This document shows positions 1 to 64,000 of a DNA stretch of 64,000 nt, piece by piece. The DNA comes from Metallumcola ferriviriculae (lineage in GTDB: Bacteria; Bacillota; JADQBR01): contig NZ_CP121694.1 in assembly GCF_035573695.1 (NCBI RefSeq), positions 2,084,501-2,148,500 of the forward strand, in the 5' to 3' direction. Positions within the stretch are counted from its first letter, which is position 1. Every line of letters begins with the position of its first letter. The notes below the pieces were generated by a model. It did not search any database and was not told the origin of the DNA. It saw only the letters and a list, made by a program, of their open reading frames with translations. Made by a program: the position numbers and the translations under genes.

Positions 1-1229
1 TGGGGCATTTTGTCTCCGGCACCTGCAACATCAGTAACTTGTTCAACTTGAGTTGGCCGCATAAGTACTGAAAAGCAGAAGTCTCCATTCTTTACTTTAT
101 CAATGGTGTCCTTCCCGTTACGAGTATAAGTGATAAAATCACCTGATGCTCTTTCCGCACTACCAAGTCCCAAAACATTTTCTAACAACATGCTATGGAG
201 AATGGCAACATCTAGTTTGCGCCAATGTAAGCTCTTATCCAAACCATATAAGGTTTCCGGGTAGCAATCCGGCCTTAAGGTAAGGAAATACGCTTGATCG
301 CCGCCCGCATATATGGCAAAGGCCGATTTACTTGTCTCATTTAACCTATCTTCAAGGGCACCAGCATCAGCAGCTACTTTTTCGATGATAAAGTATTTAT
401 TACTTTCGGCGAGCAGCCGAGTTAAGTCTTCCGCAGAAGTGTTTTTTATCATTCTGTGAGTGGGCAAGATAATCAGTCCATCGTCGTGAAGATTAACCAA
501 AGTAATCATAATGTGACCATACCCGTCATGACCTTTTGCTTTCATTTCTTCAGCATGCTTCAACGCAGTTTCATAGCGATGATGACCATCCGCTATATAA
601 ATGGTTTTAGCGAATAAGTTCTTTTGTACTTTGTTGATGACATCAATGTCTGTCACAGCCCAAAGCCTATGAATTACGCCGGTGCTGTCAGAAACCGTGC
701 AATCAGGTTCCTTGGATTGACATACCTTTAAAAGCAATTTCTGAGATGATTTCTCCTCTTCGTCGTAAAGACCAAAAATCGGGCTAAAATTCGCCTGACA
801 GGATTCTAATAGGAGTTTGCGGTCGGTCTTAGCTTTTGGAAGGGTTTCCTCATGCGGAAGAACTTCGCCGCGTCCGTAATCCACACATTTTAGACCGGTA
901 ATGAAACCGGTACGATTATAGGTATTTCCATTGATTGAAAACTCCTGGCGGTAAAGGTATAAACTGGGAGTGCTGTCTTGAACCAAAATGCCATCACGCT
1001 GCCATTGCTTAAAAATCTCTGATGCTCGAGTATAACGGTTATTATCAGTATCGTCATCGGGGTAAGTCTTTCCTAACTCTAAACGAATTATATTGTAGGG
1101 ATGCTGTTCATAGAAACGATTCTGTGCTTCAGGTCCTATTACATCGTATGGTGGGGTGGTTACTTCCTCTAAGTGTGCTACCATTTTAGGATTGTAACGT
1201 AGACCTTTAATTGGGACTATTTCCGCCAT
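1..1229 (-). CDS. DUF1015 family protein (3' end outside window)
   Basis: The reverse strand is open from ATG at 1229 to the window edge, about 409 codons, so the C-terminus is missing. The start is set by AAGGAGG eight bases upstream. The protein begins MAEIVPIKGLRYNPKMV and contains TTPPYDVIGP near residue 24 and an IADGHHRYETA segment around residue 205, both typical of the DUF1015 (DhaKLM-operon-like, HTH-free) family found widely in anaerobic Bacillota. Its biochemical function is not established. It is transcribed away from comM, so the two genes share the 1230-1430 intergenic region. Confidence 0.85.
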   Translation of the reverse strand, partial: MAEIVPIKGLRYNPKMVAHLEEVTTPPYDVIGPEAQNRFYEQHPYNIIRLELGKTYPDDDTDNNRYTRASEIFKQWQRDGILVQDSTPSLYLYRQEFSINGNTYNRTGFITGLKCVDYGRGEVLPHEETLPKAKTDRKLLLESCQANFSPIFGLYDEEEKSSQKLLLKVCQSKEPDCTVSDSTGVIHRLWAVTDIDVINKVQKNLFAKTIYIADGHHRYETALKHAEEMKAKGHDGYGHIMITLVNLHDDGLIILPTHRMIKNTSAEDLTRLLAESNKYFIIEKVAADAGALEDRLNETSKSAFAIYAGGDQAYFLTLRPDCYPETLYGLDKSLHWRKLDVAILHSMLLENVLGLGSAERASGDFITYTRNGKDTIDKVKNGDFCFSVLMRPTQVEQVTDVAGAGDKMP

Positions 1230-1430
1230 TTTTTTCCTCCTTCTTATGTTTGCAGTTATTTTATTATATCTTGACATTAAATTCAACTCAATGAATTAAG
1301 CATTAAATTCCTGAAATAATTAGCTAGCTACTAAATTAGGGATAAAAGGCATTTGTGAGAAGGTTAATGGAAAATTTTGTAGAAAAATACCACTAAGAAT
1401 CTAATGCGATAAAGGTGTGGGTGTTTTCAT
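1230..1430. other. divergent intergenic region
   Basis: AT-rich spacer between the minus-strand DUF1015 gene and comM. TTGACA at 1271-1276 is a good -35 element on the plus strand, but the hexamer 17 bases on (1294-1299, AATTAA) is a weak -10, so a comM promoter here is only possible. No RNA structure or repeat was seen. Confidence 0.3.
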
Positions 1431-2957
1431 ATGTTAGCGATAGTTGAAAGCTGTTCGTTAATTGGTATTTCCGCTTGCTTAATAAAGGTGGAAGTGGATG
1501 TATCATTGGGGTTGCCTGGCTTTGAAATAGTCGGTTTGCCCGACGCTGCAGTTAGGGAGGCAAGAGACAGGGTTAAAGCTGCCATCCGTAACAGCGGTTT
1601 TCGTTTCCCTGATCAGAAAGTTACTGTAAATCTGGCACCGGCTGATATAAAAAAAGTTGGTCCTTTTTTTGACCTGCCCATTGCCTTAGCTATATTGGCT
1701 GCTAACGGACAGCTAAATTTAGACGCTCTTTGCGGCAAGGTATTTGTAGGGGAGCTGTCTTTAGAGGGAACCGTTCGAGCAGTTTCCGGTATATTACCCA
1801 TGTCATTAGCATTATCACAGCTTGGTAAAGATTGCTTTTTTGTGCCAAAAGTTAATGCTTGGGAAGGTGCACTAGCTAATAACATACGGGTTTACCCGGC
1901 AGAAAGCCTACGGCAATTGGCGATGGACTTTAATGAGGGCTTAGCTCTTACACCTGCTGAGCCTAAGCGGCTTGATGATTGTAACAAAGAATTGGATCCG
2001 GATTTGGCTGATGTAATAGGGCAAAGCGGTGCGAAACGCGCAATGGAAATTGCAGCAGCTGGTGGTCATAATCTTTTAATGGTGGGACCGCCAGGCTCCG
2101 GTAAAACTATGTTGGCTAAAAGATTACCTTCAATTTTACCGTCATTGACCAGGCAGCAGTGTATTGAAATCACCCAGGTGTATAGTGCTGCTGGGCAATT
2201 AAATCCTGTTTTCCCGTTGATTACTCGGCCGCCTTTTCGTGCACCACACCATACTGCATCTTCCGCAAGTATTATCGGTGGTGGCCGTATACCTAAGCCA
2301 GGTGAGATTAGTTTGGCTCATAACGGGGTACTGTTTTTAGATGAGCTGCCGGAATATCGTAAGGATGTGATAGAATCCTTAAGGCAGCCATTGGAAAATG
2401 GTAATGTGGCAATATCCAGGATCTCAGCAACTGTTGATTACCCAGCTGAAATTATGTTGATTGCAGCAATGAACCCCTGTAAATGCGGCTTCTTCGGAGA
2501 CCCTTCCAGACAATGTACCTGCAGTGACTATGAGGTCGGACGTTATCGAAGTCGTGTTTCCGGTCCTGTACTAGATCGGATAGACATTCAAATAGAGGTG
2601 CCCAGAATGGCCTTTGATGAAACTAGAGTTGTAAAGACATCGGAATCTTCTTCACAAATTAGGTCACGGGTTATCAAGGCAAGGGAAGTACAAACCTGGC
2701 GATATAAAGGTTTAGGATTTTATACAAACAGTCAATTAGATGTCAAGGCCCTTAAAAAATGGTGTAAAGTGGATAAAGAAGGAGAAAACTTACTGAGAAT
2801 TTCATATGACCGCTTGGGCTTAAGTATGCGCGCCCATCATCGAATTTTGAAAGTCGCAAGAACTATTGCAGACCTTGCTGGGCAAGAAGAGATATCAAGC
2901 AGTCATTTGGCGGAAGCAATTCAATATAGAAGTCTTGACAGAAGTAACTTGCAATAA
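1431..2957 (+). CDS. comM: YifB/ComM family Mg-chelatase-like AAA+ ATPase
   Basis: 508 aa, the usual family length. The N-terminal ChlI-like domain (about 1-170, GLPGFEIVGLPDAAVREARDR) is followed by an AAA+ core with Walker A GPPGSGKT near residue 217, Walker B LFLDELPE near 302 and a C-terminal Mg_chelatase_C region. Four cysteines (CKCGFF...CTC, about 348-363) form a probable metal-binding loop seen in the family. ComM is a hexameric helicase that promotes branch migration during natural transformation; in sporulating anaerobes the role is less clear. The proximity to dprA, another recombination-mediator gene, is a common arrangement. Confidence 0.93.
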   Translation: MLAIVESCSLIGISACLIKVEVDVSLGLPGFEIVGLPDAAVREARDRVKAAIRNSGFRFPDQKVTVNLAPADIKKVGPFFDLPIALAILAANGQLNLDALCGKVFVGELSLEGTVRAVSGILPMSLALSQLGKDCFFVPKVNAWEGALANNIRVYPAESLRQLAMDFNEGLALTPAEPKRLDDCNKELDPDLADVIGQSGAKRAMEIAAAGGHNLLMVGPPGSGKTMLAKRLPSILPSLTRQQCIEITQVYSAAGQLNPVFPLITRPPFRAPHHTASSASIIGGGRIPKPGEISLAHNGVLFLDELPEYRKDVIESLRQPLENGNVAISRISATVDYPAEIMLIAAMNPCKCGFFGDPSRQCTCSDYEVGRYRSRVSGPVLDRIDIQIEVPRMAFDETRVVKTSESSSQIRSRVIKAREVQTWRYKGLGFYTNSQLDVKALKKWCKVDKEGENLLRISYDRLGLSMRAHHRILKVARTIADLAGQEEISSSHLAEAIQYRSLDRSNLQ

Positions 2958-2998
2958 ATAATTCGAAGTTTTTTACCAAGAAAAATGATTTAAAGTGC

Positions 2999-3146
2999 GT
3001 GTTCAAAAAGTCCATTGTAGCAGGAGCAAGAAGTTCAAGGCGCGAAGGCTTTCAGACGCGGAGCGTACTGGTGGCGTACGTGAGCAGTCTCAAAGACTGA
3101 GCAACGCAGAAATTCGCCGCTCACCTGCGATGGACTTTTTGAACAT
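2999..3146. repeat. MITE-like palindromic repeat, about 148 bp
   Basis: The ends are near-perfect inverted repeats: GTTCAAAAAGTCCA at 3001-3014 and its complement TGGACTTTTTGAAC at 3131-3144, extending imperfectly inward. The interior has GCGTAC direct repeats (about 3064 and 3074) and a small hairpin CAGTCT-CAA-AGACTG near 3090. It has no coding capacity and is GC-richer than the flanks. It lies just after the comM stop. The structure suits a non-autonomous mobile element or a palindromic intergenic repeat. Confidence 0.7.
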
Positions 3147-3251
3147 CCTCTTAAAGAAACTTTGGCAACCATAAACAATTATGCCTTTAATTATTCACCA
3201 TAATTTTTCGCCTCCGGGAAAAACTAATACCAATTAAAGGAGGTGATAATG

Positions 3252-3476
3252 ATGGCTCAAGGACAACAAGGGAAGAAACATGTAGTGCCCCAGGCTCACA
3301 AGGCTTTAGATAATATGAAGTATGAAATTGCCGGTGAACTTGGCATTCCTGTTTATCAAGGTTCAGAAGATTATTGGGGCGAAATTTCGTCCAGGGACTG
3401 CGGTTCAGTTGGTGGACACATGGTAAGAAAAATGATCCAGATGGCGGAACAACAGCTGTCAACCACGACAAAATAA
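3252..3476 (+). CDS. alpha/beta-type small acid-soluble spore protein
   Basis: 74 aa, starting MAQGQQGKK. An in-frame GTG lies at 3243, but AAAGGAGGTG (3236-3245) is best spaced for the ATG at 3252. The segment ALDNMKYEIAGELGIP matches the conserved first half of alpha/beta SASPs, with the GPR protease site at E-IA; GSVGGHMVRKMIQMAE matches the conserved second half. These proteins coat and protect DNA in the dormant spore and are degraded at germination. This is the clearest evidence that the organism sporulates. A terminator follows at once, so it is monocistronic. Confidence 0.93.
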   Translation: MAQGQQGKKHVVPQAHKALDNMKYEIAGELGIPVYQGSEDYWGEISSRDCGSVGGHMVRKMIQMAEQQLSTTTK

Positions 3477-3494
3477 TTAATTTTACTAACTCTA

Positions 3495-3524
3495 ACCGGG
3501 TCATCTCCCGGTCTTTATTTTTGT
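3495..3524 (+). terminator. Rho-independent terminator of the spore protein gene
   Basis: Stem ACCGGG (3495-3500) with CCCGGT (3507-3512), six-base loop, followed by a T-rich tract. It sits 18 bases after the stop codon. Confidence 0.8.
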
Positions 3525-3610
3525 TGTGTTAAAAAATTGATTTAACAGAAATAATATATTTAACATGAATAAAATAATATTATAACTAATAAAACGGTGG
3601 GGGTGAAGCC

Positions 3611-3721
3611 GTGACTAATGGAATGAGAATTGTCGCTGCACTGGTTACTGGAGTTGCTCAGTTATTTGTTTTTTACTTAGTTTTGTTTAAAGTTGGTGAA
3701 AAAATTAAGAAAATAAATTAA
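3611..3721 (+). CDS. hypothetical 36-aa single-pass membrane peptide
   Basis: GTG start at 3611 preceded by GGTGGGGGTGA. The peptide MTNGMRIVAALVTGVAQLF continues as one hydrophobic helix (about residues 6-27) and ends in a lysine-rich tail (KVGEKIKKIN), giving an N-out or N-in single-pass topology. The family is not recognised. It sits between the spore gene terminator and the LigD-type polymerase, whose TTG follows 15 bases later, so the two may be co-transcribed. Confidence 0.5.
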   Translation: MTNGMRIVAALVTGVAQLFVFYLVLFKVGEKIKKIN

Positions 3722-3736
3722 TCGGAGTGGAAATAA

Positions 3737-4627
3737 TTGAAGGAATTTATTTATAATACAGACGATGTAAATGTTACGCTTAAAAACTTAGAGAAAAAGT
3801 TCTGGCCTAATGATAATTTTAGTAAAGGCGATCTGCTTAACTATTACGACAAAGCAGGTCCTTTTCTTCTGCCCTACATTAAAAAGCGACCTTTTACCAT
3901 GAAACGATATCCCGATGGCATAGACGGGAAGCATTTTTTTCAGAAGGACTGCCCGGATTATGCACCAGACTGGTTGGGAAGAGTTGCGATGGGTAAACGT
4001 GAGAAGGTCATTGATTATATTATCATAAATAAAGTGGCGGACATTCTTTGGGTGGTAAATCAGGGGTGTATCGATATGCATACCTGGCTCGCATCTTATA
4101 CAAACCCGACGAAGCCCGATATAGCGGTTTTTGATTTGGATCCAGCTGAGGGGTCAACTTGGCAAGATGTCTTGAGCATGGCAAAAATCATCAGAGAAGC
4201 CTTAGAAAGCATTCGATTGATGGGTTATCCTAAGACCAGCGGATCAAAAGGGTTACACATTTATATTCCTATCCAACCGCTGTACAGCTACTCTCAGGTT
4301 CAAAATTTTATTAGGGGATTGGCAGAAATGATTGCCTCGGCCTATCCGGAAAAGGCTACAACTGCTCGCAATATTAAAGACCGTAAAAATAAGGTATATA
4401 TTGATTATCTTCAAAATGGGGCCGGTAGAACAATGGCTTCAGTGTTCAGCGTACGCCCGGTACCGGGCGCGACCGTTTCAATGCCGATCTCCTGGGAGGA
4501 AGTAGAGCAGCGCAGTATTCATCCATATCAATTTACTATGACTAATGTTTTGGACCAGATAAGAGAAAGGGACACGCTTTTTCAGGGTGTACTCACCAAA
4601 AGACAGAAACTGCCGCCGATTCATTAG
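3737..4627 (+). CDS. stand-alone LigD-type DNA polymerase/primase domain protein
   Basis: 296 aa, TTG start with GGAG nine bases upstream. It covers just the archaeo-eukaryotic primase-like polymerase domain of LigD: PYIKKRPFTMKRYPDG near residue 46, the metal-binding FDLDP (Asp133, Asp135), and SGSKGLHIYIP (His174 region). In other bacteria LigD joins this domain to a ligase and a 3'-phosphoesterase and works with Ku in non-homologous end joining. Several spore-forming anaerobes encode the polymerase as a separate protein. Neither Ku nor the ligase lies in this window. Its position beside a spore gene would suit break repair during germination, which is inference. Confidence 0.88.
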   Translation: MKEFIYNTDDVNVTLKNLEKKFWPNDNFSKGDLLNYYDKAGPFLLPYIKKRPFTMKRYPDGIDGKHFFQKDCPDYAPDWLGRVAMGKREKVIDYIIINKVADILWVVNQGCIDMHTWLASYTNPTKPDIAVFDLDPAEGSTWQDVLSMAKIIREALESIRLMGYPKTSGSKGLHIYIPIQPLYSYSQVQNFIRGLAEMIASAYPEKATTARNIKDRKNKVYIDYLQNGAGRTMASVFSVRPVPGATVSMPISWEEVEQRSIHPYQFTMTNVLDQIRERDTLFQGVLTKRQKLPPIH

Positions 4628-4708
4628 CATGAATTTTTTTCAATAAGAAGGAAATTGCCCTTCTACCCCGAAAGCATTGAAAAAAGGTTTTCGGGATGGG
4701 GAGCGTTT

Positions 4709-5791
4709 ATGAAGGATATTTGTTGGCTGGGTTTAAGTCAAGTACCGGGTTTTGGTCCGAGGTCATTAAAGCAGCTTCTGCAGGAATTCAGCAGTGTTGA
4801 AGAGTTATGGACATGTTCTGCTGAACTGTTGCGCCAAACAGCAATATCTCAGGCGCAGATTGAAACCTTTTTGCAGTTCCGAAAGAATTTTGACCCGCAC
4901 AGGGAGACTGCACTGCTTTTAGAAAACGGAATTTATTTTATCCATCTTGATCATCCCGATTACCCGGAAAGGCTGACATGGCTTTACGACCCACCACTGG
5001 TGCTTTACTACCGTGGGGATATTACTATATTAAAGGATGAGACAATCGGGGTGGTTGGTTCCCGCAGGGCCACTGCGTATGGTGCAAAGGTGGCCTATAA
5101 CTTAGCGTCTGACCTAGCATCCAGTGGGTTAGTTATTGTCAGTGGAATGGCTCGTGGCATTGATACAGCAGCTCATAAGGGCGCTCTAGGTGCCCAGGGC
5201 AAGACTGTAGCGGTTTTGGGTTCAGGCGTGGATATTTGCTATCCTAAACAAAATAAAGAGATTTATCAGGAAATTTGCACCAAAGGTTTGGTAATATCGG
5301 AATTTCCTCCTAATACTCCTCCCGAAGCGAGGAATTTTCCTATTCGGAACCGAGTTATTAGTGGTTTGAGTTCTGGAGTAGTAGTGGTAGAGGCTGCAGA
5401 AAAAAGTGGTAGTTTGATTACGGCTGATCTGGCCTTGGAACAGGGGAAAGACGTCTTTGCGGTACCTGGTCCGGTTAACAGTGCCAATAGTGTTGGCACT
5501 AACAGATTATTAAAGCAAGGGGCACTTCTAGTCGAAGACGCTGATGATGTACTAAATCAATTGGGTTTCAGCAGCGGCCTGTGGAAGAATAATGCTCCGG
5601 GTAAAAAAGGAGTTCTACTTACCGCTGAGGAAGAAGAAATAATATCTTTGCTTTGCGGCGGACCAATACATCTTGAACAACTGGCGGGAGATATAGGCCA
5701 TTCTATGGAACGTCTACAGTCGTTACTATTGTTTCTTGAAGTAAAGGGATTGGTTAAGAAGTTGCCAGGCAGTTATTATCAGGCGATTTAA
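4709..5791 (+). CDS. dprA: DNA-processing protein DprA (Smf)
   Basis: 360 aa from ATG 4709, which has GGGGAG five bases upstream; an in-frame TTG at 4655 would add 18 residues of poor family similarity. The N-terminal SAM/HhH-like part holds LSQVPGFGPRSLKQLL. The Rossmann-like core carries VGSRRAT, SGMARGIDTAAHKGAL and the PIRNRVISGLS segment. A C-terminal winged-helix region closes the protein. DprA loads RecA on incoming single-stranded DNA. It opens the dprA-topA-trmFO-xerC-hslVU-codY series common in Bacillota. Confidence 0.93.
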   Translation: MKDICWLGLSQVPGFGPRSLKQLLQEFSSVEELWTCSAELLRQTAISQAQIETFLQFRKNFDPHRETALLLENGIYFIHLDHPDYPERLTWLYDPPLVLYYRGDITILKDETIGVVGSRRATAYGAKVAYNLASDLASSGLVIVSGMARGIDTAAHKGALGAQGKTVAVLGSGVDICYPKQNKEIYQEICTKGLVISEFPPNTPPEARNFPIRNRVISGLSSGVVVVEAAEKSGSLITADLALEQGKDVFAVPGPVNSANSVGTNRLLKQGALLVEDADDVLNQLGFSSGLWKNNAPGKKGVLLTAEEEEIISLLCGGPIHLEQLAGDIGHSMERLQSLLLFLEVKGLVKKLPGSYYQAI

Positions 5792-5878
5792 TAATTTTTA
5801 ACAAATAGTTATAATTAACCTTATCCATGTTTATAATGATTAACGACATTTAATCGTAAGAATTTGAGGTGAAGATTT

Positions 5879-7969
5879 TTGGCAAAGACACTTATAATTG
5901 TGGAATCGCCGGCGAAGGCAAAAACAATTTCCAAGTTTCTAGGAAGAAATTATACAGTAAAGTCCTCCATGGGGCATGTTAGAGATCTACCGCGCAGTCA
6001 ATTTGGTGTAGACGTTGAACAAAGGTTTGAACCTAAGTATATCACCATTCGCGGTAAGGGCGAGTTATTAAAAGAACTTCGTCAAGCTGCAGAGAAAAGC
6101 GACAATATTTTGCTGGCTCCTGACCCGGACAGAGAGGGAGAGGCAATTGCCTGGCATTTGGCCCATGCGTTAAAGATGGAAATAGATCAAAACTGTCGCA
6201 TCCAATTTAATGAGATTACAAAAGGTGCCGTAACTAATGCAGTGAAACATCCTCGAAAAATTAATTTTGATTTGGTGGATGCTCAACAAGCTCGAAGAAT
6301 TCTGGACCGGTTGGTTGGCTACAATCTTAGTCCTTTGCTGTGGAGAAAAGTCAAAAAAGGATTAAGTGCTGGTAGGGTGCAATCAGTGACAGTTAGATTA
6401 ATATGTGACCGTGAAGAAGAAATTAACGAATTCGAACCAGAAGAATATTGGACACTAGATGGCGTTTTTCAAGTTAAGACAGAAAAGCTAGAAGCTAAGT
6501 TAGCAAAGCTTGAAGGTAAAAATATTGAAATAAAATCCAGGCAGGATATGGAGCGAGTGCTTGCCGAATTGCAGGATTGTACCTATATTGTTGACGATAT
6601 TAAGAAGCGGGATAAAAAGCGTAATCCTGTTCCACCTTATACCACCAGTAGCTTACAACAGGATGCTTACCGGAAATTGAATTATACTGCCAGAAAAACA
6701 ATGCGTATTGCTCAACAATTGTATGAAGGTATTAATATTGGCAAAGAAGGTGCTGTGGGTCTTGTTACTTACATTCGTACGGATTCTACGCGCATTGCAG
6801 AGTCTGCTCAACAAGAGGTCCGGGACTATATCAAGGAAAGGTATGGAAGTAGATATATTCCGGAACAACCGCGCCAATTTGGTAACAAAAAATCTGCTCA
6901 AAACGCTCACGAGGCTATCAGACCAACAGATATAGGGCGTGTTCCGAAAGAAATCAAAGAATATTTGTCTCGGGATCAATATCGTTTGTACACTTTGATT
7001 TGGAAAAGATTTTTAGCCAGCCAAATGAGCTCTGCTCTGCTAGAAAGCACTACTGTACTGATTTCCGGCGGAAAATATCTATTTAAGGCAACGGGGTCAA
7101 TTATCAAATTTGCCGGCTTTATGGAAATCTACATTGACGATGATGAAAGCATTCAAGAAAAATATGACTTGCTGCCCGAGGTTAACATAGGGGCCAAGCT
7201 CGAATTAGACCAATTAATTGATAAACAGCATTTTACTCAACCGCCGCCGCGCTATAGTGAGGCATCTCTGGTTAAAACTCTTGAAGAATTGGGTATTGGT
7301 AGGCCAAGTACCTATGCACCTACTATAGAGACCATTATATCTCGGGGTTATGTGGCACGTGAGGAAAAGCAGTTTCACCCCACTGAACTTGGCCTAGTGG
7401 TAGTACAGCTTTTAAAGGAATACTTTCCCGATATAGTGGATGCTGAGTTCACGGCTAGTTTAGAAACAGAATTGGATGAGGTTGAGGAAGGTCATAGGGA
7501 CTGGCGTGACGTGATGGAATATTTTTATGGCCCATTCAAAGAGTTGCTTGATAAGGCAGAAGAAGAAATGGGTCAGGTGGAAATAGAAGATGAGGTATCT
7601 GATGTTCTATGCGAGAAATGTGGCCGCAATATGGTAATAAAATTTGGTCGTTACGGCAAATTTTTGGCTTGTCCCGGGTTTCCCGATTGTCGAAACACAA
7701 AACCACTTTTGGAAGAAATCGGTGTCAAATGCCCCCTTTGCGAGGGTAAGATTGTGGGACGACGCAGTAAAAAAGGACGTAAATTCTTTGGCTGCAGTAA
7801 TTACCCTGACTGCAATTTTATTTCCTGGGCAAAGCCGGTGGAAGAGCGCTGCCCGGAATGTAATACATATATGGTGGAAAAGCAATCAAAGAAACATGGA
7901 ACAAGGGTAGAGTGTGGAAATAAAGAGTGTACTTATCGCCGTCAAGTCAAAAAACAGGCCGAACAGTAG
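5879..7969 (+). CDS. topA: DNA topoisomerase I
   Basis: 696 aa, TTG start after GAGGTGAAG. The Toprim domain has [12 protein letters not shown] and the DPDREGE metal site (Asp82, Asp84, Glu86). The catalytic tyrosine is Tyr298 in VTYIRTDST. Three C-terminal four-cysteine zinc fingers follow (about 580-690: CEKCG...CPGFPDC, CPLCE...CSNYPDC, CPECN...CGNKEC). It is a type IA enzyme relaxing negative supercoils. TATAAT hexamers at 5810 and 5832 lie upstream but lack clear -35 partners. Confidence 0.96.
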
Positions 7970-7982
7970 GAGTTGGAATTTT

Positions 7983-9293
7983 ATGCAAATTACCGTAGTA
8001 GGCGCTGGACTAGCAGGAAGCGAAGCGGCTTGGCAAATAGCGAAGAAACAAATTCATGTAAAATTAGTTGAAATGAGGCCGAAGAAAATGACTCCGGCTC
8101 ATAAAACAGACTTTTTTGGAGAATTGGTTTGCAGCAATTCTTTAAGAGGTACGAGTTTAACCAATGCAGTAGGCTTACTAAAAGAAGAACTGCGGGAAAT
8201 GGACTCTTTAATCATGGCATGTGCGGACAAACACAGGGTTCCCGCTGGTGGAGCGTTGGCTGTGGACCGGGAAGCCTTTGCTAAGGAAATAACTGATAGA
8301 ATTTGGGGCAACCCGTTTATAGATGTAGACTTAAGTGAAGAAATGGAAGTGCCGAAAGGGCCGGTTATTATCGCCACCGGGCCCTTAACATCAGAAAAGA
8401 TGGCGTCGGCAATAAGTGTGTTGACCGGCGAAGAATATTTATACTTTTATGACGCAGCAGCCCCGATTGTCGCGGCTGAGAGCATTGATTACCAAAAAGC
8501 ATTCCGAGCATCACGGTATGATAAGGGCGATGCAGATTACATTAATTGTCCCCTTGATCAAGACGAATATGCTCAATTCCATCAAGAGTTAATCAGTGCT
8601 GAACTGGCGCCAGTTAAAGAGTTTGAAAAGGAACGCTTTTTTGAAGGGTGTATGCCGGTGGAGCAGCTAGCTAAACGAGGATATCAGACACTTTTATTTG
8701 GCCCGATGAAGCCGGTGGGGTTAGTTGACCCGAAGAGGGGTAAGGAACCTTTTGCAGTGGTACAACTGCGGCAGGACGATCGGGCGGCTACATTGTATAA
8801 TATAGTTGGATTTCAAACACATCTTAAATGGCCCGACCAAAAACGGATTTTCCGCCTGATACCGGGACTTGAACAAGCAGAATTTGTTAGATACGGGGTA
8901 ATGCACCGCAATACATTTGTCAATTCACCACGGTTACTTAAAGAAACCATGCAGATGAGCGAAAAAGAAGAAATTTTTTTTGCTGGGCAGATTACTGGTG
9001 TTGAAGGCTATGTGGAGTCCACGGCAAGTGGTTTAGTAGCAGGACTGAACGCGTCATTGTTTGTCAGTGGCAAATCATTGTTATCTTTTCCTCAGGATAC
9101 CGCTATTGGTGCTTTATGTGCTTATGCATCGGAGGCCAACGCTAATAAATTTCAACCTATGAATATTAACTTTGGTTTATTACCGCCTTTAGGGGAAAAA
9201 ATAAAACCAAAGTCACGTAAAAACGAAATGCTGGCAGAAAGAGCATTAGCCAGTCTGGCGCAATTTAAGGCAGCTAAAGCTTTAACCTTTTAG
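7983..9293 (+). CDS. trmFO: methylenetetrahydrofolate--tRNA-(uracil-5-)-methyltransferase
   Basis: 436 aa from ATG 7983 (TAGGAG upstream, overlapping the topA stop). The FAD-binding [16 protein letters not shown] at the N-terminus, [10 protein letters not shown] around residue 50 with the family's conserved cysteine, and [17 protein letters not shown] near 335 define TrmFO. It makes 5-methyluridine at tRNA position 54 using methylene-THF and FADH2. It lies in the topA-trmFO-xerC order seen in many Bacillota. Confidence 0.95.
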
Positions 9294-9365
9294 TCACTGT
9301 TATAATGCTTGTCAGAAGCTTGTGAATATGTTAACATAATAATGTTTAGCTGGAGGATTATAGGG

Positions 9366-10274
9366 ATGACTAGCATGGAGGAGGCATTAGATGCCTTCCA
9401 AATTTATTTAAAGGTACATAAAAATTGTTCGCCACTGACTAATATTGCCTACCAAAAAGACATTTTTCAGTTCAATCTTTTTACGGCAGATATTCTTAAT
9501 AAAGAGCCTTCCCAAGTCAGGCCCTCCGAAATTGATTATCGTATTATCAGGCAGTTTCTATCTTGGTTAATACGAGGCGGTTGCAAGAAGACTACAGCGG
9601 CAAGGAAATTGGCCGCATTACGTTCATTCTTCCGCTATTTGAATCAGGAACAAGTGGTTGAAACGAATCCGGTTTTAATGATAAAGACTCCGAAACAGGA
9701 CAAAAAGCTGCCATCCTTTTTATATTATGAAGAGGTCATTGAACTTTTGAAAGCGCCGGATGAAAGAAATGCTCTCGGCATTAGGGACAAAGCCCTACTA
9801 GAATTCATCTATTCATCCGGAGCTAGGGTAAGTGAAGTGGCATTACTAAAGTTAGACTCCGTAGACGTTTCTTTGGGGTATGTTAGGGTTATGGGGAAAG
9901 GGGCTAAGGAGCGTTTAGTCCCTTTCGGCAGCAAAGCTGCAGATGCTATTTCTACTTATTTAAAAGAAGCCAGGCCTAAATTAACCCTTTCAAGGTCCGG
10001 AGCCCTATTCGTTAACTATCGAGGAGATGCGCTAACTGTCAGGGGTATGCATTACATCGTGGACAAGTACGTAAAACAATTGGCGTTAGCCAAAAAAGTT
10101 TCGCCACACACATTACGTCACTCATTTGCTACGCACATGCTGGATCAAGGGGCGGATTTACGTGTGGTTCAGGAACTGCTAGGACATATTAGTTTATCTA
10201 CTACACAAATTTATACTCATGTGACCAAAAAACGGTTAAAAGAAGTATATCAAAACACTCATCCACGAGCGTAA
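9366..10274 (+). CDS. xerC: tyrosine recombinase XerC
   Basis: 302 aa from ATG 9366, with GGAGG nine bases upstream; the longer open frame back to 9309 lacks a ribosome site. It has an N-terminal SAM-like core-binding domain (1-95) and a catalytic domain with Arg in [36 protein letters not shown] and the terminal Tyr nucleophile. It resolves chromosome dimers at dif together with XerD. Its position directly before hslVU is the conserved one, which separates it from the unrelated recombinases at the right end of the window. Confidence 0.93.
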
Positions 10275-10285
10275 GGGGGGGAATT

Positions 10286-10828
10286 ATGTTTCACGCCACA
10301 ACAATTGTTGCAGTTAAAAAAAATGGCATAGTGGCCATGGCCGGCGACGGTCAGGTAACCTTTGGTGATAAGACGGTCATGAAACATGGTGCAAAGAAAC
10401 TTCGCCGTTTATACAATGGTCAAGTAATTGCCGGATTCGCAGGATCTGTAGCCGATGCGTTATCATTGTTTGATATGTTTGAGAAAAAGCTTGAAGAGTA
10501 CTATGGAGATTTAATTAGAGCGGCAGTAGAAATGGCCAAAGAGTGGCGCACCGATAGGGTTCTTCGTAAGCTTGAGGCATTATTGTTGGTGTCAAATAAA
10601 GACAATCTTTTAATAATTTCCGGCACCGGTGAGATTATTGAACCTGACGATGATATTGCTGCTATTGGATCTGGCGGTGCATATGCATTGGCTGCTGCTA
10701 GGGCACTGGTTAACAATACCAATTTACCTGCTGATATTGTAGTGAAAGAAGCGTTATTGACAGCGGCGTCTATATGTGTGTTTACTAATGATAACATTAC
10801 TGTGGAGCAGCTAAAGGGGGGACGCTAA
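10286..10828 (+). CDS. hslV: ATP-dependent protease subunit HslV
   Basis: 180 aa. N-terminal [13 protein letters not shown] places the catalytic threonine at residue 5 or 6 after removal of a short propeptide; [11 protein letters not shown] and [16 protein letters not shown] are proteasome-beta-like signatures. It forms the peptidase chamber of the HslUV complex. GGGGGG-rich ribosome site precedes it. Its stop overlaps the hslU start as TAATG. Confidence 0.95.
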
Positions 10829-12228
10829 TGGAAAATTTGACGCCTCGGGAAATAGTTCGGGAATTGGACAGGTTTATAGTGGGGCAGTCGGAAGCTAAGC
10901 GATGTGTAGCGGTAGCTTTAAGAAACCGATATCGGCGTAAAAGATTGCCCGAAGATATGCAAGACGAAGTATTACCAAAAAATATCATAATGATTGGGCC
11001 TACCGGTGTAGGCAAGACGGAAATTGCTAGGCGGTTGGCCAAACTGGTAGGAGCACCTTTCATCAAAGTTGAGGCTAGTAAGTTTACCGAGGTAGGTTAT
11101 GTTGGGCGAGATGTGGAATCCATGGTCCGCGACTTGGTGGACACAGCAATAAGGATGGTAAGAAATGAAAAAATTGGCAGTGTTCTATTTGAAGCAGAAA
11201 AGCTTGCTGAAGACCGCATCTTAGATATTATGGCCCCCATGCCGCAAAACGATAAGCAGGAGAGTAATCCGTTGGAATTTTTCTTTCCCAACAAAAACAA
11301 ACAGGAAAGTCAAGGGGATGAACTATACCAGCAGAGACTAAAAAGGGCTGAAGAAAAAAGAGATATCCTGAAAGAAAAGTTGAAACGATGCGAAATGGAG
11401 GATGAAACCATTGAGGTGGAGGTAAGCGATACTCGCCCACAGATGCTGGAGGTTTTCTCCGGATCAGGCATGGAAGAGCTAGGTATTAATCTTCAGGACA
11501 TTTTAGGTGGGATGATGCCTAAGAACAAAAAAAGACGTCGAGTTAAGGTTAGAGAAGCCAGACAGATTTTATCTCAGGAAGAGGCTCAGAAATTGATAGA
11601 TGTTGAAGAAGTCAATAATGAGGCAATTCATAGAGTTGAGCAAGAAGGAATTGTGTTTCTGGATGAAATTGATAAAATTGCTGGAAAAGATAGTTCCCAG
11701 GGGCCCGATGTGTCTCGGGAGGGGGTACAGAGGGACATTTTGCCAATAGTGGAAGGGTCAACGATAATGACTAAGTACGGTGCGGTGAAGACTGACCATA
11801 TTCTTTTCATTGCCGCTGGAGCTTTTCATGTTTCCAAACCTACCGATTTAATTCCAGAACTACAGGGACGTTTTCCCATTAGAGTGGAGCTGGAAAGCCT
11901 CGATCAGGAGGATTTTTGCAGAATTCTGACTGAACCGCATAACTCTTTAATCAAACAATACATAGCACTTCTGGAAGTAGAAGGAATAAAAATTAACTTT
12001 AAAGAAGATGCTATTGCTAGTATTGCTAGTATTGCTTTTCAAGTAAATACACGTATGGAAAATATCGGTGCGAGGCGCTTACATACAATTTTAGAAAAAT
12101 TGTTGGAGGAAATTTCTTTTAATGCTCCGGAATTTGGTACCAAAGAAGTTGTTATTGACAGTGCATATGTGGAAAACAAACTTGCTGGTATCGTAAAGGA
12201 TCAGGATTTAGCTAGATATATCTTATAG
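10828..12228 (+). CDS. hslU: ATP-dependent unfoldase HslU
   Basis: 466 aa. AAA+ protein with Walker [10 protein letters not shown] near residue 57, the charged I-domain insertion (about 110-240), Walker [10 protein letters not shown] near 275 and the C-terminal family motif ending LARYIL, which docks into HslV. It feeds unfolded substrate to HslV. It is translationally coupled to hslV by a one-base overlap and followed 25 bases later by codY. Confidence 0.96.
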
Positions 12229-12253
12229 ATTTTTTAGGGGGATAGATAAAAAA

Positions 12254-13033
12254 ATGAAAACACTGTTAGAAAAAACACGAAACATTAATAAGTTGCTGCA
12301 AAAAGCAGCGGGGAACCCTGTTGATTTTGAGGAAATGGCGACGGTACTATCGGAAAACATTAATGCAAATTGTTATATCGTAGGGCGGCACGGAAAAATA
12401 TTAGGATATACTTTTATGGAAGGGTTTTCTTGTGCCATTATGGAAGATATAGTTACCAAATCCGAACGTTTTCCGGAAGAATATAATGAAGAATTATTGA
12501 GAACGCATGAGACAAAAGCCAACTTCAACCAGATTGCCAATGCATGTATTTTTGAAGAAGACCAATGCCTTTTTAATAATAAGTTGGTCACCATTGTTCC
12601 AATTAACGGAGGCGGACAAAGGTTAGGCACATTGGTACTAGCAAAATTCAATGTCCAGTTTACTAATGAAGATTTAATCCTAGCTGAATATGGGGCAACG
12701 GTTGTAGGCATGGAAATATTAAGGTCAAAGGCGGAGAGAGTGGAAGAAGAAGCAAGGAAAAAGGCGGCAGTGCACATTGCCTTGGGAACACTTTCATATT
12801 CAGAGATGGAAGCCGTGGACCATATTTTTGAGGAACTTGATGGTAGCGAAGGGGTATTAGTTGCCAGTAAAATTGCCGACCGGGCGGGCATTACCCGTTC
12901 TGTAATTGTGAATGCTTTACGCAAGTTTGAAAGTGCCGGGGTGATTGAATCGAAATCATTGGGCATGAAGGGCACCTATATTAGGGTTTTGAATGATAAT
13001 TTATTAAATGAAATCAAAAAATTGAAGCATTAA
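12254..13033 (+). CDS. codY: GTP-sensing transcriptional regulator CodY
   Basis: 259 aa, the family length. The N-terminal GAF-like domain (about 1-155) binds branched-chain amino acids; the C-terminal winged helix has [29 protein letters not shown] (about 205-235). CodY represses starvation and stationary-phase genes when GTP and branched-chain amino acids are plentiful. AGGGGGATAG precedes ATG. It ends the hslVU operon. Confidence 0.96.
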
Positions 13034-13074
13034 ATTCTAACTCGACATTTTCAACAAACTTTTCAAACATTAGC

Positions 13075-13103
13075 TTGTGGCCGGCAGAAAATTTTGCTAT
13101 ACT
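13075..13103 (+). promoter_or_regulatory. putative housekeeping promoter of rpsB
   Basis: TTGTGG (13075-13080), 17-base spacer, TATACT (13098-13103). It would give a leader of roughly 105 bases before the rpsB GTG. Confidence 0.55.
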
Positions 13104-13136
13104 TATACATGGTGTCTAAAACACACGCTTTCGGGA

Positions 13137-13172
13137 TTTCTTCGGGGGTGCCTACAAAAGGTTCCGAAGAAA
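13137..13172 (+). promoter_or_regulatory. stem-loop in the rpsB 5' leader
   Basis: A perfect 9-bp stem, TTTCTTCGG (13137-13145) with CCGAAGAAA (13164-13172), encloses an 18-base loop. There is no T-tract, so it is not a terminator. Its position in the S2 leader suggests ribosomal-protein feedback or mRNA stability control, which is inference. Confidence 0.45.
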
Positions 13173-13216
13173 GACGAACGAAGCGGAGGAAGAAAACCAA
13201 GGGAGGAGGTGTAACC

Positions 13217-13954
13217 GTGGGTGTGATTTCCATGAAACAATTATTAGAATCCGGGGTTCACTTTGGTCATCAGACCAGGCGCTGGAATCCTAAAATGGCT
13301 AAGTATATTTTTACTGAGCGTAATGGGATTTACATTATTGATTTGCAGAAAACCGTCCGCATGATTGAAGATGCGTACAATTTTGTTCGCGAAATAGTTG
13401 CAGATGGACAAAGTGTTCTCTTTGTCGGAACTAAAAAGCAGGCACAAGAGTCCATTCGTGATGAATCCGAACGTTGTGGCATGTATTTTGTAAACCAGCG
13501 TTGGTTGGGTGGCATGCTCACTAATTTTAAGACTATTCGTCTGCGGGTTGATAGACTGCATGAATTAGAGCGCATGGAAGCTGAAGGCATGTGGGATGTA
13601 CTGCCTAAAAAAGAAGTTTCTCATTTGAATGGAGAAAAAGAAAAACTGGAGCGGTTTCTCGGTGGTATTAAGGACATGAAAAAACTACCTGGAGCACTGT
13701 TCATTGTTGATCCACGCAAAGAAAAAATTGCGGTAGCTGAGGCTCGTCGTATCGGTATTCCAATAATTGCTATTGTTGATACCAACTGCGATCCCGATGA
13801 GATCGATTACGTTATTCCTGGAAATGACGATGCTATCAGAGCAGTAAAACTGTTAACCAGTAAAATGGCTGATGCCGTTATTGAAGGGTCCAACAGTGTT
13901 GAGACTGAAGAGAAAGCTGAAGCAGATAATGCGGCTAAGGCGGTAGCAGAATAA
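13217..13954 (+). CDS. rpsB: 30S ribosomal protein S2
   Basis: 245 aa from GTG 13217, chosen because GGGAGGAGGTG lies just upstream; the longer open frame to 13094 is leader. The protein has [22 protein letters not shown] and [26 protein letters not shown]. It binds the head-body hinge of the 30S subunit and helps recruit S1. It starts the conserved rpsB-tsf-pyrH-frr group. The acidic-alanine tail after residue 225 is typical and variable. Confidence 0.96.
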
Positions 13955-13959
13955 TTACA

Positions 13960-13985
13960 GCCCCTCCTTAGGAGGGGCACTATTT
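13960..13985 (+). terminator. terminator or attenuator between rpsB and tsf
   Basis: GCCCCTCC (13960-13967) pairs with GGAGGGGC (13971-13978) over a three-base loop, followed by ACTATTTTA. The T-tract is short, so partial read-through into tsf is likely. Confidence 0.65.
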
Positions 13986-14089
13986 TAATGTAGAGAAATG
14001 AATAATTTCCTCGGACAAGATAAGCGATTACCTCAATGCGCCTAAGGCGATGAAATCGATTTTCTTGCTAATCGGAAGGGAGGATACAA

Positions 14090-14743
14090 ATGATATCTGC
14101 AAAACTTGTTAAGGAATTGCGCGAAAGTACCGGTGCTGGGATGATGGATTGCAAAAAGGCACTGCAAGAAACTAATGGTGACTTGGACAAGGCCGCTGAA
14201 TTCTTGCGCGAAAAGGGTTTGGCTGCTGCTGCTAAAAAGGCTGGGCGCGTTGCTTCTGAAGGTGTTGTAGAGTCTTACATACATGGCAACGGTCGTATTG
14301 GCGTATTAGTAGAAATTAATTGCGAAACTGATTTCGTGGCTAAAACCGACGATTTTAAAGAAATGGCCAGGAACATTGCCATGCAAGTTGCGGCAGCTAA
14401 TCCTATGTATGTCAAAAGAGAGGACGTACCTAAGGAGCAGGTTGACAAAGAACGATCAATATTGAAAAGTCAGGCCTTAAACGAAGGAAAACCTGAAAAA
14501 ATTGTTGAAAAAATGGTGGAAGGGCGCTTGGACAAGTTTTTTAAGGAAATATGCTTGTTAGAGCAGGAGTATATCAGAGACCCAGACAAAACAGTAGGGG
14601 ATCTGATTACTGAGAAAATTGCTACCATTGGTGAAAATATAAGTATTCGCCGTTTCTCCCGATTTGAGCTTGGGGAGGGCATGGAGAAAAAAGAAGATGA
14701 TTTCGCTGCCGAAGTGCAAGCTATGACGCAGCAAAAAGGCTAA
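14090..14743 (+). CDS. tsf: elongation factor Ts
   Basis: 217 aa, short form typical of Bacillota. The N-terminal UBA-like domain has [19 protein letters not shown]; the core has [15 protein letters not shown] and the C-terminal half the [20 protein letters not shown] segment. It is the GDP/GTP exchange factor for EF-Tu. GGGAGGATACAA supplies the ribosome site. Confidence 0.97.
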
Positions 14744-14770
14744 GAGCACACTCGTTTGTGCTCTTTTTTA
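14743..14770 (+). terminator. terminator after tsf
   Basis: AGAGCACA (14743-14750) pairs with TGTGCTCT (14757-14764), six-base loop, followed by six T. The stem starts at the last base of the stop codon. Confidence 0.85.
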
Positions 14771-14849
14771 AAAAAAATAATGGCCGAATGAAAGGATTTT
14801 ACTTGTTCGTGTAGAAAGAATTATTGTCATAAATGGAGGTAGGCCATTG

Positions 14850-15566
14850 ATGAATGAGCCGAAGTATAAGCGTGTGGTGTTGAAACTTAGCGGTGAGGCA
14901 TTGGCTGGAGGTAACGAATACGGCATCAGTCAAGAGACCTTAAATTCCATTGCTAAGCAGGTTGAACAGGTGAAAGATGCTGGTGTTGATGTAGCAATTG
15001 TTGTTGGCGGTGGAAACATTTGGCGTGGGGTTGCCGGCAGCGCTAAGGGGATGGATAGGGCTACAGCAGACTATATGGGTATGCTTGCCACGGTGATTAA
15101 TTCCTTAGCACTGCAAGATGCTCTTGAAAACCATGGTGTAGATACGCGGGTACAAACCGCCATCGAGATGAGACAGATAGCAGAACCGTATATACGTCGA
15201 AAGTCAATTAGACACATTGAAAAAGGTAGAGTCGTGATTTTTGCGGCGGGTACTGGTAATCCGTATTTCTCTACTGATACTACTGCCGCTTTGCGGGCTG
15301 CAGAAGTTGAGGCCGAAGTAATTTTGATGGCTAAAAAGGTAGACGGTGTATTTGATTCAGATCCGGTCCAAAACCCTGGTGCGAAAATGTATAAAGAGCT
15401 AAGTTATATTGAGGTTTTAAATAAGGGTCTAGGGGTTATGGATTCAACAGCTGCTTCGCTGTGTATGGATAATAAAATTCCGCTGATAGTTTTTAATCTC
15501 AACCAAGAAGGTAATATTTTGAAAGCTGTTATGGGTAAGGCCATAGGAACTTATGTAGGGAGGTAA
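14850..15566 (+). CDS. pyrH: UMP kinase
   Basis: 238 aa from ATG 14850; TTG 14847 immediately before is an alternative, both served by GGAGGT at 14835. Amino-acid-kinase fold with [23 protein letters not shown] and the [20 protein letters not shown] nucleotide/UMP region. It phosphorylates UMP to UDP and is unrelated to the eukaryotic UMP/CMP kinase. Followed by frr after five bases. Confidence 0.96.
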
Positions 15567-15571
15567 TCCTG

Positions 15572-16129
15572 GTGGTTGAAAAAATCGTAAATGATGCCAA
15601 AAACAGGATGGATGGTGCTATTGAGGTTTTAAAGGGCGAACTGTCAACTCTGCGTGCCGGAAGGGCTAACCCAGCTCTGTTGGACAAGATTCAAGTGGAA
15701 TATTATGGAGTACCTACACCGTTAAATCAAGTAGGTAATATCTCTGCACCAGAACCCCGCTTGTTGTTGGTACAGCCGTGGGATAAAAGTATCATAGGGG
15801 AAATTGAAAAAGCTATCTTAAAATCTGACCTCGGTCTTAATCCAAACAACGATGGTAACGTAATTCGTATTGCTATTCCCCAGCTAACTCAAGAAAGACG
15901 GCAAGAACTAGTGAAATTTGTTAAGAAAAAGGGAGAAGAAGCTAAGGTTAGTGTGCGAAACGTTCGTCGAGATGCAAACGAGCAGCTGAAAAAGGAAGAA
16001 AAAAACGGTGACATTTCTGAAGATGACTTGCGTGGAACATTAGATGACGTACAGGAGACAACTAATAAACATATAGAAATGATTGACCAGGTTGTTGAAC
16101 ATAAAGAAGCAGAAGTGATGGAAGTTTAG
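15572..16129 (+). CDS. frr: ribosome recycling factor
   Basis: 185 aa, GTG start; the ribosome site GGGAGG lies inside the end of pyrH. Contains [17 protein letters not shown] and the C-terminal helical domain with [14 protein letters not shown]. With EF-G it splits post-termination ribosomes. Confidence 0.97.
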
Positions 16130-16131
16130 CT

Positions 16132-16338
16132 ATGGTGCATATCTCCACAGTCGTGGCAATGACTCTTGATGAAGCAGAAAAAATATTATACAATGAAGAT
16201 GTGCGTGTCAAGATTGTCCGGGCTGAACCGAAAAAGAAGTCATCCGGTGAGGGTGAACTGCGTGTAATTCGGCAGAGAGAAATCGGTGACAATCTTCACG
16301 AACTTATAGTCTCATATGAAAGTTATTCTCACAATTGA
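16132..16338 (+). CDS. conserved small hypothetical protein
   Basis: 68 aa starting two bases after the frr stop. It contains MTLDEAEKILYNEDVRVKIVRAEPKKK and ends in GELRVIRQREIGDNLHELIVSYE. The pattern of a DEAEKIL helix followed by short strands resembles a PASTA-like beta-alpha unit, but this is a guess. There is no membrane segment or cysteine. It sits between frr and the ferredoxin gene. An alternative start is ATG 16159. Confidence 0.65.
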   Translation: MVHISTVVAMTLDEAEKILYNEDVRVKIVRAEPKKKSSGEGELRVIRQREIGDNLHELIVSYESYSHN

Positions 16339-16359
16339 ATTGAAAGGAGGTGGCAGCAG

Positions 16360-16530
16360 ATGGCTATTAAGATTACCGAAGAATGCTTAGCATGCGGTAC
16401 TTGTGCCGATGAGTGTCCTGTAGGTGCTATTATGGAAGGAGATGACATCTTCTCCATTAACGGTGATGAGTGCACTGAGTGTGCCACTTGTTTAGAGTCC
16501 TGCCCAACTGGCGCAATTATTGAAGAATAA
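16360..16530 (+). CDS. 2[4Fe-4S] ferredoxin
   Basis: 56 aa. Two clostridial-type cluster motifs, CLACGTCADECP (Cys9, 12, 15, 19) and CTECATCLESCP (Cys38, 41, 44, 48), give eight ligands. AAAGGAGGTGG precedes ATG. It is a low-potential electron carrier for reactions such as pyruvate or acyl-CoA oxidation and hydrogenases. A terminator follows, ending the frr-ferredoxin transcript. Confidence 0.93.
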   Translation: MAIKITEECLACGTCADECPVGAIMEGDDIFSINGDECTECATCLESCPTGAIIEE

Positions 16531-16537
16531 TATCTCG

Positions 16538-16565
16538 AACCCCCTCTAAATGAGGGGGTTTCATT
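16538..16565 (+). terminator. terminator after the ferredoxin gene
   Basis: AACCCCCTC (16538-16546) pairs with GAGGGGGTT (16552-16560) across a five-base loop, then TCATT. The stem is strong and the T-tract weak. Confidence 0.7.
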
Positions 16566-16716
16566 AAATATATGGAGTTGTCTGTTAATGGTAATCGCCT
16601 CTACCCAGAGGTTGTTTGAGGGGTGCTCCTTATGGTTAAATCCCTTTTATCAGAATGGATATGCTATATTAAAGATTAGGATGGCGTAATGGCTGATGGC
16701 ACAAGGAGGAACTATT

Positions 16717-17496
16717 GTGTTGTTTTTTAAAAAAGACAAGGAATCGGCTACCCAAATCGGCCCTGAAAATTTGGACAGCAGTTTACTGCCTAGACATGTA
16801 GCAATTATTATGGATGGTAATGGTCGATGGGCCCACGAAAAAGGACTGCCCAGAGCAGCTGGTCACCGGGCAGGGGTTGAATCCCTACGAGTTGCAGTAG
16901 AAACTTGCCGTGAATTAGGGATTTCCTATCTTACAGTTTATGCGTTTTCTACGGAGAACTGGAAGAGGCCAAAAGAAGAAGTCAGTGTGCTGATGAATCT
17001 ATTAGTGGAATATTTACGTAAAGAGTTGCAGGAACTTCACAAAAACGGTATTAAAATCAACCCTATTGGTAAACTGGATGCTTTGCCGAAGGAGGCCCGT
17101 CGCGAACTGGAAATTGCTAGAAAAAAAACCTACAGAAACGATAGATTAGTGCTTAATGTCGCTCTAAACTATGGAGGACGATTAGAAATTGTAGAAGCTG
17201 TTCAGGCTTTGGCGGCAGACGTGGTTAATAATAAAATTGACCTAAAGTCCATAGATGAAAATGTGTTCGAAAGTTATTTATACACCCGCAACATGCCGGA
17301 CCCAGAGTTATTGATTCGTCCTTCCGGTGAGCTTAGAGTTTCAAATTTTTTGTTATGGCAATTGGCTTATACAGAATTTTGGATTACCGATATTTATTGG
17401 CCAGATTTTCGCAAACCCCATTTTTATAAGGCGCTGTTCGAGTTTCAAAACCGGGACCGCCGTTTTGGAGGTATTAAAGACCGGAGTGATGCGTAA
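16717..17496 (+). CDS. uppS: isoprenyl transferase (undecaprenyl diphosphate synthase)
   Basis: 259 aa from GTG 16717, placed by AAGGAGGA (16703-16710); ATG 16696 lies upstream of that site and is unlikely. The family signature HVAIIMDGNGRWA includes the catalytic Asp; the substrate-binding RPSGELRVSNFLLWQLAYTE follows near residue 200. It makes the C55 lipid carrier for peptidoglycan. Its stop overlaps the cdsA start by one base (TAATG). Confidence 0.94.
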   Translation: MLFFKKDKESATQIGPENLDSSLLPRHVAIIMDGNGRWAHEKGLPRAAGHRAGVESLRVAVETCRELGISYLTVYAFSTENWKRPKEEVSVLMNLLVEYLRKELQELHKNGIKINPIGKLDALPKEARRELEIARKKTYRNDRLVLNVALNYGGRLEIVEAVQALAADVVNNKIDLKSIDENVFESYLYTRNMPDPELLIRPSGELRVSNFLLWQLAYTEFWITDIYWPDFRKPHFYKALFEFQNRDRRFGGIKDRSDA

Positions 17497-18275
17497 TGCT
17501 TATTAACAGAATAATTACAGCATTAATAGGAATTCCCTTAGTTATTGCTACAGTCTTCAGCGGTGAATTATTCGCGTTGGCCCTATTGGTTGTAGCTATT
17601 CTAGCCTTGAATGAGTGGCTAATATTGACTAAGAATATTTACCGAAGCTATCCATTGGCTGCCTTTACTAGCATGTTGGGTATTATCTTGTCGGCTTATT
17701 ATGGTAATTTTGGTGCCATGTTCACTGCTTTGATTTTATCCTTATTTTTTACGTTAATAGTTATGCTTCGTTATTACCCTGATGTCGACATTGGCGGCTT
17801 AATGCTTAGTTACTTTGGTGCAGTCTACAGCGGTATCGCCATATCATCTGTTTATTTACTTCGTCAGCAATGGGGTGTTTGGGCGGTCGTAGGTTTGTTA
17901 ACGTTGATTTGGGTTACTGATAGCGGCGCATATTTCATTGGCAGGACTTGGGGAAATAGGAAACTTGCGCCTCAAATAAGCCCCAAGAAAACCTGGGGCG
18001 GTTTTTTTGGTGGTTTAGGTAGCGCGTTGGCGGTAGGAATGGTGTTTACATCTCTTTGGCAAATTTCCTTATTACATATGTTTTTCTTGAGCTTGTTAAT
18101 TTCACTGGCAGGACAATTAGGTGATTTGATAGAATCAGCTTTAAAAAGGAGTGCCGGGGTTAAGGATTCCGGTAATCTTTTGCCAGGTCATGGCGGTATG
18201 CTGGACCGGATTGACAGTTTGTTAATGGCTGCTCCTATTGCATATATTTTCCTTTACTGGTTAATAATAGATTAA
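17496..18275 (+). CDS. cdsA: phosphatidate cytidylyltransferase
   Basis: 259 aa integral membrane protein with about eight hydrophobic helices. The C-terminal signature KRSAGVKDSGNLLPGHGGMLDRID identifies CDP-diacylglycerol synthase. It supplies CDP-DAG for phospholipid synthesis. The uppS-cdsA-dxr-rseP-ispG-proS order is conserved in many bacteria. Confidence 0.94.
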   Translation: MLINRIITALIGIPLVIATVFSGELFALALLVVAILALNEWLILTKNIYRSYPLAAFTSMLGIILSAYYGNFGAMFTALILSLFFTLIVMLRYYPDVDIGGLMLSYFGAVYSGIAISSVYLLRQQWGVWAVVGLLTLIWVTDSGAYFIGRTWGNRKLAPQISPKKTWGGFFGGLGSALAVGMVFTSLWQISLLHMFFLSLLISLAGQLGDLIESALKRSAGVKDSGNLLPGHGGMLDRIDSLLMAAPIAYIFLYWLIID

Positions 18276-18294
18276 GGTTTAAGGTGGTCTCAAA

Positions 18295-19395
18295 GTGAAA
18301 TCCTCTGATGGGTTAAAAAAATGGTTGAACCGGATGGCATTACTAACACTGGTGTTGTCTGCGTTATTTCTACTGTATTATTATATCGGCCCTGCAATGC
18401 TTGGAACCATTCATTATTTAGTTCCAGTCTTTCTGCCTTTTATTATAGCGTTTCTTTTGGCTACTATTATTGACCCGATAGTGAAATATCTGCAAAAACA
18501 CGGTAAAATGAGCAGGCCAATTGCGGTAATTGGTACTATGATGTTTTTTCTTACCATTATAGCTACGATCACTATCGGCATTATTTCACGATTGATTGTG
18601 GAGTTAGAAAAATTATCCAAGACGCTTCCTCAGTACTCGGTTATTTTTAATGCAGAAGTTAAACTCTTACAGCAGAGGTTGCAGAATTGGTATGTTGATA
18701 TTGAGCTGCCTCAGCAGGTAATCACACGACTTCAGGGTACTGTAGATAATTTAATCGAGCTGCTTTCTGTGATAGCCTCAAATACCATCGATTTACTGCT
18801 TGCTATGTTAGCAGGACTGCCAAGCGGTTTGTTAATAACATTAGTAGCTCTACTGTCCACATATTTCTTCAGCAGAGATAAAGAATTAATTGTCGCAACT
18901 TTATTCAAGGTTTTACCTGATCGGTGGGAAGAAAAATTCGCTTCTGTGTTGGAGGAATTGGAAAGCGCTATAGTAGGTTTTTTGCGAGCCCAGATTTTCT
19001 TGATTGTCGTTACTGCAGGCCAAACCATAGTATTTTTAAGTATTATGGGTGTTGATTATGCATTGACGATGGGTGTTGTGGTAGGACTGGTAGATATACT
19101 ACCCGTACTTGGCCCCGGTGCAGTGTTTGTTCCTTGGATTATTATTGAGTTTGTTTTAGGGAAAAAGAAACTTGCCTTATTTTTACTGCTTCTTTACGGC
19201 TCTGTTGTGGTGGTACGACAGCTGCTTCAGCCAAAGGTTATTGGGACTCAGGTGGGCATTCACCCATTAAGTGCCCTGATGGCTATGTATATTGGCTTAA
19301 AAGTGATGGGAGTGGTGGGAATTGTTCTGGGGCCAATGATTTTAGTATTATTTAAAGCATTAGCCAGAGCAGGTTTGTTTTCACGATGGTTTTAG
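18295..19395 (+). CDS. AI-2E family membrane protein
   Basis: 366 aa, GTG start. Six to eight predicted membrane helices, with the family's C-terminal LVDILPVLGPGAVFVPWII and PKVIGTQVGIHPLSALMAMY segments (about residues 263-340). The family includes AI-2 exporters, sporulation proteins such as YtvI and Na+/H+ antiporters, so the substrate cannot be assigned. Its insertion between cdsA and dxr is unusual for this operon. Confidence 0.8.
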   Translation: MKSSDGLKKWLNRMALLTLVLSALFLLYYYIGPAMLGTIHYLVPVFLPFIIAFLLATIIDPIVKYLQKHGKMSRPIAVIGTMMFFLTIIATITIGIISRLIVELEKLSKTLPQYSVIFNAEVKLLQQRLQNWYVDIELPQQVITRLQGTVDNLIELLSVIASNTIDLLLAMLAGLPSGLLITLVALLSTYFFSRDKELIVATLFKVLPDRWEEKFASVLEELESAIVGFLRAQIFLIVVTAGQTIVFLSIMGVDYALTMGVVVGLVDILPVLGPGAVFVPWIIIEFVLGKKKLALFLLLLYGSVVVVRQLLQPKVIGTQVGIHPLSALMAMYIGLKVMGVVGIVLGPMILVLFKALARAGLFSRWF

Positions 19396-19411
19396 TGAGG
19401 GAGAGGGTATT

Positions 19412-20563
19412 TTGAAGATCGCAGTACTTGGTTCAAGTGGTTCCATTGGGCGACAGACTTTGGCAGTCGCTGACAAACATAAAAAAATAGAAATAGTAGC
19501 CCTAGCGGTTAACCGTAATATTCAGCTTTTAGAGCGTCAAGTGAGGCAGCTAAGACCTGCATATGCAGTGGTATATGATCATGGGGCTGCAGTAGAATTT
19601 AAAAAGCGGGTTTCTGATTTAAAGACCAATGTTCTTGAAGGAATGAATGGTTTAGAGGAAGTGGCATCATTACCCGAAGTAGATGTCGTAGTTACTGCTG
19701 TAAGTGGTGCGATCGGTCTAAAACCAACCGTGGCGGCCATAAAAATGGGCAAAACCATTGCCTTGGCAAATAAAGAGACGTTGGTTACTGCAGGTAGTAT
19801 CGTGATGAACTTGGCTCAAGACTATCAGGCTAAAATCATCCCTGTGGATAGCGAACATTCAGCTATCTTTCAATGCCTTCAAGGTGAAAAACAGGCTTTG
19901 GATAAGATTATCTTAACGGCATCAGGAGGGCCGTTTCGAGGGTGGACCAAAGAAAGATTAAAGGGCGTTTCACCCACTCAGGCATTGAAACATCCTAATT
20001 GGAATATGGGAAGAAAAATAAGTATTGATTCGGCCACATTGATGAATAAAGGATTAGAAGTGATTGAGGCCCATTGGCTTTTTAACGTGTCTTACGACAG
20101 CATCCAGGTAGTTGTCCATCCTCAAAGCATTATCCACTCTGCAGTCAGTTTTGTGGACGGTTCTATTTTGGCACATATGGGCGTGACTGATATGCGGATT
20201 CCTATTCAATACGCTCTCAGTTATCCGCACCGATGGGTAGGTTTACTGAAACCGCTGGATTTAGCTGAAGTAGGTGAACTCACTTTTGAAAAACCGGATT
20301 TAGAAGGCTTTCCGACCTTAAAATTGGCTTTTACTGCAGGAAGAATTGGCGGTACCATGCCGGCGGTGCTTAATGCTGCCAATGAGGTAGCTGTAGAGGC
20401 ATTTTTAAAAAACGAAATAGGTTTCTTGGATATTGCTGCGGTAGTTGAAAGGGCAATGGAGAAACATCAGGTTAATAATAACCCTAATCTGGACGACATA
20501 TTTCAAGTGGATGCTGACACCAGAGAATCGGTATCCCATATGATTGAAGCAAAAGGACGGTGA
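19412..20563 (+). CDS. dxr: 1-deoxy-D-xylulose-5-phosphate reductoisomerase
   Basis: 383 aa, TTG start after GGGAGAGGG. NADPH site VLGSSGSIGRQTL at the N-terminus, metal/substrate motif VDSEHSAIFQCLQG near residue 150, and SASGGPFR-type TASGGPFRGW near 170. It catalyses the second step of the methylerythritol phosphate pathway; ispG, later in the same operon, acts near its end. Confidence 0.96.
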   Translation: MKIAVLGSSGSIGRQTLAVADKHKKIEIVALAVNRNIQLLERQVRQLRPAYAVVYDHGAAVEFKKRVSDLKTNVLEGMNGLEEVASLPEVDVVVTAVSGAIGLKPTVAAIKMGKTIALANKETLVTAGSIVMNLAQDYQAKIIPVDSEHSAIFQCLQGEKQALDKIILTASGGPFRGWTKERLKGVSPTQALKHPNWNMGRKISIDSATLMNKGLEVIEAHWLFNVSYDSIQVVVHPQSIIHSAVSFVDGSILAHMGVTDMRIPIQYALSYPHRWVGLLKPLDLAEVGELTFEKPDLEGFPTLKLAFTAGRIGGTMPAVLNAANEVAVEAFLKNEIGFLDIAAVVERAMEKHQVNNNPNLDDIFQVDADTRESVSHMIEAKGR

Positions 20564-20567
20564 TATA

Positions 20568-21581
20568 ATGACTTTACTGGCAACCGTAATAATTTTTGGT
20601 CTGTTAATTTTTATCCATGAGTTGGGGCATTTTATTGTGGCCAAAAGGGCTGGCGTCTATGTGGAGGAGTTCAGCTTAGGTATGGGCCCAAAAATTGTAA
20701 GCAGGCAAAAGGGAGAGACTCTTTATTCACTGCGTGCATTACCCATTGGCGGTTTCGTACGTATGGGAGGAATGGAATCCGACCTAGAGGTACCTGAAGG
20801 ACAGGGCTTTAATGATAAAACTGTTTTGGCCAGGATGAGTGTTATTTTTGCCGGCCCTTTGATGAACTTTATCTTAGCAGTAATTTTGTTTGTAGTAGTT
20901 TTCATGGTGTTAGGAGTACCCTCCGATGCCAATGTAGTGGGAAGGGTTCTACCTGACAAACCGGCTGCCGAGGCAGGTCTGATGGCAGGGGATAGAATTA
21001 CTGCCGTGGATGGGCAGAAGGTAACTAATTGGATGGATTTGGTTAGAATAATTCATAATAAAGCGGATCAAGAAATTTCTTTAAGTATTGTCCGTAATGG
21101 AGATGAACGCGAGTTTACTGCGGTGCCCCAGCTGGATCCTGAATATAATGTCGGTCTCATCGGCATAGAACAATCTTGGGAAAGACATGGTTTGTTTGGT
21201 GCTATTTGGCTGGGATTGGAGCAAAGTTACGAAATCACCAAACTGATTTTAGTGGGCTTTATCCAAACATTTACCGGTCAAATAGAGGCGGAAGTTTCCG
21301 GACCAGTAGGTATATATAGTTTGGTCGGGCAGGCAATGAAGTTTGGCTTCGGTACGTTGTTGAATTTTACCGCTCTTCTGAGTTTGAACTTAGGATTGAT
21401 TAATTTATTTCCCATTCCGGCCCTTGATGGCAGTAGATTGGTATTCCTGGGTTTTGAAGGATTGAGAGGCCGGCCGCTGGACCCTGATAAGGAAAACATG
21501 ATACATTTGATTGGGTTTGCGCTGTTAATGATGCTGATTATAGTAATTACCTACAATGATATTGCTAAGCTGTTGGGCTAG
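20568..21581 (+). CDS. rseP: RIP metalloprotease RseP (site-2 protease)
   Basis: 337 aa from ATG 20568; the open frame back to 20544 overlaps dxr and has no ribosome site. HELGH zinc motif in the first membrane helix (about residues 18-22), a single PDZ domain (about 110-185, AAEAGLMAGDRITAVDGQ), and the third metal ligand in LFPIPALDGSRL near 280. It cleaves membrane-bound anti-sigma factors and signal-peptide remnants. Confidence 0.94.
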   Translation: MTLLATVIIFGLLIFIHELGHFIVAKRAGVYVEEFSLGMGPKIVSRQKGETLYSLRALPIGGFVRMGGMESDLEVPEGQGFNDKTVLARMSVIFAGPLMNFILAVILFVVVFMVLGVPSDANVVGRVLPDKPAAEAGLMAGDRITAVDGQKVTNWMDLVRIIHNKADQEISLSIVRNGDEREFTAVPQLDPEYNVGLIGIEQSWERHGLFGAIWLGLEQSYEITKLILVGFIQTFTGQIEAEVSGPVGIYSLVGQAMKFGFGTLLNFTALLSLNLGLINLFPIPALDGSRLVFLGFEGLRGRPLDPDKENMIHLIGFALLMMLIIVITYNDIAKLLG

Positions 21582-21595
21582 ATAGGGGATGGGGA

Positions 21596-22714
21596 ATGTT
21601 TACACGAAGACAAACGAGAGTAATTCATCTGGGCAATGTAGCAATCGGCGGTAACCATCCAGTATCGGTTCAATCCATGACCAACACTGACACTCGGGAC
21701 ATTTCTGCGACAATTGATCAAATTCAAAAGCTGCACGATGCGGGATGTCAGATTGTAAGAGTTGCGGTTCCGGACAAAGAGGCGGCGGATGCACTTGGCC
21801 CAATAGTAAAAGCTGTGGAATTACCCATTATTGCCGATATTCATTTCAATTATCGATTAGCAATAGAAGCGATTAACCAGGGAGTTGACGGACTTCGGTT
21901 AAACCCGGGGAATATTGGTGGTGCTTTAAGAGTACGCCAGGTAATGGAGCGAGCCAGTGCTGCGGGGACCCCGATTCGCATCGGTGTTAATGCCGGCTCC
22001 TTGCAAAAAGAACATCTTAAGCAGTATGGTGGAGTAACGGCTCAAGCAATGGTTGACAGTGCCATAGAGCATATCAGACTGTTGGAACAGGAAAGATTTC
22101 ATGATATCAAGATTTCATTGAAAGCGTCTAACATACCGTTAATGGTAGAAGCTTATCAGCTTCTTTCAAAACAGGTTGATTATCCTTTCCATATCGGTGT
22201 TACTGAGGCAGGTCTGCCTGGAAGGGGCGCTGTTAAATCGGCGGTAGGTATTGGTGTTTTATTATCCCAGGGATTAGGTGATACAGTTCGGGTATCACTT
22301 ACCGGTGATCCTGTGGAAGAAGTAAAAGTAGCATTAGACATTCTGCAGGCATTGGGTCTGGCCAAGCATGGGGCAGAATTAATATCTTGTCCAACCTGTG
22401 GGCGATGTCAGCTCGATCTGCTAGCGGTAGCGCGTGAGGTTGAAGAAAGAATCAAAAATATAAAGAAACCCATTACTGTTGCAGTAATGGGCTGTGCTGT
22501 TAATGGGCCGGGGGAAGCTCGCCAGGCGGACGTGGGTATTGCCGGTGGTAAAGATGGGGGTTTAATTTTTCGCCACGGTAAGGTTGTAAAAAGGGTGCGC
22601 CAGGAGGATTTGGTTTCCCAATTGGTGAAAGAAATAGATAAGATTATAAGCGAGGAGGATAACAATGAGAGTCAGCAAACTATTGATGCCGACGCTGCGG
22701 GAAAACCCATCTGA
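21596..22714 (+). CDS. ispG: 4-hydroxy-3-methylbut-2-enyl diphosphate synthase
   Basis: 372 aa. TIM-barrel start [13 protein letters not shown], then the C-terminal [4Fe-4S] ligands in CPTCGRCQ and [10 protein letters not shown]. It converts MEcPP to HMBPP with reduced ferredoxin or flavodoxin. The last 50 bases overlap the proS coding start in another frame, so IspG carries a C-terminal tail of about 20 polar residues beyond the usual end. Confidence 0.95.
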
Positions 22715-24401
22715 AGCTGAAGTAATCAGCCATCAGCTTTTGGTTAGGGCCGGCTTAATGCGTAAAGCTGCTTCCGGCATTTATACATATCTGCCTTTAG
22801 GGATGAGGGTACTTGAAAAAATTAAAGCAATTGTAAAAGAGGAAATGGACCGGTTTGGCGGGCAGGAAGTTATGCTTCCAATTATCCAGCCGGCAGAACT
22901 TTGGCAGGAATCGGGACGATGGGAAGTTTATGGGCAGGAGATGTTCCGCTTAAAAGACCGTCATGAACGGGAATTTTGTTTGGGACCTACCCATGAAGAA
23001 ATTATAACGTCTTTGGTGCGAAATGAAGTAAACTCATACAAGCAGCTGCCGATTTTACTTTATCAAATTCAGAATAAGTATCGTGATGAAAAACGACCTC
23101 GTTTTGGTCTCATGCGGGGGCGAGAATTCATTATGAAGGATTTATACTCCTTTGACCAAGACCAAACGGGATTAGAGGAAAGTTATGAGAAGATGTACAA
23201 GGCCTATACTAACGTCTTTTTGCGCTGTGGGCTTCAATTTCGTGTGGTAGAAGCAGATTCCGGTGCAATTGGCGGCAGTACCACCCATGAGTTTATGGTA
23301 TTAGCGGAAGCTGGCGAAGCCCAAGTGGTCTATTGCCAAAAATGTGATTATGCAGCTAATGTGGAAAAAGCAGAAGCCGTACCGGATAAAATTGTAGTGG
23401 GAACCGAAAGTGAAATCCAATTAGTGCATACGCCTAATGTTCGTACCATTGAAGAGGTGGCCGGTCATTTAGGTGTAGCTAAAAAGCAGCTTATTAAGAC
23501 ATTGTTTTATAAGGCAGATGACCAAATGGTAGCAGTGTTGGTTAGGGGTGACCGAGAGGTTAATGATATTAAAGTGCAAAACCATCTCAGGTGTGTTCAG
23601 CTGGAATTAGCCCAACCGGAGGATGTAGAGCGTATGGCAGGGTGCTCTGTGGGGTTTGTAGGACCTGTGGGTTTAGAAATAAAAATATTGGCGGACCAAG
23701 AAGTAGCATTCATTAAAAGTGCGGTAACAGGAGCCAATAAGAACGACTATCATTATACTGGAGTTAGCCTAAACCGGGACTTTAAGGTTGATGATTTTAC
23801 GGACCTGCGTATGGTACAATCCGGTGAACCATGCCCACAGTGTGACAGCAGTCTAGAAAGTGCCAGGGGCATTGAGGTTGGCCAAATATTTCAGTTAGGT
23901 GAAAAATACAGCCAATCATTAAATGCAAAGTATACCGATGAGAATGGTGATGAAAAGTTTTTTGTGATGGGTTGTTATGGAATTGGAGTCAGCCGCACTA
24001 TAGCTGCAGCAATTGAACAGAACTACGATCAAAATGGTATTATCTGGCCTATTACCCTAGCACCGGCACATGTGGTGATTATACCTGTATCCACCAAAGA
24101 AGATGAACAGGTTAAGGAGGCAGAGGCACTCTATCGGCAGTGCTTAGAAGCAGGTATTGAAGCCGTTTTGGATGACCGAAATGAAAGGGCCGGAGTTAAG
24201 TTCAAAGATGCTGATCTGGTCGGGTATCCTATACGGGTTACGGTAGGTAAAAAGACCATTCAGGATAATTCCGTCGACATTAAATTGCGCCATTCAGGTG
24301 CTGAAGAGGCTGTGAATAAAAATCTTGCAGTGACAAAAATCACGGAGGTCGTTCGTGATCTAATCAAAAGTTGTCAGCCTAAGTATCTGGGTAATTCATA
24401 A
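22665..24401 (+). CDS. proS: proline--tRNA ligase, bacterial type
   Basis: 578 aa. Class II synthetase: motif 1 around [16 protein letters not shown], motif 2 [20 protein letters not shown], motif 3 [13 protein letters not shown]. The 240-390 insert is the YbaK-like editing domain that clears misacylated Ala-tRNA. GAGGAGG eight bases before ATG 22665 sets the start, inside the ispG reading frame. No T-box leader is visible, consistent with its place inside the operon. Confidence 0.96.
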
Positions 24402-24452
24402 TAATGCTCCGGCGGCATAGTATGTAAGGGTTGTCTTGCGAGGGGTGAAAGT

Positions 24453-25085
24453 ATGAAAGTTTCTGTAGTGATACCAGCGTATAATGAAGAGAAAACTATT
24501 GGGGATGTGGTCAGTAGTGCAGTTTTGATTCCCTTAGTTACTGAAGTGATTGTCGTCGACGATGGGTCTGAAGATAATACTGCTATCGAGGCAACCAATG
24601 CCGGCGCCAGGGTAATTTCACTATCTAATAACCTTGGCAAAGGCGGCGCTATGATGGTGGGAGTAAAGCATTCTCTCAATAGTATTCTATTATTTTTAGA
24701 TGCAGATTTGATAGGCCTAACTCAAAAGCATGTCACCGACCTTATTCTTCCTGTTTGTCGGGGCGCTATGGATATGACAGTTGGAGTTTTTGGGCATGGC
24801 CGCTTTGCTACAGACTTGGCGCAGTTTTTTGCGCCATTTTTATCCGGCCAGAGGGCAGTAAGACGTGAGATAATTGAAAAGATTAGCGATCTGGAAGTAA
24901 CACGCTTTGGTGTGGAGATCGCACTTACCAGATACGCTTCGGAAAACAACCTCCGGGTGCAGGAAGTGGAACTTAAAGACTTGACCCATGTCATGAAAGA
25001 AGAAAAATTAGGAATGGTAAAGGGTCTTCTAGCTCGGCTAAAAATGTATTGGGAAATCGCCCAATATGTTAAAAAGGGGTCCTAA
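24453..25085 (+). CDS. family 2 glycosyltransferase
   Basis: 210 aa, a compact GT-A fold: VSVVIPAYNEEKTIGDVV, the VVDDGSEDNT nucleotide-sugar site, and the DXD-like FLDADL near residue 85. No membrane helix is evident, so it is probably cytosolic or peripheral. It resembles the short dolichyl-phosphate-mannose-synthase or glucosyl-phosphoglycerate-synthase type enzymes. The acceptor is unknown; neighbouring isoprenoid genes make a polyprenyl-phosphate acceptor plausible. Confidence 0.8.
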   Translation: MKVSVVIPAYNEEKTIGDVVSSAVLIPLVTEVIVVDDGSEDNTAIEATNAGARVISLSNNLGKGGAMMVGVKHSLNSILLFLDADLIGLTQKHVTDLILPVCRGAMDMTVGVFGHGRFATDLAQFFAPFLSGQRAVRREIIEKISDLEVTRFGVEIALTRYASENNLRVQEVELKDLTHVMKEEKLGMVKGLLARLKMYWEIAQYVKKGS

Positions 25086-25127
25086 ACAAAGATACCGGCC
25101 GGAATTTGTCTCAAAGGAGGAAGAGTT

Positions 25128-28100
25128 GTGGGAGTCGAATTGCAAGCTTCTTCGGACCGGTCCTGGGTCAGCAAGCTTCAAGAGATGTTGGCCCTGCCTG
25201 ATCATTTATTACAAGTGTTATATCAAGGGAAATTATCCGAAGTAACAGTAAACAAAAAAAGATGTTTATGGCGGATTGCTCTCCAGTTCGATGAATTGGT
25301 TTCTCAGCAGGCGATTAACAGTCTAACTGAACTAATGAAGGACAGCTTGGGTTTTCAGGTTTCCATTAGCGTCGATTACCAGTTAGATGATATCTCTTTA
25401 TCCCAGTTGTGTGACCGCTGGGATTTACTAATGGAGACAGTATGCCATCAGTTTCCCATGGTGAACAGTTGGTCAAAGGAGTTCCGTCCTGAAGTCAAAG
25501 GAAATACGCTTTATTTAGGGCTGGACAAGACCATCGGTATTGAATACCTGCTGCAAAAAGATTTTCCTGCTATGTTAGGGGAATGGCTGAAGGGGCTGCT
25601 TAAGACTGATGTCAGTGTGGAACTTATTCAAACTGACACAGAAGCGGTAGATACCAATAAATTAAAAGAAACTTACCTTTCAAAAGTAGAGGTTACTGTT
25701 CCTCCTCCCACCGGTAATAACGGAAAGGCGGGTCATAAGAGGCAGAAAAACAGTACTGCACCTGGGGTGATCAAAGGCAAAAGCATCAGCGAAGGAAAGA
25801 AAGCAATTACCATTAACCAGATAAAAGATGAGGAAAAAGAAGTGGTGGTTTCTGGCAGAATATTTTCAGCTGATATTCGGCAATTGAAGAGTGAACGCCA
25901 ACTAATAATGTTTAATATTACTGATGGCACGGACTCTATTACTGTTAAAGCATTCGCGGAAAAAGATGAACAATGGTGTGAAAGTATTAAAAAGGATACG
26001 TGGGTAAAAGTCCGCGGTTCTGTTCAATATGACAAATATACCCAAGAACTAACACTGTTTTGCTACGACATTAATGTTGCTGAAGCTATAGTTCGGGAAG
26101 ACAATGCTGATAAGAAAAGAGTGGAACTTCATCTACATACCAAAATGAGTTCCTTGGATGCGGTGACCGACATTGACGCAGTTATAGCTAGAGCCGCCAA
26201 ATGGGGTCACCCCGCCGTGGCAATTACTGACCACGGGGTAGTACAAGCATTTCCTGAAGCTTTTGATTCAGGGAAAAAGCATGGTATAAAAATTATCTAT
26301 GGTGTTGAGGGTTACCTGGTTAATGATGATTGGCGTAAAGACAATAATTCGCCACGATATCATATAATTATTTTGGTTAAAACCAAGCAGGGTCTAGAAA
26401 ACCTGTATAAAATAGTGTCGCATTCGCATCTATATCATTTTTATCGAAAGCCGTTATTACGACGTAGTTTAGTGAATGAGCATCGTCAAGGTCTCCTTTT
26501 AGGTACCGCGTGCGAAGCGGGGGAATTAATACAAGGCTATCTAAATGGAGCAGAAGAGAATGAATTGTTAGAAATTGCCCGATGGTACGATTATATTGAA
26601 ATTCAGCCAGACGGAAACAATTTATTCTTAATCCGTCTGGGTAAAGTGTCCGATCAGGAAGACCTGCATCGGCTGAATCAATCTCTGGTGCGCATTGGCA
26701 GGGAATTAGATAAACCGGTAGTTGCCACCGGGGATGTTCATTTCCTTGACCCTGGACATAATATTTATCGAAAAATACTAATGAGCGGTCAAGGCTATGA
26801 CGATTCAGAACAACCGCCGCTTTACTTTCATACCACGGAAGAAATGTTGAATGAGTTCGGTTATCTAGGAGAAGAAGTCGCTCATCAAGTGGTAATTGAT
26901 ACACCACGGGCTATTGCAGAGAGCATAAAGGAATTACGCCCCATCCCTGAAAACCTTCACCCACCTGAAATACCTGGGGCTGACAAAGAAATTGTAGGTA
27001 TGGCTACAAGCCAAGCTTTAAAAATTTACGGAGATCCTTTACCGGACTTGGTTAAAGCTAGGTTAGATAAGGAACTAAACGCCATCATCAGCAATGAATT
27101 TGCCGTATTATATCTAATTGCACATAAGTTAGTCAAGAAATCAAATGAGGATGGTTATCTTGTCGGTTCTCGGGGGTCAGTAGGTTCTTCATTTGTTGCT
27201 ACCATGACCGGTATAACAGAGGTGAATCCGTTACCACCCTATTACTTATGCCAACACTGCGGTTACACAGAGTTTATCGAGGATGGTTCAGTCAATTCGG
27301 GTGTGGACCTGCCGGACAAAGATTGCCCAAAATGTGATTCGACCCTGAGCAAAGATGGTCACGACATTCCTTTTGAAGTATTTTTGGGCTTCAAGGGCGA
27401 CAAAGTGCCTGATATTGATTTGAATTTTTCCGGTGAATATCAGCCAAGAGCCCATCGATTTACTGAAGAACTTTTTGGCAAGGATTTTGTATTCCGTGCG
27501 GGTACCATTGCCACAGTTGCTGAAAGAACAGCTTTTGGTTTCGTAAAGAATTACTTTAATGAAAGAGAACAAATGGCAAAAACGGCAGAGATTAATAGAC
27601 TGGTGCAGGGGATTACCGGAGTTAAGCGTACTACCGGCCAGCACCCCGGCGGTTTAATGGTGGTACCACAGAATTTGGATATTCATAAGTTCAGCCCCAT
27701 TCAACGCCCGGCAAATGATACTTCGTCGCAAATTGTAACGACACATTTCGATTATCATGCCATCAGCAGCAGATTGGTGAAGCTGGATATTTTAGGTCAC
27801 GATGACCCTACTGCCATTAAAATGCTTGAGGATTTAACCGGGGTAGATGCCAAGAAAGTTCCATTGGACGAGCATAAAACAATGTCTTTGTTTTCCGGTG
27901 TTTCAGCATTAAATGTTACACCGACCGAGATCCGTTCTGACGTTGGGACATATGGGATTCCCGAGTTTGGCACTCGCTTCGTTCGGCAGATGTTATTGGA
28001 TACTAAACCGAAGAAGTTCTCCGATTTGGTTCGAATTAGCGGACTCTCTCACGGTACAGATGTGTGGTTAAATAATGCACAAGAAATAATCCGGGGGGGG

Positions 28101-28829
28101 AAGGCCACTATTTCTCAGGTAATTTCAACCCGTGACGACATTATGGTTTTTCTTATTTACAAAGGAATGCCCTCGGATTTAAGTTTTAAGATAATGGAGG
28201 ATGTCCGTAAAGGACGGGGTCTCAAGGCTGAATACGTGGAAAAGATGAGGGAGTGTAATGTCCCCAGCTGGTACATAGATTCCTGCAACAAGATTAAATA
28301 CATGTTTCCCAAAGCACATGCAGTGGCTTACGTAACCATGGCTTATAGAATTGCTTATTTTAAGGTGTATTATCCGCAGGCATTTTATGCGACATTTTTT
28401 ACGGTGAGAGCTGATCAATTTGATGCTCAGCTCATTGTTCAAGGTCGGGAAAGAGTTGTTAAAGAGATTGAAGCACTAGAAGCTAAAGGTAATACTTTAT
28501 CCCAAAAGGAGAAAGGCTTACTGACTATCCTAGAAGTTGCCTTGGAAATGTTTAGCCGTGGGATCCGTTTGCTGCATGTTAACCTAGAAAAGTCATCTGC
28601 TGAAGAGTTTCTCATTGATACAGAAGGTATTCTACCACCATTTGCCGCCTTACAGGGAGTGGGTGGGCAAGTGGCTGCTAATATAGTCAATGCTCGCCAA
28701 CAGCGCCATTTTACTTCTGTGGAGGATTTACGTTTTAGAGGTAAGGTCTCCACAGCTGTGATAGAAATTCTCAGCCAACACGAAGTAGTTAAACATCTGC
28801 CGGCGTCGGACCAGATAGCCTTATTCTAG
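25128..28829 (+). CDS. polC: DNA polymerase III alpha subunit PolC, lacking the exonuclease domain
   Basis: 1233 aa, GTG start after AAAGGAGGAAGAG. Order: N-terminal domain (1-190), OB fold (about 230-325), PHP domain beginning VELHLHTKMSSLDAVT (His335, His337), polymerase palm with catalytic PDIDLNFSGE (Asp762, Asp764), a C4 zinc finger before it (CQHCGY...CPKC, about 708-735) and the C-terminal HhH region. In Bacillus PolC (about 1437 aa) a DnaQ-like 3'-5' exonuclease with a DVETTG motif is inserted in the PHP domain after the YGVE segment. Here YGVEGYLVNDDWRKDNNSP (391-409) runs directly into RYHIIILVK, and no exonuclease motif exists. It is otherwise complete and is the likely main replicase. 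Confidence 0.93.
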   Translation: MGVELQASSDRSWVSKLQEMLALPDHLLQVLYQGKLSEVTVNKKRCLWRIALQFDELVSQQAINSLTELMKDSLGFQVSISVDYQLDDISLSQLCDRWDLLMETVCHQFPMVNSWSKEFRPEVKGNTLYLGLDKTIGIEYLLQKDFPAMLGEWLKGLLKTDVSVELIQTDTEAVDTNKLKETYLSKVEVTVPPPTGNNGKAGHKRQKNSTAPGVIKGKSISEGKKAITINQIKDEEKEVVVSGRIFSADIRQLKSERQLIMFNITDGTDSITVKAFAEKDEQWCESIKKDTWVKVRGSVQYDKYTQELTLFCYDINVAEAIVREDNADKKRVELHLHTKMSSLDAVTDIDAVIARAAKWGHPAVAITDHGVVQAFPEAFDSGKKHGIKIIYGVEGYLVNDDWRKDNNSPRYHIIILVKTKQGLENLYKIVSHSHLYHFYRKPLLRRSLVNEHRQGLLLGTACEAGELIQGYLNGAEENELLEIARWYDYIEIQPDGNNLFLIRLGKVSDQEDLHRLNQSLVRIGRELDKPVVATGDVHFLDPGHNIYRKILMSGQGYDDSEQPPLYFHTTEEMLNEFGYLGEEVAHQVVIDTPRAIAESIKELRPIPENLHPPEIPGADKEIVGMATSQALKIYGDPLPDLVKARLDKELNAIISNEFAVLYLIAHKLVKKSNEDGYLVGSRGSVGSSFVATMTGITEVNPLPPYYLCQHCGYTEFIEDGSVNSGVDLPDKDCPKCDSTLSKDGHDIPFEVFLGFKGDKVPDIDLNFSGEYQPRAHRFTEELFGKDFVFRAGTIATVAERTAFGFVKNYFNEREQMAKTAEINRLVQGITGVKRTTGQHPGGLMVVPQNLDIHKFSPIQRPANDTSSQIVTTHFDYHAISSRLVKLDILGHDDPTAIKMLEDLTGVDAKKVPLDEHKTMSLFSGVSALNVTPTEIRSDVGTYGIPEFGTRFVRQMLLDTKPKKFSDLVRISGLSHGTDVWLNNAQEIIRGGKATISQVISTRDDIMVFLIYKGMPSDLSFKIMEDVRKGRGLKAEYVEKMRECNVPSWYIDSCNKIKYMFPKAHAVAYVTMAYRIAYFKVYYPQAFYATFFTVRADQFDAQLIVQGRERVVKEIEALEAKGNTLSQKEKGLLTILEVALEMFSRGIRLLHVNLEKSSAEEFLIDTEGILPPFAALQGVGGQVAANIVNARQQRHFTSVEDLRFRGKVSTAVIEILSQHEVVKHLPASDQIALF

Positions 28830-28854
28830 TAAGTTGAGAAGGATTACACTGTAC

Positions 28855-28883
28855 TTGTAACCGTTTGGTTTGTATGGTATACT
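28855..28883 (+). promoter_or_regulatory. putative promoter of the rimP-nusA-infB operon
   Basis: TTGTAA (28855-28860), 17-base spacer, TATACT (28878-28883). It lies just upstream of the leader hairpin at 28905. Confidence 0.55.
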
Positions 28884-28904
28884 TAGCCATATGAGACTTT
28901 TGCC

Positions 28905-28934
28905 GAAAGAGTGGGTATTCCCACTCTTTCATTT
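28905..28934 (+). promoter_or_regulatory. leader hairpin upstream of rimP
   Basis: An 11-bp perfect stem, GAAAGAGTGGG (28905-28915) and CCCACTCTTTC (28920-28930), with a TATT loop, then ATTTATACTG. It stands about 20 bases after the -10 element and 140 bases before rimP, so it would be at the 5' end of the transcript. It may act as an attenuator or stabilise the leader; as the T-tract is poor it is not a plain terminator for polC. Confidence 0.55.
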
Positions 28935-29074
28935 ATACTGTTGTCATTTAATGGAACAATTACTTATGATTTACCACAAGCTTGGATAAAATATTTGCAA
29001 CGTTAGAATCAAACATACAGAAATTTATCACATATGATATTACTAAACACCGACAATGTTGGGAGGATTAAGTA
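28935..29074 (+). other. rimP untranslated leader
   Basis: AT-rich leader of about 140 bases after the hairpin. No second strong stem or reading frame was recognised before GGGAGGATTAAGTA and the rimP ATG. Confidence 0.4.
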
Positions 29075-29533
29075 ATGGCAGGTAAAGTGGAGAAACAAGT
29101 TGAAGATGTTGTAGAAAGAGTTATTAAAGGGACTGATTATGAGTTAGTTGAGGTGGAATACCAAAAGGAAGGCGCTGATTGGTATTTGCGAGTTTACATA
29201 GACCACCCTGAGGGAATTGTGTTGGACCAATGTGAGAAACTTAGCAGGGAAATAAGTACTATTTTGGATAAAGAGGATCCGATACCCAATAGTTATATTT
29301 TAGAGGTATCTTCCCCGGGTATTGAACGGCCTTTAAAAAAGGATGAGGATTTCCATAGGTTCGCGGGATACAGGGTCTCTGCAAGTACATATACTCCGAT
29401 AGAAGGAAAAAAGTCTTTTCAGGGAACGCTTTTAGGTTTAGAAGCTAATGTGGTAGCTATTCAGGATGGCGGCGATAAGTGGATGATTCCCAGGGAAAAG
29501 ATTTCTATGATACATTTATCTGTAGATTTGTAA
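29075..29533 (+). CDS. rimP: ribosome maturation factor RimP
   Basis: 152 aa. N-terminal domain with YELVEVEYQKEGADWYLRVYID, linker EVSSPGIERPL, and a C-terminal SH3-like domain. Needed for 30S assembly. It heads the rimP-nusA-ylxR-ylxQ-infB-rbfA operon. Confidence 0.95.
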   Translation: MAGKVEKQVEDVVERVIKGTDYELVEVEYQKEGADWYLRVYIDHPEGIVLDQCEKLSREISTILDKEDPIPNSYILEVSSPGIERPLKKDEDFHRFAGYRVSASTYTPIEGKKSFQGTLLGLEANVVAIQDGGDKWMIPREKISMIHLSVDL

Positions 29534-29546
29534 GGAGGTTTAAAAA

Positions 29547-30680
29547 ATGAATACGGACTTTATTGATGCGATTCATGAGTTGGAAAAATCTAAAGGGGTG
29601 TCCTCAGAAGTGCTGTTTGATGCAATAGAAGCGGCACTTATTTCTGCTTACAACAAAAACTTTGGCTCTAAAAGAAATGTACGTACGGTCATTGACCGTG
29701 AAACCGGAGAGATAACGGTATATAGTTGTAAGACTGTAGTTGAGCAGGTTGAGGATGACAGGACTGATATTTCGTTCGAAGCGGCACAAAAAGCTAACCC
29801 CAACTATGAGTTGGGCGACATAGTAGAAGAAGAAGTTACCCCCCGTGATTTTGGAAGAATTGCCGCCCAGACTGCAAAGCAGGTAGTTGTGCAACGTATC
29901 AGGGAAGCTGAGCGGGGGGTTATCTTTGACGAATATGTTAGCCGGGAAGATGAAATTGTCACTGGTTTAGTACAGAGAATTGAAGGTAAAACCGTCTATG
30001 TCGATTTAGGTAAGACGGAAGCGGTACTGCCGCCCACGGAGCAGATTGCCAATGAAGCATATAAACATGGTAACCGAATAAAAAGTTACATCTTAGAGGT
30101 AAAGAAGACAACTAAAGGACCTCAAATTATCGTGTCCAGAACGCACCCTGGTCTTTTAAAAAGGTTGTTTGAATTAGAGGTGCCGGAAATTCATGATGGT
30201 GTAGTGGAGGTTAAGTCTATTTCCCGGGAGGCGGGCAGCCGTTCCAAATTAGCTGTCTCTTCGGTAGATGATAATGTAGACCCGGTAGGAGCCTGTGTAG
30301 GCCCAAAAGGTATGCGCGTACAAAGCATTGTCAATGAACTGAATGGAGAGAAAATTGACATAGTTCGATGGAGTGATGATCCGGCGGTTTTTGTAGCTAA
30401 CGCACTTAGCCCGTCCAAGGTTGTTTCTGTTAACGTGGATGAAGGAACAAAAATTGCCCAAGTGGTTGTTCCGGATTACCAACTTTCCTTAGCTATTGGT
30501 AAGGAAGGTCAAAATGCCCGCCTAGCTGCTAAGCTGACTGCTTGGAAGATTGATATAAAGAGTGAAAGCCAAGTTAAACCGCAAGAACCTGACAAATCAA
30601 AGTTAGATGCTGAAGAAGGTGTTTTACAGGAAGCAGTTAACGTGGATACTGCCGGAACGGCAGAACCTAAGGAGGACTAA
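29547..30680 (+). CDS. nusA: transcription termination/antitermination protein NusA
   Basis: 377 aa, the short Bacillota form without the C-terminal acidic repeats of the proteobacterial protein. N-terminal RNA polymerase-binding domain (1-130), S1 domain (about 135-200, VTGLVQRIEGKTVYVDLG), then two KH domains (SVDDNVDPVGACVGPKGMRVQ and the LAIGKEGQNARLAAKL segment). AAGGAGG precedes ATG. The stop overlaps the ylxR start. Confidence 0.96.
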   Translation: MNTDFIDAIHELEKSKGVSSEVLFDAIEAALISAYNKNFGSKRNVRTVIDRETGEITVYSCKTVVEQVEDDRTDISFEAAQKANPNYELGDIVEEEVTPRDFGRIAAQTAKQVVVQRIREAERGVIFDEYVSREDEIVTGLVQRIEGKTVYVDLGKTEAVLPPTEQIANEAYKHGNRIKSYILEVKKTTKGPQIIVSRTHPGLLKRLFELEVPEIHDGVVEVKSISREAGSRSKLAVSSVDDNVDPVGACVGPKGMRVQSIVNELNGEKIDIVRWSDDPAVFVANALSPSKVVSVNVDEGTKIAQVVVPDYQLSLAIGKEGQNARLAAKLTAWKIDIKSESQVKPQEPDKSKLDAEEGVLQEAVNVDTAGTAEPKED

Positions 30681-30952
30681 TGATGGGTGGTGCCAAAAAA
30701 AAAGTACCCCTACGCATGTGTCTTGGTTGTCGGGAACGTAAGGACAAGCGAGAATTGGTACGGGTGGTTCGCTCGCCGGAAGGAGAAATTCATATCGATC
30801 CAAGTGGGAAACGACCAGGTCGAGGGGCATATGTATGCCCGGATAAAGCATGCCTTGCGAAAGCGATTAAAACCAAAGCCCTGGAAAGATCACTGGCTGG
30901 AGCCATCTCTGAAGAGGTCAGGCAGAAACTGTTAGAGGAAGTTTTAGGATGA
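30680..30952 (+). CDS. YlxR family RNA-binding protein
   Basis: 90 aa, DUF448. Contains RMCLGCRERKDKRELVRVVR and GKRPGRGAYVCPDKACL, the family's cysteine and RGAYVC signatures. YlxR-type proteins are nucleoid or RNase P associated in some Bacillota. ATG 30680 overlaps the nusA stop, with ATG 30683 as alternative. The end overlaps the next gene by four bases. Confidence 0.92.
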   Translation: MMGGAKKKVPLRMCLGCRERKDKRELVRVVRSPEGEIHIDPSGKRPGRGAYVCPDKACLAKAIKTKALERSLAGAISEEVRQKLLEEVLG

Positions 30953-31248
30953 GTAATCAGGTATTTGCGTTAATCGGTTTTGCGCAGAAAGCCGGTAAGG
31001 TGATATCCGGCGACCAGGTTTTACAAGATAAGTTAAAGAATGGCCGGGTGAAATTAATAATTATTGCTATTGATACGGCAGAGAACACTAAAGATAAGCT
31101 GTTGAACAACGCTGAAAGATTAGGCGTGCCATGGTGCGTTACCGGCACTAAAGTTCAGTTGGGTTTATCTATTGGAAAATCTCCCCGTTCGGCTTTGGGG
31201 ATTTTAGACCCCGGATTGGCTAGAAAAGTTTATCAATTAATGAATTAG
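30949..31248 (+). CDS. L7Ae/YlxQ family ribosomal-like protein
   Basis: 99 aa. Small L7Ae/L30e/Gadd45 fold: FALIGFAQKAGKVISGDQVLQDKLKNG and VPWCVTGTKVQLGLSIGK. Binds kink-turn RNA in related members; the role between nusA and infB is not settled. Overlaps ylxR as ATGA. Confidence 0.9.
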   Translation: MSNQVFALIGFAQKAGKVISGDQVLQDKLKNGRVKLIIIAIDTAENTKDKLLNNAERLGVPWCVTGTKVQLGLSIGKSPRSALGILDPGLARKVYQLMN

Positions 31249-31300
31249 GTTGGGAGTTGGTAGTGGAAACCATGGTCTAATATTAAGGGGGTAAGGATAA

Positions 31301-33385
31301 ATGACCAAAAAGAGAGTTTACGAGTTTGCTAAAGAATTAAAACTTGGCAGTAAACAGCTTATGAAATTGCTTAACGATTTGGATATAGATTACAAATCAC
31401 ATATGAGTTCTTTAAGCGACGAAGCAGTAAATAAAGTGAAGGATCATCTGAAAAAATTGGAACAGCCTCAAGATAAACAAAAAGAAGCAAATAGCAACAA
31501 AGTTAAAAGTGATGAGGAAAAGAAAAAGAAACTGCAGAAGAAGAATAAATCAAAAGACCAACGAAAAGGAAAAACTAAGGGAACCCAGCAGAATAACGCA
31601 GGGCCAAGGTCTCGGAAAAATGAAATAGTAAAAGCCAAAGTGGAAGAAATTGAAATCGGTGAGAGTATTTCTGTGCAGGAATATGCAAAACTTCTCGGTA
31701 TTGAGGCTACAGATGTAATAAAAAAATTGATTGGCCTAGGTGTTATGGCGACACTGAATAATGAAATCGATGCAGAGACAGCCCAAATTTTGGGTGCGGA
31801 ATATGGTGTTGAGACCAAAATAAAAGAACCAGAGAAACCAGAAGAACTTGAGGATATTGAGGACAAACCTGAAGAGTTGATAGAACGCCCACCGGTGGTA
31901 ACGGTAATGGGACACGTCGACCACGGTAAAACCTCATTGCTAGATGCAATCCGTGAAGAGAATGTCACAGCTACGGAAGCGGGAGGCATTACACAGCACA
32001 TTGGTGCTTACCAGGCGCAAATTAATGGAAGGAAGATTACTTTTTTGGATACGCCGGGTCATGAAGCGTTTACGGCAATGCGTGCCCGGGGTGCTCAAGC
32101 TACAGATATTGCCATATTAGTTGTGGCTGCAGATGATGGTGTCATGCCTCAAACAGTGGAAGCAATTAACCATGCCAAAGCAGCAGGAGTACCGGTTATT
32201 GTGGCAATTAATAAGATTGACAAACCGGATTCAAATCCGGATCGGGTGAAACAGGAGTTAACTGAACACGGCTTAGTATCCGAAGACTGGGGTGGAGAGA
32301 CTATCTGTGTGCCGGTCTCTGCAATACGTAAAGAAGGACTGGATACCTTGCTGGAGATGGTTCTTCTGGTGGCTGAAATGCAGGAAATCAAGGCTAACCC
32401 TGACCGGCCGGCCCGCGGTATTGTTATCGAAGCGGAATTGGATAAAGGTCGGGGCCCTGTTGCAACCATGCTTGTATTAAAAGGGACACTTAAGGTAGGT
32501 CAACCCCTTGTTGCGGGGTCAATTTTTGGTAAAGTCAGGGCGATGATGGATTACAAAGGACGAAGAATAAAAAGTGCAGGCCCTTCGGTTCCTGTAGAAG
32601 TGTTGGGGTTGTCTGATGTTCCCAATGCGGGTGATGTTTTTCAGGTTATGGATGAAAAGAAGGCTCGGGCAGTGGCGGGTGAAATACAAACGGTTAAGCG
32701 GGAAGAAGAGCTGCGGCGCTCCGGAAAAATCAGCCTTGATGAATTATTTAACAGTATGCAGGCTGGTGAAATCAAGGAATTAAACATCGTCATTAAAGGT
32801 GATGTTCAGGGTTCAGTTGAAGCTTTGGGACAATCATTGGAAAGACTGTCTACTGACGAAGTAAAAGTTAACATTATTCACAGTGGCGTAGGAGGCATCA
32901 GCGAAACTGACGTGATGTTAGCTACGGCATCAAATGGTATTATTATCGGTTTTAACGTACGACCCGATAATAATGCCAGAAAAGCTGCGGAAAAAGAAGA
33001 AATCGATATTCATGTCTACCGTGTCATTTATGAGGCGCTGGATGATGTGAAAGCGGCAATGACCGGTCTTCTTGACCCGGAGTTCAAAGAAGTGGTTTTG
33101 GGTCAAGCCAAAGTTCGCGCCACATTCAAGGTTCCTAAAGCTGGCACTATTGCCGGATGTTATGTTACTGACGGTAAAGTTACCAACAGTGCAAAAGTAA
33201 GGGTTATCAGAAATGGCGTTGTTGTGCACGAAGGCGCCATTGATTCCCTAAGGCGCTTTAAAGATGATGCCAAGGAAGTTATGCAGGGATATGAATGTGG
33301 TGTAGGTCTTGAAAATTATAATGATATAAAAGATGAGGACATTCTGGAGTTTTATACCTTTGTGGAAGTACAAAGAGAACTGTAG
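31301..33385 (+). CDS. infB: translation initiation factor IF-2
   Basis: 694 aa, a short IF-2. N-terminal [18 protein letters not shown] module, a lysine/glutamate-rich linker (about 55-110), a second IF2_N module, then the GTPase with GHVDHGKTS (about residue 204), DTPGHEAF and NKIDKP, and beta-barrel domains binding initiator fMet-tRNA. GGGGG-type ribosome site precedes ATG. Confidence 0.97.
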
Positions 33386-33404
33386 AACCTTAGGGGGGTA
33401 GACT

Positions 33405-33764
33405 ATGTCTTCTCTGAGAGCAAACAGAGTAGCTGAACAAATGAAAAAGGAAATTGCTCAAATAATCAGAGATGAAGTAAAGGACCCGCGTATCGGATTT
33501 GTTACCGTCACGGGTGTGGAACTTTCCAAAGATTTACGGCATTCAAAAATATTTATCAGTATCCTAGAAACTGATAAAAACCGAGAAGATTCTTTAGCAG
33601 GATTGGAAAAAGCGACCAGTTTCATTCGCAGGGAATTAGGACAGCGCCTACAATTGCGTTACACACCTGAACTTGAATTTCGCTTTGACCATTCTATCGA
33701 ATACGGTGCCCATATTTCAAAATTGCTGTCGGAAGTAAAGAAACCCGAGGATGAAGATGCTTAA
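33405..33764 (+). CDS. rbfA: ribosome-binding factor A
   Basis: 119 aa. KH-like fold with RANRVAEQMKKEIAQIIRDEVKDPRIGFVTVTGVELSKDLRHSKIF. Late 30S maturation and cold adaptation factor. Its end overlaps the nrnA start by up to 14 bases. Confidence 0.96.
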   Translation: MSSLRANRVAEQMKKEIAQIIRDEVKDPRIGFVTVTGVELSKDLRHSKIFISILETDKNREDSLAGLEKATSFIRRELGQRLQLRYTPELEFRFDHSIEYGAHISKLLSEVKKPEDEDA

Positions 33765-34719
33765 TAAGATTGTTGCTGTGCTTAAGAAACATCAGAATAT
33801 TTTAATCACCTCGCACGTAATTCCCGACGGCGATAGTATAGGTTCTACCCTGGCGTTAGGATTAGCTTTGAAGTCGATGGGGAAAAATGTAATAATGGTT
33901 AATAATGACCCGGTGCCAGAAATGTATGGGTTTCTTTTTGGCAGTGATGAAATTAAGCAGTCATCGGAAATAGTGGACGTTCCCGCTTTATGTGTAGCTG
34001 TTGACTGCACCGGTTTGGAAAGAATTGGTGATGAACTTCAACAAATTATAATCAGACGCCAACCACAAGTTATTAACATTGACCATCATATAAGCAATAC
34101 CAATTTTGGCAGCTATAACGTTATTGACCCTGAGGCAGCGGCAGCTGGTGAAATGATCTACGATTTAATTGCTGCGATGGGAGTAGAGCTAAACATTCAT
34201 ATGGCCAATGCTTTATATGTAGCGCTAGCCACTGACACCGGGTCCTTCCAATATGGCAATACAAAGCAAAAAACTTTGGAAATCGCTTCGCTTTTGCTAG
34301 GTAAGGGCGTTAAGTCCGGTATTATAAATCAGACATTACATGAAAACCGATCTCTGACCAGTATTCGGCTGCTTGCAGCCGTTTTGCCGTCTCTTAACGT
34401 GAGTGAAGATGGTCAATTGGCTTATATGTGGGTTGATATAGAGACAATGCAGCGCTTGGGCGCTGATAGTGAACACTGTGAAGGTTTTGTTAATTACCCT
34501 AAGTCCATTAAAGGCGTAAAGATTGCTTTGTTTTTTCGTCAGATGGATAAACATACGGTTAAAGTTGCTTTGCGTTCCAAGGACGATTATGATGTAAACC
34601 GCATTGCCAGAGTCTTTGGTGGTGGAGGTCATGCAAAGGCAGCCGGGTGTTCGGTCAATGCTTCTTTGGATGAGGCTATTAGGCAAGTGGTGGGTTTTGT
34701 GAACAAAAAAATCAATTAG
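33751..34719 (+). CDS. nrnA: DHH/DHHA1 phosphoesterase (bifunctional oligoribonuclease/pAp phosphatase)
   Basis: 322 aa; ATG 33757 is an alternative start with better spacing to GAGG. Manganese-binding motifs HVIPDGDSIGS, VDCTG and the DHH signature NIDHHISNTNFG, with the DHHA1 glycine motif GGGGHAKAAGC at the C-terminus. Degrades nanoRNA and pAp. The rbfA-nrnA-truB order is standard in Bacillota. Confidence 0.94.
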   Translation: MKMLNKIVAVLKKHQNILITSHVIPDGDSIGSTLALGLALKSMGKNVIMVNNDPVPEMYGFLFGSDEIKQSSEIVDVPALCVAVDCTGLERIGDELQQIIIRRQPQVINIDHHISNTNFGSYNVIDPEAAAAGEMIYDLIAAMGVELNIHMANALYVALATDTGSFQYGNTKQKTLEIASLLLGKGVKSGIINQTLHENRSLTSIRLLAAVLPSLNVSEDGQLAYMWVDIETMQRLGADSEHCEGFVNYPKSIKGVKIALFFRQMDKHTVKVALRSKDDYDVNRIARVFGGGGHAKAAGCSVNASLDEAIRQVVGFVNKKIN

Positions 34720-34735
34720 ACTGCGGGTGGTTAGT

Positions 34736-35644
34736 TTGGATGGGTTTATTAACGTATTAAAGCCGCCGGGCATGTCTTCCCATGACGTAGTTGCCTGGGC
34801 CAGAAAAACTTTTCAACAGAAAAAAGTCGGGCATACAGGGACATTAGACCCAGGCGCTGCAGGGGTTTTGGTGTTGGCTATGGGTAAAGCCACCCGGTTA
34901 AGTGAATACGTTCTAAACCTGCAAAAGAGCTACCGCTGCTTGCTAAGATTAGGAGTGACCACTGATAGCGGAGACAGCTATGGTAACGTTATCTCTACAA
35001 GTCTAGTGAGGGATGTTAGTAATAAAGAAATTTCGCTGGTATTATCGCATTTTACGGGTGAGATTGAACAAATTCCACCTATGACATCCGCGATTAAGAT
35101 TAATGGAAAAAAATTATATGAACTTGCCAGAAAAGGGGAAACCGTTGCCCGAAAAAAAAGAAAAATAACTATTTTTAGTCTGGATTTTGTTCGCAGATCT
35201 ACGGATGGGGAAAAGAAAGATTTTTTTCTTGACGTAACTTGTTCAAAGGGCACATACATTCGTACACTTTGTGCTGATATTGGCTCAGCACTAGGGTGTG
35301 GTGGAATGATGCAGTTTTTGGTAAGGACAGCAGTCGGACCTTTTCTTTTAAAGGAAGCATTCTCATTAGATGAACTATCTAATATATCTTCGCATCCGAC
35401 ACAATTCTTATATCCCATGGATACTGCATTAAGGGACCTGCCCAAGGTAAGATTACCAGAAGAAAGAATAACCGTGAAGCTGCAAAACGGGGGAACTGCC
35501 CGTGTTTGCAGGGAATTTGAAGCAGGGGCAGGAACAGAAGTAGCTGTTTACGACCACTGCGACCAGTTTATTGCCATCGCAATTATAGAGGAAAGCAGTT
35601 CCGGGTCCACTATATTGAGGCCTAGGAAAGTATTATATCTTTGA
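34736..35644 (+). CDS. truB: tRNA pseudouridine(55) synthase TruB
   Basis: 302 aa from TTG 34736, giving the family-like start LDGFINVLKPPGMSSHDVV with GGGTGG five bases upstream; GTG 34727 would add three residues. The catalytic Asp is in GTLDPGAAGVL; SKGTYIRTLCADIGSALGCGG is the conserved C-terminal core motif. The last 70 residues form a PUA-like domain. Confidence 0.94.
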   Translation: MDGFINVLKPPGMSSHDVVAWARKTFQQKKVGHTGTLDPGAAGVLVLAMGKATRLSEYVLNLQKSYRCLLRLGVTTDSGDSYGNVISTSLVRDVSNKEISLVLSHFTGEIEQIPPMTSAIKINGKKLYELARKGETVARKKRKITIFSLDFVRRSTDGEKKDFFLDVTCSKGTYIRTLCADIGSALGCGGMMQFLVRTAVGPFLLKEAFSLDELSNISSHPTQFLYPMDTALRDLPKVRLPEERITVKLQNGGTARVCREFEAGAGTEVAVYDHCDQFIAIAIIEESSSGSTILRPRKVLYL

Positions 35645-35671
35645 TGATGTTTGTTAAGGAGAGGGCTATAG

Positions 35672-36622
35672 GTGGATTTAATCAAGATAAACCAAGAAAC
35701 CTATTTGACGCATCGTTCGGTTTTGGCCATCGGTAATTTCGATGGCGTACATTTGGGGCATAAGCAATTAATTTCTGAGGCAGTTAGCAAAGCCAGGCAA
35801 AAGGGAATTACTTCGGCTGTGCTAACTTTTCGTCCTCATCCCCGGCAGGTTTTAGTACCTGATGATTCTCCGGCGTTATTAACGGATGACGATCTTAAAC
35901 GCGCACTGATAAGTAGGCTGGAACCAGATATGCTGTTAGAGATACCCTTTACTAGTCAGTTTTCTAAGGTGTCGCCGGAACGGTTTGTTGAAGAATATTT
36001 GGTTTCCCGTTTCAAAGTAGCAGCAGTTTTTATCGGTTATAACTATTCATTTGGTGCCATGGGAAAAGGTACCTCTAAGATGCTTGAACAACTTGGGCAA
36101 TATTATGGTTTTTCTGTTTTCACGATTCCACCAGTTAAAGTGGACGGCCACGTGGTAAGCAGTTCGCTGGTTCGTGACCAGCTTATTAATGGAGATGTAC
36201 AACAAGCTAATGAATATTTGGGACATCCCTATATAATTAAAGGCATTGTTAAGGATGGAGAAAAAATGGGGCGGAAAATCGGTTTTCCGACTGCCAACAT
36301 TGACACTGACCGCATGCAAGTTATTATACCATCAGGCGTTTACATGGTAAGAGCGTACTGCTCTGATATTATTCGGACCGGGGTAATGAACATAGGTAAT
36401 TGCCCTACTTTTGACCGTGATAAAGTTAGTGTAGAAGTTCACTTGCTTGATTTTGAGGGAGATTTATACGGGCAGATAATGGAAGTAGAAGTGCTTCAAC
36501 GACTGCGAGGAGAACGTGCTTTCTCAGGTGTGGACCAGTTAGTGAGGCAAATCGGCAAAGATATTAGTCAGGTACGGCAAGTAATTAAAGATAACGTGAC
36601 ACTTTTAGACAATGGTTGCTAA
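35672..36622 (+). CDS. ribF: bifunctional riboflavin kinase/FAD synthetase
   Basis: 316 aa, GTG start after GGAGAGGG. N-terminal nucleotidyltransferase (AIGNFDGVHLGHKQLI, RPHP) makes FAD; C-terminal flavokinase (GRKIGFPTANID, PSGVYMV) makes FMN. This supports the flavoenzyme-rich acyl-CoA pathway downstream, though linkage to truB is general in bacteria. Confidence 0.95.
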   Translation: MDLIKINQETYLTHRSVLAIGNFDGVHLGHKQLISEAVSKARQKGITSAVLTFRPHPRQVLVPDDSPALLTDDDLKRALISRLEPDMLLEIPFTSQFSKVSPERFVEEYLVSRFKVAAVFIGYNYSFGAMGKGTSKMLEQLGQYYGFSVFTIPPVKVDGHVVSSSLVRDQLINGDVQQANEYLGHPYIIKGIVKDGEKMGRKIGFPTANIDTDRMQVIIPSGVYMVRAYCSDIIRTGVMNIGNCPTFDRDKVSVEVHLLDFEGDLYGQIMEVEVLQRLRGERAFSGVDQLVRQIGKDISQVRQVIKDNVTLLDNGC

Positions 36623-36644
36623 TTAACAAATTTTCTTTTATAAT
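36616..36644 (+). promoter_or_regulatory. putative promoter of rpsO
   Basis: TTGCTA (36616-36621), 17-base spacer, TATAAT (36639-36644). It starts within the ribF stop region and would give a leader of about 80 bases before rpsO. Confidence 0.6.
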
Positions 36645-36729
36645 AGGTTTTGAACCATTAACTAGGTTAATTGATTCCTCCGTCGATATACTTGGTTTAT
36701 GGCGATTATAAAAAAGGAGGTGAACTACC

Positions 36730-36999
36730 ATGTCAATTCCGCAGGATGGCAAACAACAAATCATTACCAAGTACAAGCTGCACGATAATGATACTGGTTC
36801 TCCTGAAGTACAAATCGCTATTCTTACTGAAAGAATTAACCATTTGACAGAACACTTGAAACAGCATAAAAAGGACCATCATTCTCGGCGTGGTTTATTG
36901 AAAATGGTAGGTAATCGTAGAGGTTTGCTCAATTATCTTAAGGATAATGATTTTGACCGCTACCGTAAGCTAATTGAATCTCTTGGACTGAGAAGGTAG
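36730..36999 (+). CDS. rpsO: 30S ribosomal protein S15
   Basis: 89 aa, canonical length. Contains [37 protein letters not shown]. Binds 16S rRNA early in platform assembly. AAGGAGGTGAACTACC precedes ATG. It has its own promoter and terminator. Confidence 0.97.
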
Positions 37000-37026
37000 A
37001 GCGGATAAACCGCTCTTTTTTTTTTT
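36998..37026 (+). terminator. terminator after rpsO
   Basis: AGAGCGG (36998-37004) pairs with CCGCTCT (37010-37016), five-base loop, then ten T. The stem starts within the stop codon. Confidence 0.9.
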
Positions 37027-37198
37027 AGTAATCTGGTAAAACGCTTTGATAAGTGTGACGATGGGCTGCTTGAATTGAATGGATTCAGCATTATTTGGTA
37101 TTTTTTTCTGTATGGGAAGGAAATAATATAAAGGATGTGGAACTTGTCAAGGTTGACATTCGCTACAATAAGATGCTTTAAGGAGGTTTAAGTGTTTG

Positions 37199-39427
37199 AT
37201 GCAGGTAAATAACGAAGGATTAGTAAAAGCCCTAACTGTTGGTGGCCGTGAACTGACTATTGAAACTGGCCGCGTGGCCCAACAAGCTAGTGGTTCAGTA
37301 ATTGTACGTTACGGTGACACAGTGGTTTTGGTAACTGCTACGGGCTCTCAGGCACCCCGACAAGGTATGAGCTTTTTCCCACTGACAGTGGATTATGAGG
37401 AAAGAATGTATTCGGTAGGGAAGATACCGGGAGGTTTTATTAAGAGAGAGGGCCGCCCCAGTGAAAAGGCAACTTTAACTGCTAGGTTAATTGACCGCCC
37501 TATTAGACCGCTGTTTCCCAAGCACTATCGTAATGATGTACAAGTAGTTGCAACGGTAATGTCCGTTGACCAAGACAATGCACCAGATATTGCAGCAATG
37601 GTTGGGGCGTCGGCAGCACTTACTCTCTCGCACATACCATTCGAAGGACCTATAGCTGCGGTGGAAGTAGGTTTGGTTGACGGTGAGCTAGTGGTCAACC
37701 CTAACCTTAAAGAAGGTGAGGTTAGCAAGCTGCGGTTGGTAGTAGCCGGTACAGAGCATGGAGTCATGATGGTGGAAGCAAGGGCTAAAGAGGTAAGCGA
37801 AGAAACAGTGCTGGCAGCAATTGAGCGCGGGCATGAAGAAATCAAAAAGATAGTCCGGTTTATCAGTGAATTCCGTGAAGAAGCTTTAACACAAGGAATT
37901 GCAAAGGAAAAGCAGGTTTTTGAATACGAAGGTTTACCAGAACATTTGAGCGAAGAAATAGCAAGTAAATGTAGTGCTCCCTTAAATGATATGATTGAGG
38001 CCTGTTTTAGCTTAAAGAAACATAAGCGAGAGGAAAAAATGGCTGAAGTTAAAGGCAGCCTTAAAGAAAAATTGCTGGAAGAATATGCTGAAGCAATGGA
38101 AGAATTCTCGGATTTTGAAAGCAAACTATCAGACATAATAGGTTCAAAGGAAAAACATCTTCTCCGCGAAACCGGTATTAAAGAAGGAAAAAGAATTGAC
38201 GGGAGAAGTTTGGATGAAGTACGACCTATTTGGTGTGAAGTGGGCGTATTACCTCGTACCCACGGTTCCGGGTTGTTTACTCGGGGCGAGACCCAGGTAA
38301 TAAATATTGCCACACTAGGCGCCATCAGTGACGAACAAATGATTGATGGACTCGGGGTAGAAGAATCCAAGAGATATATGCACCACTATAATTTTCCACC
38401 CTACAGTGTGGGTGAAGCAAGACCCATGCGGGGACCAGGCCGAAGGGAAATCGGACATGGAGCCCTTGCAGAGAAGGCGCTGGAAGCAGTACTGCCCAGT
38501 GAAGAAGAGTTTCCATATACAATTCGACTAGTGTCGGAAGTTGTTTCCTCTAACGGGTCTACTTCTATGGCCAGTGTTTGTAGCAGTACGTTATCTCTGA
38601 TGGATTCAGGCGTACCTATTAAGGCGCCTGTTGCCGGTGTAGCTATGGGTCTGATGAAAGAAGAGGACCAAGTTGCGGTACTTACTGATATACAAGGTAT
38701 TGAGGATGCATTGGGAGACATGGATTTCAAGGTAGCCGGTACTCGTGATGGAATTACGGCCCTACAAATGGATATTAAGGTTGCCGGTATTAACATACCC
38801 ATTTTAAAACAAGCACTTGCCCAGGCCAAAGATGGCCGCATGTTTATACTGAATAAAATGGTTGAGACAATTGCTGCTCCCAGAGAACAATTGTCCCCGT
38901 ATGCCCCGAGCATTATTCGCATGCATATCCATCCTGATAAGATTAGAGATGTAATTGGTCCGGGCGGCAAAACCATTAAAAAGATTGTTGAAGAAACAGA
39001 TGTCAAAATTGACATTGAAGATGATGGTTCAGTGTTTATTGCTGCGATTGACCGTGAAGCAGGGGCAAACGCGACAAAAATTATTGAAGCTATTACTCAA
39101 GAAGTTGAAGTTGGTAAAATATATCTAGGTAAAGTTACTAAGGTGATGGATTTTGGTGCTTTTGTTGAAGTTCTCCCAGGTGTGCTGGGGATGCCTGGTA
39201 AAGAAGGTATGGTACACATTTCTCAATTAGCACCGGAACGAGTGGAAAAGGTGGAAGACATTGTTTCCGAAGGTGAAACGATTACCGTCAAGGCCATTAG
39301 TTTTGATCATCAAGGTAGATTAAAGTTATCCCGCAAAGAGGCATTGCCGGGTTACGAGGGCAAAAATAGCGGTGACCAGGGGAACCGTCGACGGAATGAC
39401 CGTGGACGTAACAACCGAAATAATTAA
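37199..39427 (+). CDS. pnp: polyribonucleotide nucleotidyltransferase
   Basis: 742 aa from ATG 37199; TTG 37196 is closer to AGGAGG (37181-37186) and cannot be excluded. Two RNase PH domains ([22 protein letters not shown]; the second around 320-540), a KH domain ([17 protein letters not shown]) and an S1 domain ([18 protein letters not shown]). The tail is Asn/Arg rich ([12 protein letters not shown]). 3'-5' phosphorolytic mRNA decay. A terminator follows. Confidence 0.96.
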
Positions 39428-39433
39428 GAAAAG

Positions 39434-39467
39434 GACCATAAACGCAGGTGTTTATGGTCTTTTTTTT
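39434..39467 (+). terminator. terminator after pnp
   Basis: GACCATAAAC (39434-39443) pairs with GTTTATGGTC (39450-39459), six-base loop, followed by eight T. Confidence 0.93.
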
Positions 39468-39644
39468 AATTAGTCATGCTGCTGGAGGCATTAGTAGAGA
39501 AAGATGAAAATACAATTTCAGAGGAGTAGAAAGAATAGCAATTTTTGACAACGTGGGTTGTTAACGAGTCATGGATTAGCGGTCAAGACTTGCAAGCTGT
39601 CAATGGTAGATAACTGATTGTAAAGGTGAATTGACAGTATCCAA
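39468..39644. other. spacer between the pnp terminator and the regulator promoter region
   Basis: About 180 bases of mixed composition with no recognisable gene, repeat or structure. Confidence 0.4.
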
Positions 39645-39733
39645 CCGTTTACAGGCGGTTAAATACCATTCGCTATGTGTTTTATACCTCTCGCCAAATG
39701 GGTGTATGCTTTTTGTAAACGGTCCTATATAAT
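39645..39733 (+). promoter_or_regulatory. regulator promoter region with inverted CCGTTTACA/TGTAAACGG sites
   Basis: CCGTTTACA (39645-39653) and its exact complement TGTAAACGG (39714-39722) are 60 bases apart. The second copy ends five bases before a TATAAT (39728-39733), so it occupies the -35 position of a probable promoter. TGTATGC lies at 39703-39709. The half-site recurs upstream of the genes this regulator probably controls, suggesting autoregulation. Confidence 0.5.
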
Positions 39734-39784
39734 ATTAAATGAAATATTGGCTTGAAAATTCGTTCTATTCTGCGAGGTGTTTGC

Positions 39785-41518
39785 ATGGCATTAATCAAGG
39801 ATGATGTGGTTAAATCTTTGGATATAAAGAATGACCTAGTACTGGATTCTATGCATAATGGTGTGGTTGCGGTGGACGCCAACGGAATTATTGTGGTTTT
39901 CAATAAAACCCTTCAACGGATTTATGGTTATTGCGAAAGAAGGGTATTGGGCAGGCACATTGAAGAAATTATTCCATATACGGGTCTATTAAAAGTTTTG
40001 GAAACTGGCAAATCTCATATTGGCCGGAAATTTACTATTGGTGATGCTGTTTATTTAACCAATAGGACGCCAATTATTTCAAGAGGCAAAGTCATTGGTG
40101 TTATTGGAGTAATTCAAGAGATTACTGAACTGCAAAGTATTGTGGAAGAGTTGCAGATGGTAAAAGACTTAAAAGGAACAATGGAAACAATTATTGAAAC
40201 GGCATACGACGGCCTCATTGTAGTTAACCGTGAAGGTATTGTTACAATGGTAAATAATGCTTTTGCCAGTTTATTGGGGCGTTCCGCGCAGAGTGTCATG
40301 GGTAAACATATTACTGAAATTATGGAAAATACCCGTATGCATCTGGTGGTTAAGAATGGTCGTGCAGAAATTGGTGATTTGCAGCGAATCAACGGACAAG
40401 ATGTGGTGGTGATGCGTTTTCCTATTAAAAAGGACGGGCGTACCATCGGTGCGGTTGGGAAAATTATGTTTAAAGATGTTCATGACCTCAACGCATTGGC
40501 CCAAAAAATCAATTCTTTGCGTAGCGAGTTGGCTTATTATAAGGGTGAATTGCAGCGCTATCGGGGCGCTAAATATGGTCTAGAAAATATTATCGGTGAT
40601 TCTCGAGAAGTTAGTCGGCTTAAAGAAACGTTGGCAAAAGTAGCCCAAAGTACATCCACAGTCCTCATCACTGGCGAGACAGGTACTGGCAAGGAGTTAT
40701 TTGCTCACGCATTGCATTTAGAGAGTAATAGGCGATACGGTCCGTTTATTAAAGTTAACTGTGCTGCAATCCCTGAACAACTGTTAGAATCCGAACTATT
40801 TGGTTATATTGAAGGAGCATTCACGGGAGCTCGTAAGGATGGGCAGGTGGGCAAGTTTGAATTGGCTGACAAAGGGAGCATTTTCCTAGATGAAATTGGT
40901 GATATGTCTCTGCCGTTGCAGGCAAAACTGCTGCGGGTGCTGCAAGACAAGGAGATAGAACGATTAGGTGATGCCCGTACTCGTATGGTAGATGTAAGGG
41001 TTGTTGCCGCTACAAATAAAAATGTCGAAGAATTGATTAGAAAAGGAAAATTCCGCGAAGATCTATACTATCGTCTTAATGTAATCAGCTTAACCATACC
41101 ACCTTTGAGAGAACGGCATGACGATTTAAAGATACTGGTAAAACACTTCATTGATAAGTTTAATTTTGAATTTTCCATCCAGGTTAAGGGACTAACTGAA
41201 CAATGTTGGAAGGTCTTCCTACATCATCACTGGCCGGGTAACGTAAGGGAACTGGAAAATGTGTTGGAAAGAGCATTTAATGTAGTGGAAGGCGAAAACA
41301 TTAAGGCGAAAGATTTACCGATGTACTTACAGAAAGCTGGTCAATCCGGAAAAGTTATTGGTCAACATCAGTCCTTACAGGTACTGCTGGAGCAGACGGA
41401 AAAAGTTGCCATTAAAGAAGCGTTAGACTTAACCGCTGGTAACAAAGTGCAGGCGGCTAGTTTATTGGGAATATCCAGGGCTTGGCTTTATCAAAAAATC
41501 CAAAAGTATAGCTTATAG
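39785..41518 (+). CDS. sigma-54-dependent activator, PAS-PAS-AAA+-Fis
   Basis: 577 aa from ATG 39785 (GCGAGGTG upstream; an open frame reaches 39752). Two N-terminal PAS domains (about 20-110 and 135-230), then an AAA+ domain with Walker A GETGTGKE, the sigma-54 contact loop GAFTGA and Walker B IFLDEIGD, ending in a Fis-type helix-turn-helix (NKVQAASLLGISRAWLYQKI). There is no receiver domain, so the PAS domains probably sense the signal directly. It precedes the acyl-CoA synthetase, whose upstream region has a -24/-12 promoter, so it is the likely activator of the acyl-CoA cluster. It may bind TGTAAAC-type sites. Confidence 0.9.
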   Translation: MALIKDDVVKSLDIKNDLVLDSMHNGVVAVDANGIIVVFNKTLQRIYGYCERRVLGRHIEEIIPYTGLLKVLETGKSHIGRKFTIGDAVYLTNRTPIISRGKVIGVIGVIQEITELQSIVEELQMVKDLKGTMETIIETAYDGLIVVNREGIVTMVNNAFASLLGRSAQSVMGKHITEIMENTRMHLVVKNGRAEIGDLQRINGQDVVVMRFPIKKDGRTIGAVGKIMFKDVHDLNALAQKINSLRSELAYYKGELQRYRGAKYGLENIIGDSREVSRLKETLAKVAQSTSTVLITGETGTGKELFAHALHLESNRRYGPFIKVNCAAIPEQLLESELFGYIEGAFTGARKDGQVGKFELADKGSIFLDEIGDMSLPLQAKLLRVLQDKEIERLGDARTRMVDVRVVAATNKNVEELIRKGKFREDLYYRLNVISLTIPPLRERHDDLKILVKHFIDKFNFEFSIQVKGLTEQCWKVFLHHHWPGNVRELENVLERAFNVVEGENIKAKDLPMYLQKAGQSGKVIGQHQSLQVLLEQTEKVAIKEALDLTAGNKVQAASLLGISRAWLYQKIQKYSL

Positions 41519-41523
41519 CGAAC

Positions 41524-41548
41524 TGTAAACACTCAGAGACATGTATGC
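41524..41548 (+). promoter_or_regulatory. candidate activator-binding site upstream of the acyl-CoA synthetase
   Basis: TGTAAAC (41524-41530) and TGTATGC (41542-41548), both also found upstream of the regulator gene. They lie about 120 bases upstream of the -24/-12 element, a normal distance for a sigma-54 enhancer. Confidence 0.4.
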
Positions 41549-41658
41549 GAACATCTACACATTTTCACTTTTGCCCATAGAGTCGAAATTATTTTAAAAA
41601 ACGGGAAAAGACCTGGTGTTAACATAGTCGGGGCTGTCAACTCAAACTAAGTCCAAGT

Positions 41659-41674
41659 TGGTATTTAACTTGCA
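41659..41674 (+). promoter_or_regulatory. sigma-54 (-24/-12) promoter of the acyl-CoA synthetase gene
   Basis: TGGTATTTAACTTGCA fits TGGCAC-N5-TTGCA with correct spacing and intact GG and GC. It is 135 bases upstream of the start codon, downstream of a sigma-54 activator gene. Confidence 0.7.
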
Positions 41675-41809
41675 TAAATATGGGCGGGTGGCGGTTTTGC
41701 TAGCGCAATAGTTCGAACATTTAGTATATTGAGAGTATTTAGGGGGTGGTGTATCAAGGAATAGGGTGGGGCGTAGGAATTAATCCATATTAAAAGGAGG
41801 GGGTAAACC

Positions 41810-43477
41810 ATGACCTATAACATGGAGAACTATGACCAAACATACCAGGATTTTAAACTTGAAGTACCAGAGTACTTTAATTTCGCCCGTGATATCGTGG
41901 ACAAGTGGGCAGATGAAGAAGACAAACTAGCAATGTGGTGGGTTGGCGATGAGGGGAGTGAAATTAAAAAAACTTTTGCTGACTTTAAGGTTGGTTCGTC
42001 TAAATTAGCTAATGTATTAAAAGACCTGGGCATTAAAAAGGGAGACCGCGTCTTTTTGTTGCTGCCGAAGGTTCCGCAGTGGTGGGAAACTATGCTGGCG
42101 CTGATGCGCTTAGGTGCCATAATTATGCCGGGTACATCACAGTTAATGCCTAAAGATATTAAATATCGATTTGAGGCTTCTGATGGTGTTGCTATTATTA
42201 CGGATGAAGAAAATGCGCCAAAGGTAGACGAAGTAGCTGATCAAATTCCCCAGTTGAAGGTTAAGATCGTTGTTGGTCAGCGCGAAGGATGGACCAATTA
42301 TCAAGAGGCTGTGGACGCGGCATCATCCGATTTTACCGTTGAAAATACTAAGAGTGATGATCCTGCTATACTTTATTTTACTTCGGGAACCACAGGATAT
42401 CCTAAAATGACGGTACACACCAACGCTTCCTATGGAATCGGACATATTATTACCGGTAAATTTTGGCTTGATCTAAAGCCGGGAGATTTACACTGGAATT
42501 TATCTGATACCGGTTGGGCGAAAGCGGCATGGAGCAGCATCTTTGGTCCTTGGAATATGGGTGCCGCAGTGTTTGTACAGCATAGCGTAGGCAAATTTGG
42601 TCCCAAAGAGACGCTGAAGTTACTGGAAAAGTACCCTATAACAACACTATGTGGCCCACCTACCGCATATCGACTGTTCGTGTTGGACGATTTGAAAAAA
42701 TATAATTTCGCCAGCCTTCGTCACTGTGTAGCAGCTGGGGAACCGCTAAATCCGGAGGTTATTGAAGTTTGGAAGAAAGCCACCGGTACGACTATTCGTG
42801 ACGGTTATGGTCAGACAGAAAGTGTACTAATGGTGGCAACATTCCCATGCTTGGATGTTAAGTTTGGTTCTATGGGCAAACCGTCCCCTGGCTTTTATGT
42901 CTCTGTCATTGACGAAGACGCAAACGAAGTGGAAGCTAATCAGGAAGGGGATATTGCCGTACGCATCAAACCTGAACGCCCTGTCGGGTTATTTAAAGAG
43001 TACTATAATGACCCCGAACGTACCCAAGCAAGTATTCGAGGCGACTGGTATCTAACCGGCGACAGAGCTTATAAAGATGAAGATGATTATTTTTGGTTTG
43101 TAGGTAGAGCTGACGATGTAATCATTAGTTCCGGCTATCGGATTGGTCCATTTGAGGTCGAAAGTGCTTTAGTGGAACATCCGGCTGTAGCTGAGTCCGC
43201 AGTAGTAGCCAGCCCCCATGAAATGCGCGGGGAAGTTGTGAAGGCATTTATTATTCTGGCACCGGGGTATCAAGGGTCTGACGATTTAGTTAAGGATATT
43301 CAGAACTATGTCAAGAGCAATACTGCCCCATATAAGTATCCTAGAGAAATTGAATTTGTGGAAGAATTACCTAAGACCATCAGTGGTAAAATTCGCAGAG
43401 TGGAACTTAGGGATCAGGAAAAGAAAAATAAACTTGCCAAGATGGCTAAAGGCGAGGCCGCAGCTGACAAAGAATAA
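41810..43477 (+). CDS. acyl-CoA synthetase (medium-chain/ACSM type)
   Basis: 555 aa, AAAGGAGGGGG before ATG. Adenylate-forming enzyme: P-loop LYFTSGTTGYPKM near residue 190, DGYGQTES (A5) near 335, WYLTGDRAYKDEDDYFWFVGRADDVIISSGYRI (A7-A8) and the catalytic lysine in PKTISGKIRR. The overall sequence is of the butyryl/medium-chain (ACSM) group rather than acetyl-CoA synthetase. It would make acyl-CoA and AMP from butyrate, isobutyrate or a related acid, feeding the oxidation genes downstream. Exact substrate is inferred from context. Confidence 0.88.
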   Translation: MTYNMENYDQTYQDFKLEVPEYFNFARDIVDKWADEEDKLAMWWVGDEGSEIKKTFADFKVGSSKLANVLKDLGIKKGDRVFLLLPKVPQWWETMLALMRLGAIIMPGTSQLMPKDIKYRFEASDGVAIITDEENAPKVDEVADQIPQLKVKIVVGQREGWTNYQEAVDAASSDFTVENTKSDDPAILYFTSGTTGYPKMTVHTNASYGIGHIITGKFWLDLKPGDLHWNLSDTGWAKAAWSSIFGPWNMGAAVFVQHSVGKFGPKETLKLLEKYPITTLCGPPTAYRLFVLDDLKKYNFASLRHCVAAGEPLNPEVIEVWKKATGTTIRDGYGQTESVLMVATFPCLDVKFGSMGKPSPGFYVSVIDEDANEVEANQEGDIAVRIKPERPVGLFKEYYNDPERTQASIRGDWYLTGDRAYKDEDDYFWFVGRADDVIISSGYRIGPFEVESALVEHPAVAESAVVASPHEMRGEVVKAFIILAPGYQGSDDLVKDIQNYVKSNTAPYKYPREIEFVEELPKTISGKIRRVELRDQEKKNKLAKMAKGEAAADKE

Positions 43478-43493
43478 ATTGTTTATTTTAAAA

Positions 43494-43521
43494 GGCCGAT
43501 CGGTACTACTTCTGATCGGCC
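43494..43521 (+). terminator. hairpin after the acyl-CoA synthetase gene
   Basis: GGCCGATC (43494-43501) pairs with GATCGGCC (43514-43521), 12-base loop. The following bases are CAATAAAAAAA, so on the plus strand the T-tract is absent; as a terminator it would work better on the minus strand. It may be a processing or partial termination site. Confidence 0.45.
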
Positions 43522-43530
43522 CAATAAAAA

Positions 43531-43597
43531 AAGCAAGGTGCTTTCTCCCTGGAATGGCGGCAACCATAGGTGAGAGAAAAAACCCCTTGCTTTACAG
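43531..43597 (+). other. long imperfect hairpin between synthetase and symporter genes
   Basis: AAGCAAGG (about 43531-43538) pairs with CCTTGCTT near 43586-43593. Inside it TTTCTC pairs with GAGAAA, CCT with AGG, and ATGG with CCAT around a CGGCAA loop. The nested pairing predicts one folded RNA element of about 65 bases in the leader of the symporter genes. I do not recognise it as a known riboswitch. Confidence 0.45.
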
Positions 43598-43652
43598 ACA
43601 AGTATACCAAACGAATGTTTAGAAATCAATTTGTGGAAGCGAGGTAATCATT

Positions 43653-43949
43653 GTGACTGCCTATAAAAAAGAAGTATATTTGACTATAGCTCTAACCATT
43701 CTGTTTTTGGCTTCTGGTCATATTGGGCTGTTTTTTGCTATATTTGCCCCTAATGGAGTAGAGGGTACATTTTTAGGGTTTCCTATTCATTATATTGTAC
43801 CAGTAATAGTTGGTTGGTTTGGAGTTCTATTTTTAACTGTGGTAGCCGGTTATATCGGCAACTATCTTGATGAAGAAATAGCTAAAGAAAGTGACGCCCA
43901 GGAAAAAGCTAACGTTAACGACGGCAGCAAGCCGATTTCGATGGGTTAA
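43653..43949 (+). CDS. sodium:solute symporter small subunit (DUF4212-like)
   Basis: 98 aa, GTG start after GCGAGGTAATC. Two membrane helices (about 9-30 and 45-70) with a polar C-terminal tail. It directly precedes a large symporter gene, which is the arrangement of two-component solute:sodium symporters whose small subunit is a DUF4212/DUF485-like protein. It is likely needed for assembly or activity of the large subunit. Confidence 0.72.
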   Translation: MTAYKKEVYLTIALTILFLASGHIGLFFAIFAPNGVEGTFLGFPIHYIVPVIVGWFGVLFLTVVAGYIGNYLDEEIAKESDAQEKANVNDGSKPISMG

Positions 43950-43963
43950 GGGAGGCGTAAATA

Positions 43964-45604
43964 ATGGAACAAAATTGGCAATTAACGAATACAACAATAG
44001 GTATTGTTTTCTTGTTAATCAGTTTTATTGCTTTTTATTTTATTGGTTGGTACTCTAACCGAGCCAGTAAGACCACCAGTGACCTTTATATTGCTGGGGG
44101 AACTATTGGGCCGCTGGCAAATGGGTTAGGCATGGCATCGACTTATATGAGTTTGGCCACATTCTTGGGAGTAACAGCATTGATCTTAAAACTCCAAGTA
44201 CCATTTGTTTTTATGTGGATACAATTCATTCTGGCAATTCCATTGATCACGATTTTATTTGGTACCAGTTTGAGAAGAATGGGTGCCTTTACTCCGGCGC
44301 ATTTTGTTAAAGAACGTTATGGTGGCAGTGCTGCCGTAGTTGCTGCGCTTTGGATGATTTTGGTAATGTTGATGTATTCTCTGGGGCAAATGATTGGTAT
44401 AGCAAAGACTTTCGAAACATTGCTAGGTATTCCGTATATCTATGGATTGACAATAGGCGGTTTGATTATTGTTGGCTATATTACCATTGGTGGAATGTAC
44501 GGTGCTTCATATAATGCGGCATTGCAGATGGTTATTATGGGAATTGTCTTTGTTATTCCCCTTGGTGCAATTATGAAGGCCCTTGGCAGCAGTGGTTGGT
44601 GGTTCCCGCCGTTGGGCTACGGCGATATGGTGTCCTCTATGCTAGATGTGGCACCGGATTTCTTTGATCTTAAGTATAGTGCCAAATGGTATTTTGCACT
44701 CATACCAAGCTTAACGTTGGGTGGGGTGGGGCTGCCTCATCTGGCTATGCGCGTATTTACCGCTTCGAGCCTACGAAGCGCTAGAACGGCAATGGTTTGG
44801 TACGCTGCGATACTGGGATTGGTCTTTTCTGCTACCTATACTATGGGTTTTGCCGGGGTGTATTTTTCTCAAACTACCGGTACAGTAATTAGTCCCACTG
44901 ATGCAGATAAAATTACAATAATCCTCAACCTAGTTTATAATGCAGAATGGGTATCGGCACTGGTTATCGCTGGTGCAATAGCCGCAGGTCTTTCCACACT
45001 TAATGGAAACCTTTTGGGCATAGGCGCCTTAGTGGCCCAGGATATTATCGCAACATTTAAGCCTAATTTGCAGGAAGAAACAAAAATGCGCATAGGATAT
45101 GGAGCTATTGCTGCCGGTGGTATTGTAAGTATTCTCTTGGCCATCCAGCCACCTGCATTTTTAGTGGTCAGTATTTTATGGGCTTTTGGTCTAGCTGGAA
45201 CAGTAAGCGCACCTTTGGTAATTATGGGAGTATGGTGGAAGGAAGCAAATCGATATGGGGCCATCGCTGCAGCCACAGTGGCAGGACTGACTTACTTATT
45301 CGTTTCCCCATATATCGTTCCTGGTCTTACGCTTAGTGGCGATGCTTTGACAGATAGTCTTGGGCTTTCGGGAGCCCTGCTGTCTGCCCCGCTTAGCTTT
45401 GTGATATTGATTGTCGTTTCTTATATTACTAATCGCGTTCCATCCTTGGCCAATCGTATACCCCGAGATGAGAACAACGGCTTGGTGGAGCGAATTCACG
45501 GTTGGAATACGGTTAGTGACAGTCGGTACGCCAGTAATGGCGGTGCGTTGATTATTGCGAGCATCTGCAGTGTATTGGTAATATGGGCGGTTATGCCTTG
45601 GTAA
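43964..45604 (+). CDS. sodium:solute symporter family permease
   Basis: 546 aa, about 13 membrane helices. Starts in a periplasmic/first-helix region followed by FYFIGWYSNRASKTTSDLYIAGG and GNGLGMASTYMSLATFLG, the sodium-site region of the SSS family. It resembles the ActP/VC_2705 monocarboxylate branch. Beside a synthetase for short or medium fatty acids, uptake of butyrate or isobutyrate is the natural hypothesis. Confidence 0.85.
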   Translation: MEQNWQLTNTTIGIVFLLISFIAFYFIGWYSNRASKTTSDLYIAGGTIGPLANGLGMASTYMSLATFLGVTALILKLQVPFVFMWIQFILAIPLITILFGTSLRRMGAFTPAHFVKERYGGSAAVVAALWMILVMLMYSLGQMIGIAKTFETLLGIPYIYGLTIGGLIIVGYITIGGMYGASYNAALQMVIMGIVFVIPLGAIMKALGSSGWWFPPLGYGDMVSSMLDVAPDFFDLKYSAKWYFALIPSLTLGGVGLPHLAMRVFTASSLRSARTAMVWYAAILGLVFSATYTMGFAGVYFSQTTGTVISPTDADKITIILNLVYNAEWVSALVIAGAIAAGLSTLNGNLLGIGALVAQDIIATFKPNLQEETKMRIGYGAIAAGGIVSILLAIQPPAFLVVSILWAFGLAGTVSAPLVIMGVWWKEANRYGAIAAATVAGLTYLFVSPYIVPGLTLSGDALTDSLGLSGALLSAPLSFVILIVVSYITNRVPSLANRIPRDENNGLVERIHGWNTVSDSRYASNGGALIIASICSVLVIWAVMPW

Positions 45605-45703
45605 CAAGATAGCCCTTCGTCAGAAGGAAATATATAAGGGTGTGGGTTGCCCAAGCAGAGGGCAATCCTGCTCTTCTCTTTGTAGCAGTAAGGAGGTAAC
45701 AAC

Positions 45704-46258
45704 ATGACCGGATTTACCACAATCGATAAACTGATACCAATTAATGTGGCACAGATAAAGAGCAGTAAATTGGTGGCTGAAGTTGCCGTAACAATTGCAG
45801 GGATTGTGTACGGGGTCGCGAATTATATTAATAATCAAATTCAAGCTCCGCTTAACTTTGAATCGTCTTGGTTGGCCACGGTGTTTGTACCGCTGCTTTT
45901 TATTGTAGGCGGGGTTGCAATGGCTTTTATCACACGCCTGGGCATTGTGGGCGTATATTGGGCTATGGCCCGAATGTTAGGAGGCCCAGGGCGAGTGGGG
46001 CGCTTATACCACACAACCGGAACCGGCTTTTTGTTTTTCTGGCCATGGGGCTTACTGCTGTTAACCGGAACATTATTACCGATAGTTGCGTATCTTTTAG
46101 TCGCTGCGGTTGTTGTATGTAGTGCGCTTGGCATTGGCTATCTCACCCGAGAGCTTGGCCAAACCCAGCAATTCTCTACATTTAGAAGTATTATAGCTAT
46201 AATTTTGACAGTGGTATTTATGGTTAGTGTCTATTATCTAATACTGCCTCAAGGATAA
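45704..46258 (+). CDS. hypothetical membrane protein
   Basis: 184 aa, AAGGAGG before ATG. Four hydrophobic segments (about residues 25-45, 58-85, 108-140, 160-180) separated by a short basic loop with ARMLGGPGRVGRLYHTTG. I do not recognise the family; the layout recalls Yip1-like proteins. A small GC hairpin (GGTTGCCC with GGGCAATCC, about 45645-45667) lies upstream. It lies between the symporter and the thiolase operon, so a link to the same pathway is possible. Confidence 0.7.
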   Translation: MTGFTTIDKLIPINVAQIKSSKLVAEVAVTIAGIVYGVANYINNQIQAPLNFESSWLATVFVPLLFIVGGVAMAFITRLGIVGVYWAMARMLGGPGRVGRLYHTTGTGFLFFWPWGLLLLTGTLLPIVAYLLVAAVVVCSALGIGYLTRELGQTQQFSTFRSIIAIILTVVFMVSVYYLILPQG

Positions 46259-46278
46259 AACAGATGATGTCCAGGAAG

Positions 46279-46310
46279 GTTTACATGTAAACGAATGTAT
46301 ACACGTAAAC
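46279..46310 (+). promoter_or_regulatory. palindromic activator-binding sites upstream of thiolase
   Basis: GTTTACATGTAAAC (46279-46292) is a perfect 14-bp palindrome; TGTATACA (46296-46303) and GTAAAC (46305-46310) follow. They stand about 100 bases upstream of the -24/-12 element. The half-site TGTAAAC matches sites upstream of the synthetase and regulator genes, and TGTATACA recurs at 56293. Confidence 0.6.
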
Positions 46311-46401
46311 TGCAATAGGATTTACTTTTATTGCCAGCTGTATCTGCCGGAATGCCCATGGTTTCCAAGGTAATGGACCCAAGGGGGTGTCCCGATTCAG
46401 C

Positions 46402-46417
46402 TGGCATAATTTTTGCA
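46402..46417 (+). promoter_or_regulatory. sigma-54 (-24/-12) promoter of the thiolase-mutase operon
   Basis: TGGCATAATTTTTGCA is a near-perfect TGGCAC-N5-TTGCA, 64 bases before the thiolase ATG. Confidence 0.85.
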
Positions 46418-46480
46418 ATATTTAAATTATTACGGTTAAATTGTGTTTAACCAAACCACTTTGTAAAGGAGGTTAGTTTA

Positions 46481-47674
46481 ATGAGTCAGCATGAAGGAAG
46501 TGTTATCGTTGCTGCAGCCCGAACGCCTTTTGGTAAGTTCGGCGGTGCTCTTAGTTCATTATCGGCGGTTGAACTTGGAGCAATTACTATTCGTGAAGTA
46601 TTAAACCGTGCTAACCTTGCAGGCTCAAACGACGTGGATAACGTCATTATGGGTATGGTCTTACAAGGGGGTGCAGGGCAGATACCATCTCGACAGGCTT
46701 CTATAAAAGCAGGGTTGCCGCAGGAGGTGCCGTCAGACACAATTAACAAAGTTTGTATTTCATCTTTGCGTGCAATTTCCATGGCAGATATGTCTATTAG
46801 GTCTGATGAGGCTGATATTGTGGTTGCCGGCGGGATGGAAAGCATGAGTAATGCCCCATACTTCCTACCTAAGGCCCGCTGGGGTCAGAGAATGGGGGAT
46901 GGAAAGCTAAAGGACCTTATGATTCACGACGGCCTTTTCTGCGCTTTTCACGATGTGCATATGGCTGTTCACGGCAGTACGGTGGCTAAAGAATGTAATA
47001 TTTCTAGAGAAGAGCAGGATCAATGGGCACTGCGCAGCCAACAAAGGGCTATAGCTGCAATGGATGCGGGTAAGTTTGCTGAAGAAGTAGTGTCGGTTGA
47101 GGTACCACAAAAGAAAGCTGAGTCGTTGATTGTCAGCAGGGATGAATCACCACGGCGTGATACCAGCCTTGACAAATTAGCACAATTGCCGCCGGTTTTT
47201 GATCCTAACGGTACAGTAACCGCAGGCAATGCGCCTGGAGTTAATGATGGCGCTGCTAGTACCGTGGTGATGTCCACAGCTAAGGCGCAAGAATTAGGAT
47301 TAAAACCTTTAGCCAGAATTATCGGTCATACCACTGTCGCCGAGGAACCCACCTACATTGCGAAGGTTCCTGGTTTAGCCAGCAATAAGCTACTAAATAG
47401 GTTAGGAATGACAATTAAGGACGTAGATTTAATTGAAGCTAATGAAGCATTTGCTGCAGTTGCCCTGACCAGTGGTCAGATTACCAATTGGGATCCTGAG
47501 TTAGTCAACGTTAACGGTGGTGCTATTGCTTTTGGTCACCCGATCGGTGCCAGTGGGGCGAGGATTGTTATGACATTAATATATGAATTAAAACGGCGCG
47601 GCGGCGGTATTGGTTTAGCTGCAATATGCGGCGGCGGTGCCCAAGGTGACGCTATGTTATTAGAAGTGTATTAG
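46481..47674 (+). CDS. acetyl-CoA C-acetyltransferase (thiolase)
   Basis: 397 aa, AAAGGAGG before ATG. Nucleophile Cys92 in [10 protein letters not shown], where most thiolases have NKVCGSG; catalytic His in [16 protein letters not shown] and second Cys in [11 protein letters not shown]. In a beta-oxidation setting it cleaves acetoacetyl-CoA to two acetyl-CoA. It is the first gene of a seven-gene operon running to the mutase small subunit. Confidence 0.93.
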
Positions 47675-47687
47675 GGGGGATGGGACA

Positions 47688-48542
47688 ATGACAAAATATA
47701 ATAGCATTATGGTGTTAGGTGCCGGTCAAATGGGAGCGGGAATAGCTCAAGTAGCGGCCCAGGCGGGGATAAAGGTTAAGCTTAATGACTTAAAGGAAGA
47801 GTTTGTTAACAAAGGATTGGCAACAATTAAAAGCAATCTTCAACGAAGCGTATCCAAAGGCAGAATGGATAGTTCAGAAGCCGAAGAGGTTCTGAGCAGA
47901 GTAAGACCCTCGATGGCTTTGGATGATGCAGCGGACGTCGATTTGGTGATTGAAGCAATTGTGGAAAACCTTGATATCAAGGCAAATGTGTTTCAGCAGC
48001 TGGATCAAATATGTCCACCGAAAGTGGTCTTTGCCAGCAATACCTCTTCGCTGCCTATTACACAATTAGCAGGGTTTACTAATCGCCCTGATAAATTTAT
48101 CGGCATGCACTTTATGAATCCGGTTCCAGTAATGAAATTGGTGGAGGTTATTCGTGGGTTAGCCACCAGCGATGCAGTTGCGGAAAGCATTGTAGAATTG
48201 AGTAAAGTGATGGGAAAAGTTCCAGTTACTGTTAACGATTATCCTGGTTTTGTGGCCAATCGTGTCTTAATGCCGATGATAAATGAAGCTATTTATGCCG
48301 TATTTGAGGGTGTGGGCACTCCGGAAGCTGTGGATGAGATTATGCGTTTAGGGGCAAATCACCCGATGGGTCCATTGGCATTAGCGGATTTAATCGGCTT
48401 AGATACTTGTTTGGCCATTATGAATGTTCTTCATGATGGCTTCGGCGATTCAAAATATCGCCCATGCCCGCTGCTAAAGCAATATGTTCAGGCAGGTTGG
48501 ATGGGGAAAAAGACCAAAAAAGGCTTTTATAATTACGAATAA
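47688..48542 (+). CDS. 3-hydroxybutyryl-CoA dehydrogenase
   Basis: 284 aa. NAD site [19 protein letters not shown] at the N-terminus; [14 protein letters not shown] and [18 protein letters not shown] give the catalytic Ser/His region; the C-terminal domain has [17 protein letters not shown]. It oxidises 3-hydroxybutyryl-CoA to acetoacetyl-CoA. GGGGGGATGG ribosome site 14 bases after thiolase. Confidence 0.94.
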
Positions 48543-48562
48543 TTAATGAAAGGGTGTAATGT

Positions 48563-49705
48563 TTGAAACTACAACTTAACGAAGAACAGCGGATGATGCG
48601 CGATATGGTACGTAATTTTGCGGAGAAGGAGATTGCACCCTGGAGTCAGGAACATGACCATGAAGGGCAATTTCCTACGCAACTTATATCTAAATTAGCG
48701 GAATTGGATTTGATGGGCATTCCTATTCCCAGTGAATATGGCGGCGCAGCTATGGACTTTTTATCCTATGTTTTGGCGATAGAGGAAATATCGCGAGCCA
48801 GTGCTTCTTTGGGTGTTATTTTGGCGGTACACACTTCTGTAGGTACTTTTCCCATCCTGAATTTTGGTTCGGCAGAGCAAAAACAAAAGTATATTCCTAG
48901 GTTAGCCAGTGGAGAGATTATCGGTGCTTTTGCGTTAACTGAGCCTAATGCTGGTTCTGATGCCGCGAAAATTAAAACGACAGCAAAACTTGAAGGAGAT
49001 CATTACCGGTTGAATGGTTCAAAGATTTTTATAACCAATGCAGGCCATGCCGGTGTTTATACCGTGCTGGCAGTTACGGATAAAAATATGGGGGTAAAAG
49101 GAATTTCTGCCTTTATTGTGGAAAAAGATACTGTGGGATTAAAAATTGGTCCGCCTGAAAAAAAACTAGGTTTGCATTCTTCAAGCACCTGCCAAATATT
49201 TTTCGAGGATGCTTTAGTGCCCAAGGGAAATTTGCTTGGAAAAGAGGGGCAGGGTTTTCAAATAGCAATGTCATTACTGGATGGAGGACGAATTGGTATT
49301 GGTGCCCAGGCGGTAGGTATTGCCAGGGCTGCGTGCGATGCCGCAAAGAATTATGCTGGTGAGCGCGAACAATTCGGGCAAACGATCTCTGACTTTCAAG
49401 CCATTCAGTTTATGCTGGCCGATATGGCAACCAATATTGAAGCAGCCAAAATGCTTGTATATCAAGCGGCATACTTAAAAGAAATCAATATGCCTCATAG
49501 TAAACAAGCATCCATGGCGAAAATGTTTGCTGCAGATACTGCTATGAAGGTGGCGGTAGATGCGGTGCAGGTTTTTGGGGGCTACGGATACATGCAGGAA
49601 TATCCGGTAGAACGTTTCCTAAGGGATGCAAAAGCGACACAGATATACGAGGGCACTAATCAAATACAGCGCATTGTTATTGCCAGACAGTTGTTGAAGC
49701 AATAA
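48563..49705 (+). CDS. acyl-CoA dehydrogenase (first of a tandem pair)
   Basis: 380 aa, TTG start after GAAAGGGTG. FAD/substrate motifs FALTEPNAGSDA and KIFITNAG; catalytic Glu363 in QIYEGTNQ, the short-chain/butyryl-CoA dehydrogenase position. It shares most motifs with the next gene, pointing to an old duplication. No electron-transfer flavoprotein genes are in the window. Likely substrate butyryl-CoA or isobutyryl-CoA. Confidence 0.9.
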   Translation: MKLQLNEEQRMMRDMVRNFAEKEIAPWSQEHDHEGQFPTQLISKLAELDLMGIPIPSEYGGAAMDFLSYVLAIEEISRASASLGVILAVHTSVGTFPILNFGSAEQKQKYIPRLASGEIIGAFALTEPNAGSDAAKIKTTAKLEGDHYRLNGSKIFITNAGHAGVYTVLAVTDKNMGVKGISAFIVEKDTVGLKIGPPEKKLGLHSSSTCQIFFEDALVPKGNLLGKEGQGFQIAMSLLDGGRIGIGAQAVGIARAACDAAKNYAGEREQFGQTISDFQAIQFMLADMATNIEAAKMLVYQAAYLKEINMPHSKQASMAKMFAADTAMKVAVDAVQVFGGYGYMQEYPVERFLRDAKATQIYEGTNQIQRIVIARQLLKQ

Positions 49706-49747
49706 TTCAATGACTTTTCAAAGACGATTTCAAGGAGGTATCAACGA

Positions 49748-50887
49748 ATGAAATTTGAACTAACTGACGAACAACAAATGTTACGAGACATGGTAAGAGA
49801 TTTTGCAGAAAACGAAGTTGCTCCCGGTGCCGCCGAACGAGATGAAAATGAAGAGTTCGACCGCAGCTTATTTGATAAGATGGCGGAGCTGGGCCTTTCA
49901 GGTATTCCCTTTCCTGAAGAGTATGGTGGTGCAGATGCCGACAATATTAGTTATGCGATTGCTGTGGAAGAGCTCTCTAGGGTATGTGCCTCCACTGGTG
50001 TTACCCTTTCCGCCCATGTTTCATTGTGCAGTTGGCCAATCTTCGCCTATGGTACAGAGGAACAAAAGAGAAAATATTTGATGCCCCTGGCAACTGGTGA
50101 TAAACTTGGTGCCTTTGGCTTGACGGAACCTGCGGCAGGTTCCGATGCCAGCTCTACCAAGACAACTGCTGTATTGGACGGGGACAGTTGGGTACTGAAC
50201 GGTTCTAAGATATTTATTACCAACGGGGGCGAGGCAGAAATTTACGTAGTCACAGCAATGACGGATAAAGCGAAAGGTCATCGAGGCATCAGCGCTTTTA
50301 TAGTTGAAAAAGGAACCCCAGGCTTTAGCTTTGGCAAAAAGGAAAAAAAACTTGGTATTCGAGCTTCAACCACCATGGAACTGGTTTTCGAAGATTGCAG
50401 GGTACCAAAAGAGAACTTGCTTGGTGAGATTGGTCAAGGGTTTAAGATTGCGTTGGCTACATTGGATGGTGGACGAATTGGTATTGCGGCGCAGGCAGTG
50501 GGTATCGCTCAAGGAGCATTAGAACAGGCAGTAAACTATAGTAAGGAACGAGTGCAGTTTAACCAACCGATTAGCAAATTTCAGGCGATACAATTTATAC
50601 TTTCGGATATGGCTACGAATATCGAAGCAGCTCGATTGTTGGTTTATAATGCAGCTTACATGAAAGATAATGGTCAGCCTTACAGCACCGCCGCAGCTAT
50701 GGCGAAACTGTTCGCTTCTGAGACAGCCATGGAAGTGACTACAAAAGCGGTTCAAGTATTTGGAGGTTATGGTTACACAAGAGAATATCCTGTAGAACGA
50801 ATGATGCGGGACGCTAAAATTACCGAAATTTATGAAGGTACCAGTGAAGTTCAAAGAGTTGTTATTGCTGCAAATATATTAAAGTAG
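49748..50887 (+). CDS. acyl-CoA dehydrogenase (second of a tandem pair)
   Basis: 379 aa, AAGGAGGTATC before [25 protein letters not shown] and catalytic Glu363 in EIYEGTSE; strongly butyryl-CoA-dehydrogenase-like. With the preceding paralogue it may divide substrates (for example butyryl-CoA versus a branched or longer chain). Confidence 0.92.
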
Positions 50888-50897
50888 GTGCTAGGAG

Positions 50898-51419
50898 ATG
50901 CAAAAAGGTTTACTGATGGTTTATACCGGAAACGGAAAAGGAAAAACTACAGCTGCTTTGGGTCAAGCAATAAGGTCATTGGGACATGGTAAAAGAGTTT
51001 TTATGCTTCAATTTATGAAGGGAAGCCCCAATTACGGGGAAGTAATTATGTCAAAAAAACTTACCGGTTTTACTATGGAACAGTGGGGCAGAGATGAATT
51101 TGTTCATCCAAAACAACCTGAGCAGATAGATATTGATTGGGCCCAACGGGGGCTTTTGAGAGCTAATGAAGTAATTCAGTCAGGTGAGTATCAATTAATT
51201 ATATTGGACGAACTAAATGTCGCATTAGGTTTTGGATTGGTATTCTGGGAACAGGTCGAAGAACTGTTAAATACTAAACCTAAGATACTTGACTTAATCA
51301 TTACTGGGCGTTATGCGCCGCCAGCACTGCTTAAACGGGCTGATTTGGTAAGCGTCATTGATGAGCATAGGCATCATTATCAAAGTGGTGTAGAAGCCCG
51401 CGAGGGCATTGAATATTAA
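50898..51419 (+). CDS. cob(I)alamin adenosyltransferase, CobA/BtuR type
   Basis: 173 aa. P-loop [19 protein letters not shown], the [10 protein letters not shown] Walker B segment and [17 protein letters not shown]. It makes adenosylcobalamin, the cofactor of the B12 mutase encoded directly downstream; that placement explains why it lies in a fatty-acid operon. No other B12 synthesis gene is nearby. Confidence 0.93.
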
Positions 51420-51436
51420 CAGGGGGGACAGAGGAA

Positions 51437-53095
51437 ATGGCGAATAAAAAGATACAGCAGGAATATGACCGCTGGTATAAAGAGAAATACTCTCAATCAA
51501 AGGAACGTTCGGCTGAGTTTGTAACAGTGTCAGAGCAGCCGATTAAAGAGTTATATACCCCTGCAGATGTAGAAAATCTTGATTACGAAAGAGATTTGGG
51601 CTTTCCAGGAGAATACCCATATACTAGAGGTGTGCAGTCAAACATGCACAGGGGTCGTTTATGGACTATGCGGCAATTTGCTGGTTTTGGCAGTGCCCAA
51701 GAATCTAACCAGCGTTACAAATTTCTTTTATCGAAAGGCCAAACAGGTCTAAGTGTTGCTTTCGACATGCCAACTTTGATGGGCTATGATTCCGATCACC
51801 CATATTCTGAAGGGGAAGTTGGCCGGTGTGGAGTGGCCATTGATTCCTTGGCGGATATGGAAGTGCTTTTTGATGGTATTCCTTTGGATAAAGTCAGTAC
51901 ATCGATGACGATTAATGGACCTGCAGCTATCTTATGGGCGATGTATATTGCCACTGCGGAGAAACAAGGTGTTAGTTCGGAAAAATTGAGAGGGACGATT
52001 CAAAATGATATTTTAAAAGAATACATCGCCCAAAATTCTTGGATATTTCCGCCGCACCCTTCCATGCGGATCATCACAGATATCTTTGAATATGCCTGCA
52101 ACAATGTTCCACAATGGAACACCGTTAGTATCAGTGGTTATCACATTAGGGAGGCAGGTTCGACGGCAGCTCAGGAATTGGCCTTCACCTTGGCTGACGG
52201 TTTTGCCTATGTGGAAGCTGGTATTGAAGCAGGGTTAAATGTAGATGACTTTGCACCGCGACTATCCTTTTTCTTTAATTCTCATATGGATTTCTTTGAG
52301 GAAATAGCCAAATATCGTGCGGCTAGAAGAATATGGGCCCGGCGGATGAAGGAAAAGTATGGAGCAAAAGACTCTCGGTCGTGGCTGCTACGCTTTCACA
52401 CTCAAACTGCTGGTTGTTCACTAACCGGCCAACAACCAGAAAATAATATAGTACGGACGGCTTTTGAAGGTTTGGCAGCGGTATTGGGGGGCACTCAGTC
52501 TCTGCATACCAACTCTATGGATGAAGTGTTAGCATTGCCCACTGAAAAATCTGTTCAGATTGCATTACGTACTCAACAAATAATGGCTCATGAAACCGGT
52601 GTTAGCAATACTATTGATCCATTAGCGGGGTCATATTTTGTCGAAAGTCTGACCAATGAGATGGAGGCGCAGGCAGAAAAATACTTCGAAGAAATTGAAG
52701 AACACGGTGGAGTATTGAGGGCGATTGATAAAGGATTTTTCCAGCAAGAAATTGCCGACGCTGCTTTTGCTTACCAGAAAGCCATTGAACGTAAAGAACG
52801 CATTTTTGTAGGTGTTAATGAATTTGTAGACCCGGATGAAGTGATTGAAATTGAGATATTAAAAATTGATCCGGCTGTAGAATCTAGACAGCAGCAAAAA
52901 TTGGCTGAGTTGCGCAAGACAAGAAATAATGACTTGGTGGATAATAGCTTAAAAGCTATTGAAAGGGCTGCTTCTTCACGCGAAAACCTAATTCCGTTAA
53001 TTGTTGACGCTGTTAAGGCTTATGCTACCTTAGGCGAAATAGTCCAGGTGCTTAAAACCGTCTTTGGCGAATATAAAGAACAGCCTAGATTCTAG
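51437..53095 (+). CDS. icmA: isobutyryl-CoA mutase large subunit (by specificity residues)
   Basis: 552 aa, AGGGGGGACAGAGG before ATG. It is the substrate-binding TIM-barrel subunit of the acyl-CoA mutase family: [11 protein letters not shown] near residue 60, [16 protein letters not shown] (105-120), [11 protein letters not shown] (187-196). In methylmalonyl-CoA mutase the substrate carboxylate is held by Tyr89 and Arg207 (Propionibacterium numbering). The aligned residues here are Phe81 (MRQFAG) and Gln199 (YIAQNS), which match Phe80/Gln198 of Streptomyces IcmA. The length (552 versus about 566) and the separate small subunit also match IcmA/IcmB. Alignment was done by eye. The reaction would be isobutyryl-CoA to n-butyryl-CoA. 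Confidence 0.85.
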
Positions 53096-53107
53096 GAGGG
53101 GAAAAAG

Positions 53108-53506
53108 ATGACCAGAAAAATTAGGGTACTAATGGCGAAGCCCGGGCTGGATGGCCATGATCGAGGTGTGAAAGTGGTTGCAAGAGCTCTGAGGGATGGA
53201 GGCATGGAAGTAATTTATACCGGCTTGCATCAAACGGCTGAAAAGGTTGTAGCTGCAGCCATTCAGGAGGATGTTGACGTGGTGGGTCTTAGTATTTTAT
53301 CCGGGGCCCATATGACGATGTTTCCTAAAATTCGTAAGTTGTTAAATGAGAATGATTGTGGCAATATCAAGATTGTCGGTGGGGGAACTATTCCCGAGGA
53401 CGATTTAAAACAATTATTAGCAGCTAAAGATGCGGATGCATTATTCACTCCAGGAACATCTACTGATGATATTGTTGCCTGGATTAAGGAAAATGTTGAG
53501 ATATAA
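53108..53506 (+). CDS. icmB: B12-binding small subunit of the acyl-CoA mutase
   Basis: 132 aa, the length of IcmB (about 136). B12 domain with the lower-ligand motif DGHDRGVKV (His17), then [12 protein letters not shown] and [10 protein letters not shown] for the nucleotide tail pocket. It forms a complex with the large subunit encoded 12 bases upstream and carries adenosylcobalamin. No MeaB-type GTPase chaperone gene follows; a terminator ends the operon. Confidence 0.9.
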
Positions 53507-53519
53507 TTAATACCGTTCC

Positions 53520-53558
53520 AGCACTTATGTGTTTCTAACATGTAAGTGCTTTTTTTTA
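53520..53558 (+). terminator. terminator of the thiolase-mutase operon
   Basis: AGCACTTA (53520-53527) pairs with TAAGTGCT (53543-53550), followed by eight T. Confidence 0.88.
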
Positions 53559-53722
53559 TACCCAGGAGAAAGTATAAGTTCTGGGGAGGTGCAAATTCAA
53601 CTAAGCTTACTGAGCTGCAGCGCGCCGTTCGAGGTGCAATTTCTTTTCATTACCAATAAATGGGATTTTTCTGGACAACAGAGGCCACGAAATATAGTGT
53701 GAAAGCAAAGGAGTTGAAGTGA
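53559..53722. other. spacer before the peptidase pseudogene
   Basis: About 160 bases; a GAGGTGCAA motif occurs twice (about 53585 and 53630). Nothing else was recognised. Confidence 0.3.
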
Positions 53723-54770
53723 GTGGCAAGAAGGTTTCTGGGCAATCGCCCCATATTGTTTGCCGTACTGGGGCTGTCCTTAATAGCATCATTGTTTTGG
53801 TACCAACGAGCGATGCAGGCTTATGACGCAGTGGTGGTGTGGCCCAGATCAAGGATGAGGCCGCATTTCAGGTTGCGCTGGAGAAATATCGAGATTTGGT
53901 CAGTAAATAGGTGGGTTACCCCGTGCAGGAGTTGGAACGGGTGGACCTTCAGCAGTCACGGCTGGATAAAAATATGTTTGAAAAGAACGTCAACAAGGTT
54001 GTGCTGAAAGAAATACATCTATGTTGTTGAGGCCTACCGGTTTGTTGCCGATGGAGAGACCATATTTGCCGGTTAACAGCGAGGATAAGGACAGGCTGCA
54101 TGCGATAATATCCGAGTACAAGCTGCAGTATCTGGCGGGTATTGATGAAAGTGCCGAAATTAAGTAGGTGGACTTTAAGCAGGATGTAAAGGCGGAGCAG
54201 GCACTGATGGCGCCGTCTCAGTTGATAGACATCGCCGAGGCAAGTGAGATAATCTTTGAAAAGGACAGGGAAGCTGAGGTTATCGAGGGAGAAAAGGGAG
54301 ACAACCTGTGGGTGATCGCCCAACGTTACGATTTGATTGTTTAAGAAATTGAAATGCTGAATCCTGAATTAAACCCGGAAGGGATTTTCCCCGGTGATAG
54401 GCTGGTGGTTAAGCATTTTGATCCCAGGTTTGACATAGTGATATTAATGGAAAACACCGTTGTTGAACCAGTACCTTTTGAGACGGAGTCGCTGAGAGAT
54501 GATAATCTTTATAGCCGGCAGAAGATAGTTGGTTAAACCCGGTTAGAATGGGGGAAAGCGCGTCATTTATGGTAGTGCCTTGCTTTAACGGCCTGGAAGA
54601 TGCAATCGCTGTAGTCAATGAAAAGGTTATGAGGAGTCGGGTACCTGTTGTCCGGGTGGGAACTAAGCAGACAGTTTCCTGGGGTGGGCAGCGTAACTAC
54701 GGGGTAGTACAGGGCAGCCGCGTATCCAGCAGTTACGGCTGGAGTACTCATCCCATTAGGGTATGCTAAA
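53723..54770 (+). pseudogene. decayed LysM-G5-M23 peptidase gene
   Basis: GTG 53723 with AAAGGAGTTGAAG upstream begins MARRFLGNRPILFAVLGLS, a signal-anchor helix. After about residue 39 the frame shifts; continuing homology is read as IKDEAAFQVALEKYRDLVSK, then stops and shifts alternate. EGEKGDNLWVIAQRYDLIV near 54285 is a LysM motif, VVEPVPFETESLRDDNLY near 54455 a G5 domain, and VSSSYGWSTHPI near 54730 the start of an M23 metallopeptidase. The domain breaks off there, next to the end of the minus-strand regulator. At least four stops or frameshifts. It once encoded a cell-wall endopeptidase. Confidence 0.75.
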
Positions 54771-56139
54771 GGTTGTATTTGTTTAATTTTTCATAGAAAC
54801 TTCTTCTCGAAATTCCCAGCAGACTCATTGCTTTGGTTCTGTTATTTCCCGTAATCTGAAGGGCCGTAATAATGGCCTTTTTTTCTACGTCTTGAATCAG
54901 ATTTGAAAGGTTAAGGTTTTTCTCAGATAAGTTATAATTTGAAGTTTTTGCATCCTTAACGTACTTGGGCAAATCTTCAAGTTGAATGATGTTGTTGGTG
55001 GAAATAATGTTGGTGTGTTCGATAGCATTCTGAAGCTCCCGGATGTTGCCCGGCCAACTGTAAGACATCATCTGTTCTAATGCCTCGGCGGAAAGAGTTT
55101 TATCACTATTTAACTGTTTTAGAAACATGGTAATTAATGAGGGGATGTCACCACGACGTTTCCGCAACGGTGGCAGGTCGAGGGAAATAACATTAATGCG
55201 AAAATACAAATCCTCCCGGAAGGTGCCTGCTTCCATCATTTTTTCCAGGTTTCGATTGGTGGCGGTAATGATGCGGATATCGGAAAATCTAGAATTGTTC
55301 CCACCAACTCTTTCAAATTTTTTAAACTGGATTGCTCTCAGCACTTTTGCCTGCATGGACGGGCTCATATCACCGATTTCGTCCAGGAAAAGGGTGCCGC
55401 CGTCTGCCAGTTCAAATTTCCCTTTTTTGCCGCCTTTTTTGGCGCCTGTAAACGCCCCTTCCTCATAACCAAATAATTCACTTTCCAGTAATTCGGTGGG
55501 GATGGCGGCGCAATTAACCTTAATGACGGGCTTTTCCGACCGCTTGCTGGCATCGTGTATTGCTTGCGCCAGTACCTCTTTGCCAACACCGCTTTCGCCT
55601 CTGATTAATATATTAGCATTGGTCTTTGCCGATTTATTGGCAATTATCAAGATTTCCTGCAGGCATTTGCTGTTGCCGATAATTTTGTTGAATGGGTCTT
55701 CTAATTCACTGGCAAATGGTTGTTTTTGCAGTGAACGAGTCAGTTCCTGGAGGTTAAATATTTCTTCATTAAGTTTTTTGATTTCTGTCACGTTGCGGAA
55801 GATAGCTACCGCTCCAATCAAACTATCATCATAATACAATGGGGTCATGTTGGCGACTACATCCAGTTTTAGTGATTTAATGTGGGAAGGGTCATTGATA
55901 ATTGGTTCTCCCGTGCGAATAACATCAATAATTCTTGCTGCTGGCTCAATTTCTTTCAGGCTGCGCCCGATTACCCTGTTGCGAGGCACCTTAAGGATTT
56001 TGGCATAGGCCGGGTTTACGTAAACGATTTTTAAGTTACAATTAATAATCAAGACACACTCTTCTATGCTGTCCAATATGCCCACCATAATCTTAGCATC
56101 ATGATTCATTTCATTTTGTTTAAACACGTCTAATAACAA
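54766..56139 (-). CDS. sigma-54-dependent activator, PAS-AAA+-Fis
   Basis: 457 aa from TTG 56139, which has GAGGTGG seven bases upstream; GTG 56160 would give 464 aa without a ribosome site. One PAS domain (about 20-130), AAA+ with Walker A GESGVGKE, the GAFTGA loop and Walker B LFLDEIGD, and a C-terminal Fis-type helix (NRTKAMSLLGISRRSFYEKL). It is intact although its divergent neighbours are pseudogenes. Palindromic TGTATACA sites lie upstream, one of which matches a site before the thiolase operon, so it may also act there. Confidence 0.9.
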   Translation of the reverse strand: MLLDVFKQNEMNHDAKIMVGILDSIEECVLIINCNLKIVYVNPAYAKILKVPRNRVIGRSLKEIEPAARIIDVIRTGEPIINDPSHIKSLKLDVVANMTPLYYDDSLIGAVAIFRNVTEIKKLNEEIFNLQELTRSLQKQPFASELEDPFNKIIGNSKCLQEILIIANKSAKTNANILIRGESGVGKEVLAQAIHDASKRSEKPVIKVNCAAIPTELLESELFGYEEGAFTGAKKGGKKGKFELADGGTLFLDEIGDMSPSMQAKVLRAIQFKKFERVGGNNSRFSDIRIITATNRNLEKMMEAGTFREDLYFRINVISLDLPPLRKRRGDIPSLITMFLKQLNSDKTLSAEALEQMMSYSWPGNIRELQNAIEHTNIISTNNIIQLEDLPKYVKDAKTSNYNLSEKNLNLSNLIQDVEKKAIITALQITGNNRTKAMSLLGISRRSFYEKLNKYNL

Positions 56140-56535
56140 AGAAACCACCTCGATTCTCACCTCAATTTATAGAGCAGTTTTTCGGCAGTCTTTAGGTAAT
56201 AGTTTCTCTATCGCTAATAATTATCCTTGTTTTAGTTTAAAATTTCAGAGATAACACGCATGAAATTAGTCAGAAAATTAAGAAACAGTGTATGTATACA
56301 AATTGCACATGTTGCGATAAGTATACAGGGCCAAAAGCTTTAACTAGAGTGTGACGAGAGAAAAAACGCTGGTGTAATATTTACAATATTCATAAGATTA
56401 TTACATATTACTAGCCTTTTGCAGAACAGAGGGGGTGAAAGTGGTTATGCTCGGTTATCTGAATTACAAAGCATAGAATAAACGACTGATTGGCATTTGA
56501 ACCTATTGTGTTAATTAAGGAGGTGATCGAACTAT
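56140..56535. other. divergent intergenic region with palindromic sites
   Basis: TGTATACA (56293-56300) and GTATAC (56321-56326) are spaced about 27 bases centre to centre. No -24/-12 element with correct spacing was found on the plus strand, so the promoter of the hydratase genes is unclear or lost. Confidence 0.45.
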
Positions 56536-57288
56536 ATGAGGGACCATGTGCGACTACAAATAGAAGGTACAGTAGCTAAAATGCATATAACAAATTCGGA
56601 AAGAAAGAACGCGATAAGTGCTTCGATGTGGATAGATATCGTTAATAATTGTGAAAAGTTATTTAGTTTGAATAAAATTAGGGTCGTAACAATTAAAGGA
56701 GAAGGGGGTAATTTTTCGTCGGGGGCAGACGTGTGTGACTCGCGCCCTGAAAACATTATTGCGCTGCATAATATAGTGGAGAAGGCTGTAATGGCTATTG
56801 AAAAAATTACTATTCCAGTAGTTGCAGTGTTAGAAGGATATGTGTTAGGGGGACGGCTAGAGTTAGCTCTTGCTTGTGACCTTAGAATAGCATCCGATGA
56901 CTGCCGTTTAGTCATTCCGGCTGCAAAAAGAGGCATTGGCATTACTCAAAATAATAGTTAGCGTTTGGTACGTCTTCTGGGTCCGGCTCGGGCAATGCAA
57001 ATACTTTTTACTGGAGAAACGCTAACTGCTGATACGGCGTTGCAATGGGGGCTGGTAAATCAGGTAGTTGCCCAGTCAGACCTGCCGATTAAAGCTGCCA
57101 ATTTAATAACTATTTTGGACCAAAATGCACCTCTTTCTTTAAAAGCTGCCAAAAAAAATGTCCAAAGCACTTGGTCTATCTTGGATGATGAAGAAGACCT
57201 AGCGCAGCAATGCTGTTTTAGTGATGATTATCAAGAGGGAATTAGGGCTTTTTTAGAAAAAAGAAAGCCAAACTTTAAAGAGAGGTAA
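56536..57288 (+). pseudogene. enoyl-CoA hydratase/isomerase with internal amber codon
   Basis: AAGGAGGTGATCG precedes ATG 56536. A single in-frame TAG at 56959-56961 splits an otherwise continuous crotonase of about 250 codons. The codon stands where the family has Gln in GGTQRL (here NNS-stop-RLVRLLG), so one CAG to TAG change explains it. Other departures: GGRLELALACD for GGGLELALACD, keeping the first catalytic Glu, and VIPAAKRGIG for the usual PE-x-x-LG, losing the second. The C-terminal half is complete. It was probably already altered in function before the stop. Confidence 0.8.
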
Positions 57289-57292
57289 GACT

Positions 57293-59186
57293 ATGGGAAA
57301 GGTCTTTGAACCGATACAAATTGGTAAGGTGACATTAAAAAATCGAATTGTAGCTTTGCCGGTGGTGCAGAACTTTGCAACTGATGAGGGAAAAGTTACA
57401 CCTCAAATGGTTTCTTGTTATCGCCGAAGGGCTGAGGGCGGAGCAGGATTGGTCACAGTTGAAGCCACATATATCAGGCCAGATGGAAATGCTTTTTGGG
57501 GGATGCACGCGCATGGTCTGATAAGCACATTATAGGATTGAATCTGCTAGCTGAGGCTATTCACGAAGGGGGAGCCAAGGCCAGCATTCAATTAATGCAT
57601 GGTGGACGCCAAGGCAAATTCTTGGGTCACAGGTACTACACCCATAGCGCCAAGTACTTCCGCACAAGGAGTTTTTGAGGGTTATACTGATGATGGAGCT
57701 GCTGCTGTCAAGGAATTAAGCACTAAGGAATGTGAAGAACTTGTCCAAGACTATGCTGACGCAGTTTGGAGAGCTTATGAGGCAGGTTTTGATATTGTGG
57801 AGCTGCATGCAGCCCATGGGTTTCTATTACAGCAGTTTCTATCACCTTACACCAACCACCGTTCCACAAGTACGGTCAGCGGTTTACATTCATAAAAGAA
57901 CTAATAGAATTAAGTCGGGCAAGATGTGGTAGTGATTATCCGTTAATTGTAAGGCTATCTGTTGATGAGTATGTCGGCGATAAGGGCATAACTTTACCAA
58001 TGGGTAAACAAATCGCTAAGGGGCTTGAAGATCTAGGAATAAATGCTATTAGTGTGAGTTTCTCGGTTGCCGAAACAGTGACCCATAATGTGGAGCCTAT
58101 TTATTGGTCGGGGGCGGGCGCATACCCATTACCCGGGAGATTACGGAAATTTTGGATATTCCAGTGATAGGACGTGGTCGGATTAATGATCCTATTCTGG
58201 CTGAAAAAGTGGTTGCGGACGGAAGTGTAGACCTAGTTGGTCTAGCACGGGCCATAATTGCAGACCCTGATTTCCCACGTAAGATGCAAGAAGGCCGCCG
58301 GGGCGATATTCGTAAATGTATTGGTTGTGATGTGGGTTGTGCCGATAGGCTTTTCGCTCAAAGAAAAATTCGCTGTGCTGTTAACTTTGATTACGGTCGA
58401 GAAGACGAGGCGTGGGCTGGTTTAATGTCTACCAAAGATCCAAAGGATATAGCGGTGATTGGAGGAGGACCCGCTGGCATGGAGAGTGCCCGGGGTCTAG
58501 CGTACCGAGGGCATAATGTCACATTGTACGAGAAAAGCGACTCGTTAGGAGGTTTAGTTTTAACGGCGTCAGCCATACCATATTTGAATACCAGAGATCT
58601 TCGTAATGCTTTACCCTGGCAGAAACAAGAACTTGATAGGGCAGGGGTTACCGTAATCATGAACAAAGAGATTTCCCCTGAAGATGTAGAAACTATGAAT
58701 GTTGATGCAGTGATTCTTGCCACTGATTCCGAGCCGGCCTATCCCGCTATTCCCGGAGTACAGCTTCCTAATGTGGTACATGTTTATGATTATATTAATA
58801 AGCAGGGGGCACTGGGTAAAAAAGTAGTGGTTATTGGTGGTGCAGAGGGTGCGGAGGCGGCAGTGTCTATTGCGAGAGAAGGCCATGCGGTCACGGTAAT
58901 CGAGGAAAATTTGGAAGCGGGCGCCGCAGATTATATTTATCCAATAAGGCGCAGTGAACTGCAAGAGTATCTAGGTGATGAAAAAGTAGAGGTTCTTCTT
59001 AATACCTCAGCAGTTAGGATGGAAGATGACGGGGTCGCTGTTACTGATTCCCAGGGTGATGAAAAGACTATTGAGGCGGATACTGTTGTTATTGCTTACG
59101 CCAGAAAATCTAATGGTAATGCTCTAGTGGAAGCTTTGCGCAAAAAAGGTATCCCAAATTATAGCATTGGAGATTGCAATGAGCTG
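57293..59186 (+). pseudogene. OYE/2,4-dienoyl-CoA reductase-like flavoenzyme, frameshifted and truncated
   Basis: Begins MGKVFEPIQIGKVTLKNRIV, an old-yellow-enzyme barrel. Homology changes frame near 57505, 57615, 57860 and 58110. From 58110 one frame runs to about 59186: GRIPITREI, the [4Fe-4S] ligands CIGCDVGCADRLF...C, then FAD/NADH domain with AVIGGGPAGMESARGLAYRGH and VVIGGAEGAEAAVS. It ends at SIGDCNE, just where the final conserved helix should start, and continues into the tail of an acyl-CoA synthetase. The intact gene resembled 2-enoate or 2,4-dienoyl-CoA reductases. Confidence 0.8.
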
Positions 59187-59374
59187 TTGTGGTGCCAAAG
59201 CCGGGACATTCTACCGACGAAAACGAAATTATCGGGTTCTGTAGAGGTAAAATTGCTGGTTATAAACGGCCGCGTAAAGTAGAATTTCTTAATTCTTTAC
59301 CTCGCAATCCTTCGGGGAAGGTGTTAAAAAATAATTTACGTCAGACATTCGGGAGTGTAAATAACAATGCCTAG
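59187..59374 (+). pseudogene. C-terminal remnant of an acyl-CoA synthetase
   Basis: Only the AMP-binding C-terminal subdomain survives: ENEIIGFCRGKIAGYKRPRK and LNSLPRNPSGKVLKNNLRQ, including the catalytic Lys region. The rest of the gene, about 1.3 kb, is missing, so a deletion has joined it to the reductase pseudogene. Its stop overlaps the start of the next gene, which suggests an original operon. Confidence 0.78.
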
Positions 59375-59797
59375 GACTGCAGTTAATCGACTTTTTATTT
59401 TAGACGGAGGTTCAATAGAAATCGACCAGAACCGTGTTCCAGTTAGTGCTCGCAGGGCCGAGCGATGGTTAAGTACCCCGGTACCAATATTTTTAATTCA
59501 GACTGATAGTATAATATCCTTTTCGACAGTGGTTGTGATCCGCGGGTTGCAACAAATGACCCGCAAGCCATATGGGGCTCTTTAGCAAAAGTTTTTGTTC
59601 CAAAAATTTCGGAAGAAAATCATCCTGAACAAATGTTGGCTCGAGTAGGAATTAAGCCTAAAGAGATAACTCATGTGGTTCTCTCGCATCTTCACTTTGA
59701 TCACGCCGGAGGAATAAGATTTTTCCCGCAGGCAAGAATTTTAGTGCAGAAAGCTGAATACCGATATGCATACTATCCTGTTCGCAGCCAACCTAAA
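59367..59797 (+). pseudogene. MBL-fold lactonase-like gene, frameshifted and truncated
   Basis: ATG 59367 begins MPRTAVNRLFILDGGSIEI. One frameshift near 59513 (around SDSI / ILFDSGCDPRVATNDPQ). The second part has the metal motif HLHFDHAGG (HxHxDH) and VQKAEYRYAYYP, as in N-acyl-homoserine-lactonase-like (AttM/AiiA) proteins. It stops at the probable end of a transposon near 59798. Confidence 0.7.
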
Positions 59798-59896
59798 TGT
59801 CGGATGCCTAGCCAGCGGCACTGACGTGGCAGCGTAAGTACGGTCACCCACACTGCCACTGGCATTACCGGTTTGCCACTTTTGTTGTCAGTAATA

Positions 59897-60688
59897 TCAG
59901 AGTTCATTTATCACTCGATTAACATGAGCCTCGCCCACAATTTTTTCACCCTGAATATAGGCATCTAAAAGGGCCTGACTAGCCAGGGTATTGATTTTAC
60001 GGGGAACCCCTTGGGTATAGTTGTAGATGGCCTGGATAGCTTCCCCGGAGAAGATATCACTTGGCGTTTCAGATATCTTTTCTTGATGCCTGATAAACTC
60101 CTCCGTCTCCTTTTCACTTAAAGCTCCCATCTGGAATCTAACCTGTATCCGCTGATCAATAGCCTCTAAATGCCGCACTTTGAGCTGGTTTCTTAGTGTT
60201 GTCTGGCCTATCAAAACCAGTGCCAATGGAGACATAGAATCTTCTTTAAAGTTTAGTAGAAATCGAATTTCTTCAAGCATGGTTTCTGAAAAACGATGCG
60301 CTTCATCTAGGACAATTACTGGAACTTTCTTGTCCTGTTCATACATATCAAGCATCAAAGTCCGGTACTGACGCTTCATTTCTGTAGGCCTCGTGGAACA
60401 AGGTACCCCGAAACGCTCTAAAATTTCTCTGTAAAATAGCTTTGGTGTCAGCGACGAGTCACAGATGTATTCATAGCGGTAATGCATGGTGTCAAGCTTA
60501 TGCAAAAGGGAACGGACAATGGTGGTTTTCCCCATACCCGGCTCTCCAGTTAAAAGAAACACCAGCCGGTTCTTCACTGTATACTCCAGGCGGGCTTTTG
60601 CTTCCTTGTGGCTTAGAGAAACGAAGCATTGGTTAGTATCAATTTCCCGGGTGAAAGGGACTGTCTTCATACCAAAAAAGTCTAACAT
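59897..60688 (-). CDS. ExeA-type AAA ATPase of a transposon
   Basis: 263 aa. Walker A TGEPGMGKTT near residue 48, Walker B VIVLDEAHRF near 128, sensor LVLIGQTTLRNQ. It is similar to TnsC/ExeA-like helper ATPases encoded after DDE transposases. Starts MLDFFGMKTVPFTREID; the ATG overlaps the end of the transposase frame, indicating translational coupling. The reading frame is intact. Confidence 0.85.
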   Translation of the reverse strand: MLDFFGMKTVPFTREIDTNQCFVSLSHKEAKARLEYTVKNRLVFLLTGEPGMGKTTIVRSLLHKLDTMHYRYEYICDSSLTPKLFYREILERFGVPCSTRPTEMKRQYRTLMLDMYEQDKKVPVIVLDEAHRFSETMLEEIRFLLNFKEDSMSPLALVLIGQTTLRNQLKVRHLEAIDQRIQVRFQMGALSEKETEEFIRHQEKISETPSDIFSGEAIQAIYNYTQGVPRKINTLASQALLDAYIQGEKIVGEAHVNRVINEL

Positions 60689-61376
60689 GGTGTCTCACCC
60701 CAGGTCTTATCTTCAAGCTTTACGAAGCTGGTGGTGCCAAGCTCTTTTCGCTGTTTTTCTTCCTGCTCTTTTTTGAGGTTTTCTAAATAACTAGAGATAA
60801 AACCCGGCGATTGCTCCTCTAATTCATCGGGCATCTTTGGGTGACGCTTGTTGTTAATTACAGCTGCCTTAGCATCGTCATAGCGCGTGCCGTCTTTGTA
60901 GACACGGATCAGGGATAAATCAAAAGGGTTATAGCGTATCTGAATTCTTTTGCCGCGTAGGAACGAATCTACCTCATAAAGGTTACCTTCTACCTCAATC
61001 ACCGAGGTTTTACGTACTGTCCGTTCTCCCTCCCAGAGAAAGATTTCTTAAGTTCGTTCGGTGTCAGATGACGGATATGGGAGGTATTTTCTTCATACCT
61101 TTGTTTTGGTGTCTGTTTGGTGCTGCGGTGGACTCGGTTATCGTAAGTTTCAAGCCAGGAGCGAAGATAGGTATTAAGCTGTTTTAAATCGAAAAGCTTT
61201 CCGTGATTAATCAACAGATTGGCCTCGTTGGTGAAGCTTGAATCAACGTATCTGAAGAATTTTTCTACCTTGCCTTTTGACTCTGGACTGTAGGGCCTTG
61301 CGTGCAAAAGTTTTGTGCCCATATGGGCACAGATTACCTGGAACTGCTTAGCACTGTAAACCGAACCATTATCGAC
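60682..61376 (-). pseudogene. DDE (rve) transposase, 5' truncated and frameshifted
   Basis: Reading from 61376: NSVDNGSVYSAKQFQVICA (an Asp of the DDE triad), then LLHARPYSPESKGKVEKFFRYV with the Glu. A single-base frameshift near 61030 separates this from the C-terminal part (RTVRKTSVIEVEGNLYEVDSF to GETPC). The N-terminal half is missing because another element has been inserted at 61373-61402. Non-functional as seen. Confidence 0.8.
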
Positions 61377-61402
61377 ACTATTCCGAATTCGGAATAGTGT
61401 CG
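61373..61402. repeat. 30-bp perfect palindrome at the element boundary
   Basis: CGACACTATTCCGAA and its exact complement TTCGGAATAGTGTCG, centred on GAATTC. Each arm contains ACTATTCCGAA (61377-61387; complement 61388-61398). It sits where the transposase reading frame is broken, so it marks the insertion boundary or crossover site. Confidence 0.8.
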
Positions 61403-61495
61403 ACTATACCGAAGAAAAAACTATGCCGAAAAAACCCGGGAATACGCTCCATATCTGCGTTTCCAGCTGAAATTTCGGCATAGTTTGGCTATAGT
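61403..61495. repeat. recombinase-binding array at the element end
   Basis: ACTATACCGAA (61403-61413) and ACTATGCCGAA (61420-61430) on the plus strand, TTCGGCATAGT (61474-61484) inverted, and a degenerate TTTGGCTATAGT (61484-61495). The 14-mer AAACTATGCCGAAA (61418-61431) has an exact inverted copy at 61473-61486. Together with the palindrome there are five ACTATnCCGAA copies within 110 bases. Confidence 0.75.
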
Positions 61496-62517
61496 TTGTA
61501 AAGTCTCTCTGAATACTCTTTGCTTTTCCATGATTTTTCCATGTCAGAAGGGTTCGCCCTTTCCAACGACTTCGAAAGCGTCTCCAGCGTAGCGAAAGCA
61601 TAAAAACCTGACGTCGTGGAGAGAACCTCATGTCCTAAAAGCTGCTGTATATGGGTCAGTGGGACACCTTCCTGGTACAGATGCATGGCTCTGGTTTTTC
61701 TGATCATATGGCAGTGAACGTTTCCCGGCATTGACAGGCATGTATCCGACAACTTTTTTGCATATCTTTTTATCATTTTTTCAGGGGTGTCAATGGATAG
61801 CCCATGCGCTTTCCCGTGCGTCTTAGCATAAAATAATGGCGCGTCAGTGCTTTCATACTCTGATCCATGAAACTCTCGAAGATAGCGCTTTAGATGTGCC
61901 AGCGTGCTATCCATCAGAGGGACATTCCTGTATTTCCGGCCTTTACCAAAGAATGTCACATGGGGTATGGACGCATCCATGTGCAGGTCGCACAACCTTA
62001 CCTTTAGTGCTTCCGAAACCCGCGCTGCGGTGTCGTACAAAAAAATGAGCAGCATCTGGTTTCTACGTTCTAGCTTTTTATGTGTGTCCGGTGCTGCCAT
62101 CAAAGCAGACATGGCTTCACGTTCGAAGAATTCAATGGGCGCCTGCGTCAGCCTTATCCCTTTGATCGTGCCTGAACTTATGCAGATAGGCATGATATCT
62201 ATACATTCCTGTGATGCGTATTCCAAAAGGGAGCGCAATGCCGTCAGCCTAAGGTTGCAGGTTTTTGGGGCTAGTTGCGCGGTTTTGTGCATCCACAACA
62301 TGTATCCCTTGATGTTTTCCCTATCAAGCATCTTAAAGCTGATGTCTTTGCGCTTGGCGCCCTTCTCTGACTCAAGGTAATCAATATAACGGTTTAGGCA
62401 ATTCCTGTAGGATGCTACAGTGTTGGCACTTGCCCTCCTGATGTCTGGTAGATAGTTGTTAAGAAACTCAGCCGCAATGCTCCAAAAGAAAGCGTTGTCT
62501 TCAGCTCTGTTCTTCAT
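61489..62517 (-). CDS. tyrosine recombinase, third gene of the trio
   Basis: 342 aa from ATG 62517, set by GGAGGTG six bases upstream (an open frame reaches 62589). N-terminal SAM-like domain (1-110), catalytic domain with Arg in DTAARVSEAL, HCHMIRKTRAMHLY, LLGHEVLSTTSGFYAF and the Tyr nucleophile near residue 315. Its stop overlaps the terminal binding array. Its start overlaps the preceding gene by 17 bases. Confidence 0.88.
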   Translation of the reverse strand: MKNRAEDNAFFWSIAAEFLNNYLPDIRRASANTVASYRNCLNRYIDYLESEKGAKRKDISFKMLDRENIKGYMLWMHKTAQLAPKTCNLRLTALRSLLEYASQECIDIMPICISSGTIKGIRLTQAPIEFFEREAMSALMAAPDTHKKLERRNQMLLIFLYDTAARVSEALKVRLCDLHMDASIPHVTFFGKGRKYRNVPLMDSTLAHLKRYLREFHGSEYESTDAPLFYAKTHGKAHGLSIDTPEKMIKRYAKKLSDTCLSMPGNVHCHMIRKTRAMHLYQEGVPLTHIQQLLGHEVLSTTSGFYAFATLETLSKSLERANPSDMEKSWKSKEYSERLYKL

Positions 62518-63466
62518 GTGGCACCTCCGGCACAAGGGATTCCAAAGCTCGCGCTTTTTGCGAGAAGGCACCAAAATATTCGGGCACAAAATGGAAATAG
62601 TACAGTGTACTCTGAATATGGGCGTGCCCCATATACCTCATCAAGAACGCCAACATTACATTGACGTCTTTGCCTTGCTCAGCCCAGCGGTTCAGGTTTG
62701 CATATGCGAAGTGATGTCGAAAATCAAATGCGCGAGGCTTGATTGGCGAGCGAAAATGTGGGAGTGCCCCCCTCCAAATTCTGTTGAAATTTGCAGAGAT
62801 AAAGCTTTCTTTGTATGGTTCGCGCTGATTTCGTGGAAAGAAATATGCCCGGTCAGGAATAATGCAGGACATTCGCTTGTCATATCTATATAAAACCTCG
62901 GTCAGCTCGTCGCTGATGAAAATGCGCCTGCTGCGGCCTTTGGATGCTTTGATATCAATGTACTTGTCGTCAAGACATACGTCACTGTGCAGAAGCATAC
63001 GCGCTTCCCTGCACCGGAGACCGCAACAATATAACAGACGGAATACCGCCGGGATGACCAATTCTCTCCCAGGCCATTCCTTTCTTTTTTGGATTTTGTC
63101 GCAACAGTTAAAAAATGCCCTGATCTCGGTCGCTGTGAAAAAATGGGGCAAATGAGGTTCCAGCTTCCCACCCCGCTTGGGCGGAAGGATATACGCGTTG
63201 TCGTATCCGTTCATGCCAAGGTACTTACCAAACTCCCTAATAACGGCTGCCATGTTGTACAGGCAGCCGGGGTTGTCCACCGCCCTGGCATACCAGCCGG
63301 ATACAAGCTCCCTGTCAGGGACTTGGATAGTTGGATTATTCGATTTAGCATACGTCAAAAAGTTTCTTAGATAATATTCACCTGTTTCGTACTTAACCCC
63401 CAATGCCCTTTTGTACGTGAGGAATTGCTCAGCCAAACGGTCCATGGATGCAGATATGTCATTCAT
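62501..63466 (-). CDS. tyrosine recombinase, second gene of the trio
   Basis: 321 aa. Catalytic Arg in YCCGLRCREARMLL, PRAFDFRHHFAY, MGHAHIQSTLYYFHF with the Tyr near residue 290. The motif MGHAHIQSTLYYF and a longer insertion before it are typical of the middle RIT recombinase. Both ends overlap neighbours by a few bases, so the three genes are translated together. Confidence 0.87.
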   Translation of the reverse strand: MNDISASMDRLAEQFLTYKRALGVKYETGEYYLRNFLTYAKSNNPTIQVPDRELVSGWYARAVDNPGCLYNMAAVIREFGKYLGMNGYDNAYILPPKRGGKLEPHLPHFFTATEIRAFFNCCDKIQKRKEWPGRELVIPAVFRLLYCCGLRCREARMLLHSDVCLDDKYIDIKASKGRSRRIFISDELTEVLYRYDKRMSCIIPDRAYFFPRNQREPYKESFISANFNRIWRGALPHFRSPIKPRAFDFRHHFAYANLNRWAEQGKDVNVMLAFLMRYMGHAHIQSTLYYFHFVPEYFGAFSQKARALESLVPEVPHEEQS

Positions 63467-64000
63467 TGCTCACGCCCCCTTCCACAAAAGGAACTGGGAG
63501 GCAGCACTGGGCCATCATATGCTCGTCAGTAGCTAAATACACATCCACGCTGTTAGGGTTACAATGGCCGAGTGCGGTCGATATGTCGTAAAGAGGGACG
63601 CCGCTTTTTAACATATGAGACGCCGCGTTATGGCGGGTGAACCTTGTACCACATATTCTGCCCTGTTTAAGAATACCAGCGTTGCGAAATGCGTTCGACA
63701 GGATTGCCCGGTATCCGGTGTGGCTGGAGAGAGGTCTGAACGGAGCCTGCGTGGAAAGAAAGAGTTGTGTTGAGTTTGACGATGGGCGCTCGTGCAGCAG
63801 GTAATCCGCTATTGCGTTGCCGTATGTGGCCCGCAACGGGAGTTCCAACGGCTTCGATGTCTTTTGTTGCGTGACATGTATTCTATCGTTTGCCCAGTCG
63901 ATATCGGTGATTTTTAAATTGTATATGTCCACGGAGCGCATTCCGGTTTCAAACGCGAGCCAGCAGATAGCTCTGTCCCTTGCTGAAAGGCTAGCTGTTT
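63459..64000 (-). CDS. tyrosine recombinase, first gene of the trio (N-terminus outside window)
   Basis: The frame is open to the window edge (ASLSARDRAICWLAFETGMRSVDIYNL), so the ATG at 63941 is internal. Visible: the catalytic Arg in TGMRSVDIYNLKI, GTRFTRHNAASHMLKSG, LGHCNPNSVDVYLATDE with the Tyr. About 180 residues are seen, which is just the catalytic domain. Confidence 0.87.
   Translation of the reverse strand, partial: TASLSARDRAICWLAFETGMRSVDIYNLKITDIDWANDRIHVTQQKTSKPLELPLRATYGNAIADYLLHERPSSNSTQLFLSTQAPFRPLSSHTGYRAILSNAFRNAGILKQGRICGTRFTRHNAASHMLKSGVPLYDISTALGHCNPNSVDVYLATDEHMMAQCCLPVPFVEGGVSNE

Follow-up and report, generated by a model that had tools for sequence, protein, structure and literature searches.

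The two genes at positions 51437–53506 of the window most probably encode a two-subunit, adenosylcobalamin-dependent isobutyryl-CoA mutase (IcmA and IcmB) that would serve the oxidation of isobutyrate via butyryl-CoA, a reading to which we assign a probability of about 0.82. The window is the whole 64,000-nucleotide stretch of DNA analysed here and corresponds to positions 2,084,501–2,148,500 of the single 3,720,236-bp contig that makes up the genome of Metallumcola ferriviriculae. The proposed reaction is deduced from residues of the active site, from the phylogeny and from the surrounding genes, all three of which support what a preliminary description of the sequence had proposed, namely that the enzyme would act on isobutyryl-CoA rather than on methylmalonyl-CoA.

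Both reading frames are intact, lie 12 nt apart and are each preceded by a Shine–Dalgarno-like sequence (Table 1). With lengths of 552 and 132 aa and matches to TIGR00641 and TIGR00640, they are the separate subunits of IcmA and IcmB type that had been posited. The pair closes a seven-gene run, thl-hbd-acad-acad-cobA-icmA-icmB, in which the intergenic gaps measure 10–42 nt, and icmB, the last gene, is directly followed by a strong terminator-like hairpin of 14 pairs and a T run (53520..53550, + strand). The CobA-type protein scores 166.1 bits with TIGR00708, under the NCBIfam cut-off of 167.75. The order thl-hbd-acad1-acad2-cobA-icmA-icmB recurs in two relatives of the same family (L123 and L125), which also keep the acyl-CoA synthetase, and L125 carries an SSS-family symporter at the same position as in the window. 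Another cluster (L124) reads hbd-acad1-acad2-cobA-icmA-icmB, the fetched stretch starting at hbd, and similar clusters with crotonase and/or MeaB inserted are found in L006, L007, L127 and L129; the window cluster contains neither crotonase nor MeaB.

Table 1. Features of the mutase cluster and its surroundings (window coordinates)
Feature	Position	Strand	Basis
PAS-PAS-AAA+-Fis sigma-54 activator, 588 aa, GAFTGA motif	39752..41518	+	domain and motif matches
sigma-54-type promoter-like site TGGTATTTAACTTGCA	41659..41674	+	about 150 nt 5' of acyl-CoA synthetase
AMP-forming acyl-CoA synthetase, 555 aa	41810..43477	+	MbcS/acetate-CoA ligase models closest
SSS-family sodium/solute symporter, 546 aa	43964..45604	+	VC_2705/ActP-like models, under equivalog cut-offs
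predicted membrane protein without family, 184 aa	45704..46258	+	homologue at matching place in L125
sigma-54-type -24/-12 promoter-like site TGGCATAATTTTTGCA	46402..46417	+	top score of the window, about 65 nt 5' of thl
thl, acetyl-CoA C-acetyltransferase (thiolase), 397 aa	46481..47674	+	PRK08235, 629.2 bits (cut-off 526)
hbd, 3-hydroxybutyryl-CoA dehydrogenase, 284 aa	47688..48542	+	PRK05808, 453.8 bits (cut-off 408)
acad1, short-chain acyl-CoA dehydrogenase 1, 380 aa	48563..49705	+	NCBIfam
acad2, short-chain acyl-CoA dehydrogenase 2, 379 aa	49748..50887	+	NCBIfam
CobA/CobO-type cob(I)alamin adenosyltransferase, 173 aa, P-loop GNGKGKTT	50898..51419	+	TIGR00708
icmA, IcmA-type large subunit, 552 aa; Phe81, Ala108, Gln199, His236	51437..53095	+	NCBIfam, alignment, tree
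icmB, IcmB-type B12-binding small subunit, 132 aa; DGHDRG at residue 15	53108..53506	+	NCBIfam, motif
second PAS/sigma-54 activator, 464 aa	54766..56160	-	

The gene complement of the cluster suggests a route from the free acid to acetyl-CoA. The symporter is likely to take up monocarboxylates and would import isobutyrate, which the AMP-forming synthetase would convert to isobutyryl-CoA. In a radical 1,2-shift of its CO-CoA group, this ester would then be rearranged by the mutase to n-butyryl-CoA, and the acyl-CoA dehydrogenase, 3-hydroxybutyryl-CoA dehydrogenase and thiolase of the cluster would carry this intermediate on to two molecules of acetyl-CoA, with the requisite crotonase and ETF encoded outside the cluster and the adjacent CobA-type adenosyltransferase supplying or repairing the B12 cofactor. 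Functions available in trans comprise at least 12 intact crotonases, three ETF pairs and two MeaB-type GTPases. The catabolic direction is suggested by the presence of the symporter, the synthetase and a sigma-54 activator in the cluster. Were the enzyme instead to run from butyryl-CoA to isobutyryl-CoA, yielding isobutyrate either as a product or as a building block, this would agree with the reversibility of the reaction and with the existence of anaerobes that form isobutyrate from butyrate (PMC7764203), but genes that point to uptake and catabolism, and a cluster devoid of any CoA-transferase, thioesterase or kinase for acid release, make this direction unlikely.

Two near-identical ETF pairs of the genome (G000:C1:1,885,545-1,886,826 and 3,105,791-3,107,072) lie in opposite orientation. 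A crotonase-like gene in the window (56536-57288, + strand) is broken by one in-frame TAG, and two further crotonase matches, of the 16 in the genome, carry one internal stop each (TGA and TAA). The neighbouring gene for an FMN/FAD-dependent reductase (57293-59360, + strand; Oxidored_FMN and pyridine nucleotide domains) has its pieces in different frames and looks like a pseudogene. These broken genes are adjoined by ATPase- and transposase-like fragments of a mobile element (59897-61322, - strand), after which comes an integrase-family gene (61489-62589, - strand).

Alignment with solved structures places Phe81 (in TMRQFAGF) and Gln199 of the window protein in the columns of MutB Tyr89 and Arg207, in agreement with the assignment made by eye in the preliminary description, and His236 in that of the catalytic His244. 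The MutB row from the PDB is the Y89F mutant, and its chain indices are one lower than the MutB numbering because Met1 is missing from the PDB sequence. Phe598 and Gln742 of IcmF (PDB 4xc6; a 20-residue offset subtracted) share the columns of Phe81 and Gln199, and a natural IcmF (L141) was aligned as well. The small subunit contains the cobalamin-binding motif DxHxxG. The substrate site of Streptomyces IcmA has Phe80 and Gln198; a literature search for these residues and for active-site substitutions of pivalyl-CoA mutase found nothing. Since Phe/Gln is the pair of IcmF, and IcmF takes several branched esters, being reported as active on isovaleryl- and pivalyl-CoA too (PMC10481361), an isobutyryl-type mutase with these residues might have another branched acyl-CoA, for example isovaleryl/pivalyl-CoA or 2-methylbutyryl-CoA, as its main substrate, and two acyl-CoA dehydrogenases lie in the cluster. 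However, the clustered hydroxybutyryl-CoA dehydrogenase and acetyl-CoA acetyltransferase fit a C4 chain and a similar cluster is found in a known isobutyrate degrader, so that we regard a preference for another substrate as quite improbable. There is likewise only a slim chance that the cluster serves, under sigma-54 control, the use of a branched acid of greater size, each of its two acyl-CoA dehydrogenases being responsible for a different chain length.

Among solved structures, the closest match of the window protein is the 2-hydroxyisobutyryl-CoA mutase HcmA (PDB 4r3u; 581 bits), with which it shares approximately 50% identity, split subunits and the Gln that replaces MutB Arg207. The three substrate positions are occupied by Ile90, Asp117 and Gln208 in HcmA (after subtraction of an 11-residue tag) and by Phe81, Ala108 and Gln199 in the window protein; thus, the Ile90/Asp117 signature is absent, as had been noted. 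An enzyme of this kind would pass 3-hydroxybutyryl-CoA to the adjoining dehydrogenase and thiolase, both of which are in the cluster, but the two acyl-CoA dehydrogenases would then be superfluous, Phe and Ala replace the Ile and Asp of HcmA and of two plasmid homologues, and the proteins of HcmA type form a clade of their own with full support in a tree of 87 mutases, all of which leaves this activity very unlikely.

The residue pairs segregate strictly across homologues. Among the natural mutases fetched, 92 have Phe and Gln and 30 have Tyr and Arg, with no mixed Phe/Arg or Tyr/Gln pair seen in these 92 and 30 proteins, a separation that chance would hardly produce; Ala108 is found in both groups. 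The combination of Ile, Gln and Asp is confined to two natural mutases, both plasmid-borne and of HcmA type, and to the HcmA structure itself. Column 114 likewise divides the groups fully, with Leu/Ile in the Phe/Gln proteins and Gln/His in the Tyr/Arg proteins. The loci on genome contigs were found with patterns derived from the query, one of which (AFDMPTLM) favours the Phe/Gln type; a homology search of 61 genomes, free of this bias, also recovered no mixed pair. The neighbourhoods differ as well: an adenosyltransferase lies within 1.5 kb of 17 of the 92 Phe/Gln mutases versus none of the 30 Tyr/Arg mutases, whereas an epimerase or SucD occurs within that distance at 1 of the 92 and 14 of the 30 loci, respectively. 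The homologues on Streptomyces plasmids (L115 and L118) are Tyr/Arg proteins, and a tblastn search of plasmid records with a tentative Streptomyces IcmA sequence gave no match above 60% identity, so that this sequence was left out of the evidence. Two kinds of variant were encountered in this survey. Phe/Gln mutases from deltaproteobacterial assemblies (L042, L063 and L065), with adenosyltransferase, acyl-CoA dehydrogenase and MeaB as neighbours, have AFHFP in place of AFDMP, the Asp-to-His change being situated two residues past the column of HcmA Asp117. A more distant mutase (L140:1899-3662, + strand; genome G005), adjoined by MeaB and SDR genes, carries Leu, Leu and Asn in the substrate columns, and TLNGYNF replaces SISGYHI.

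In the tree of 87 mutases, the residue labels fall into blocks, with 7 changes for 8 labels as compared to a mean of 34.5 after shuffling. The window mutase groups with its same-family relatives L123 (84% identity) and L125 and then with further Bacillota, to which its nearest named homologues belong. In a second tree, from which the three signature columns and the longest rows were removed, the Tyr/Arg proteins lie on one side of a branch with a support of 84, which is not strong. When the window protein is constrained to join them, the log-likelihood falls by 78.9 units (p-AU about 0.0035). The expectation that the protein would neither carry Tyr and Arg at the two sites nor nest among methylmalonyl-CoA mutases is therefore matched by both alignment and tree. 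The IcmF homologue is placed among the Phe/Gln proteins, on a very long branch, and the fused IcmF is the one characterised isobutyryl-CoA mutase in the comparison, the tree containing no characterised split IcmA; for these two reasons, the tree speaks more firmly for the window protein not being a methylmalonyl-CoA mutase than for its being a sister of IcmA. A methylmalonyl-CoA mutase of propionate metabolism is highly improbable, because, despite approximately 50% identity to human MUT and MutB and a generic methylmalonyl-CoA mutase domain as the sole NCBIfam model above cut-off, Phe and Gln replace the carboxylate-binding Tyr and Arg, the tree rejects membership and the genes of that pathway sit with a separate Tyr/Arg mutase locus, none of them being in the cluster.

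That separate locus is one of several, as the host genome encodes five mutase large subunits, i.e. four besides that of the window. Approximately 200 kb from the window cluster, a Tyr/Arg mutase (L002/L130) is encoded together with SucC and SucD, an epimerase, its own small subunit and a methylmalonyl-CoA decarboxylase subunit of MmdA type, and on these sequence grounds this is a genuine methylmalonyl-CoA locus. Given the company of epimerase, succinyl-CoA ligase and MmdA, the genome probably does contain a methylmalonyl-CoA pathway, away from the window cluster. Hence, the earlier statement that a propionate pathway is unsupported stands for the cluster, where genes for epimerase, carboxylase/decarboxylase and SucCD are all lacking, but it does not extend to the genome as a whole. 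Three further mutases remain. One (L131:7328-8962, - strand; = L003) is a Tyr/Arg protein with the altered segment SIAGAHFRDAG, lies among CoA-transferase, crotonase, SucCD-like and TRAP transporter genes and possibly acts on another dicarboxylic ester. In another (L133:7917-9608, + strand; = L004; genome 1,502,461-1,504,089), the substrate columns hold Leu, Val and Ser, and Asn takes the position of the catalytic His (SYNGYN); this mutase is adjoined by a CoA-transferase, MeaB, a small subunit and a FabG-like dehydrogenase; the mutase and the dehydrogenase are reminiscent of a set that acetone induces in D. cetonica (PMC7888143), although no thiamine enzyme was found adjoining. The fifth (L132:5762-7423, - strand; = L005) shares the His-to-Asn change, differs from it in the substrate columns by Thr instead of Ser (Leu, Val and Thr) and lies in a neighbourhood of thiolase, crotonase, acyl-CoA dehydrogenase and hydroxyacyl-CoA dehydrogenase genes, along with those for aldehyde:ferredoxin oxidoreductase-like and M24 peptidase-like proteins.

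Regulation of the cluster may depend on sigma-54. Promoter-like sites of this type precede both thl and the synthetase gene in the window, and L123 has its two best matches approximately 80–95 nt 5' of the same two genes, whereas L125 has one match just 5' of thl. The consensus and weights were taken from general knowledge (Barrios-type) and do not amount to a calibrated model, and sites with similar scores turn up 0–4 times per window-sized random sequence, so that a single site is not significant; the sites are noteworthy because their position repeats in relatives and an activator with a GAFTGA motif is encoded nearby. This PAS-PAS-AAA+-Fis protein is the likely regulator of the cluster and would turn on the run from thl to icmB; in L123, the synthetase gene is likewise preceded by a homologue of this regulator. 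The second PAS/sigma-54 activator, downstream of icmB, is a possible alternative. Matches to sigma-70-type promoters are rarer in the cluster than chance would predict.

Clusters of this type are already known from isobutyrate-degrading syntrophs, and the window accordingly represents a corrected annotation rather than a new system. Syntrophothermus lipocalidus TGB-C1 degrades isobutyrate by isomerisation to butyrate followed by beta-oxidation, and its mutase subunits, adenosyltransferase and a MeaB-like protein are encoded together (Slip_0757-0760; PMC5017805). Compared by description, the mutase is split in both systems and a cob(I)alamin adenosyltransferase is encoded next to it, but the window cluster is without the MeaB-like protein and adds the symporter, the acyl-CoA synthetase and possible sigma-54 control. 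In IcmF, a single polypeptide comprises the B12 domain, the GTPase chaperone and the mutase, as opposed to two chains in the window, where no GTPase is encoded in the cluster and the mutase reaches 382.7 bits with the IcmF model NF045497 (cut-off 1500). MutB and human MUT (PDB 1req and 2xij) belong to the same family and share the catalytic His, but keep Tyr89/Arg207, have a B12 part that is not separate and are found among other neighbours. The enzyme of Streptomyces cinnamonensis (IcmA/IcmB; EC 5.4.99.13), with Phe and Gln at its substrate site, has two subunits like that of the window, but is tied to the supply of polyketide precursors, whereas icmA of the window sits among beta-oxidation genes. 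To this background, the present analysis adds a tree test, the strict residue pairing over 122 homologues, a contrast within one genome and the possible sigma-54 control.

As anticipated in the preliminary description, automatic annotation would miss the identity of the enzyme: in NCBIfam, only a generic ‘methylmalonyl-CoA mutase N-terminal domain’ model is passed, and homologues in plasmid records are named ‘methylmalonyl-CoA mutase family protein’. Mislabelling of IcmF-type isobutyryl-CoA mutases as methylmalonyl-CoA mutase has been reported before, as cited in PMC7764203. The two-residue test, clean in the homologues sampled, could re-label many genes of the ‘methylmalonyl-CoA mutase family’, and the co-occurrence of the window mutase with a genuine methylmalonyl-CoA mutase in one genome makes a direct test easy. 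What generic labels may lose could be exemplified by ‘Ca. Contubernalis alkaliaceticus’, for which growth on isobutyrate was reported but no genes for it were found in the genome paper (PMC10608574). In the present case, such a label would conceal the very step that enables the anaerobic use of isobutyrate, which valine fermentation commonly yields.
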